This document shows positions 1 through 40,678 of a DNA stretch of 40,678 nucleotides, piece after piece. Position numbers and translations under genes: made by a program. This DNA is from an uncultured Clostridia bacterium (lineage in GTDB: Bacteria > Bacillota > Clostridia > Christensenellales > Aristaeellaceae): positions 1 to 40,678 of the forward strand of contig CAMNGW010000007.1 of NCBI GenBank assembly GCA_946538615.1, written 5' to 3'. Each line of letters begins with the position of its first letter. The stretch's first letter is position 1. Under the pieces are notes generated by a model. That model was not told where the DNA came from. It was given only the letters and a program-made list of their open reading frames with translations, and searched no databases.

Positions 1-1096
1 AGATCCTGATCTGCTGCGGACAGACCTGCTCACAGCTGCGGCACTGCAGGCAGGCCGAGGGCTGTTTGTCAGGGGAGAGCGCACTGAGGGCCATGGGGGC
101 GATAAAGCCTCCGCCGGTAAAGGCGTGCTCATTATACAGGGAGATAAGGTGGGGGATGTCCAGACCCTGGGGACAGTGGCTCACGCAGTAGTGGCAGGCG
201 GTGCAGGGGACGGTCCCCACGGAGAGCATCTGCCTGGCAATGTCCAGAAGCGCTGCCATCTCTGTGTCGCTGAGCTTTTTCTCCTCTGAGAAGGTGGCCA
301 GGTTCTTTTCCAGCTGCTCCTGGGTGGACATGCCCGACAGGATCATGGTGACGGAAGGGATGCTCTGCAGGAAGCGGAAGGCCCAGGCGGGGATTTCCTC
401 ATCCGGACGGAGCGTTTTCAGGGTCTGTTCGTGCTGGGGCAGGAGATGGGCCAGCTTGCCGCCCCTGAGCGGTTCCATGACCCAGACTGGGATGTTCCAT
501 TTCTTAAGCAGTTCCACTTTTTCCTTTCCTTGCTGGAAGGTCCAGTCCAGGAAGTTCAGCTGGAGCTGGCAGAACTCCATATCCTTGCCGTAGGCGTCCA
601 GGAAGCGCCTGAGTGTTTCCAGGCTGCCGTGGCAGGAAAAGCCCAGGTGACGGATGCGGCCCTCCCGCTTCTGCTCCATGAGATAGCTGTAGATGCCGTA
701 TTTCTCATCGTCAAGATAGGCGTCAATATTCATCTCGCAGACATTGTGGAAAAGATAGAAGTCAAAGTAATCCACCTGGAGCTTCTCCAGCTGTCTGGGG
801 AAGATTTCCTTGACTTTTCCCCAGTTCCCGGCATCGTAGCCGGGGAACTTGGTGGCCAGATGGAAGCTGTCCCTGGGGTAGGCGGACAGGGCGGCGCCGA
901 GGACGGTTTCAGAGTTCTCCCCGTGATAGCCCCAGGCGGTATCGTAGTAATTGATGCCGTTTTTCATGGCTGTATCCACCATGCGGCGCGCAGCTGCTTC
1001 GTCAATGCGGCTGTCGTCCCCGTCAATCACTGGCAGGCGCATGGCGCCAAAGCCCAATGCGGACAGTTTTTCGCCCTGAAATTCTCTGTAAATCAT
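1..1096 (-). CDS. Aldo/keto reductase with C-terminal 4Fe-4S ferredoxin-type motifs (partial, runs off the window start)
   Basis: Reverse-strand translation starts MIYREFQGEKLSALGFGAMRLPVIDG..., contains YYDTAWGYHGENSE and C-terminal CTACHYCVSHCPQG and CLQCRSCEQVCPQ. Start codon at 1096-1094. Open at the window edge, so missing from the ORF track. Confidence 0.93.
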   Translation of the reverse strand, partial: MIYREFQGEKLSALGFGAMRLPVIDGDDSRIDEAAARRMVDTAMKNGINYYDTAWGYHGENSETVLGAALSAYPRDSFHLATKFPGYDAGNWGKVKEIFPRQLEKLQVDYFDFYLFHNVCEMNIDAYLDDEKYGIYSYLMEQKREGRIRHLGFSCHGSLETLRRFLDAYGKDMEFCQLQLNFLDWTFQQGKEKVELLKKWNIPVWVMEPLRGGKLAHLLPQHEQTLKTLRPDEEIPAWAFRFLQSIPSVTMILSGMSTQEQLEKNLATFSEEKKLSDTEMAALLDIARQMLSVGTVPCTACHYCVSHCPQGLDIPHLISLYNEHAFTGGGFIAPMALSALSPDKQPSACLQCRSCEQVCPQQIRI

Positions 1097-1112
1097 CTTT
1101 GTTTCCTCCTCG

Positions 1113-1334
1113 TCAGCCCATCCGGGCCTGCTGCCTGTGGATCAGAAAGTCCATCCGGTCCACTCTCTTCTGGCTCGCATGCATTTCATCCATAAGGGTA
1201 CAGCGCCGTTTTCTCATCTGGAACAGCATTTCGGTATATCTGCCTGCTTCATACAGGGAACAGATCATGGCTGCAGTTTCAGGGTCGCACCCGGCATCTG
1301 TCAGCTCCTGTGTGAATTCTTCCGTTCCTGTCAT
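1113..1334 (-). CDS. Small helical hypothetical protein (73 aa), probably co-transcribed with the aldo/keto reductase
   Basis: ORF MTGTEEFTQELTDAGCDPETAAMICSLYEAGRYTEML... ends 16 bp upstream of the AKR start on the same strand. Confidence 0.65.
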   Translation of the reverse strand: MTGTEEFTQELTDAGCDPETAAMICSLYEAGRYTEMLFQMRKRRCTLMDEMHASQKRVDRMDFLIHRQQARMG

Positions 1335-1471
1335 GTTTTCGGAGCCTCCTCACTACAGGATCTTCAGCACTTGCATTGTAAGTCCTTGATAAGATTTAAG
1401 CAAATAATTATAATTCATTTCATGATATGCAAAAAATGTATGCCATGATATTTCAGCAAAGAGGTAAAGGA

Positions 1472-2353
1472 ATGGAGATCCGGACACTGCGCTATTTTCT
1501 GACGGTGGCAAGGGAAGAAAACATGACCCATGCTGCGGAGCTTCTGCATGTGACACAGCCAACCCTCTCCAGGGCCCTCCGGGGGCTTGAGGAGGAGCTG
1601 GGCAAAAAGCTCTTCATCCGTCACAGTTTCAGCATACAGCTGACAGAAGAGGGGAGACTCCTGCGCAGCCGCGCAGAGGACCTTGTCACAATGGCTGACA
1701 AGATTGAACAGGAATTTTTTTCCCTGGACGATATCACGGGGGGCGATCTGTACCTTGGGCTGGCAGAATCCTATCAGATCCGCCACCTGGCCAAGGAGAT
1801 CCGCAATTTCAAGAGCCGCTTCCCCGGCCTCAGGTACCACATCACCAGCGGGGACACCGAACAGGTGACGGAAAAGCTTGACAAGGGCCTTCTGGATTTT
1901 GCCGTGGTCTGCGAATCCCCGGATACCCAGAAATATGGGTCCATCATGTTCCCGCAGGGAGACATCTGGGGCCTTGTTCTGCCGGAGGATGCCCCTTTGG
2001 CCCAAAAAGCATCCATCTGTGCTTCCGATCTGATCGGGGTTCCTCTGTTCACTTCCAGACAGGGCTGGGAGGGCGATATCCGCGGCTGGGCCGGCGAGGT
2101 GTTTGACAGTCTGCAGCTGGAAGGATCCTTCCGCCTGGCCTATAACGCCTCCGTGTTTGTCCGGGAGGGACTGGGGTACCAGCTGACATTTGAGCACCTC
2201 GTTGACGGGGCGGACGGGCTCGTGTTCCGTCCGTTATCTCCGAGACTGGAAGCGGACCTGTACCTGATCTGGGACCGCTACCGGACGTTCACGCCGCTGG
2301 CCGAACGGTTCCTGAAACAGATCAGGGAACATTTTGCGGATCGGGGAACATAA
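1472..2353 (+). CDS. LysR family transcriptional regulator
   Basis: MEIRTLRYFLTVAREENMTHAAELLHVTQPTLSRALRGLEEELGKKLF is a canonical LysR HTH. Internal start at 1472 preferred over 1427. Confidence 0.95.
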   Translation: MEIRTLRYFLTVAREENMTHAAELLHVTQPTLSRALRGLEEELGKKLFIRHSFSIQLTEEGRLLRSRAEDLVTMADKIEQEFFSLDDITGGDLYLGLAESYQIRHLAKEIRNFKSRFPGLRYHITSGDTEQVTEKLDKGLLDFAVVCESPDTQKYGSIMFPQGDIWGLVLPEDAPLAQKASICASDLIGVPLFTSRQGWEGDIRGWAGEVFDSLQLEGSFRLAYNASVFVREGLGYQLTFEHLVDGADGLVFRPLSPRLEADLYLIWDRYRTFTPLAERFLKQIREHFADRGT

Positions 2354-2376
2354 GCTCAGGAAAGGATACAGCAGGA

Positions 2377-3105
2377 ATGTTGTCTGTAAGCATTACGATA
2401 CGCCGCATGGATTATGAGGGAACACTGCGCTCCGTTTTCCCTGCCCTTTCAGGCAGGGTACGTGAGATGGACCCGGAGAGCCATCTGATCATACGGCTCT
2501 TCCAGCATCTGGGCGATGCCGCACTGCCGGTCCTCCTTGGCGTTATGCGGAAACTGGAAACCGGGACAAAAAACGAGCTCCTGGTCCGCACCCTGAATGC
2601 CTGCGGGCCGGAACTCAGGGAAAAGCTTGATGAGGAGCTCAGGAAAGACCCCTTTGGCAGGTGCTTTTCAGAGGGCGGCATGGAGGTGACAAATGAAGAC
2701 GGCATCCTCCTGCACTTCCGTCACGTTGAGGTGGACTATGCTGCGCTGCTGAAAAATGACCAGGTCCAGGACCTGATATCCGGCCATCTCGGGAGGTTCT
2801 CGTCCCTGGCACGGAAGGCTGCGGACCTCGCGGCGGCGCATGCACCGGACTCTCTGGAGAAAACGGTGCTGACCCTGCTGTGGAGAGACGACAATAAAGA
2901 AAGACTGAAGGCCGTGCTCGGGCACGTGCTTGACGTGAACGGCATCCATCTTGAAATCGGAGAGATCCGCATTGTACAGGAGGAAGATCCGCATGAGGAG
3001 GCGGCCGGGACAGCACGGCCCTTTGTGCTGACACCCGGGATGGAGGACGACATCCTGTCTGCACTTGCTGCGTACCTGCGTGAGCAGGTGTCCCATGAAC
3101 CATGA
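2377..3105 (+). CDS. Hypothetical protein, 242 aa, family not recognised, first gene of the Cas10-like cluster
   Basis: Long ORF, RBS-like AGGAAAGG upstream, 48 bp before the next ORF, same strand. No TM segments or familiar motif seen. Confidence 0.7.
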   Translation: MLSVSITIRRMDYEGTLRSVFPALSGRVREMDPESHLIIRLFQHLGDAALPVLLGVMRKLETGTKNELLVRTLNACGPELREKLDEELRKDPFGRCFSEGGMEVTNEDGILLHFRHVEVDYAALLKNDQVQDLISGHLGRFSSLARKAADLAAAHAPDSLEKTVLTLLWRDDNKERLKAVLGHVLDVNGIHLEIGEIRIVQEEDPHEEAAGTARPFVLTPGMEDDILSALAAYLREQVSHEP

Positions 3106-3153
3106 GGGGTGCCGCAGCGCCCCTGATCCAGGACAAGGTAAGGTGAGGCACAC

Positions 3154-4488
3154 ATGTTGAAGAAAAAGGCAGGGGAAGTGCTGCGCATCGCCGCCCCTGC
3201 GGTGCTGGAAAGTCTTGTCAGTGTCGTGATCGCGTCCATCGACACGAAGATGATCTCCTCTCTGGGCAAGGGTGCGATTTCCGCAGTCTCGTTTACCACG
3301 CAGCCAAAGCTCATCTTCTTCTCTATTTTTTTCGCACTGGGGACAACCGTCTCCATGTTCGTGTCCCAGGCTTACGGGAAGAAGGACAAAGAAGAGGCGA
3401 ATGCCTATCTGATCACGGTCCTGCGTCTTGCCGTGGCCATATCGCTGGGGCTTGGCGCGGCGCTGTTTTTCCTCGCACGGCCGGTTATGGTCCTGTGCAA
3501 CAGGCAGAGTGACACGCTGGAGATGTCCGTCACATTTTTCAGGATCCTCATGGCGTTTTCTCTGTTCCAGGCGGTATCTGTCATCCTCAACGCAGCGCTG
3601 CGGGGGATCGGGAGGACCGGGGTGACACTGGTCTCGAATATAGCCATGGGCGCTGTGGACATCGTGGTCAACTATCTGCTTATTGAGGGCCACGCGGGCT
3701 TTCCCCGTCTGGAGGTTGCCGGCGATGCCATTGCCACCGTGATGGGCAGCGCAGCGGCCTGTGCCGTCAGCCTGGCTGCCATTTTACAGGGAGACGGCTT
3801 TCTGAGCCTTCGCGGTTTTTTTTCGTGCCGCCGCAGCGCGGCGGAGGATATGCGCAGGAACATAAGGGTCAAGGCGGGCAATGTCATTGCTGAGAACCTG
3901 TTCACACGTGTGGGTTTCCTGCTCTCGAGCATTATTCTGTCAGGCCTGGACTCCTCTGAAACAGCGGTCTACCATGTGGGCATGATCCTGCTCAACTATT
4001 CCTTTGCCTTCGGCGACGGCATCCAGAGTGCCGTGGTGGCACTGACCGGCAGGAGCATGGGGGCGGCCCGGTACGATGAGCTGAGAGCCTATCTGCGGAT
4101 CTGTGAGGTCATAGGAATGGTATGTTCCCTGTGCCTCAGCGTGCTCTATGTGGCCGGTTCCGGCTGGTTCTTCAGTCAGTTTTTCACGCAGGCACAGGAT
4201 ATCCGTACAGGCTTTGCCACAAGCTGCATTGCGGCTGTGCTTACGTTTCTGCAGATCATCCGCATTGTCCATATCGGGGGGATGCGGGGCATGGGAGAGG
4301 TCCAGGACCCGAGGCGCATTGCGACCCTGTGCGTATTTATCCTCAACCCGGCATGCAGTGTGCTGTTTACCGCCGTGTTCCCTTTCGGGATCTGGGGCAT
4401 ATGGGCAGCTTCGGTGGTCACGCAGGCTGTCTGGTTCATCATGGGGACAGTAAAATGCAGGAAGCACCTGGCCGGGATGGGGACATAA
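3154..4488 (+). CDS. MATE-family multidrug/Na+ antiporter-like membrane protein
   Basis: 444 aa, about 12 hydrophobic segments. EVLRIAAPAVLESLVSVVIASIDTKMISSLGKGAISAVSFTTQPKLIFFSIFFALGTTVSMFVSQAYGKKD is typical of MATE proteins. Confidence 0.92.
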   Translation: MLKKKAGEVLRIAAPAVLESLVSVVIASIDTKMISSLGKGAISAVSFTTQPKLIFFSIFFALGTTVSMFVSQAYGKKDKEEANAYLITVLRLAVAISLGLGAALFFLARPVMVLCNRQSDTLEMSVTFFRILMAFSLFQAVSVILNAALRGIGRTGVTLVSNIAMGAVDIVVNYLLIEGHAGFPRLEVAGDAIATVMGSAAACAVSLAAILQGDGFLSLRGFFSCRRSAAEDMRRNIRVKAGNVIAENLFTRVGFLLSSIILSGLDSSETAVYHVGMILLNYSFAFGDGIQSAVVALTGRSMGAARYDELRAYLRICEVIGMVCSLCLSVLYVAGSGWFFSQFFTQAQDIRTGFATSCIAAVLTFLQIIRIVHIGGMRGMGEVQDPRRIATLCVFILNPACSVLFTAVFPFGIWGIWAASVVTQAVWFIMGTVKCRKHLAGMGT

Positions 4489-4504
4489 AGAAAGGAACGG
4501 GCAT

Positions 4505-6046
4505 ATGGAAAGGACGTTAATGGACAGGGAGGTCCTCTGCATTCTGGATACCAGACAGATCCAGAGGTACATGTTCCATACCAATACATATATTGATACG
4601 CTCGGGGGAAGCGATCTGCTGACCCACATCCTCCGGGATGCGATTCTCTTCGCGCTTACCCATATCGACACGCCCCTTTCTGAAGATGAATATGATATTT
4701 CCGATGAGGCAGATATCAGCTGCATACCCTATTTCACATCAGATCAGATCAGGTTCCAGCTCATCATCTGTGCGGCTGGCAATGCGCTGTGCATTGTCCG
4801 GACGGGCTCGCTCGCGCAGAAAATCATCAGGAAGATATCAAGGTACTACCTTGAAACCGGCTATTCCCTGAATCTGGCTGCGGCAGCCATTGAAAAGACG
4901 GACAACATGGGGAACGATATCTTCTGTCTGTACCAGAAGCTGAACAGGATCAAGGCCGCTTCGGAGATATCCGATCCGGCAGAGGCTCTTCCGGTCGTGA
5001 TCCATGAGGCCCGCACAGGGGAGCCTGCAATCGGTTTTGACGAAGAAGCCGGCGATTATATTTCGAGGTCCTCCCAGCTGCGCCGCATTGAGGCGAAAAA
5101 ACGCGGGAAAGTGATAGGGCCCACGGAGATTATGACGGCAAAAGCAGCGGACGGGAAAGAGTACCTCGCCGTCATCCATGCCGACGGCAATAATCTGGGC
5201 ATCACGATCGGCAGTATCCTTCAGGCCACATCCGGGTATCAGGAAGGGATTCTGCTAAGGAGAAAAATCAACCGGAACATCACGACCGTGTACGGCAACG
5301 TGATGCGAAGGACCATCGGGGAACTGAAGGATTATTTTGTTTCCCTCGGTGAAAAGGCTGAAAATTTTCCCCTTGCTTTCCAGGTCATCCATCAGGCGGG
5401 GGACGATATCAACATTCTGTGCAGTGCATCGCTTGCTTTCCCTTTCCTCCGTTTTTTCTACCGCAATCTGGAAGGCTCCATGCTCTGGGACGATGGGAGA
5501 AGGAAAATCCCCCTGTATGTCTGTGCGGGCGTCTCCTTTGTGACTGTGGGCAGTACGTTCCACGCAGCGTTTATGCAAGCGGAGGAATGCTGCAAAAGCG
5601 CAAAGGCAGCGGCCAAAAAGGAAAGCAACCTCCGAAGCGGCCTTGCCGGCAACTGGATCGATTTTCAGGTCTGCGATGCCCCCAATGTGCAGGCGCTGGA
5701 CCTGCTCAGGGAGCGCTCCTATACGACCGCTTCCGGGGTCGATCTGATGATGAGGCCCTACTGCCTTGACAGGGAGGCAAAAGACTCGCCGTATGCTTTT
5801 GACAGGCTGATGGAGCGCGCATCAGCCCTGAAATCCGCGGGGCTTGACCAGAGACAGAGGAACATGGTGAAGGAAGCGTACCATTTTGGCCGGCTGGAAT
5901 TTGGCCAATGGGTCAGGTCGGCAAAAGCGCATGGACTGGATTTCACAGGTATGCTGGGATCACCTTTCTGTGCAGACGGGGACAGAAAGATGCATGCTGT
6001 CTGGTTCGATCCCGTGGAGATCATGGACTTTGTCCCTGAGAGGTAA
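4505..6046 (+). CDS. Cas10/Cmr2-like palm-domain protein (type III CRISPR-like nucleotidyl cyclase), no HD domain seen
   Basis: N-terminus VLCILDTRQIQRYMFHTNTYIDTLGGSDLLTHIL resembles Cas10/Cmr2-like N-termini. Palm motifs: YLAVIHADGNNLG (Asp227) and FQVIHQAGDDINIL (Asp300/Asp301, in place of GGDD). RBS AAAGGAA upstream. Confidence 0.82.
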   Translation: MERTLMDREVLCILDTRQIQRYMFHTNTYIDTLGGSDLLTHILRDAILFALTHIDTPLSEDEYDISDEADISCIPYFTSDQIRFQLIICAAGNALCIVRTGSLAQKIIRKISRYYLETGYSLNLAAAAIEKTDNMGNDIFCLYQKLNRIKAASEISDPAEALPVVIHEARTGEPAIGFDEEAGDYISRSSQLRRIEAKKRGKVIGPTEIMTAKAADGKEYLAVIHADGNNLGITIGSILQATSGYQEGILLRRKINRNITTVYGNVMRRTIGELKDYFVSLGEKAENFPLAFQVIHQAGDDINILCSASLAFPFLRFFYRNLEGSMLWDDGRRKIPLYVCAGVSFVTVGSTFHAAFMQAEECCKSAKAAAKKESNLRSGLAGNWIDFQVCDAPNVQALDLLRERSYTTASGVDLMMRPYCLDREAKDSPYAFDRLMERASALKSAGLDQRQRNMVKEAYHFGRLEFGQWVRSAKAHGLDFTGMLGSPFCADGDRKMHAVWFDPVEIMDFVPER

Positions 6047-6049
6047 TGT

Positions 6050-7810
6050 ATGCTGTATCTGGAAATCACAACAATCGGAGAAATGGCCTTTTCCCATTCC
6101 ATGAAGCTGGAAGAAGGATACCGTTTCGATATCCCTTTTGACGAAACTTCCCTCCCTTATATCCCACTGGCCGGCCTTCTCAGAAAGGAAGGGCTGCTGC
6201 CAGAAGGAACGGAGCTGAGCTTTGCCCATCCCAAGGGCTATGCAGGCATGGTGCGGAATGCGGACATGCTGCTTCGGAACTCGCCCGGCTGTGCCCGGTT
6301 CATCCGTGCATGCTTCACCAATGAGCGGTTTCTGAAAAAAGAGGGCTTCCGGGTGAGGACGCTCAAGGCAGGGCTGACGTTCCGGGCAGCACTCGTCCTG
6401 CCCAAGCATGGGGCGGAGCAGGCGCGGGCGGCACTGGAAAATATCTCGCATCTGGGGTTCACAGCGGAAGGGATCACCGGTGAGACGGTATTCAGGACCG
6501 TTGAGGATGAGCCGGCGATGGCTGGCGGGGCAGAGCTCCGCACGCTTTGCGACTATACAGCGCTGGAATATTCAGCCACGCTTTTTGCGCCGGCCTGCTT
6601 CCACGTGCCGTATGGGGACGGGCTGACAACAAGGCTGTACGTGCCGGGAGCTGTTATGATGCAGTACCTGCAGGGCCATATGGAACAGAAGGATGACACG
6701 GACTGGGAGTCCCTTCGCTTTTCCAATGCCTATATGGCAAGAAAGGGGGAGCGCCTTGTTCCGGTGCCCATGTCCATGGCCGTGATCAAACAGGACAAGC
6801 ACTCGCTCCGGTACCGGTTCGCTTCGGAAAGGGATCCCCGGCTGGTGGAGCAGGTCACCGGTCTGGACGGTGCGTTCACCGCTGATCTGGACACAAGCCT
6901 TGTCAGGCACACGACCCCGGCGACAGAGCACATCAGTGACGGGGAGGGCGGGCTCCTTGATGCGCTGAGCGCCGGGCAGAGCTTCCGGGGAATGATATAC
7001 GGAAAAGATGGAGACCTCCGCCGACTCGCGCAATGGATGGGGGAAAATCCGGTCTTCCATGTGGGAAAGCTTTCGGACACCGGCTTCGGGGAGATGTACT
7101 GTAAGGTGGAACGGCTCCTGGAGAGGGAGGTCCCGCTCGAGGCGCCTTCACGCATGTTTGACGTGCTGTGCGTTTCAGATGTGCTGCTCCTCAACAGCAG
7201 AGGGATGAACGTCTTCAGTGCGGAGGACCTTGTGGAAGAACTGGAGCACAGGCTTGGCGCGCCCGGAAGGCTGAGGATTGTCAACAGATATACCGGGGTG
7301 CACCGCGATTTCAGTGAGAACCCGCGCTGGGGGAGAGACAACCCGACAGTGCGTTTTCTGGCCAAAGGCTCAACGGTGCGCGTGGGAACCGCAGACGGCG
7401 GGTACATCGATATTTCGCCCATCAGGCACTGCTTTGTGGGGGAGAGGAACGCGGAGGGATACGGTGAGATTTGCGTGTTCCAGGCAGGGGAGCAGTATTA
7501 TCGGCACGCGGCCAATCTGCCTCCGGAAAGGTACCAGGTGGATTACCCCATCAGCATGCAGCTGGCCCAGATCGGCGCCCGTTTTACACAGAAGGTGATC
7601 CTGGACATGCTGCACAGCCGGATCAGGGGCCTGGGGGCAGCGGACCGCGAGGAACATCAGAGGGGGATCTCTGCGGATGAACTGATGCCTGCCGATCTTC
7701 TGGCATTTCTGAAGGAAAACTATGATCCGGAGCTATCTGATGAGACAGTCAGGGCGTGGTACCGGGAAGGATTGGAGGAAAACAGTGATGAATGGGATTT
7801 CCATTGGTAA
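6050..7810 (+). CDS. Multi-RAMP (Cas5/Cas7-fold) protein, Csx10-like
   Basis: 586 aa. N-terminal FDIPFDETSLPYIPLAGLLRKEG (RAMP-type 'LPYIPG..lkGllR'), SFRGMIYGK...HVGKLSDTGFGEMYCKVE, and TVRFLAKGSTVRVG...IRHCFVGERNAEGYGEICVFQ (Csx10-like 'GSv...GerraeGfGrv'). Start 1 bp after the upstream TAA. Confidence 0.78.
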   Translation: MLYLEITTIGEMAFSHSMKLEEGYRFDIPFDETSLPYIPLAGLLRKEGLLPEGTELSFAHPKGYAGMVRNADMLLRNSPGCARFIRACFTNERFLKKEGFRVRTLKAGLTFRAALVLPKHGAEQARAALENISHLGFTAEGITGETVFRTVEDEPAMAGGAELRTLCDYTALEYSATLFAPACFHVPYGDGLTTRLYVPGAVMMQYLQGHMEQKDDTDWESLRFSNAYMARKGERLVPVPMSMAVIKQDKHSLRYRFASERDPRLVEQVTGLDGAFTADLDTSLVRHTTPATEHISDGEGGLLDALSAGQSFRGMIYGKDGDLRRLAQWMGENPVFHVGKLSDTGFGEMYCKVERLLEREVPLEAPSRMFDVLCVSDVLLLNSRGMNVFSAEDLVEELEHRLGAPGRLRIVNRYTGVHRDFSENPRWGRDNPTVRFLAKGSTVRVGTADGGYIDISPIRHCFVGERNAEGYGEICVFQAGEQYYRHAANLPPERYQVDYPISMQLAQIGARFTQKVILDMLHSRIRGLGAADREEHQRGISADELMPADLLAFLKENYDPELSDETVRAWYREGLEENSDEWDFHW

Positions 7811-8192
7811 GCTGCCCCGCAAAGGCTTCGTGCTGGCCTACTTCCCGGACAGACTGGTTTTTTCACCTTATTGTGTGAAGGGGGAAGAACTTCTGACACA
7901 GGAAAAAGAACTTTTCGAAAAGGTCTGCCCGGATGAGTGCCATTTTTTTGATCATGATACAGAATACAGGCTGGTGCAGAGGCGTTCGAGAGGGGAAGTG
8001 ATTGAACTTGTCCTCACTGCCGATGAAGAGGAAGGGACCGATCCGGACCTTCTCTTTACAGAGGACGTTCTGGTCAGCAAGGAGTATACGGAAACCGGCA
8101 TGCCGGAGAAGCTGCGGGTGACCAGCCGCTACCGTTACTCGGACAACGATACCCTGATCCTTGACATGTACAGGATCAGCACGGTTGACTGA
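7788..8192 (+). CDS. Small protein, possibly Csx19-like (type III-D-associated)
   Basis: Start MNGISIGKLPRKGFVLAYFPDRLVFSPY overlaps the RAMP gene by 23 bp and follows GGAGG. Layout (LAY..., EYRLVQRRSRGEVIELVLTADEEEG, LFTEDVLVSKEYTETGMPEKLRVTSRYRYSDNDTLILDMYRIS) loosely recalls Csx19. Assignment tentative. Confidence 0.5.
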   Translation: MNGISIGKLPRKGFVLAYFPDRLVFSPYCVKGEELLTQEKELFEKVCPDECHFFDHDTEYRLVQRRSRGEVIELVLTADEEEGTDPDLLFTEDVLVSKEYTETGMPEKLRVTSRYRYSDNDTLILDMYRISTVD

Positions 8193-8222
8193 ATGGTTTT
8201 TGCGCTTTTTGTGAGGTGACGC

Positions 8223-8996
8223 ATGTTTATTAATCTGAGCAACCATCCGAGCAGCGGGTGGCCCCAAAAGGAGCTCGAAGCCGCATCGGCCTTCGGCCGT
8301 GTCATGGACATCCCCTTCCCGGCTGTAGCCGCCGGGGGCACAGAGGAGGAAGTCCTGCGCCTGGCGGCCGGATACCTGAAAAAGATCCCGGCAGAAGACA
8401 GCGGGCCCGTGATGGTCACGGGTGAATATTCCTTTGTCTATGCCCTGGTGGACGCGCTTGTGGAAAAAGGCCGCCGTGTGGTCTGCCCGCAGGCAGATGT
8501 CAGGGTTTCCAGCACGCCGGGGCTGAATGGGGCCTCAGAGAGAAAGCTGGTCTTCGATTTCCGCAGATTTGTGGATTATGAGCGTTATCCGGGTGTCCTT
8601 GAGCCTGTGAAGGTGCGGCGCCCCATTTTTCTGAACTGCAGTACCCACTACGCAAGCAGTACCTGGGATGAACGGGCAAGGGAGATGGCAGGACACTACG
8701 GGGAGATTGTGGACTTGCCCGTCATGCCTCTGTCCGGGAGCGGACAGGACAGGCTGAACCAGGCAGACAGGTACCTGGAGGCAATTGACCGGATCGGTCC
8801 GTCTGCGGTGCTGCTGGACGGGGAATTCTGCACATTTTATATGCTGGCAAACGCACTGTACCGGAAAGGCTGTACAGTGCTGGTGAAATGCAGCAGCCGG
8901 GACACCGTGGAAAGACAGGAAAGGGACGGGACGGTCACAAAGATCACGCAGTACCGTTTCGTCCGCTACCGCCGGGTCCGGCCGCTGGGGGGATGA
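8223..8996 (+). CDS. Tandem-duplicated small Rossmann/CARF-like protein, possible ring nuclease or cyclic-nucleotide sensor
   Basis: 257 aa with two aligned halves: MFINLSNHPSSGW...GRVMDIPFPAV...VMVTGEYSFVYALVDALVEKGRRVV...FDFRRFVDYERYP and PIFLNCSTHYASSTW...GEIVDLPVMPL...VLLDGEFCTFYMLANALYRKGCTVL...YRFVRYRR. RBS GAGGTGA. Confidence 0.7.
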   Translation: MFINLSNHPSSGWPQKELEAASAFGRVMDIPFPAVAAGGTEEEVLRLAAGYLKKIPAEDSGPVMVTGEYSFVYALVDALVEKGRRVVCPQADVRVSSTPGLNGASERKLVFDFRRFVDYERYPGVLEPVKVRRPIFLNCSTHYASSTWDERAREMAGHYGEIVDLPVMPLSGSGQDRLNQADRYLEAIDRIGPSAVLLDGEFCTFYMLANALYRKGCTVLVKCSSRDTVERQERDGTVTKITQYRFVRYRRVRPLGG

Positions 8997-9007
8997 GAGC
9001 CTGCAAT

Positions 9008-9031
9008 GCACCGCTTAGGCGGTGTTTTTTT
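9008..9031 (+). terminator. Rho-independent terminator of the Cas10-like cluster
   Basis: CACCGC-TTAG-GCGGTG followed by TTTTTTT, just after the 8996 stop. Confidence 0.88.
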
Positions 9032-9045
9032 GCGCACACAGGCAA

Positions 9046-9074
9046 AGAAAAACCCCTGTGCGGTGCACAAGGGT
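9046..9074 (-). terminator. Rho-independent terminator of the sugar ABC operon
   Basis: On the minus strand: CCCTTGTG-CACCG-CACAGGGG-TTTTTC. Confidence 0.8.
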
Positions 9075-9084
9075 GATATGGGCT

Positions 9085-10185
9085 TTACTGCGGTTTGGTC
9101 CGTCCTCTCTTCTTCGGTTCGTTTGCTTCTTTCCTGCCTTTCCCGCGATGGCTCAGAATGACGCTCTGCAGAAGGATGAACAGGCCCAGCATGGCGCCGT
9201 TGGCCATTTCCTGCCACCAGGACTCGTTGAGAGGGCTCAGAGCAATGATTTTCTGAATGGTGGCCAGGATCATGGTGCCAAAGAAGGTGCCGATGACGTT
9301 GCCGACACCGCCGGTAAGCAGGGTGCCGCCGATGATGGAGGCCGCGATGGCGTCCATCTCACTGCGCATGGCCACACTGGCGTTGCCTGCGGGCTTGTGC
9401 ATCAGGAAAACAAAGCCGGCCAGTCCGCTGAGCAGACCGCTGAGGACATAGGTGATGAACCGCGTGCGCCGGATATTGATGCCAAGCATCAGGGCGCTCT
9501 GCTGGTTGCCGCCGAGGGCATAGATATGGCGGCCCAGAGAGGTATAGCGGAGCATGAGGTAAACCAGCACCACGACACACAGTGCGGCGATGGCCCCGAT
9601 TTCAAGCTTGGCAGGGATCAGATTGCCATTTTTGGCGGTATAGCCCAGCCAGGAAAAGGCGGCTTTGGTTTTTACCAGGGCAAGGAAGCCTTCATGGGTG
9701 ACCTTTACAGGATTGACGGAGAGCATCGTGGTCAGGCCGCGGGAAAGGAACATGCCGGCCAGGGTGACGATGAAGGGCTGGATATCCAGATAGCTGATGA
9801 GGAAGCCCTGAAGGAGGCCGAAGGCAAGACCGATCAGCAGGGCCAGAAGGAAGGTGGCCAGGATGCTGAGGGTGCTGTCGGGGATGCCGGAGGTATTGAG
9901 GAAAATGGAACAGGCCATGACGGTGAAGCTGATGACACCGCCGACGCTGATGTTGATGCCGCCGCCGATCATGACGATGGTCAGCGAGCAGGAGATGATG
10001 ATCAGGGCCGCGTTGTCATTGAGCAGGTCGAAGAACTGCTGCGTGCGCAGGAACCCGCCGCCCATGAAGACCATGGCTGCGGCATACATGGCCACGAAAA
10101 TGCCGATGGTTATGGCCATCAGGAGCTGGGAATCCGTGAGCGGCTCCCGGCGGCGTCCGGGCACTGAAATCTGCCGTGCTGACAT
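9085..10185 (-). CDS. Sugar ABC transporter permease (RbsC/YjfF family)
   Basis: 366 aa: GGGINISVGGVISFTVMACSIFLN, LQGFLISYLDIQPFIVTLAGMFLSRG, LGGNQQSALMLGINIRRTRFITYVLSGLLSGLAG. Confidence 0.92.
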   Translation of the reverse strand: MSARQISVPGRRREPLTDSQLLMAITIGIFVAMYAAAMVFMGGGFLRTQQFFDLLNDNAALIIISCSLTIVMIGGGINISVGGVISFTVMACSIFLNTSGIPDSTLSILATFLLALLIGLAFGLLQGFLISYLDIQPFIVTLAGMFLSRGLTTMLSVNPVKVTHEGFLALVKTKAAFSWLGYTAKNGNLIPAKLEIGAIAALCVVVLVYLMLRYTSLGRHIYALGGNQQSALMLGINIRRTRFITYVLSGLLSGLAGFVFLMHKPAGNASVAMRSEMDAIAASIIGGTLLTGGVGNVIGTFFGTMILATIQKIIALSPLNESWWQEMANGAMLGLFILLQSVILSHRGKGRKEANEPKKRGRTKPQ

Positions 10186-11256
10186 TCAGCCCACCTCCTT
10201 TGAGGGATCCGTGTGCGCGCCTGCGGACCGGATGCGGTTCCACACAGCGGTGAGCTTCTGCTTGAGCACAGGGGAGCCCGCCATCACGATGACGATGATC
10301 ACGATGGCTTTATAGGCTTTGATGTTCACAGGGTCCACCCGCATGGCGAGCAGCGTGGTGGTGAGCATCTGGATGATGTAGGCGCCCAGAATGCTCCCGC
10401 TGATCCTGAACCGTCCGCCGCCGAGGTTGTTGCCGCCAATGGCCACAGCCAGGATGGCGTCCATTTCAATATCAATGAGCAGGGTCTTGTGGCTGACCTG
10501 TCCCATGCGGCAGGTCCCGATAATGCCCGCTACGGCCACGCACAGGCCCAGGATGACAAAGGACAGCATTTTGATCCCGACAGGGTTGATGCCATTGAGC
10601 CGGGAGGCGCCCTCATTGACGCCCACGGACTCGGTGTAGAGCCGGAGCGTGGTTGTGCGGAAGATGAGCGTGAGGATCAGCCCCACCGCCGCGACGCCGA
10701 AAATGGGCGTGGGGATGGGAATGCCGGGAATGGTCATGCCTATGGCGCTGATGATCGGGCTGTCGATCTGCGGTGTGGCGCTGCCGACGATCCAGTAGGC
10801 GATGGAACGGCCGCAGGAGAACAGGATCAGGGTGGCAATCATGGGCTGGATCCTGAAAACGGACACCAGGGCGCCGTTAAAGGAAGTGAAAAGGACCGTG
10901 ACCAGACAGCAGGCAAGGATGCCCAGCAGGACCGTGCCGAAGGTGATATCCGGGAACGCCTTGAGGGTCTTGACAAAAATACTGCCCGCGATGGTGCCCA
11001 CGGCACCTACGCTGATGTCCTGGCCGCCGCAGGCCGCCGTCACCAGCGTCATGCCCATGGCGATGATGGCCAGTTCACTGGCACTGTCGATGATGCTGAT
11101 GATATTGCCGGTGAGGACCTGGTTGCCGGAGTTGTTCACTGCCATGCCGATGGCATAGAACCCGGGATCACGGATCAGATTGAACACAAGCAGGATCAGC
11201 AGGGCCACAAGGGGTATGAGCAGCTGGCCCAGGCCGGATATTTTCTTTTTCCTCAC
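10186..11256 (-). CDS. Sugar ABC transporter permease (RbsC/YtfT family)
   Basis: 356 aa: MGMTLVTAACGGQDISVGAVGTIAG, FNGALVSVFRIQPMIATLILFSCGR, AVAIGGNNLGGGRF. Confidence 0.92.
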   Translation of the reverse strand: MRKKKISGLGQLLIPLVALLILLVFNLIRDPGFYAIGMAVNNSGNQVLTGNIISIIDSASELAIIAMGMTLVTAACGGQDISVGAVGTIAGSIFVKTLKAFPDITFGTVLLGILACCLVTVLFTSFNGALVSVFRIQPMIATLILFSCGRSIAYWIVGSATPQIDSPIISAIGMTIPGIPIPTPIFGVAAVGLILTLIFRTTTLRLYTESVGVNEGASRLNGINPVGIKMLSFVILGLCVAVAGIIGTCRMGQVSHKTLLIDIEMDAILAVAIGGNNLGGGRFRISGSILGAYIIQMLTTTLLAMRVDPVNIKAYKAIVIIVIVMAGSPVLKQKLTAVWNRIRSAGAHTDPSKEVG

Positions 11257-12761
11257 TGCCGTTCACCTCCCGCAATGGTTTTCATGACTTGCTGCTGGGT
11301 CAGCCCGTCCCCGGACAGCTCACCCACAATGTTCCTGTCGCGCATGACGATGAGCCGGGAGCAGGTGCGGAGCATTTCCTCAATCTCAGATGAGATGAAG
11401 GTCACGCTCATGTTCTCCTCAGCCAGTTTCAGGACCAGTTTCTGGATCTCAAGCTTGGTGCCCACGTCAATGCCGCGGGTGGGCTCGTCAAGGATCAGGT
11501 AGTCGGGGTGCGTGAGCAGCCACCGGGCAAGGATGACCTTCTGCTGATTGCCGCCTGACAGGCTGCCCACAGGGGTGTCCTGGCTCGCGGTTTTAATGTT
11601 CAGGGCCCTGATATACTCGTCGGCAAATTTTTCTTTGTCGCTTCGGCTCATGGGGTGGAAGAAGCCCTTCATCACCTGCATGGCCAGGATGATATTGTCC
11701 CGGACACTCAGGTCGGCAATGATGCCGTCGCGCTTGCGGTCCTCGGGCAGATAGCCGATCCCGTTTTTCATGGCATCATGGGGCCGGGTGATCCTGACCT
11801 CCTTGCCGTGCATGCGGACCCTGCCGCCCGTCACTCTGTCCGCACCGAAGATGGCACGGACGCTCTCGCTGCGGCCGGAGCCCAGAAGCCCGGTAAAGCC
11901 GTTCACTTCTCCTTTGCGGATATGGAAATTGAAGGGCCTGCTGGCCGAAGAGGAGAGCCCTTCGGCTTCAAAGACAATTTCGTCCCCCGGCACGCTTTTC
12001 TGACCGAACTGTTCAAGCTGGGCCATCTCGTTGAGATCTTTGCCCATCATTCTTGCTACCAGTTCGACCTCGGGCAGGTCCTGCACAAGGTACTCACCGA
12101 CCAGTTCCCCGTTGCGCAGCACGGTGATCCGGTCGCTGACGGCATAGACCTGTTCAAGGAAATGGGTGACGAAAATGATGCCCACGCCCCGTTTTTTCAG
12201 GTCCCGCATGAGAGAGAACAGCATCTCCACTTCCTTTTCATCCAGAGAGGAGGTGGGCTCGTCAAGGATCAGGACCTTGCAGTTCATATCCACTGCCCGT
12301 GCAATGGCGACCATCTGCTGCACAGCAAGGGAGCAGGAGGACAGCTCCTGCCTGGGGCGGGCGGGGATGCCCAGATTGTTCAGAATGACGGAAGCTTTTT
12401 TCTCATAGTCCTTCCAATGGACGATGGCGCCTTCTGTCCTGCCGATGAACATGTTCTCGGCCACCGTCAGGTTGGGGCACAGCGTGATTTCCTGATACAC
12501 GGTGCTGATGCCTGCATTCTGGGCGTCCTGGGGGGAATGGATGTGGGCCTCTCCCTCAATACCCTCGATGCGGATACTGCCGCTGTCTTTTTCGTGGACA
12601 CCGGTGAGCACTTTGATCAGGGTGGATTTTCCTGCGCCGTTCTCGCCCATCAGGGCATGGATCTCACCCCTGCGCAGGGTAAAGTCGACATGATTGAGCG
12701 CTTTGGTGCCCGGGAACTGCTTGCAGATCCCACGCATGGTCAATACCGCATCGGCTTGCAT
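11253..12761 (-). CDS. Sugar ABC transporter ATP-binding protein (two ABC domains, RbsA/YtfR-like)
   Basis: MRGICKQFPGTKALNHVDFTLRRGEIHALMGENGAGKSTLIKVLTGV, second domain LSGGNQQKVILARWLLTHPDYLILDEPTRGIDVGTK. Start M29 of the listed ORF preferred. Confidence 0.94.
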   Translation of the reverse strand: MQADAVLTMRGICKQFPGTKALNHVDFTLRRGEIHALMGENGAGKSTLIKVLTGVHEKDSGSIRIEGIEGEAHIHSPQDAQNAGISTVYQEITLCPNLTVAENMFIGRTEGAIVHWKDYEKKASVILNNLGIPARPRQELSSCSLAVQQMVAIARAVDMNCKVLILDEPTSSLDEKEVEMLFSLMRDLKKRGVGIIFVTHFLEQVYAVSDRITVLRNGELVGEYLVQDLPEVELVARMMGKDLNEMAQLEQFGQKSVPGDEIVFEAEGLSSSASRPFNFHIRKGEVNGFTGLLGSGRSESVRAIFGADRVTGGRVRMHGKEVRITRPHDAMKNGIGYLPEDRKRDGIIADLSVRDNIILAMQVMKGFFHPMSRSDKEKFADEYIRALNIKTASQDTPVGSLSGGNQQKVILARWLLTHPDYLILDEPTRGIDVGTKLEIQKLVLKLAEENMSVTFISSEIEEMLRTCSRLIVMRDRNIVGELSGDGLTQQQVMKTIAGGERQ

Positions 12762-12818
12762 GTTTTCCACTCCTTCCAGCCCCTGATGGAGCAAGGGCAT
12801 ACTGGGGTTATGAAAGAA

Positions 12819-12852
12819 GCGCGGTACGAACGCTGCTTCGTTCATACCGCGC
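12819..12852 (-). terminator. Intercistronic terminator/attenuator hairpin between substrate-binding protein and ATPase genes
   Basis: Minus strand GCGCGGTATGAACG-aagcag-CGTTCGTACCGCGC followed by TTCTTTC (14-bp stem with one wobble). Confidence 0.75.
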
Positions 12853-12871
12853 CTTTGTGTTACGCGTCTGT

Positions 12872-13849
12872 TTATTCGCCCAGACCGTAGGTGGCAATGT
12901 CTTCTTCGGTGATGGTGCGGGCGTCGAAGCCTTTTTCTTCGTTGATGATCTGCTTGAGCTCGTTGAGGCCTTCGATTTCACCGCCGGCCTGCAGGGTCTT
13001 GATCATCTGGTCGATCAGCTTGGCCTGGAAGGGGGAGCACTGTCCATCATAGTTCCAGTTGCCGGCGAGCAGTTCCCGCAGGGCCCACTTGTTGCAGTCA
13101 AAGCCCATGACGATGACGTCACCGTTGACGCCGTGGGTGATGCCGTTGGCATCGAGTGCAGCTACGACACCCTGTGCCATGCCGTCGTTTTCAGCATAGA
13201 CGATGTTGAACTTCTCACCTGCGTTGATGGCTGCTTCAGCGATCTTGCGGGCTTCGTTGGGGTCCCAGCTGTCGCCGCCGGTGCCTTCGCGCACCATGAT
13301 CCATTTTTCGTCAGCAGCGCATTTTTCCTGCAGGGGTTCAGAACGGCCGATCTGTGCAGCGGAACCGAGCTGGCCCTGGATGTGCAGGACGTTGTAGGCT
13401 TCAAGGCCAAGGCTCTCCAGCCATGCCACGGCAGTCTCGCCTTCCTTGCGCATGTCGGAGACGACGGCAGCGGTGTACAGTTCAGGATCGCATTCGATCA
13501 TGCGGTCAAACAGGAACACGCCGATGCCGGCTTCCTTGGCTGACTCGAGGGTCTCGTCCCAGCCGGTGGTTTCAGCAGCGGACACAAGGATGTAGTCCAC
13601 GCCTTCGGTGATGAAGGTATTGGCAGCTTCCAGCTGTTTGTCAGCGGTGGGAGCAGTGACAAATTTGGCATCATAGCCGTTTTCAGCGGTAAACACAGCA
13701 TACAGGTCGTTGACGTTGGCTTCACGGTACCCGGACTCGGCGGGATCAAGGTTGATGATGCCGACTTTTATGGCTTCATCAGCCTGGGCGAAGGACATAA
13801 GTCCGGCACACATGACAAGGGCCAGAACCAGAGCGAGCATTTTTTTCAT
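12872..13849 (-). CDS. Sugar ABC transporter substrate-binding protein (periplasmic-binding protein family, YtfQ-like)
   Basis: Signal peptide MKKMLALVLALVMCAGLMSFAQA at M25 of the ORF. Body VGIINLDPAESGYREANVNDLYAVFTAENGYDAKF...NIVYAENDGMAQGVVAALDANG. Confidence 0.9.
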   Translation of the reverse strand: MKKMLALVLALVMCAGLMSFAQADEAIKVGIINLDPAESGYREANVNDLYAVFTAENGYDAKFVTAPTADKQLEAANTFITEGVDYILVSAAETTGWDETLESAKEAGIGVFLFDRMIECDPELYTAAVVSDMRKEGETAVAWLESLGLEAYNVLHIQGQLGSAAQIGRSEPLQEKCAADEKWIMVREGTGGDSWDPNEARKIAEAAINAGEKFNIVYAENDGMAQGVVAALDANGITHGVNGDVIVMGFDCNKWALRELLAGNWNYDGQCSPFQAKLIDQMIKTLQAGGEIEGLNELKQIINEEKGFDARTITEEDIATYGLGE

Positions 13850-14003
13850 GGAACGTTTCCTCCTTATGATGTGAGATTCAAACAATCTCTTGTTGGTACA
13901 ATTGTAGACCAATTCAGACAAATCACAAGGTGAAAATCCTTTTCTGCCCGTTCAAATTGATTGCATTTTTTCCCTGATCAGCCATGTCAGGTTGAATTTC
14001 ATT

Positions 14004-15230
14004 TTACTGTGGTTCAATTTGATGCTGCGAGCGGTACTCGGTGGGCGTGAGGCCCAGGTTCTTTTTGAACAGGTAGCTGAAATAATGGGCGTCGTTGTAT
14101 CCCACGTCCCGGGCAATCTGCGTGCTCTTTCTGTCCGTCCCCGACAGCAGTTCTCTGGCGCGGTTGAGCCGCAGCGAGGTCAGATATTCGGTAAAGGTCT
14201 TTCCGCATGCCTGGGAGAACACGGTGGAGAAGCGGCTCTCGCTCATGCCTACGGCGCGGGCAACGTCGCCCAGCATAAGGCCCGCGTCCTGGAAGTGCTC
14301 CATCATGTACAGCCTTGCCCGGGAGACCGCGGTGTGTTCCGCGCTGTCCCCGAAGTCCCGGATGCCGACAATCATAGACTTTTCATGGGGCATGTCCCCG
14401 AGGACGTGGCGGATATGGGCGGCGCTTTTCATACTGGCCAGGATGCGGTCGGGAGAGGAGACGGTTTCACCGATGCTGATGAGGATGTTCTGACAGCCGC
14501 ACCTCTCCATCTCTGCAACGGCAGAGTCGGCAAAGGCATAGGCGCGCTCCTCGGCATCCTCGTCACTGTCGCCCAGGATGAGGATGCGCCCGCCTGCCCG
14601 GCTGCCCGTCACATGGGCAATGCCGCTGCTGCTGTCCGCCAGTTCCCTCAGCGCGTCCAGGCCCGTCGGACCCGGCTCAAAGGCGGCGTCGACGACCACA
14701 TAACGGCTGGCGGTGAGGAACACGTTCATGGAGCGCAGCTGCCTGACCACGTTCATGGGGTCATAGGTTTCCTCGGAATAGAGGGCGGCCAGCAGCTGTT
14801 CTTTGACAAAAAGGTCCGAGGACCGCTGTGCGGTCCGTCTCCGGTCCTCCTGCTCAGCCAGGAGCTGGGCGGATACGCGGTCGAGGGCCTCCCGCAGCTC
14901 CTGGGCAGTGATGGGCTTGAGCAAGTATTCCTTGACGCCCAGCTGGATGGCCTGTCGGGCATATTCGAATTCATCATAGCCACTGAGGATGATGATGCCG
15001 ATCCAGGGCATCTGCCGGCGCACAATGCGGCACAGCTCCAGCCCGTCCATAAAGGGCATGCGGATATCCGTAATGAGAAGGTCCGGGCGGGTGTCCCGGA
15101 TCATGGAGAGGGCGATTTCGCCGTCCGGCGCTTCTCCCACCAGCTGGTAGCCCGATGTGCTCCAGGGAAAAGAATTGCGGATCCCTTCTCTGATCACGAT
15201 TTCATCGTCAGCCAGAAAGACTTTGGTCAT
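14004..15230 (-). CDS. Response regulator with AraC-type DNA-binding domain (YesN-like)
   Basis: MTKVFLADDEIVIREGIRN...DLLITDIRMPFMDGLEL...KPIT; C-terminal AraC HTH RLNRARELLSGTDRKSTQIARDVGYNDAHYFSYLFKKNLGLTPTEYR. Confidence 0.94.
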   Translation of the reverse strand: MTKVFLADDEIVIREGIRNSFPWSTSGYQLVGEAPDGEIALSMIRDTRPDLLITDIRMPFMDGLELCRIVRRQMPWIGIIILSGYDEFEYARQAIQLGVKEYLLKPITAQELREALDRVSAQLLAEQEDRRRTAQRSSDLFVKEQLLAALYSEETYDPMNVVRQLRSMNVFLTASRYVVVDAAFEPGPTGLDALRELADSSSGIAHVTGSRAGGRILILGDSDEDAEERAYAFADSAVAEMERCGCQNILISIGETVSSPDRILASMKSAAHIRHVLGDMPHEKSMIVGIRDFGDSAEHTAVSRARLYMMEHFQDAGLMLGDVARAVGMSESRFSTVFSQACGKTFTEYLTSLRLNRARELLSGTDRKSTQIARDVGYNDAHYFSYLFKKNLGLTPTEYRSQHQIEPQ

Positions 15231-16674
15231 TTTCGATATCCTCCCTCGTCCGGCAGGGCACACAGAAGGAGACCCGGGTGCCGTCCTGCCCGCTTTCTAT
15301 GTTCAGACCGTCCGCCTGGTTGTAATACAGCCTTATGCGCAGATTGACATTGACCAGACCGAACCCGTGTTCGCCGGGCGTCTGGGCCGGCTGCTTTTCA
15401 GCCATGCGCGCCCTGAGCGCGGCGAGCGTCGCCGGGTCCATGCCCCTGCCCGTATCGCTGACGGTAAAAACCATCCTGCCGTCTGTTTTCCGCCCTGTGA
15501 CACAGATCTTGCCCCCGCCCCGCTTGTATTTGATGCCGTGGTACAGGGCGTTTTCCACCAGGGGCTGGAGCAGCAGCTTCAGAATATATGAGCCGTCCAT
15601 GTCATCGGGGATGTCAATCTCATAGTCCAGGATGTCCCGGTAGCGGGTCTTCTGGATGCTCAGATAGCCCATGATGTGCTTTTTCTCCTGACTGATGGGG
15701 ATCCAGTCCGCACCGGAGGAGAGGCTGATGCGGAAAAAGTCGCTCAGGGCCCGGGTGAGCTGGATGACTTCCTGTTCCTGGCCGGCTTCCGCCTTCCAGA
15801 CAATGGCGTCCAGCGTATTGTAAAGGAAATGGGGATTGATCTGAGCCTGCAGTGTGCGCAGCTCAGCCTTTTTCAGGTCCCTTTCGTCCCGGATGCGCTG
15901 GTGCATCATGGTGTCAAGGTTGTCCGCCATGATGTTGACCTGTCCTGTCAGGTTCCACAGCTCTTCCACGTTCGAGGCGGGGAGACGGGCACTCAGGTCG
16001 CCTTCAGCCAGGCGCGCGGTCACGCTCTCCAGCTGTTCGATGGGCTCACGGACAAAGGTGACAGTGGACTGCGCTGTCCGGCTGGCCAGGAGCAGGATAA
16101 AAAGGGACAGCAGGACCTCGGCCACGGCCGTCCACAGAACCACCCTGTAGAGCCGGGCGCTCATGGCCGCAGCGGAGCGGATGGCTGCGGTAATGTAGTC
16201 GTTGAGCATGCTGACCACCAGTTCCGCCACGTCCCTGACCTCGCTGAGGACATTCTCGTTGACCGTCACTTTTTCCCCTCTGAGCAGGTTGTCACGGATC
16301 TGGTCGACATACTGTACCAGGGTCTCCATGGTGCGCCGGGCGAGGACCAGCTCCAGCTGGTCCTCCTTATCGGTGGTACGGGAAATATCATCTATGGTCC
16401 CGTTGGCCTGGCTGATCAGGTCATATGTCCTGCTTTCCTCCATGGTTTCACGGCCGCTGACGACCTGCCATACGGCCCCGGGGATCTCCTCGGAAATCAG
16501 GGGTTTGAGAGCCGCTATGGTGCCCATGCGCTGCATGGAGAGGGAATAGCGCACGGCGAAGACAAGCATCAGCGTCAGACTGACCGCCGCGGGCACTGTC
16601 ATGAGCAGGACAATGTGGCGGCTCATGCCCCTGATGCGGCTGACAATGCTCCGGTTCCATGTTCTTTTTCCCAT
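15208..16674 (-). CDS. Sensor histidine kinase (YesM/LytS-like, His_kinase + HATPase_c)
   Basis: TLQAQINPHFLYNTLDAIVWKAEAG, LLLQPLVENALYHGIKYKRGGGKI, VSDTGRGMDP, HAMP-like region. Start M15 preferred. Confidence 0.94.
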   Translation of the reverse strand: MGKRTWNRSIVSRIRGMSRHIVLLMTVPAAVSLTLMLVFAVRYSLSMQRMGTIAALKPLISEEIPGAVWQVVSGRETMEESRTYDLISQANGTIDDISRTTDKEDQLELVLARRTMETLVQYVDQIRDNLLRGEKVTVNENVLSEVRDVAELVVSMLNDYITAAIRSAAAMSARLYRVVLWTAVAEVLLSLFILLLASRTAQSTVTFVREPIEQLESVTARLAEGDLSARLPASNVEELWNLTGQVNIMADNLDTMMHQRIRDERDLKKAELRTLQAQINPHFLYNTLDAIVWKAEAGQEQEVIQLTRALSDFFRISLSSGADWIPISQEKKHIMGYLSIQKTRYRDILDYEIDIPDDMDGSYILKLLLQPLVENALYHGIKYKRGGGKICVTGRKTDGRMVFTVSDTGRGMDPATLAALRARMAEKQPAQTPGEHGFGLVNVNLRIRLYYNQADGLNIESGQDGTRVSFCVPCRTREDIENDQSLSG

Positions 16675-16675
16675 C

Positions 16676-17647
16676 TCAGTACCCCCTTGGTGCAAGGGCG
16701 GACAAGTCATCGTCACTGGTGAAAACCTGCTCCGTGGGATGGATGGCCCTGTCCACGCTCCGGCCCTCTTTCACGGCCTGGGCCGTCTGCATGACAAGTG
16801 AGCCCAGCATGGGCGTGCATTCCACGATGCAGCTGATTTTCCCCTCCTTGAGCAGGTCCACGGCTTCCTGTCCCCCGTCAATGGAGATCAGCATCATATC
16901 CTCGCCGGGCGTGTAGCCGGCGGCCTCGATCTCAGGCAGCGCGCCGAGGGTCATTTCATCGTTATGGCTGAAAATGACGTCAATTTCGTTCCCGTATTTT
17001 TCAAGGAGGTAACGGATGCATTCTGCACCGCGGCTGCGCAGGAAATCCCCGCTGACGCTCTCAAGGAGCACGATGCGTCCGTCCCCTGCCACAGTGTCCC
17101 AGAAACCTTCATGGCGCTGTTTCATGGGCGTTGAGTTCTCCGTTCCGGTGATTTCCACAATGTGGAGCCTGTCTTTCCCTGAACTGTCCGCTTTGCGCAG
17201 GAGGTACTCTGCGGCCATGACACCTTCCTGATAGAAGTCAGCACCGATCTGGGAGACATACAGGCTGCTGTCCGCCGTCTGGATCTTCCGGTCCACGAGA
17301 ATCACGGGGATGCCCGCCTGTCTGGCCTCCGCCAGCACATTGTCCCATCCTTCTTCCACGATGGGGGAGAAAGCGATGACGTCCACCCGGCAGGCGATGA
17401 AGCGCCGGATGGCGTTGATCTGGTTTTCCTGCTTCTGGTTGGCATTGTCCATCATCAGGCTGATGCCATACTCTTTGGCGGCTCTCTCCATATCTTTCGT
17501 GTTGCCGATGCGGAAAGAGCTCTCACTGCCCAGCTGACTGAATCCCAGCACCAGGGCCGGGTCTGCTGTCTGCGAGGGGGCACGGCAGGCACTCAAAAAC
17601 ACAGAGCACAGAAGCAGTGCAGTCAGGGCGTACCATTTTCTTTTCAT
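16676..17647 (-). CDS. Substrate-binding lipoprotein (YtfQ-like), probable input subunit of the sensor kinase
   Basis: Lipobox-like LLLCSVFLSAC; LVLGFSQLGSESSFRIGNTKDMERAAKEYGISLMMDNANQKQENQINAIRRFIA. Directly abuts the kinase gene. Confidence 0.9.
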   Translation of the reverse strand: MKRKWYALTALLLCSVFLSACRAPSQTADPALVLGFSQLGSESSFRIGNTKDMERAAKEYGISLMMDNANQKQENQINAIRRFIACRVDVIAFSPIVEEGWDNVLAEARQAGIPVILVDRKIQTADSSLYVSQIGADFYQEGVMAAEYLLRKADSSGKDRLHIVEITGTENSTPMKQRHEGFWDTVAGDGRIVLLESVSGDFLRSRGAECIRYLLEKYGNEIDVIFSHNDEMTLGALPEIEAAGYTPGEDMMLISIDGGQEAVDLLKEGKISCIVECTPMLGSLVMQTAQAVKEGRSVDRAIHPTEQVFTSDDDLSALAPRGY

Positions 17648-17888
17648 AACGGCCTCCGTCCAGTTTCTTCTGTATTTTTATGTTCTCCTTTTCCGGGCTT
17701 TTTCCTGCAAACAACGTGCCCGGGGAAAGGGGAACAGGGCACAGCAGGCCCCGAAGGGGATGCAGCTTGCCGGTACTGCCCCTTTTAAGCTGATCCTTCT
17801 GTCCTGTCGGTTTTCCTGTGCTCCGGACATACAGCGGCTTCATATCCTGCAGATCATGTGTGGCATTGCGGAAACCGGAAACGAAAAG

Positions 17889-17904
17889 ACTTAAACGTTT
17901 AAGT
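17889..17904. promoter_or_regulatory. Perfect 16-bp palindrome, LacI/CcpA-type operator candidate
   Basis: ACTTAAACGTTTAAGT with central CG, about 240 bp upstream of the 17647 start codon. Confidence 0.6.
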
Positions 17905-17932
17905 AAAGCGGAGCCGGACAGGTCCTGAACAG

Positions 17933-17965
17933 GAAAATGCCCTTTGCCGGAACGGGCAAAGGGCA
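17933..17965 (-). terminator. Rho-independent terminator of the LacI-fructokinase transcript
   Basis: Minus strand GCCCTTTGCCCGTTCCGGCAAAGGGCATTTTCC. Confidence 0.82.
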
Positions 17966-17971
17966 GGGGAT

Positions 17972-18931
17972 TTACCTTTCTTTGAGCTTTTCAGAGACGT
18001 CTTCAGGCGTGGGAACGCTGGTAATGCCCCCGTGCTTCTGCGTGGAAAGACTGGCAGCGGTACAGGCGAAGGAGACAATCTGTCTGAGCTCTTCTTCTGT
18101 CAGGGCAGAAGGGGATTTCCGGTACTTCAGGAACTGGCTCATGGCGCTCCCGCCGAAGATATCGCCGGCCCCGGTGGTATCAACCACATGGATCCCGGAT
18201 GGGCTGTGAACCAGGACGTGATGAGAGGCGTTTGCGGCATAGCAGCCTTTCGGACCGAGGGTGGCGTAGACCAGGGAGACACCGTATTCCTTAAGAAGCT
18301 TCTCTGCACCTTCTTCAGGGCTTATGCCCCACAGGAAGGCGATTTCTTCATCACTGATCTTCACAATGTCCGCCTGATGCAGGCTCCATTCGATGGCCGA
18401 TTTCGCGTCCTCTTCGCTCTTCCAAAGGGGCTTGCGCAGGTTCGGGTCCAGACTGATGTACAATCCGTGTGATTTCGCATGCTCAATGGCACAGCGGGTG
18501 GCAGAGGCGGCCGGCTCATCGGTCAGGGACAGGGTGCCGAAATGGAAGACCCTGGCTTCATCAATCAGGCCTGTGTCAATATCCTCAGGCTTAAGGCAGG
18601 TGTCCGCCCCCGGCTTGCGGGCAAAACTGAAGTCCCGGTTGCCGCTTGCATCCAGGGACACAAAGGCCAGGGTGGTAAAGACGGAAGGGTCAATACGGAT
18701 GCCCCGGGTCTCAATGCCTGCTTTTTCCAGTGTCCGTACCAGCATACGGCCGAACATGTCGTCCCCGACCTTGCCGATCATGGCGGTACGGCAGCCGTAG
18801 ACATTCAGTGCCGCCAGAAAGTTGCCCGGCGCGCCGCCGGGGTTGGCGGAGAGGGTGGGGTAGCCGTCTCCGTTTACGGATTGGGGGGCGAAGTCGATCA
18901 GCAGTTCGCCCAGAGCAACAACATCAAACAT
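17972..18931 (-). CDS. PfkB-family carbohydrate kinase (probable fructokinase)
   Basis: MFDVVALGELLIDFAPQSVNGDGYPTLSANPGGAPGNFLAAL... and DTTGAGDIFGGSAMSQFL; adjacent to GH32 genes. Confidence 0.92.
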   Translation of the reverse strand: MFDVVALGELLIDFAPQSVNGDGYPTLSANPGGAPGNFLAALNVYGCRTAMIGKVGDDMFGRMLVRTLEKAGIETRGIRIDPSVFTTLAFVSLDASGNRDFSFARKPGADTCLKPEDIDTGLIDEARVFHFGTLSLTDEPAASATRCAIEHAKSHGLYISLDPNLRKPLWKSEEDAKSAIEWSLHQADIVKISDEEIAFLWGISPEEGAEKLLKEYGVSLVYATLGPKGCYAANASHHVLVHSPSGIHVVDTTGAGDIFGGSAMSQFLKYRKSPSALTEEELRQIVSFACTAASLSTQKHGGITSVPTPEDVSEKLKER

Positions 18932-18943
18932 AGCATTCTCTCC

Positions 18944-19933
18944 TTATTCTTTAGTCGTCCCGCCGTAGGCGTAGGTAACCGGGAGGCAGATCAGGGAAGG
19001 CACATTGGACAAATGCTTGGACAGTACCGTACTGACGCAGGCTTCTGCGATTTCCTGCACCGGCTGGACAATCGTGGAAACAATGTATTCCTGGTCACCG
19101 AACATCCGTATGCCGTCAAAGCCTATGACCTGCACATCTTCAGGCACACGGATGCCCATGCGCCGCAGCAGCCGGATCACCTGCCAGGCCAGGTAATCTG
19201 TGCCGATGAACAGGCCGTCAAAGGTCAAAGCACCATTTTTTATGTGGGCTCTGAGGAAGTTTTCGAACTCTGAAAAGGGCTGTCCGTCTTCAAGGATCAG
19301 GTCCTCAAAAGGCAGTCCCAGCTCCACGCAGGCGCTGACAAAGCCTTCTTTCCTTTTGCTTGGCTCGTTGGTCAGGGTGGACCCGATCCGCAGAAAGGCC
19401 ACATTGGTGCAGCCGAGTTCCTTAAGCTTATGGGCTGCCTTCCACCCGCCGCCGAAATTGTCTGAAGCAATGCATGGCACGGAGGAGGAGAAGAAGCGGT
19501 CGATGGTCACAAAGGGGATATCCCCGGGGATCTGCAGGCTGGGATTGTAGGTCAGGGCAATGATGCCGTAAACCTGATTCTGGCGGGCCATCTGGATGTA
19601 TTCGAGTTCCCGGTCCGTGTCGTATTCCGTGAAGCACAGCAGCATTTTGTAGTTCCGCTTTTCCAGGGCCATATTGATGTGGTGCACCAGCGAGGCGAAA
19701 TAGGGGTTGATGGTATTGGGAATAATCAGGGCGACAGTATTGCTGCTGCCTGTTCTGGGCGTGCGGCTGCCGGATGTGTGCCGGTAGCCCAGGCGCTCGA
19801 TGGCGAGATCCACCTTTGTTTTGAATTCTTCACCCACAGGATAGCCGTTGACCACGCGTGAAACTGTTCCAAGAGCAACGCCGGCTTCTTTTGCCACGTC
19901 GGACATAGTCGGTGTGCTTTTTTCTTTAGCCAA
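18944..19933 (-). CDS. LacI family transcriptional regulator
   Basis: TPTMSDVAKEAGVALGTVSRVVNGYPVGEEFKTKVDLAIERLGYR, then periplasmic-binding-like sensor domain. Confidence 0.95.
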   Translation of the reverse strand: MAKEKSTPTMSDVAKEAGVALGTVSRVVNGYPVGEEFKTKVDLAIERLGYRHTSGSRTPRTGSSNTVALIIPNTINPYFASLVHHINMALEKRNYKMLLCFTEYDTDRELEYIQMARQNQVYGIIALTYNPSLQIPGDIPFVTIDRFFSSSVPCIASDNFGGGWKAAHKLKELGCTNVAFLRIGSTLTNEPSKRKEGFVSACVELGLPFEDLILEDGQPFSEFENFLRAHIKNGALTFDGLFIGTDYLAWQVIRLLRRMGIRVPEDVQVIGFDGIRMFGDQEYIVSTIVQPVQEIAEACVSTVLSKHLSNVPSLICLPVTYAYGGTTKE

Positions 19934-19952
19934 ACCATTTCATCCTTTCTGA

Positions 19953-19980
19953 TTATATGAAACCAGTTATATGAAACCAG
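19953..19980. repeat. Two perfect tandem copies of a 14-bp repeat (TTATATGAAACCAG)
   Basis: 19953-19966 and 19967-19980 are identical, just upstream of the LacI gene start. Confidence 0.85.
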
Positions 19981-20002
19981 GCTGTATATGCATCCCTCGT
20001 GA

Positions 20003-20152
20003 TTTCATGAAACTATAATAGCATTTTCATGATACCGGGTCAAGATATGTTTTCTTCATTCGGATCATGCAATTTTTCTTGTTTTCATGAAAGTAATCGT
20101 GCACATTGGTTCACTTGTTATTTCATGAAAACAAAAACGATAATTTCATGAT
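20003..20152. promoter_or_regulatory. Cluster of TTTCATGAAA-type palindromes in the divergent LacI/ABC intergenic region
   Basis: Exact TTTCATGAAA at 20003-20012, 20083-20092, 20121-20130; near matches at 20024-20033 and 20143-20152. Confidence 0.75.
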
Positions 20153-20231
20153 GCCCAAGCGGAAACTGCTTTGTCTTTTTCGGTGCGATGGAAAATTTGT
20201 CAAAAAATACAAAAAAATGGACAAAACCTTA

Positions 20232-20260
20232 TTGACAGGTGAAAAAACGAGTGATAGCAT
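20232..20260 (+). promoter_or_regulatory. Candidate sigma-A promoter for the sucrose/fructan ABC operon
   Basis: TTGACA (20232-20237), 17-nt spacer, TAGCAT (20255-20260). Confidence 0.65.
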
Positions 20261-20322
20261 ATAGTCAATTCATGAAGAAAATCATGAAAGTATCAATGAA
20301 AAAGATTGAAGGAGGAATGCCT

Positions 20323-21255
20323 ATGACTTCAAAGGCTGTAGCTGCGGCACCCAAGTTCCACCGCAAAAGCCTCAAAAAGCGCCTTGCGGACAATTGGCAG
20401 CCCTACGTCCTGCTGCTGATTCCTGTAGTGATCACCATCATCTACAAGTACGGCCCCATGTACGGAATCCAGATTGCTTTCCGGCAGTACAATCCGGGCC
20501 TGGGAATTACAGGAAGTCCTTGGGTGGGCTGGAAATGGTTCGAACGCTTCTTCAGGGCTCCCAACTTTGACCGCATGATGTGGAACACGGTCAAGCTCAG
20601 TCTGTATTCCCTGCTGTGGAGCTTCCCTGTACCGATTCTCCTGAGCCTTGCGCTCAACCAGCTGCGGTTCAAGAAACTCAAGCGCACCGTACAGACTGTC
20701 ATCTACGCACCGCACTTCATTTCCGCCATGGTTATCTGCGGTATGCTGCGCATCTTCCTTTCTCCTTCAGGCGGCCTGATCAACCTGATCGCCGGAACAA
20801 AAATTGACTTCCTTACAGAAGCGGGTGCTTTCCGTACCATCTACGTGGCAAGCGGCATCTGGCAGGAAGCCGGCTGGGGCACCATCATCTATCTGGCCAC
20901 CCTGTCGAGCATTGACGTTTCTCTGTATGAAGCAGCCAAGGTGGACGGTGCTTCTGTTTTCCAGCGCATCCTCCATATTGACATTCCCTGCCTGCTGCCC
21001 ATGATCATTCTCCAGCTGATTATGAGTGCATCCGGACTGATGAGCGTCGGCTTCGAAAAGGCCTATCTGCTCCAGACCGATCTGAACCGCGCCACAAGCG
21101 ATATCATAGCGATCTATGTGTATGAGCAGGGCATTGTCAGCGCCAAGTATGAGCTTGGTACGGCTGTGGGTCTGTTCAATACAGTGATCAACATCGTGCT
21201 GCTTGTGATCGTGAACCGGATCGCCAAGAAATTTGGCGATGTCAACTTTGTGTAA
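20323..21255 (+). CDS. Sugar ABC transporter permease (LplB-like)
   Basis: YVLLLIPVVITIIYKYGPMYGIQIAFRQYNPGLGITGSPWVGWKWFERF...; EAAKVDGASVFQRILHIDIPCLLPMIILQLI. Start at 20323 after GGAGG. Confidence 0.93.
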   Translation: MTSKAVAAAPKFHRKSLKKRLADNWQPYVLLLIPVVITIIYKYGPMYGIQIAFRQYNPGLGITGSPWVGWKWFERFFRAPNFDRMMWNTVKLSLYSLLWSFPVPILLSLALNQLRFKKLKRTVQTVIYAPHFISAMVICGMLRIFLSPSGGLINLIAGTKIDFLTEAGAFRTIYVASGIWQEAGWGTIIYLATLSSIDVSLYEAAKVDGASVFQRILHIDIPCLLPMIILQLIMSASGLMSVGFEKAYLLQTDLNRATSDIIAIYVYEQGIVSAKYELGTAVGLFNTVINIVLLVIVNRIAKKFGDVNFV

Positions 21256-21273
21256 GAGGGGAGGAGGAAAAAC

Positions 21274-22185
21274 ATGTCAGTATTTTCTAAGAGAAAGCAG
21301 GGTGAACTGGGCGGCTTCAGCGACCGCACCAGCGACATTATCCTGATTATTATTTCCATTCTGGTTCTGCTGATTGTGGCCTATCCTCTGTACTACGTCC
21401 TGGTTGCTTCCTTCTCGGATCCCTATGATGTCTATGCCGGAAAAACTTTCCTGCTGCCCAGCCAGGCCACGCTTGATGGCTACAAAGCCGTTTTTGCTGA
21501 GCCGAACATCGTACGCGGCTACGGCAACAGTATCCTGTATACCATTGTGGGCACGATCTATTCTGTGGCCCTGATTTATCTGGTCGCTTATCCTCTGTCC
21601 GTGCCGGAACTGCCTTTCAAGAAAGTTGTCAGCATTTTCTTCATTATCACGATGTACTTTGGCGGCGGTCTCATCCCCACGTACCTGATCGTGCAGAAGA
21701 CTGGCATTATGCAGACCATCTGGGCCATGTTCCTGCCCGGCGGCGTGGCTGTCAGCAACGTGATCATTACCCGCAACTATTTTGAGTCCAGCATCCCGGG
21801 CTCGCTCAAGGAAGCCGCCAGCATTGACGGCGCGTCCCACTTCCGCATTTTCTTCTCCATGATCATCCCGCTGTCCATGCCGATCCTGTCCGTTATGGTG
21901 GTTTTCTCCATGGTGGCCTACTGGAACGACTGGTTCACGGCTCTGATCTATATGACCAATGAACAGGCCCCGCTGCCCCTGGTGCTGCGCAATATCCTGA
22001 TCAAGTCCTCTGCATCTGCCTCCCAGGCCAGTATGATCTCCGGCGGCTACGCTGAGCTCAACAAGATGACAGAAATGATCAAGTTCTCCTCCATCATTGT
22101 GGCGGCCGCTCCTATGCTGATCGTTTACCCCTTCGTGCAGAAGTACTTCGAGAAGGGCCTGATGGCCGGCGCTGTGAAGGGCTAA
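21274..22185 (+). CDS. Sugar ABC transporter permease (YtcP-like)
   Basis: AYPLYYVLVASFSDPYDVYAGKTFLLPSQATLDGYKAVF; EAASIDGASHFRIFFSMIIPLSMPILSVM. Confidence 0.93.
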   Translation: MSVFSKRKQGELGGFSDRTSDIILIIISILVLLIVAYPLYYVLVASFSDPYDVYAGKTFLLPSQATLDGYKAVFAEPNIVRGYGNSILYTIVGTIYSVALIYLVAYPLSVPELPFKKVVSIFFIITMYFGGGLIPTYLIVQKTGIMQTIWAMFLPGGVAVSNVIITRNYFESSIPGSLKEAASIDGASHFRIFFSMIIPLSMPILSVMVVFSMVAYWNDWFTALIYMTNEQAPLPLVLRNILIKSSASASQASMISGGYAELNKMTEMIKFSSIIVAAAPMLIVYPFVQKYFEKGLMAGAVKG

Positions 22186-22228
22186 GCTTTTCAACGGAGG
22201 GGGCCAGGCCCTCTCCCCACACACTGTT

Positions 22229-22250
22229 TTCAGGCGCCAATGGCGCTGAA
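22229..22250. promoter_or_regulatory. Intercistronic stem-loop between permease and substrate-binding-protein genes
   Basis: TTCAGGCGCCAATGGCGCTGAA inverted repeat. Confidence 0.55.
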
Positions 22251-22287
22251 ATAATCTTTCACCCATCTACTAAAAGGAGGATTTTCC

Positions 22288-23904
22288 ATGAAGAAGCTCG
22301 TATCTCTTCTCCTGGCAGCGATGATGTTGCTGTCCCTGGCTTCCTTCGCATCCGCCGAACAGACAGAGTTCAACGTCCTCAGCGGCATCTCTGCTCTCTC
22401 CAGCGGCTACAACAACAATGAAGTTCTCAATGCCCTGCAGGAAAAGGCCGGGATCAAGATCAACTGGGACACCTGGTCCGACTCACTGGGTGAGGTTGTC
22501 GGCACCCGCATCAGCGGCAATGCGGCCAGCAAGACCCCGATCGATGCCTTCCAGGCTGTCGGCTTCAGCAACTATGATCTGATGCGTTACGGCGCTGCCG
22601 GCACCTTCATTGATCTGACCCCCTATATCACCCCTGAGGTCATGCCCAACCTTTCCGCTATTCTGGAAAAGCACCCTGAAATCAAGGCTGCCATCACCAT
22701 GAACGATGGCAAGATCTATGGCCTTCCTTCCGGAGAGCAGATGGGCACCGCCGGCATCGGCCGTGAAAAGGACTTCTCCATCTTCTCCGTGCCCCAGTTC
22801 TCCATGATCAACAAGGCATGGCTCGACGAGCTGAACCTGCCCGTCCCCACCACTCTCGAAGAACTGCATACCGCTCTTGTCGCTTTCAAAGAGAACGACA
22901 TGTCCGCCAAGTACTATGGCAATGAAGCAGGCAGCACCATCCCCATGAGCACCGGTTTTGACCAGTGGTGCTGGGGTCAGAACGTGTTCTATGCAGGCTT
23001 CGGTTTCACCAACTGGCCCAATGACATCTGCACTGACCTGATGGTGGACGCAAGCGGTGTTGTCAACTTCGTTTCTGATGATGACAACTATCGTGCTGCC
23101 CTGACCTATTTCCATGACTGGTTCGCAGAGGGCCTCATGGACCTTGAAATGTTCTCCCAGGACACCAACCAGCTCATCGCCAAGTGCTCCGGCGGCCGCG
23201 TAGGCGTCTCCACCTGGTGGGAAATCAACGAAATCATGGGCTCCTATGCCAAGGATTATGTCTATCTGCCCATCCTCACTGGCCCCGACGGCAACAGCAA
23301 TGTGACACTGCGCACCGGCGGCGCCACCAACTCTGGCCAGCTGTCCATCACCGCACAGTGCAAGGATCCCGCCAAGCTGCTTGGTTTCTATGATCTGTGG
23401 TACCAGGGCGACATCGTCATGCAGCTGCAGTATGGCCCCATCGGCGTCTACTTCACCGAGCAGGACGATAAGGGTATGTGGAAGTCCATCACCGATGAGG
23501 AATCCCGCGCCAAGTACAACAAGTCTGCCGGCGAACTCAAGGCTTCTTACGAAGTTGCAGGTCCCAAGCTCATCCTTTCTGAATACTACAATGAGTACTT
23601 CTACATGGAAGACCGCGCCATGGAGCGTCTTGCTGACACGTATGATTTCTGGTTCCAGTATGTGAAGGACTTCACCTTCTATCCGCAGGACTGCGTGTTC
23701 ACCGAAGCCGAACTCGATGACATCGACTTCTACCGTGCTGACTTTGAGCGCACCGTTTCCGAACAGGAAGCCCTGTGGCTCAAGAACGGCGGACCTACCG
23801 ATGCTGAATGGGAAGCTTACAAGTCCCAGCTCGAACGCTGCGGCATGAGCACCCTGCTTGAAATCTATCAGAATGCCTATGACCGTTATGTTGCGGCCAA
23901 ATAA
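22288..23904 (+). CDS. Extracellular solute-binding protein (family 1-like)
   Basis: Signal peptide MKKLVSLLLAAMMLLSLASFASA; 538 aa; downstream of LplB/YtcP permeases. Confidence 0.92.
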   Translation: MKKLVSLLLAAMMLLSLASFASAEQTEFNVLSGISALSSGYNNNEVLNALQEKAGIKINWDTWSDSLGEVVGTRISGNAASKTPIDAFQAVGFSNYDLMRYGAAGTFIDLTPYITPEVMPNLSAILEKHPEIKAAITMNDGKIYGLPSGEQMGTAGIGREKDFSIFSVPQFSMINKAWLDELNLPVPTTLEELHTALVAFKENDMSAKYYGNEAGSTIPMSTGFDQWCWGQNVFYAGFGFTNWPNDICTDLMVDASGVVNFVSDDDNYRAALTYFHDWFAEGLMDLEMFSQDTNQLIAKCSGGRVGVSTWWEINEIMGSYAKDYVYLPILTGPDGNSNVTLRTGGATNSGQLSITAQCKDPAKLLGFYDLWYQGDIVMQLQYGPIGVYFTEQDDKGMWKSITDEESRAKYNKSAGELKASYEVAGPKLILSEYYNEYFYMEDRAMERLADTYDFWFQYVKDFTFYPQDCVFTEAELDDIDFYRADFERTVSEQEALWLKNGGPTDAEWEAYKSQLERCGMSTLLEIYQNAYDRYVAAK

Positions 23905-23918
23905 TCCAGTCTGAATCC

Positions 23919-23953
23919 AAAGCCGGGAGCCGGTTAACCGGCCCCTGGCTTTC
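23919..23953 (+). terminator. Rho-independent terminator
   Basis: AAAGCCGGGAGCCGG-TTAA-CCGGCCCCTGGCTTTCTTT. Confidence 0.78.
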
Positions 23954-24025
23954 TTTATTGGTGGACCGTCAGCACAGGAACGTGCTGAAATCAGCCGGTC
24001 TGCCCCTTAAAAAATGGAGGTAAAC

Positions 24026-25498
24026 ATGAGTAAGAACCCCACGCCCCTTGAAAGAGTACGGGAATATGAACGGGAACGTGCCATCCATATGTCTGCCGAT
24101 GAACGGCCCCTGTTTCATCTGACGCCTCTGGTAGGATGGATGAATGACCCGAATGGTTTTTGTTGGTACAAAGGGCAGTATCACCTGTTTTATCAGTATC
24201 ATCCCTTTTCCAGGGCGTGGGGCCCCATGCACTGGGGCCATGCCGTGAGCCATGATCTCCTGCACTGGACATATGAACCCTGCGCCCTGGCCCCTGACAC
24301 AGCGGCGGATGCGGGTGGCTGCTTTTCCGGCAGTGCCGTGGAACTTCCGGATGGAAGGCTCATGCTGGTCTATACGGGTGTGCAGCCCGCGGGTACCTTC
24401 CGGCGCGAGACACAGGCCCAGTGCATCGCCATAGGCGACGGCAAGGATTTTGAAAAATCCCTGCTCAATCCGGTGATCCGGCACGCCCACCTTCCGGAAG
24501 ATTACAGTGCCTTTGATTTCCGGGACCCCAAGGTCTGGCGCGCGCAGGACGGGACGTTCCGCATGGTGGTGGGCAACCGCCACGCTGAAAGGCAGGGCTC
24601 CATTCTCCTGCTCAGCAGCCCGGATGGGTTCACATGGCACTTTGTGGGCGAAATTGACAGCAGCAACAGTGAATACGGACGGATGTGGGAATGCCCGGAT
24701 TTCTTCCCGCTCGACGGGAAGCAAGTGCTTATCGTGAGCCCACAGGAAATGCATGCCCGCGAGGAGTTCCACGCAGGCTTCGGCACGGTCGCGATTGTGG
24801 GGCAGTTCGACGAAGGGGAGTGCCAGTTCGTGCGCGAAACGGTGCAGCCCGTCGATTTCGGCCTGAATTTCTATGCGCCACAGACCATGCTTGCCCCGGA
24901 TGGACGGCGGATCATGATCGGGTGGATGGACAACTGGGAGACCTGCAAGGAAGCCCCGCGGCGCCATCCCTGGTACGCCCAGATGAGTGCGCCCCGTGAA
25001 GTCTTCATTGAAAACGGCCGCCTGATGCAGCGCCCTGTGCGGGAATTTGAGCTCCTGTGGCAGGATACAGTCCGCCATGACCGTGTCACGGTCAGCGAGG
25101 AGACAGGACTGCCCGGCGTGCAGGGACGGCTGATGGATATGACCGTGACCCTACTTCCGGAAGGCTCTTCCTGCCGCCGTTTCACGCTGCATGTCGCTAA
25201 GGATGCCCATCATTATATCCAGATCCGGTGCGATCTGGCCCGCAGCGAACTGGTCTTTGACCGCAGCCTCGGCGGTTCGCACCGGGACATTGTCCATACC
25301 CGCCACGCGAGGGCTGAAGTGAAGGACGGCAAGCTGACGCTCCGTCTGCTGATGGACAAGGAAAGTGTGGAACTGTTCATCAACGGCGGGGAACGTGTCA
25401 TTACAGCGATCATTCCCACGCCTTTGAGCGCAGATGGCATTACCTTTGCGGCAGATGCCCCCGTCACCATGAGTGTGGAAGCGCACCACCTGGGATAA
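24026..25498 (+). CDS. GH32 sucrose-6-phosphate hydrolase/beta-fructofuranosidase (intracellular)
   Basis: FHLTPLVGWMNDPNGFCWYKGQYHLFYQYHPFSRAWGPMHWGHAVS; FRDPKVW; WECPDFF. Confidence 0.95.
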   Translation: MSKNPTPLERVREYERERAIHMSADERPLFHLTPLVGWMNDPNGFCWYKGQYHLFYQYHPFSRAWGPMHWGHAVSHDLLHWTYEPCALAPDTAADAGGCFSGSAVELPDGRLMLVYTGVQPAGTFRRETQAQCIAIGDGKDFEKSLLNPVIRHAHLPEDYSAFDFRDPKVWRAQDGTFRMVVGNRHAERQGSILLLSSPDGFTWHFVGEIDSSNSEYGRMWECPDFFPLDGKQVLIVSPQEMHAREEFHAGFGTVAIVGQFDEGECQFVRETVQPVDFGLNFYAPQTMLAPDGRRIMIGWMDNWETCKEAPRRHPWYAQMSAPREVFIENGRLMQRPVREFELLWQDTVRHDRVTVSEETGLPGVQGRLMDMTVTLLPEGSSCRRFTLHVAKDAHHYIQIRCDLARSELVFDRSLGGSHRDIVHTRHARAEVKDGKLTLRLLMDKESVELFINGGERVITAIIPTPLSADGITFAADAPVTMSVEAHHLG

Positions 25499-25604
25499 GG
25501 CGCTTGCGGAACTGACCGCAGAAAATCAATGGCGTTCCCTGTCTGTGCCGGGGAACGCCATATTACTTGAAGGACCGGACCGTACCGCGTCCAAGGAAAG
25601 GAAG

Positions 25605-27962
25605 ATGGACATGAAAACAAAGATTTTCCCTATCCTGGCAGTGCTGATGCTCGTTCTCCTGATACCCGCTTCCTTTGCCGGGGCAGAAGAAACGCCTGTT
25701 CTCTGCCTGCATTTTGACGAAGGCGCAGGCAGCACGGTGGCCGACGCGAGCGGGCACCTGGGGCAGACTGAGGTCCAGTACCAGTACCTGTCCCCTGCCT
25801 ATACCGATCCCATGGAGCCCGAATGGCGGGACAACGGTGTGGAAAACGGGTGCCTGCTCTTTGACGGCGCGTCCACATGCATCGCGTATGGCCCGGACGA
25901 AATCTGCGTGGGCGGGAAAGCCCTGACGGTCAGCGTATGGGTGGCCCCACGCGCTTTTGAGTGGGACGATCCCAACGCAGCTGAGGCGGGGAACGCCCAT
26001 CTGACCGCAATCGCAGGACAGTACTACAAAGCGGAGAAGCAGGGTTTCCTGCTGGGGTACCAGCGCTTCGGGAGACTGTGCTTTGAAGTGGGCACAGGGG
26101 AAAACTGGTACACGCTGTGGGCAGATGATGAGAGGCTTGAACGCGGGGCATGGAACCATGTGGCGGCGGTGTTTGACGGGGATAACGGCACCATGTCGCT
26201 CTACCTGAACGGGGAGCTGGCTGCCGAGATGCAGATTGCCCAGGGCTCGGCGGTCCATTTGGCGGGGAACGAAAGCCTGCTGATCGGGAAAAATGGGTAC
26301 GGTGAGCAGATCCCTGCGGGCAATTATCAGATGTTTGCGGGCCTTATGGATGAACTGTCGCTGTACGCTTCAGCGCTTTCCGCGGAGAAAGTCGCTGCCC
26401 TTGCCGACAGGGAGACTGGGGCCATTGCCTATGAGGACATCGGCCTGGAAAACATCCTGACAGGGGACATCTATAAGACCCAGTACCACGGCGGACCTTA
26501 CCAGCACTGGATGAACGAGCCCCATGCCCCTGTGTATTACAATGGGGTCTACCACCTGTTCTTCCAGAGCAATTCTGTGGGCACTTACTGGCGGAACATC
26601 TGCTGGGGGCACCTTGTCAGTGAGGATACGGTGCACTGGCGGCCGGTCCAGGATGCCATTGTGCCCATGGAGAATACGGTTGTACCCGATGGCGTGTGGT
26701 CCGGCGGGGCCGCGATGGACTGCAACGGCGTTCCGGTCCTGTTCTTTACGGCAGGCAATGACAGCTTCCGTAAGGAAGGCCTGATCTCCAACCAGAACAT
26801 AGGGGCAGCCTATCCGGCGGACCTGAGCGACCCGGAGCTGAAAGAATGGATCGTGTGCGACGAACTGGCTATTGCGCAGCAGGAGGGCCAGGGACGGCCG
26901 GGTGAGTTCCGTGATTCCCATATCTGGAAAGAGGGGGACGCGTGGTACATGCTCGTGTGCTCCGGCAGCAGTGCCTCCCAGGGAGGAACGGCCCTTCTGT
27001 ATGTGACGGACCGCCTGGAAGTGCTGCCCGACGGCAGGATTGACATGGACTGGCAGTATAAAGGCCCTGTCTATGAGATGGAGAACCAGTCCGTGATCTA
27101 TGGCACCAGCTGGGAACTGCCTATCCTTCTGCCGCTGAGCAATGAGGCGGGGACAGTTTCCCGTTACGCCTTCTTTATTTCCCCGGCCCCCGCAAGCATT
27201 GCGGATAATAAGGTGTATTATTTCATCGGGGATTTTGACCGGGAGAGCGGAAAGTTCACGCCGGATGCGTCCATGGGCGGTCTCCCGAGAATGCTGGATT
27301 ACGGCAATAACGTGTTTACCGGGCCCAGCGTGATGCAGGACCCGGTCACAGGAAAGGTCTGCATGTTTTCCATTATGCAGGACCAGCGCCCCGGACCGGA
27401 ACAGGCTGCAGCCGGCTGGGCGCATGCCGTGGGCCTGACCCGGAACATCTTTTTGAACGATGAGGGTACAGATGTGTGCATCGCCCCGGACCCACGCGTC
27501 TATGATCTTCTGGAAGAAAAGCTGCTTGGCCTGGAAAATGTCACGGCTGAAGAAGCCAATGCGGCGCTGCAGGGGGTCAGCGGTGACCTTCTGTACATCA
27601 GGGCCGTGCTGGTGCCTCAGGACCAGAAGAATTTCTCTCTGACGTGCAAGGCGGCGGGAAGACGGAACCAGACCAGTTTCACCTATTATGGCGAGCGGGG
27701 CACGATGGACGGCTTCACCACCAACCGCGGCAAGGATGCCAAGGCGTCTGTCATAGAAGGGAAAGTGCCCCTCAGGGACGGGAAGCTCACCATGGAAGTC
27801 TTTATCGACCGTTCCCTGGTGGAGGGCTACTTTAACCGTGACAAGGCGATCAGCATTCGTTCCTATGCGGCCCCTGACGCCCAGCAGATTTTCCTGTCCG
27901 CCGACGGAGAGGTCCAGGTGGAGTCGCTTGAGGTATACAGGGTATCCTCGATTTATCAATGA
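25605..27962 (+). CDS. Secreted GH32 enzyme with N-terminal LamG/concanavalin-like domain (levanase/fructanase-like)
   Basis: Signal peptide MDMKTKIFPILAVLMLVLLIPASFAGA; LamG-like HFDEGAGSTVADASG...LLFDGASTCIAYG; GH32 HWMNEPHAPVYYNGVYHLFFQSNSVGTYWRNICWGHLVSEDTVHW, FRDSHIW. Confidence 0.9.
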   Translation: MDMKTKIFPILAVLMLVLLIPASFAGAEETPVLCLHFDEGAGSTVADASGHLGQTEVQYQYLSPAYTDPMEPEWRDNGVENGCLLFDGASTCIAYGPDEICVGGKALTVSVWVAPRAFEWDDPNAAEAGNAHLTAIAGQYYKAEKQGFLLGYQRFGRLCFEVGTGENWYTLWADDERLERGAWNHVAAVFDGDNGTMSLYLNGELAAEMQIAQGSAVHLAGNESLLIGKNGYGEQIPAGNYQMFAGLMDELSLYASALSAEKVAALADRETGAIAYEDIGLENILTGDIYKTQYHGGPYQHWMNEPHAPVYYNGVYHLFFQSNSVGTYWRNICWGHLVSEDTVHWRPVQDAIVPMENTVVPDGVWSGGAAMDCNGVPVLFFTAGNDSFRKEGLISNQNIGAAYPADLSDPELKEWIVCDELAIAQQEGQGRPGEFRDSHIWKEGDAWYMLVCSGSSASQGGTALLYVTDRLEVLPDGRIDMDWQYKGPVYEMENQSVIYGTSWELPILLPLSNEAGTVSRYAFFISPAPASIADNKVYYFIGDFDRESGKFTPDASMGGLPRMLDYGNNVFTGPSVMQDPVTGKVCMFSIMQDQRPGPEQAAAGWAHAVGLTRNIFLNDEGTDVCIAPDPRVYDLLEEKLLGLENVTAEEANAALQGVSGDLLYIRAVLVPQDQKNFSLTCKAAGRRNQTSFTYYGERGTMDGFTTNRGKDAKASVIEGKVPLRDGKLTMEVFIDRSLVEGYFNRDKAISIRSYAAPDAQQIFLSADGEVQVESLEVYRVSSIYQ

Positions 27963-28064
27963 CGGCTGCCGTGGGGCGTGAACCCGGGGAAGCCTGCCGG
28001 GAGGCGGAAAAGGATAGCTGTCCGGCCAGGCCCTGCTGAATGAACAAAAAGTCTGTATGATCTG

Positions 28065-28108
28065 AAGCACACAGGTTGCGTCTGCGAAACGTAGCCTGTG
28101 TGCTTTTC
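28065..28108 (+). terminator. Rho-independent terminator after the GH32 genes
   Basis: AAGCACACAGG ... CCTGTGTGCTTTTCTG. Confidence 0.78.
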
Positions 28109-28422
28109 TGTGTCAGTGAACATCCCGGGGGTTATTCACGGTGAAGCGGTGCCCGCACGGCAGGGAGCTGTCAAAGGCGGATGAGCGTTTACGCTTTCCT
28201 GAGTGCCCGGCGGACAGGGGAGACGATCCGGGTGATGCGGGAGCACCTGTGCAGCGGAAAGGTAGGGAACAGAATGTGCATTCAGTCCCTGAAAAGGCCG
28301 GAAAAGGCAGACGGGGATGGTCTGTCCTCAATGGTTCCTTGCGGAGGAAAGCGGGGAAGCGGCTTGCAATCCGTGAAGATCCGGGTACAATGAATGCAGA
28401 AAAAGAAACAGGAGGCGTTTAT

Positions 28423-30777
28423 ATGAGAAATGGGTCCGGCAGGTACCGGGACACTGTACCTGGCACATCTGTCACTGTGGACGCACTGGCGGACGTGGCG
28501 GTTGCGGTTGTGGTGCTTATCGCTGTACTTCTGATCCAGTTTGTCGCAGTACCCTATGTCAATGAGACGTATCACTATACAGCGGAAACTGTGGGAATTG
28601 ATTACGGTTTATCCGGGCTTGTCAGAATCATCTTCACATCACCGCCGACAACGTGGTTCCAGACAAAGCTGCTGTCTTTTGATCTGCCGAATTATGCCTG
28701 GTACACTGCCCTGCTGCTGGCCGTTACGGTTCAGTTGATCACGGCCCATATTCAGTCCTGCATTGAGCTGTCCTGGGTGACGCGCTTTCATCCTGCCGTG
28801 CAGGTTGCTGTCCGGTTCCTCAAGGCATGGCTGATGACATCGTTGATGATGTCCCTTCTGACATTGGCGCTGATAACTGTTTGTCCTCAGAATGTGCCCC
28901 TGCTCTACCAGCTCTTTGAGATGTTCCTGTTCTGCCTGCCGGGCCTGATCCATACCATCATACGGTCCAGAAGGCCCAGGAAGACAAGACCCTCCCTCTG
29001 GGCGGGTCTGCCCCTGATGACTGTCAATGCACTTCTGGCTCTGCTGATGGTGGGCTATCCCCTGGTAGGCTCCCTTCTGCTGATCGCGGCAGACTATCTG
29101 AGCACACAATGGAGCGCACCGGGAACAGATACAAAACGAATGGACCGGGAGCGGCCCTTTGAGCGGCTGGCTGCGGTGGTCATATCCTCGGTGGCCATTG
29201 CTGTCATTGGGGCGGTCTTCATTATGCCGCAAGTGAAGATGCACGGACCGACCATAGAGACACACTATGAGTATTACAGTGTCAAAGCCATTGAGGCAGA
29301 CGGGCGGCGGGCCGTGTTCCTGCGTTCAGATGGTGCCGCTGTTGACCAGAACAACCGGGTCTATACGGATCATGTCCGTCAGGTCTCGCTGTGCACTTCC
29401 AATGCCTTTTTCCTGAAAGATAACGGAGACCTGGTTGTCGTTTCATCACCTGAATACGGACCTGCTCCATTTCTCAAGGACATTGTCTGGACCGATTCCT
29501 TTGATGACGTCCTGATCGCCGTCGACGGGAAGGGCAACCTTTGGGGGTACGGTGACCTGACGGGCTATCTGCCGGAAGGTGCATACTGTGCCAAGCCAAC
29601 GCTGATTGCGGAGAATCTGCACCTGGTGCAGGCCGATATCGGACCGGACCATATCCTGATGATTGACGGGGATGGCAATCTGTATGGCATGGGCGGGAAC
29701 AAAACGGGCCAGCTTGGCAATGGTGCCTGTGCCATAAAGCCCCAGCCCGTCAGCCAGATTATGGCAGGCGTTCAGCAAGCCAAGGCGGGGAACGGCTTTT
29801 CTCTGGCCCTTTTGAAGGACGGGACTGTCTGGGGGTGGGGGCGCAATGACGTCGGCCAGCTTGGTACAGGGGTCAGGATCAGAAAGTTCACCATCGGAAG
29901 GGGCTATGCTGTCAATGACGGGCTTGCCTTTGTGCCTGAGCCGACTCAGCTTTCCTTCGCTGATACCGCCATTGTGCAGATTGCAGTCGGAGCAGAAGGG
30001 GCTTTTGCCCTTGACAGTGAACAGAACATGTGGGTGTGGGGAAAGAATGTGAACAGCGAATCCATCGCGGAGCCTGTAAAGAAATGGCACAGCGTGGCAT
30101 GGATTGCAGACAACAAGGTCCAGCAAGGGGTCCTTGACCAGATCTGCAACTATGTGGCTGACGATGGGAAGGCTTATAAGGTTGCACCGGGCCAATTGCA
30201 GGAGAGCGATACAACGACAGAAACCATCGTGCTGGTCTATGACCCGATGAGCCCCGACTGGATGCCAAAACCAGTGGAGGAAATCAGTACCCGTATGGAG
30301 GAATGGCTGAAAAGCCTCCATATTTTCCCCGAACCTGAACCGGAAGCGGCACCTGAACCCATTGTCTCTGTTATCAGAGCTCCTGAGCGGAGGGACCGGT
30401 CCTGCGAGCTCCAGTTCTTCGGCGGGCATATGTACCAGATCATTCCTGAATACATGTATATGAAGAATGCACAGAGCTATTGTGAGAGCATGGGCGGACA
30501 TCTGGCGACCATTACCTCGGCAGAAGAGCACCAGTTTCTCACGGCCATGGTGGAATCAACAGATGGCGAATATGGAAGATTCTTCAGCATTGGCTTAACA
30601 AACGATCAGAACTTCGCCTGGGTCACAGGTGAATCCACAGCATATCTCAGCAAGCTGAATCTCCGGCCCGCCTATACACTTGAAAACGGTGAGGGATATA
30701 TCAGTCAGGACGGAAAGCTGAATGTGGGCGCAATCATCAAGCATCCGTTCATTTGTGAATGGGATTTCGATGAATGA
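28423..30777 (+). CDS. Membrane protein with RCC1-type repeats and a C-terminal C-type lectin-like domain
   Basis: N-terminal hydrophobic segments; RCC1-like GMGGNKTGQLGNGACAIKPQPV, WGWGRNDVGQLGTG; C-terminal GHMYQIIPEYMYMKNAQSYCESMGGHLATITSAEEHQFL...FICEWDFDE. Start after GGAGGCGTTTAT. Confidence 0.82.
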   Translation: MRNGSGRYRDTVPGTSVTVDALADVAVAVVVLIAVLLIQFVAVPYVNETYHYTAETVGIDYGLSGLVRIIFTSPPTTWFQTKLLSFDLPNYAWYTALLLAVTVQLITAHIQSCIELSWVTRFHPAVQVAVRFLKAWLMTSLMMSLLTLALITVCPQNVPLLYQLFEMFLFCLPGLIHTIIRSRRPRKTRPSLWAGLPLMTVNALLALLMVGYPLVGSLLLIAADYLSTQWSAPGTDTKRMDRERPFERLAAVVISSVAIAVIGAVFIMPQVKMHGPTIETHYEYYSVKAIEADGRRAVFLRSDGAAVDQNNRVYTDHVRQVSLCTSNAFFLKDNGDLVVVSSPEYGPAPFLKDIVWTDSFDDVLIAVDGKGNLWGYGDLTGYLPEGAYCAKPTLIAENLHLVQADIGPDHILMIDGDGNLYGMGGNKTGQLGNGACAIKPQPVSQIMAGVQQAKAGNGFSLALLKDGTVWGWGRNDVGQLGTGVRIRKFTIGRGYAVNDGLAFVPEPTQLSFADTAIVQIAVGAEGAFALDSEQNMWVWGKNVNSESIAEPVKKWHSVAWIADNKVQQGVLDQICNYVADDGKAYKVAPGQLQESDTTTETIVLVYDPMSPDWMPKPVEEISTRMEEWLKSLHIFPEPEPEAAPEPIVSVIRAPERRDRSCELQFFGGHMYQIIPEYMYMKNAQSYCESMGGHLATITSAEEHQFLTAMVESTDGEYGRFFSIGLTNDQNFAWVTGESTAYLSKLNLRPAYTLENGEGYISQDGKLNVGAIIKHPFICEWDFDE

Positions 30778-30964
30778 GCACAGCGGCCTTACTGATGACA
30801 GCACCGGGAGGGCAGCTGAGTGGGTCCTTGGCTTACGCAGCCAAGGGTCCTTCGCATGCAGGAAGTCAGTCCTTATACCGCATATGCGGTACGGGGTAAC
30901 TGTCCCAGGGGATAACGCGGCTTCAGGCATCCGAACCTGGCAAGAAGACGGATACCCGGGGAAC

Positions 30965-31730
30965 ATGAAAATATGGTTGATTCACACTGCTGCTGGCCAT
31001 GGTGCTTGCGTCTGGCAGCACGGGCAAGGGAAGGGCGGACATGATTCCTGCCCGCGGCGAGGGACAGACCGGCTTTCTGGCTGTGGTGCTGTGTGAACTT
31101 CTGACTGTGCGGCACGAGCCCAGCGCTTCTTCAGATGCCGTGAAAACGCTGCATTTCGGTGACGTGATCATTGTTCAGCCGCAGACAAGCGGATGGGTCA
31201 CCTGCTTCCTTTCCCGGATGATGTGGATGGAAGCTGCGCGGGCTGGGTCAATGAGGATGACCTGCCCATAGATCCCGACGGGTTCAGTACCAGGGCGCAG
31301 ACTCCGGTGCATGCATGGAACGATATGGCAGCTCTGCGACTTGCACGGATGGATAAAGACACGCTGCTTCCCATTCTGAAAACCGAAGGGAACTGGCTCC
31401 TGGCCGGTCTGTGTGGCGCTGTCGCGGATCAGACCGGAAGACAGAATGGGGAACGGTTTGAAACCACGATCATGCTGGAAGGCATGGAGGAAACGGTACA
31501 TTGCGAACACATCATCAATACCGGGCACGGGATTGAAATGGACTATGACTATGAAAACTTCCTTCGCCGGAGCAAAGCGGACCGGGAATGCTTCGTTCCT
31601 CTTTACGGTGCCCCTCAGGAGCCCACGGATGATCTGAAAGTGGCATTCAGCTCCCAGGATGCCGATGCTGCCGCAGAATGTCATACCTGCTGCCAATGGG
31701 TGTATCGTGGCAAGGGAAAAATGCACGACC
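30965..31730 (+). pseudogene. Decayed secreted SH3-like (SH3b) protein
   Basis: Frameshifted pieces: MKIWLI / FTLLLAMVLASGS...LTVRHEPSASSDAVKTLHFGDVIIVQPQTSGW / LPFPDDVDGSCAGWVNEDDLPIDPDGFSTRAQTPVHAWNDMAALRLARMDKDTLLPILKTEGNWLLAGLCG in different frames. Confidence 0.65.
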
Positions 31731-32181
31731 GAAGGCCCCGGAGGCTTTGGGGCGCGGATCGGACACATGATGAACACTTTCGCCTTCATCAGCGCACAGG
31801 GACAGTAAGGCCGGATGGCAGCCAGTATGCCTGCGATTGCCGTTTCACTCAACAGGCCCGGGGACGTTTCTTCCCGGGCCTTCTGTGCCCCTGCAGTCCT
31901 GACGCACTGAAGGCATGCTGCACTTTTATGCGGCACGGAACATGGTGAAAGGCCGTCTGGCGGACATGTTCTTGTGGACCTCTGGCACAAATACGGCAGT
32001 CTGCCTGTAAAGCCAAAGGAGTGTATTGAAATCGGCGCAGATACTGAGGAACACTAAGGATCAAAGGATCTGAAGAGGAGAGATCATGGCATCGGGACAA
32101 GAGCAACAGCGAGTTGCTTGCTGTTCTGCTCCGGACAGGCGATAATTGAACTGCACCAGTCAAAGAAAGGAGGCCTGCTCA

Positions 32182-32655
32182 ATGGAAGTCAAGGACATAC
32201 TGAAAAAACTCAGAGAAGAAAATAAGCTTACGCAGGATGAGCTGGCAGAACGTGTTATGGTAACAAGACAGGCTGTCAGCCGCTGGGAGACCGGGGAGAC
32301 ACAGCCAAATACGGATACACTCAAGCTGTTGTCCAAGGAATACAACGTTTCGATCAATACACTTCTTGGAAGTCCAAGACAGCTTGTATGTCAATGCTGC
32401 GGCATGCCATTGAATGACGATGGAATGATCAGCAAAGAACCGGATGGAAGTTTCAATGAGGCGTATTGCAAATGGTGCTATACGGATGGTGAATTTGTTT
32501 ATAAATCAGTGGATGCATTGCTCGAGTATCTGATTGGGCATATGCCGAACCCGGATCATTTACCTGAAAATGAGAGACGAATACAATACAACAGATATCT
32601 TTTACAGCTTAAACACTGGAAACAGGCGGGGGACAGTGCAGTCCACAACCAATAA
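32182..32655 (+). CDS. XRE-family HTH regulator fused to a zinc-ribbon-like domain
   Basis: MEVKDILKKLREENKLTQDELAERVMVTRQAVSRWETGETQPNTDTLKLLSKEYNVSINTLL then CQCCGMPLNDDGM...YCKWCYTDGEF. Confidence 0.9.
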   Translation: MEVKDILKKLREENKLTQDELAERVMVTRQAVSRWETGETQPNTDTLKLLSKEYNVSINTLLGSPRQLVCQCCGMPLNDDGMISKEPDGSFNEAYCKWCYTDGEFVYKSVDALLEYLIGHMPNPDHLPENERRIQYNRYLLQLKHWKQAGDSAVHNQ

Positions 32656-32731
32656 GGTGATTCCTTTGTTAAGGACATATATTGAAAGTGGTATGATCTG
32701 TAAGTTTCCTGATGAGAAGTTATCGGCACAG

Positions 32732-32780
32732 AAATATACGCCCGGAATCCCTGAAATCAAAGGGATTTGGGCGTATATTT
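32732..32780. repeat. Long imperfect inverted repeat (hairpin)
   Basis: AAATATACGCCC-gg-AATCCCT-gaaatcaa-AGGGATT-t-GGGCGTATATTT. Confidence 0.8.
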
Positions 32781-33033
32781 GTATTGAGCCGGAAATTGCG
32801 CTGCTCGCAGAGGGTGCAGAAGAGCCATTATTTTGGGGTCGTGCCAGGGGTTATACCTCTGCTGATCTCCTCAGTGAACGACAAGTCAGTCAGAATAAAA
32901 TACAGACCGCTGCTGATGTTATGGGTTGCCTGACCTCTGTGTGCCTTGGAATGGTTCGCCCGGCACGGCGATGTGTGCGTCACTTCGACATCAATGCTGC
33001 ATGTTTTACTGCAGATATCTGAACCGGTTTTCT

Positions 33034-34743
33034 TCATCCCTTCCGGATCAGGCATTCTTTCTCTTTGAAAGCGAATCCATATTTCAGAATTTTCTCTTTC
33101 GGAACCCCACGGGAGAGCAGCGCCGTCTCATACTGCTTTTCTTCAATCTGTTTCAGCGCGTTTGCTGCAGTGTCTTCCAGCGAACTCTCGTCATCTTCTT
33201 TGTCAAACACTTTGAACTCCAAAATAGCCGCGGGCTGGTCTGTCTTTTTAGGGACCATCATGACATCGTACCTGCCGTACCCGCTTTCCCGGTTGGATGT
33301 AATTTCATAGTCACGCATGTTTTCCGCCAGGAGCCCAAGTACAAGACCGTGATAAAAATTCTCCGGCATCCGACCAGAAGGCCGTTTCCCACCGTCAAAA
33401 TAACTCATGCTGTTCATCATGATCTCGTTCAGTGAACGACGTATGCCACGGGTGTCTCCCTTAAGCAGGGCTTCCGTGAAAGGAGACAATCCGCCGGATG
33501 TCTGTGCAAACCAGTCCCGGAACATGATTCTGAACATGCGCCTGACTTCGAGATTGGTCAGCTTCAGCGTGTAGAGCCGGTCTGTCCCTTCCCTGACAGC
33601 TTCCTTCTCTGTCATTGCGGTAACAATTTTCACGTACCCGGTTGCAAGCAGCAGGCTCCAGACCGCATCTGCGTTAGTATCCAGTTCGTTATAGATGATC
33701 TGTTCATTAATAGGTACGGTTACTTCTCCGCCGTTCATCAGGACCTCAAACAGACTCTTCATCTCCGGAACCCCCTGCCGGAGAAGTCTGGCAATCAGAC
33801 CGTTGCCACTGGAGTTGGCCCAGTATGTATCCAGTGTCCGGAAATTCAGATAGTTGGTCACAGACCAGGGATTGTAGATGTCCTGTACACCGCCAAAGGA
33901 AAACCCGTCATACCAGGTTTTGACTTCCTGCTTGTCTGCTTCGACAAAACCCTGCTGATCCAGCGCGTCAAAAACCTCATCTTCCGTAAATCCGAAACAG
34001 GTTGTGTAAAATGGGGATGTTGTCGTGATCACAGTCAGATTATTTAAATCAGAAAAAACGGATTCCATGCTCACGCGGGTAATTCCTGTCATGATGCCCT
34101 GCTCCATAGACATGTTGGTCTTAAAAGCGTTGTTGAACATGGTCCGGGTAAAGACCACCAGCTCATCCCAGAAACCATGAATATAAGCTTCCTGCAAAGG
34201 GGTATCATATTCATCCAGCAGGATCAGAACTTTCTTTCCGTGAATCTTTTCCAGCAGCGTTGAAAGCAAATTCAGGGACAGGGCTGCGTCATCATCCCGC
34301 ATATCTTCCCGGATCTGGTCGAGGGCTGCCTGCTCGTTCCGGTCCAGTATGTCTGTTCTGTACAGTTCAGGATGCGTGGAAAACAATTTGACAATCGTCT
34401 TCTTCATCTGAATCATCGTGCTTGCAAAGGTGCTTCCTTTGATGCCTGCAAAGCTCAGAAAAATCACTGGCCACTTTCCCTGCTGTGCCTGCATTCCTGG
34501 ATATTCCCAGACTTTCAGTCCCTCAAACAGTTCCCCGCGGTTCGCGTATTTATTTGAAAAAAAACAGTTCAGCATGGACATGTTAAGGGTTTTGCCGAAT
34601 CGCCTGGGCCGAGTGATCAGAGTAACTGCATCGTGTCGTTCCCACCAGTCACGGATCAGTCCCGACTTGTCCACATAAAAATCACCATTGTTCCGCAGCA
34701 TTTCAAAGTCCTGAATCCCTGTACCGATTTCCCGTTTCATCAT
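33034..34743 (-). CDS. AAA-ATPase-like protein with C-terminal PD-(D/E)XK nuclease-like domain
   Basis: KREIGTGIQDFEMLRNNGDFYVDKSGLIRDWWERHDAVTLITRPRRFGKTLNMSML (Walker A), VLILLDEYDTPLQEAY (Walker B), YGRYDVMMVPKKTDQPAAILEFKVF (D...ExK). Confidence 0.92.
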   Translation of the reverse strand: MMKREIGTGIQDFEMLRNNGDFYVDKSGLIRDWWERHDAVTLITRPRRFGKTLNMSMLNCFFSNKYANRGELFEGLKVWEYPGMQAQQGKWPVIFLSFAGIKGSTFASTMIQMKKTIVKLFSTHPELYRTDILDRNEQAALDQIREDMRDDDAALSLNLLSTLLEKIHGKKVLILLDEYDTPLQEAYIHGFWDELVVFTRTMFNNAFKTNMSMEQGIMTGITRVSMESVFSDLNNLTVITTTSPFYTTCFGFTEDEVFDALDQQGFVEADKQEVKTWYDGFSFGGVQDIYNPWSVTNYLNFRTLDTYWANSSGNGLIARLLRQGVPEMKSLFEVLMNGGEVTVPINEQIIYNELDTNADAVWSLLLATGYVKIVTAMTEKEAVREGTDRLYTLKLTNLEVRRMFRIMFRDWFAQTSGGLSPFTEALLKGDTRGIRRSLNEIMMNSMSYFDGGKRPSGRMPENFYHGLVLGLLAENMRDYEITSNRESGYGRYDVMMVPKKTDQPAAILEFKVFDKEDDESSLEDTAANALKQIEEKQYETALLSRGVPKEKILKYGFAFKEKECLIRKG

Positions 34744-34749
34744 AAAATG

Positions 34750-35411
34750 TACGCAAGGAGACCCCGACCTCTATAGGTCGTGGGAGGAATTGCGTTCAGA
34801 CAACTCCAGTGCCCCCATGACATCTCCTTTCTGTTAAATAATTGGTTGCTGTTTCCAATAATTTAAGTTTTCTTGTACGATACAGAGTTTGTTATGATCG
34901 TCCCGTCCAGTTTCGAAAGAGCGAAGTATCCTGAGGAGCGCCTTCCTTTAATAAAACACTTGTCCCGTCCATAACGCACCTTATCCCAAAGTCTGAAGCC
35001 ATAAACTTTGTACGGCGCCTGATTTAGTTTTCGGATGCCACCTTTCAGGAACTTCGCTTTGTGGATCTGTCGGTTGTGGCATCTTACTGGTTTAACCAGA
35101 TATGTCTCTTTTGTAGGGACAGCGTCCATCATGCCTGTTATGCACCTCGCATCGTTTGTGTGCGTCTTTGGAATGCTGTACTTCTCCCTGCGGTACTTGG
35201 CAATATATCCGTGGGTTTCCATCACTGGTACGCTCAGTGTGGATTGCAATCTCGCAATCAGCGTCTTTTTCATGATTCCCAGATGCATCACGGGTCGGCT
35301 TTCCCCGGCGCTTGCCCTCTGGAAGTGTAATCTTACCTTCGTACAGTGCGTGGCACAGCGTAATCAGCTTTTACAAACCCCCACTTCAAGCCTTTAGGCT
35401 AAGTGGTGGGT
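34750..35411 (-). mobile_element. Remnant of an IS200/IS605-type IscB element
   Basis: IscB C-terminal coding fragment flanked by hairpins at 34761-34784 (CCCCGACCTCTATAGGTCGTGGG) and 35377-35410 (CCCCACTTCAAGCCTTTAGGCTAAGTGGTGGG). No tnpA. Confidence 0.65.
34863..35385 (-). pseudogene. IscB-like RRXRR/HNH-family protein, truncated and frameshifted
   Basis: KLITLCHALYEGKITLPEGKRRGKPTRDA, frameshift, then MHLGIMKKTLIARLQ...ETHGYIAKYRREKYSIPKTHTNDARCITG...YKVYGFRLWDKVRYGRDKCFIKGRRSSGYFALSKLDGT. RuvC-I and most of HNH are missing. Confidence 0.75.
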
Positions 35412-36132
35412 GGCTGACTCATCTTTTTCCGTTTAACTGTCTTCAGGCCAGGGAACCGTACAGGGAAACCGTTTGACCTTTACGGTCCGTTTCCGGGTGC
35501 TGTCCTGATCCGGATTGGCTGTGTCTCTTAATTATATCCAACCCTGAAACCATTGAAAAGATCAGAGCACCTCCTGTACAATGACCATACCTGGAGACTC
35601 CCTGATAATGCTGCTTGTCATCATACCGCATTCTGATAAAGGATATGTGAGCAAGGAAGTCCTGAATGATGCAGCCTATCATCCTCAGCAGCAGAGTTGG
35701 GATACTCAATCGGCCATTTGTGATGTATCTTTTCACCTACGAGGATTATCCCTTAACACAGGGCGTGTTATATTTCTCCCTTCCCAGTGACAGGCGGATG
35801 CTCTTATTCAGGCTTAAGTAAACCTCACTGAAGGGAAGTGGATTTTCCCGGACACTGTGCTGTTGCCGGGCTGCATTGTCCTGGCACCTTCAGGTCATAT
35901 ATAATGCACAGACAGGGGAGCCAAACGCAGGACCTGACAATTCTGACTCTGATGTCAGATTGTGACATGATTGGCTGAAAGCATCAGTGATGCGGACATC
36001 TGTGCAAAAGGCAGGAAAACATACATGTGCGGCGAAATAACCATGCAAAAATGAGACTGAATGAATGGATGACATATCCGGACATATGACAGACAAAAAA
36101 GGAAGCATTCTTTTACAGGAGGGGTGAAAACA

Positions 36133-37779
36133 ATGAATGACCACACAACAGTGCGCCACACCTGTTTTTTTGTCGCCTTTCTCCTGCTGGCAGGCGTGGC
36201 AAATGTGCTGAGCCGCTCCGGGATTGCGGTGCTGGAGTCGCTGTGCACCGGCTGCAATTATCTGATCTATGTCGGCCTGCTGCTTTACTGGTTCCAGTCC
36301 GTCAGGGCGAGGCTGCTGCCGTCCCGGACGAAAGACTGGATGATCGGTGCGGCACTTCTGCTGCTGTTTTACCAGCTGCTGCGGGTATTCGCGTACCGCT
36401 TTGCGACGGAACCGGTAGAGGTACGCTACCTGGTCTACCTGTTTTTTGTCCCAATGACGCTGGTCCCGACGCTGTTTCTGATGACCTGCCTGCGCATCTG
36501 CCGGGGGAACCGGCCGGGACGCTGGGACGAAGCCCTGCTGCTGATTCCGCCCGGCCTCCTATCACTGATCGCCCTGACTAACGATGTCCACTTTTGGGTG
36601 TACCGGCCAGAGGTGGACCTGCCCGCTTTCGCTGTCCAGACGGGCACCTATACAAGGGGCCTGGTGTTCTACACGCTCTATGCCTGGATGATCCTGAGCT
36701 TTGCAGTGGGCCTTATTCTGCTGTTCCGGGAAACGAGGATGCAGGCCAGGAAAGCGCTTCCGTACCTGATTGCTGTCGTGGGTCTGTGGCTGGGCGCGTT
36801 GACGGTGTTTGTCCGGGTGATTGACGGGACCCAGCTCCCGCGCATGTACAATAATCCGGATATCAACATGTTCGGCATGCTTGGCGTGCTGGAAGTCTGC
36901 ATCCGGTACCACATGATCCCGCACAACGCGGCCTACGCTGACTTTTTTGCTTCGCTCCGGACATCTGCTATGGTGACAGACGTGGCACTGCGGCCCGTCT
37001 TCCGCTCCGGCGGCGGACTTGCAGCAGATACGGAGCAGCTCCGGGCGGCGCTCGCCTCACCCGTATGGCTGACACCCGACCTGAAGCTGTCCGGACAGCT
37101 GGTCCGCGGCGGCTATGGCTTCTGGACGGAGGATGAGACCGATATGCACCGGGCACAGGAACAGCTGGAGGAGGCCAACGAACTCATTGAATCGGAAAAC
37201 AGCCTGATCAAGGCGGAGACGGAGCAGCGGGAGAAGGACGCCTGGCTGCAGTCCCGTCACCGTATTTATCACGAGGTCGCGGAGATCCTGTATCCCTGTC
37301 AGCAGCGCATTGGAGGGCTGCTGGGACAGATGAGGCCAGACACGCCGTTTTTCCGGGAGCAGCTGGCTGAGGTGTCTGTGCTCAATGCCTATGTCAAGCG
37401 GAAGACGAACCTGCTCCTGCTGTCTTCGGAGCGGGACTGCCTGACTACCCAGGCACTGTTCCTGGCGCTGAGGGAGTCCGCGAGCTATCTGTCGCTCGCC
37501 GGGCTGCAAACTGACGCGCGGCAGCCGGAGGCGGAGCAGACTTTGCCCTCTGCCACCGTAATTGCCCTGTACGATGCCTTCGAAACGGTGGCCGAGCAGC
37601 TGATGGGTCAAGCCTCCTCCCTGATGGTTTCCTGGCAGGGCGGTGCCCTCGTTCTGGCGACGGGGACAGCGCATGTTCCTGACCTGGAAGGCCTGCCCGT
37701 TCCGGTGCGTGTGAGGGAGGAGGAGGGCATCCTGTATCTGGACCTCCTTGCCGGTGAGAAGGGCGGTGAGCTGACATGA
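36133..37779 (+). CDS. 7TM sensor protein (histidine-kinase N-terminal 7TM-like) without a recognisable HATPase domain
   Basis: 549 aa; about 7 TM segments followed by coiled-coil (QLEEANELIESENSLIKAETEQREKDAWLQSRHRIYHEVAEILYPCQQRI); no N-box or DxGxG. ATGA overlap with next gene. Confidence 0.75.
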   Translation: MNDHTTVRHTCFFVAFLLLAGVANVLSRSGIAVLESLCTGCNYLIYVGLLLYWFQSVRARLLPSRTKDWMIGAALLLLFYQLLRVFAYRFATEPVEVRYLVYLFFVPMTLVPTLFLMTCLRICRGNRPGRWDEALLLIPPGLLSLIALTNDVHFWVYRPEVDLPAFAVQTGTYTRGLVFYTLYAWMILSFAVGLILLFRETRMQARKALPYLIAVVGLWLGALTVFVRVIDGTQLPRMYNNPDINMFGMLGVLEVCIRYHMIPHNAAYADFFASLRTSAMVTDVALRPVFRSGGGLAADTEQLRAALASPVWLTPDLKLSGQLVRGGYGFWTEDETDMHRAQEQLEEANELIESENSLIKAETEQREKDAWLQSRHRIYHEVAEILYPCQQRIGGLLGQMRPDTPFFREQLAEVSVLNAYVKRKTNLLLLSSERDCLTTQALFLALRESASYLSLAGLQTDARQPEAEQTLPSATVIALYDAFETVAEQLMGQASSLMVSWQGGALVLATGTAHVPDLEGLPVPVRVREEEGILYLDLLAGEKGGELT

Positions 37780-39035
37780 CAGTCAAGGAAGCCATGCTGT
37801 CCGCCGCGCGGCTGCCCGTGCTGGGCATGCTGTTCCTGCTCCTGACGGCTCAGATGGCAGTGGTTATCGCTGCCTTCCGGGACAGCCGGAGCCGTAACTT
37901 CAAAGGTGCTGTGCTGGCCGTTTTTCTTCTCAGCGCATCCGTTTTCTGGTCCTGTCTTACCGTGATCAGCTGGAGGAACAACTATCCCGGCTGGACCCGG
38001 AAGCCCCCTGCCTGGCTGGATGCGGTCTGCGCCTGCCCGGTGCGGGCAGTTTGGGTATTTGAGGCTGTCATTGCCGTAATCCTGTCCTTCGAAGTCTGGA
38101 GCATCTTCCGATACCGGAGGAGCCATGTCACGCTGGGCAGCGTCAAGCAGGCCATGGACCTGCTGCCGGTGGGCATTGCCTTTGGTGAGCCTGACGGGAC
38201 AGTGATTTTCCGCAACCTGGTGATGGACCATCTCTGTGTGTCACTGACCGGGAAGCTGCTCACCGACTGGAGAGCCTTTCAGGCGGCAGCGGGCGGGGAA
38301 CAGGTGCCTGTGGAGGGCAGAATCTGGCAGCTGTGCAGCCGGGCGACGCCGGGAAGCGCTCTCACGCAGCTGACTGCCACGGACATTACGGAACAGGCCG
38401 GCATCCTCAAGGACCTTCAGGAGAAGAACCGGAAGCTGAAGGACATTCACCTGCGTCTGGAAATCTACAACCGCCAGGCTGAGCGGATCATTATCGCACA
38501 GGAACTGCTGAATGCAAGGATGTCAGTGCATGACGAGCTGGGCAGTGTGCTGCTGGAAAGCCGCCATTACCTGAGCGAACCGGCCTCTATCGATGAAGAA
38601 CTGCTGCTGCAGGCGCTGAAGAACGCCAACACCTACCTGCTGCGGGAATATGAGAGGGATGACACCGCTTCCGATCCTCTGACAGAAGCCATCAGCATGG
38701 CGGGGGCCATCGGCGTGAAGGTGGAATTGACCGGTCTTCCGCCTGCGGAGGAACGCCCCCGGGAGATTCTGGCCGCCGCTGTCCGGGAATGTGCTGCCAA
38801 TACGGTCAAGCATGCCGGGGGAGACCGCCTTGCGGTGGATGCACGGCGTGCGGATTCCGGGTACACCTTCATCTTGTCCAACAATGGACGGCCACCTGAT
38901 GCACCCATCCGGGAGACCGGCGGTCTGCTCTCCCTGCGGACACTGGTGGAGAGGCAGGGAGGGACCATGCAAACGGGATCCTGCCCGTGTTTCCGCCTGT
39001 CGGTCACAGTCCCTGGAGCAGGGGACACGGCATGA
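37776..39035 (+). CDS. Membrane histidine kinase with HATPase_c
   Basis: NARMSVHDELGSVLLESRHYL (phosphoacceptor-like), ILAAAVRECAANTVKHAGGDRLAVD (N-box), FILSNNGRPPDAPIRETGGLLSLRTLVERQGG. Confidence 0.85.
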   Translation: MTVKEAMLSAARLPVLGMLFLLLTAQMAVVIAAFRDSRSRNFKGAVLAVFLLSASVFWSCLTVISWRNNYPGWTRKPPAWLDAVCACPVRAVWVFEAVIAVILSFEVWSIFRYRRSHVTLGSVKQAMDLLPVGIAFGEPDGTVIFRNLVMDHLCVSLTGKLLTDWRAFQAAAGGEQVPVEGRIWQLCSRATPGSALTQLTATDITEQAGILKDLQEKNRKLKDIHLRLEIYNRQAERIIIAQELLNARMSVHDELGSVLLESRHYLSEPASIDEELLLQALKNANTYLLREYERDDTASDPLTEAISMAGAIGVKVELTGLPPAEERPREILAAAVRECAANTVKHAGGDRLAVDARRADSGYTFILSNNGRPPDAPIRETGGLLSLRTLVERQGGTMQTGSCPCFRLSVTVPGAGDTA

Positions 39036-39242
39036 AAGCGCAGAGCAGCTTTTGGCAGAACGGTCCACTGCAGAAGAAAAGTTTCCATGTGATGGGGCCT
39101 GCTTTTTATACAGTCCCAAATCCGGATGTTTACCGGAATGCTAAAAACAGGAAGACCGCTTCCGCATACAGGGCCCCGGCGGAAGCTCCGGCTGACGGAG
39201 GGCTGCGTACACAGGCAAAAAAAGCTGGATCCGGTCTCTAAA

Positions 39243-39260
39243 ATGGGCCGTCTGGCCCAT
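39243..39260. repeat. Inverted repeat ATGGGCC-GTCT-GGCCCAT (copy 1)
   Basis: Perfect 7-bp arms upstream of the LuxR gene. Confidence 0.8.
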
Positions 39261-39328
39261 GACGGGCCGTTCTTCAGGGACCTATAATTATGAAAGGGAA
39301 AGTCTGATTCTTCATATTCTGCCGGGAG

Positions 39329-40051
39329 GTGATGCGTTTGGAAAAGAGAGCCAGTGTGGTCGTGGTGGATGACCAGTATGTGTCCCGGAGCTTTTTTGAG
39401 ATCCAGGTGCAGATGAGCAGGGGCTATGTGCTGGCCGCCTCCCTCTCCAGTGCGGAACAGGCCATTGCGTTTTGCATGGCGCACCAGGTGGACCTGGTCA
39501 TCATGGATGTGATGATGAAATATGGGCTGGACGGCCTCACCTGCGCGAAGGCCATCCATCACAACAATCCGGGTACCAGAATCATTCTGACCACGTCCAC
39601 GGCGGAGACCCAGTGGATCAGTGAGGCACGGGAAGCGGGGATCGAGAGTTTCTGGTTCAAGGAATACTCAGACATCCCACTGACGCAGGTTATGGACCGT
39701 ACCATGGCTGGCGAGCGTGTTTTCCCGGACAGCCCGCCCAACCCGGACTTTGGCGATGCGGTAAAGACTGATCTGAGCGACCGGGAGCTGGAGGTGCTGC
39801 GGGCACTGACCCGGAACCTCACCAACGGGGAGATCGCGGAGCAGCTGCACATTTCCCCGCACACTGTGAAGCGGCACATCGAGAATATGCTGCTGAAGAC
39901 CGGATACAAGAACCGCATCGACCTGGCGGTGAACGCCAAGGCCCTGGGCCTGGTTGTACATGAGGACGACCGTACCGAGAACAGGACGCCCAAAGGGGAA
40001 AACAAAGCAGGAAGCGGGAACTTCGGACCGTCATGGCCCTGGCGGCGCTGA
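39329..40051 (+). CDS. LuxR-family response regulator
   Basis: VVVVDDQYVSRSFFEIQV...DLVIMDVMMKYGLDGLTCAKAI...FWFKEYSD; LSDRELEVLRALTRNLTNGEIAEQLHISPHTVKRHIENMLLKTGYKNRIDLAV. Confidence 0.94.
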   Translation: MMRLEKRASVVVVDDQYVSRSFFEIQVQMSRGYVLAASLSSAEQAIAFCMAHQVDLVIMDVMMKYGLDGLTCAKAIHHNNPGTRIILTTSTAETQWISEAREAGIESFWFKEYSDIPLTQVMDRTMAGERVFPDSPPNPDFGDAVKTDLSDRELEVLRALTRNLTNGEIAEQLHISPHTVKRHIENMLLKTGYKNRIDLAVNAKALGLVVHEDDRTENRTPKGENKAGSGNFGPSWPWRR

Positions 40052-40238
40052 TCGGGCTGCGGAACCATTGTCCTTCAAGGGCAACAAGGCAGTTATGCGA
40101 ATCACCGTCGGCCAAGGTGTGAGACGTGTCATGATATCTCTTACAGAGCGGTTCCCGGCTGTACACTTCCGGGTCCCCGCGATGGATTCCGGAACAGATG
40201 ACAGCGTACCGCATGGCATGCTCTCTGAATAAGTGACC

Positions 40239-40265
40239 AGGTGCTGTGGCATACAGCACCTTTTT
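40239..40265 (+). terminator. Rho-independent terminator
   Basis: AGGTGCTGT-GGCAT-ACAGCACCT-TTTTC. Confidence 0.85.
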
Positions 40266-40290
40266 CAGTGAGGGGAAGTTTTGTTTTAAA

Positions 40291-40308
40291 ATGGGCCGTT
40301 TGGCCCAT
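40291..40308. repeat. Inverted repeat ATGGGCC-GTTT-GGCCCAT (copy 2)
   Basis: Same element as 39243-39260 inside a 25-bp near-identical block (TAAAATGGGCCGTYTGGCCCATGAC). Confidence 0.8.
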
Positions 40309-40399
40309 GACAAGTCCCTGGCTGTTTGCTATCATCCGGACAGACAGGTATGCCTGTTGGATACGGGAACTGGAAGCGCTGTGTAGCAGCCCCATCAGC

Positions 40400-40536
40400 C
40401 GGGAGAGCGCGGACGATTTCCCCGCACACTGTGAAACGGCACACCGGGAACATAATGAAGAGAAACGTATGCAAAAACTGCATGATCTGCGGTACAACCG
40501 CACTGGGGACGGACCACTCAAAGGAGGGGACAGAGC
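40400..40536 (+). pseudogene. Degenerate second copy of the LuxR regulator 3' end
   Basis: GGGAGAGCGCGGACGATTTCCCCGCACACTGTGAAACGGCACACCGGGAACAT parallels GGGAGATCGCGGAGCAGCTGCACATTTCCCCGCACACTGTGAAGCGGCACATCGAGAATAT in the intact gene; similarity continues downstream. Confidence 0.7.
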
Positions 40537-40678
40537 ATGAAACAGAAACTGTTAACCATTCTTGCGCTGGCGGCGCTGATGATGGCGCTGTGCTGCGGTA
40601 CGGCACTGGGCGACAGCCCTTCCTTCACGCACCAGCCGTCTGGCGGCACGGTCGTCCCGGACGGTGGACGGCTCATCA
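40537..40678 (+). CDS. Secreted protein, start only (runs off window end)
   Basis: AAAGGAGGGG RBS then MKQKLLTILALAALMMALCCGTALGDSPSFTHQPSGGTVVPDGGRLI, a signal peptide. Confidence 0.8.
   Translation, partial: MKQKLLTILALAALMMALCCGTALGDSPSFTHQPSGGTVVPDGGRLI

Follow-up and report, generated by a model that had tools for sequence, protein, structure and literature searches.

An array-less type III-D CRISPR derivative linked to a MATE transporter: a candidate nucleotide-signalling cassette in herbivore-gut bacteria

What could a set of type III-D CRISPR genes do at a locus that has neither a CRISPR array nor Cas7 backbone genes? This question is raised by a 40,678-nt stretch of DNA (hereafter the window) from the MAG of an uncultured Clostridia bacterium (Christensenellales; Aristaeellaceae; assembly GCA_946538615.1, contig CAMNGW010000007.1). 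An initial annotation had described four same-strand genes ahead of a terminator and read them as a CRISPR-less, type III-derived signalling module composed of Cas10-like, Csx10-like, Csx19-like and duplicated ring nuclease-like proteins. The terminator and all four open reading frames were confirmed (Table 1), the protein calls proved right, with PADLOC and PDB similarities far beyond chance, and the module itself is supported by profiles, folds and comparative genomics. The partner gene encoding a MATE transporter, 16 bases upstream of cas10, had nevertheless been missed, and the conserved cassette is one of five genes: MATE, cas10, csx10, csx19 and csx20.

The unit begins at the MATE gene, or perhaps further upstream at a promoter-like site that precedes a LysR-type regulator gene and may drive the whole unit. 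This site, the sole plus-strand candidate between positions 1200 and 9200, was identified by its consensus in a region where the total count of such matches is near chance. Neither the LysR gene nor the following gene, whose 242-aa product had no Pfam, NCBIfam or PADLOC match, was found at the 24 other module loci described below. For Csx19, the best start is the ATG at 7788, which overlaps the csx10 stop.

Table 1. Plus-strand features of the module and its upstream neighbours in the window
Feature	Position	Strand	Basis and remarks
Promoter-like site	1386..1414	+	TTGATA-17-TATAAT, 11/12; consensus match only
LysR-type regulator	1472..2353	+	Pfam PF00126, PF03466; 24 bp to next gene
Uncharacterised 242-aa protein	2377..3105	+	Window-specific neighbour
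MATE-family transporter	3154..4488	+	PF01554 3e-39; 16 bp upstream of Cas10
Cas10-like palm polymerase, without HD domain	4505..6046	+	PADLOC Cas10d 8e-70
Csx10-like RAMP (Cas5)	6050..7810	+	PADLOC Cas5_IIId/Csx10 2e-16
Csx19	7788..8192	+	PADLOC Csx19 1e-14
Double Csx20	8223..8996	+	PADLOC Csx20 1e-38; two matching halves
Intrinsic terminator, hairpin and T-run	9008..9031	+	Read from sequence

With 513 aa, the Cas10 protein is nearest to III-D Cas10. It matched 8s9t_C, the Cas10 chain of the III-Dv complex from Synechocystis, in a PDB sequence search (2e-15), by profile (5e-27) and by Foldseek (2e-23, TMq 0.78). Residues D227 and G299-D300-D301 are invariant in 23 of 23 members, and the module Cas10s form a single clade with 100/100 support in a phylogenetic tree. 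The module's Cas10 thus belongs to the III-D branch and has kept its palm motifs intact; it is accompanied, as in III-D systems, by Csx10 (Cas5) and usually by Csx19. All Csx10 members (20/20) match the Cas5_IIId profile. The window's Csx10 matched 8s9t_A by profile (7.5e-8), and its AlphaFold model (pLDDT 82) gave a Foldseek match (1.7e-27, TMq 0.62) and aligned along its length with a Cas7-Cas5-Cas11 fusion chain. The fold comparison proposed earlier placed both Cas10 and Csx10 on chains of 8s9t, and Csx19 was identified by profile only (15 of 15 members match). Judging from the model, a degenerate Cas7-like domain is contained within Csx10, whose helical C-terminal part is probably, though tentatively, a Cas11-like tail. 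The VDxD, RxKG and RG(x)G motifs of the Cas7-like domain are lost in module Csx10s and kept in canonical relatives; some RNA binding may remain, since the Cas5 part retains many conserved residues. Csx19 is naturally fused to Csx10 at locus L054, and in the III-Dv structure it lies between Cas5 and Cas10 and is required for assembly (PMC11026444).

The last gene of the cassette encodes a member of the Csx20 ring nuclease family (CARF-like), as indicated by its profile and its NHP, W, D and GE residues, with a match to NCBIfam NF040559 (5e-10) that lies below the curated cut-off. Residues N4, N7, H8, P9, W13, D29, G67 and E68 are conserved among members. Csx20 of the window and several relatives is a fusion of two halves, the first retaining the conserved residues of the family and the second being degenerate. 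Control of the signal by Csx20 is plausible here because, in a published assay, a Csx20 degraded cA4 and, with more enzyme, cA3 (PMC12409355).

A genome-wide scan revealed 24 further module loci, mostly in herbivore-gut MAGs; the hosts with readable sample names came from herbivore guts, and many hosts are fragmentary MAGs. The Cas10-Csx10-Csx19 order is constant, while Csx20 and MATE shift around this core in four orders, and the same gene set occurs in Clostridia and in one MAG labelled Atopobiaceae. Csx20 was not found at L047, nor were MATE and Csx19 at L042. The module is patchy in distribution, since searches of 60 relatives and of 396 genomes of the order retrieved it only from the window's own genome; a search of the phylum added canonical III-D loci only. 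No module copy was found in viral contigs, phage records or plasmids (by DNA). Among plasmid proteins, the only matches were cyanobacterial Cas10s, at ~20-24% identity.

All five genes are under purifying selection, with dN/dS values of ~0.06-0.25 in nearly all comparisons. A value of 0.38 was obtained for the Csx10 pair L048/L050, which shows low divergence and few changes, and the anomalous value for the MATE pair L059/L063, probably caused by a reading-frame problem in L063, was left out. Damaged loci do occur, with an internal MATE deletion at L045 and an interrupted Csx10 reading at L042, as might be expected if the module were a decaying III-D remnant with an accidental MATE neighbour. 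That explanation is already contradicted by dN/dS values well below 1 in all five genes, by the invariant catalytic motifs, by the gene set common to Clostridia and the Atopobiaceae-labelled MAG and by the four gene orders, and it is scarcely credible.

Regarding guide RNAs, no short-spaced direct repeats of a CRISPR array were detected in the 40.7-kb window, and none was found in the 330 kb surrounding the 24 further loci; arrays of at least four repeats lay beside 5 of 7 canonical loci. A short repeat at the end of L043 was rejected as an array, its spacers themselves being repeated. Queries with canonical Cas7 proteins found no Cas7 at the 25 module loci, and the window's contig has no PF03787 RAMP gene. 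RAMP/Cas7 genes were missing from 21 of the 24 other host genomes, two of them 94% and 96% complete, although a missing Cas7 in any single fragmentary MAG is weak evidence; as a positive control, 10/10 canonical III-D genomes gave at least five RAMP matches each. Cas1 is absent from the window's MAG and missing from 14/25 hosts. Measured against III-D systems, the module family thus lacks Cas7 backbone subunits, at its 25 loci and in most of the other host genomes, and an array or crRNA supply near these loci. The absences reported initially stood for the array in the window, Cas1 in the MAG and PF03787 on the contig; those of Cas7 and Cas11 held for separate genes, Csx10 itself containing a degenerate Cas7-like domain and probably a Cas11-like tail. 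The survey of homologous loci that had been proposed likewise bore out conserved co-occurrence without nearby arrays.

The exception is the window's own MAG, in which contigs C262 and C338 carry Cas6, Cas7s and array repeats of a canonical III-D locus distinct from the module. Such genes elsewhere in the genome, if their products assembled with the module proteins, had been named at the outset as an argument against a stand-alone module. They would fit a crRNA-guided complex working in trans, with Cas7 and crRNAs borrowed from the canonical locus, as suggested for the crRNA supply of array-less III-G loci, and the RAMP genes present in 3 of the 24 other hosts point the same way. However, the Cas7-type residues of Csx10 that are crucial are gone, and since the canonical locus comes with a cas10 and a csx10 of its own, and 21/24 hosts are without a RAMP gene, the module family is independent of Cas7 in trans. 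Borrowed guides are therefore quite unlikely.

The transporter has the MatE fold, matches PDB MATEs at ~1e-32 and carries an invariant D30 (20/20) that falls on the TM1 Asp position of PfMATE in the alignment. Of the 23 readable loci, 22 have a MATE gene, or what is left of one, next to the module, counting those in which another MATE lineage has taken its place, and the same queries found a nearby MATE at none of 10 canonical III-D loci. Fourteen module MATEs form one clade with 100/100 support, while MATEs of other lineages substitute at L047, L054 and in a rabbit-gut clade. Across hosts, main-clade module MATEs are 53-63% identical to that of the window, the best non-module MATE in the same-genus genomes searched reaching 36%, and Cas10 and MATE distances are correlated (Mantel r 0.68, p 4e-4). 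Flank comparison of the loci gave no further recurrent specific partner or effector. The pVip-like, TIR-like and Leo-like PADLOC matches among flanking genes were one-offs.

This association might reflect a nucleotide-gated effector: the Cas10 product would open or poison MATE and so de-energise the membrane once infection occurs, in the manner of Cam1 or CorA, or a constant messenger would silence it (Panoptes-like). Type III membrane effectors are established, namely Cam1 (PMC10808066), a CorA homologue (PMC12669027) and 2TMbeta (PMC12657230), and MATE is the only candidate effector seen recurrently beside the module. Yet MATE has no extra nucleotide-sensing domain fused to it, the Asp expected of a working transporter is invariant, and the lineage swaps would be easier for generic transport than for an evolved allosteric gate; we consider gating unlikely. 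A role in regulated efflux rather than phage defence, in which the Cas10 complex would sense a small ligand or an RNA produced under antibiotic or bile stress and tune a drug exporter, appears very unlikely. MATE transporters are drug exporters, the hosts with readable sample names live in herbivore guts and the first gene of the window's putative operon encodes a LysR regulator, but that regulator is confined to this locus, and the fact that a ring nuclease and a palm cyclase have been kept accords with a messenger pathway, whatever its purpose.

Among known systems, the module is closest to the III-D/III-Dv effector of Synechocystis (8s9t), of which Cas10, the Cas7-Cas5-Cas11-like Csx10 and, by profile, Csx19 represent the base subunits. 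In contrast to that effector, it has no further Cas7 subunits or adjoining array, its Cas7-like domain is degenerate and a MATE transporter stands in place of CARF effectors. HRAMP and ARAMP (PMC12669027, PMC8730458) are also array-less and type III-derived, but as described they combine divergent Cas5/Cas7 homologues with nucleases, whereas the module lacks nuclease genes and has a Cas10 that appears to be active, so that its gene content sets it apart. The mCpol/Panoptes systems (PMC12657230, PMC12657218), in which a Cas10 relative is able to work without CRISPR (PMC12657230), likewise pair a Cas10-related polymerase with a membrane protein; there, a minimal mCpol is joined by 2TMbeta, while here a near full-length, III-D-like Cas10 occurs with Csx10, Csx19, Csx20 and MATE. 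The module's Csx20 shares its family match and conserved residues with described Csx20 ring nucleases (PMC12409355) and differs in its fused halves and degenerate second half. By analogy, a nucleotide messenger may be tied to a membrane protein as in CorA/SAM-AMP, Cam1 and Csx23 systems, although those are crRNA-guided and have a dedicated messenger-sensing domain that MATE lacks. No description of a MATE-associated Cas10 system was found in the literature searched, the scope of which excluded preprints and most subscription journals.

Given these recurrently linked parts, the loss of Cas7 and arrays, the conserved active-site motifs and the purifying selection, the account that we favour, as a reasonably probable one, is an array-less III-D derivative serving as a guide-independent nucleotide-messenger unit, with a product limited by Csx20 that acts through MATE or leaves by it. 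Cas10, Csx10 (Cas5) and Csx19 would be the kept base of a III-D complex, turned into a messenger synthase without a guide. The intact Cas10 palm would convert ATP into a small adenylate, probably cyclic, whether constitutively or in response to a cellular ligand, for instance a non-CRISPR RNA, captured by Csx10/Csx19; Csx20 would break down this product and thereby set its level. MATE would be the output arm, controlled by the messenger or providing its exit, and the unit would play a role in defence or stress. On the other side, no CARF/SAVED effector is encoded in the module and cA4 (~1.3 kDa) is large as a MATE substrate. A more specific and rather doubtful version is that MATE exports the Cas10-made oligonucleotide to neighbouring cells or the host, Csx20 guarding the producer; if true, a CRISPR machine would have become a means of signalling between cells by nucleotides.

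Taken together, these findings suggest a nucleotide-signalling system of herbivore-gut bacteria that has been undescribed so far. If the favoured account is right, the signalling head of type III systems can live alone, without guide RNA or backbone and paired with a transporter, the parts kept being the polymerase, an assembly factor and a ring nuclease. Experiments could then ask what switches Cas10 where no guide-target duplex exists, and whether its messenger is exported or acts on transporters.

The arrangement described in the initial annotation, with four open reading frames followed by a terminator, was upheld on reading the sequence, and profile searches assigned a III-D-branch Cas10, a Csx10 (Cas5_IIId), a Csx19 and a two-half Csx20, in agreement with its homology claims. 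The Synechocystis III-Dv structure provides matches for two of the proteins: the window Cas10 corresponds by sequence to its Cas10 chain, and the family profile of Csx10 to its Cas7-Cas5-Cas11 chain. The same two chains were the best PDB matches in the Foldseek comparison of AlphaFold models proposed earlier (mean pLDDT 88 for Cas10 and 82 for Csx10). The window Cas10 has no HD domain; its N-terminus lies directly in the first palm domain.

Coordinates of the module, of other window features and of features at module loci in other genomes (L numbers)
Location	Positions	Strand	Feature
Window	3154-4488	+	MATE
Window	4505-6046	+	Cas10
Window	6050-7810	+	Csx10
Window	7788-8192	+	Csx19
Window	8223-8996	+	Double Csx20
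Window	9008-9031		Terminator
Window	28141-30777		RCC1-repeat and C-type lectin protein; two GH32 glycosidases upstream
Window	33034-34743	-	AAA-ATPase-like/PDDEXK_9 protein
L046	4029-4562		Macro-domain-like protein immediately upstream of Cas10, the usual place of Csx20
L047	5836-6822		Distant-lineage MATE, frameshift-disrupted
L053	1015-4206		1063-aa protein, weak TIR-like match (SAVED_TIR profile), ~60 bp upstream of Csx20
L054	5288-7501		Naturally fused Csx10 and Csx19 (737 aa)
L055	6674-8110		Transposase-like ORF between Csx20 and Cas10; homologue in L040 flank
L059			Second macro-domain-like gene near the module

The module was not found in the same-genus and same-order genomes sampled. 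A search of the class identified two genomes, both rabbit-gut MAGs, with a Cas10 about 38% identical to that of the window, in which MATE, double Csx20, Cas10 and Csx10 adjoin without Cas7. Scanning 85,462 species genomes with module Cas10s returned 24 loci, including both rabbit-gut genomes. Those with a readable sample name derive from goat, deer, reindeer, rumen and rabbit-gut MAGs, labelled mostly Clostridia or Lachnospiraceae, with one Atopobiaceae; other labels, Chloroflexi or Bacteroidales for example, may be binning errors. In this survey of homologous loci, also suggested in the initial annotation, Cas10-Csx10-Csx19 was constant (tblastn), and the gene orders were MATE-Cas10-Csx10-Csx19-Csx20 (window), MATE-Csx20-core, Csx20-core-MATE and Csx20-MATE-core, the core being Cas10-Csx10-Csx19. 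Csx20 was not found at L047. All five genes are under purifying selection (dN/dS mostly 0.06-0.25), Cas10 D227 and G299-D300-D301 are invariant across 23 aligned proteins, and Csx20 members conserve N4, N7, H8, P9, W13, G25, D29, G67 and E68.

RAMP (PF03787, a profile that misses the module's own Csx10) was not detected in 21 of 24 host genomes, mostly draft MAGs, including G334 (94% complete) and G256 (96%); ten canonical III-D genomes, used as a positive control, each gave at least five matches. Cas1 was absent in 14 of 25 hosts. No CRISPR array accompanies the module, either in the window, as initially claimed, or in the flanks of the 24 loci (~330 kb in all), which together formed the scope of the scan. 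Lacking Cas7 and an array, the module falls outside type III-D CRISPR-Cas; the most fitting name for it is an array-less, backbone-less III-D derivative with a transporter. The Cas7-like domain of its Csx10 aligns with canonical Csx10 (99.9% probability) and has lost the VDxD, RxKG and RTRGLG signatures, each of them fully or almost fully conserved among five canonical relatives, from which we infer the loss of both Cas7-type RNA binding and Cas7-type cleavage. Cas7, Cas6 and a CRISPR repeat elsewhere in the genome, in a canonical III-D locus, do occur in the window's MAG (81% complete, 6% contaminated; the window is one entire contig, C7); the initial annotation would have counted such genes and an array against its reading if their products assembled with the module proteins. 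The canonical locus, however, encodes a Cas10 of its own, 22% identical to the window's. Split across two small contigs (C262 and C338), it encodes Cas6, a single Csx20, Cas10, Csx10 with a Cas7 domain, two Cas7 proteins and Csx19, with a 32-base repeat, GTATCYGTYCCTACACAGGGATGAGTTGCGAC.

The MATE gene belongs to the conserved unit. An intact or remnant MATE gene (at L045, one with an internal deletion) was detected by tblastn in 22 of the 23 module loci with enough sequence, and at none of ten canonical III-D loci with the same queries; flank comparison of module loci revealed no further specific gene family recurring across lineages. One clade (support 100/100) holds 14 module MATEs, 53-63% identical to the window's, versus 36% for the best non-module MATE in the same-genus genomes searched, and Cas10 distances track MATE distances (Mantel r 0.68, p 4e-4). 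Different MATE lineages occur at L047 and L054, and a third in the rabbit-gut clade. Transport capacity is probably intact, since D30, the TM1 aspartate aligned with that of PfMATE, is invariant (20/20).

In III-Dv, Csx19 lies at the base between Cas5 and Cas10, touches crRNA and is required for assembly, and Cas10 shifts conformation on target binding (PMC11026444). The module has the same base without the sensing filament, so its Cas10 would be either constitutively active or responsive to another ligand. Because Csx20 degrades cA4, and cA3 at higher enzyme (PMC12409355), a cyclic oligoadenylate is the likely product. The module encodes neither a CARF nor a SAVED effector, which leaves the MATE as the sole recurrent candidate output; it would carry the messenger or something coupled to it. 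The repeated replacement of MATE lineages, with the transport aspartate kept, favours such a role rather than a finely evolved gate, although the size of cA4 counts against simple export. Listeria multidrug transporters, which have been linked to c-di-AMP export (PMC8350985, PMC3933815), offer a precedent from another transporter family. The parts and linkage of the module are solid; its mechanism is a reasoned proposal.
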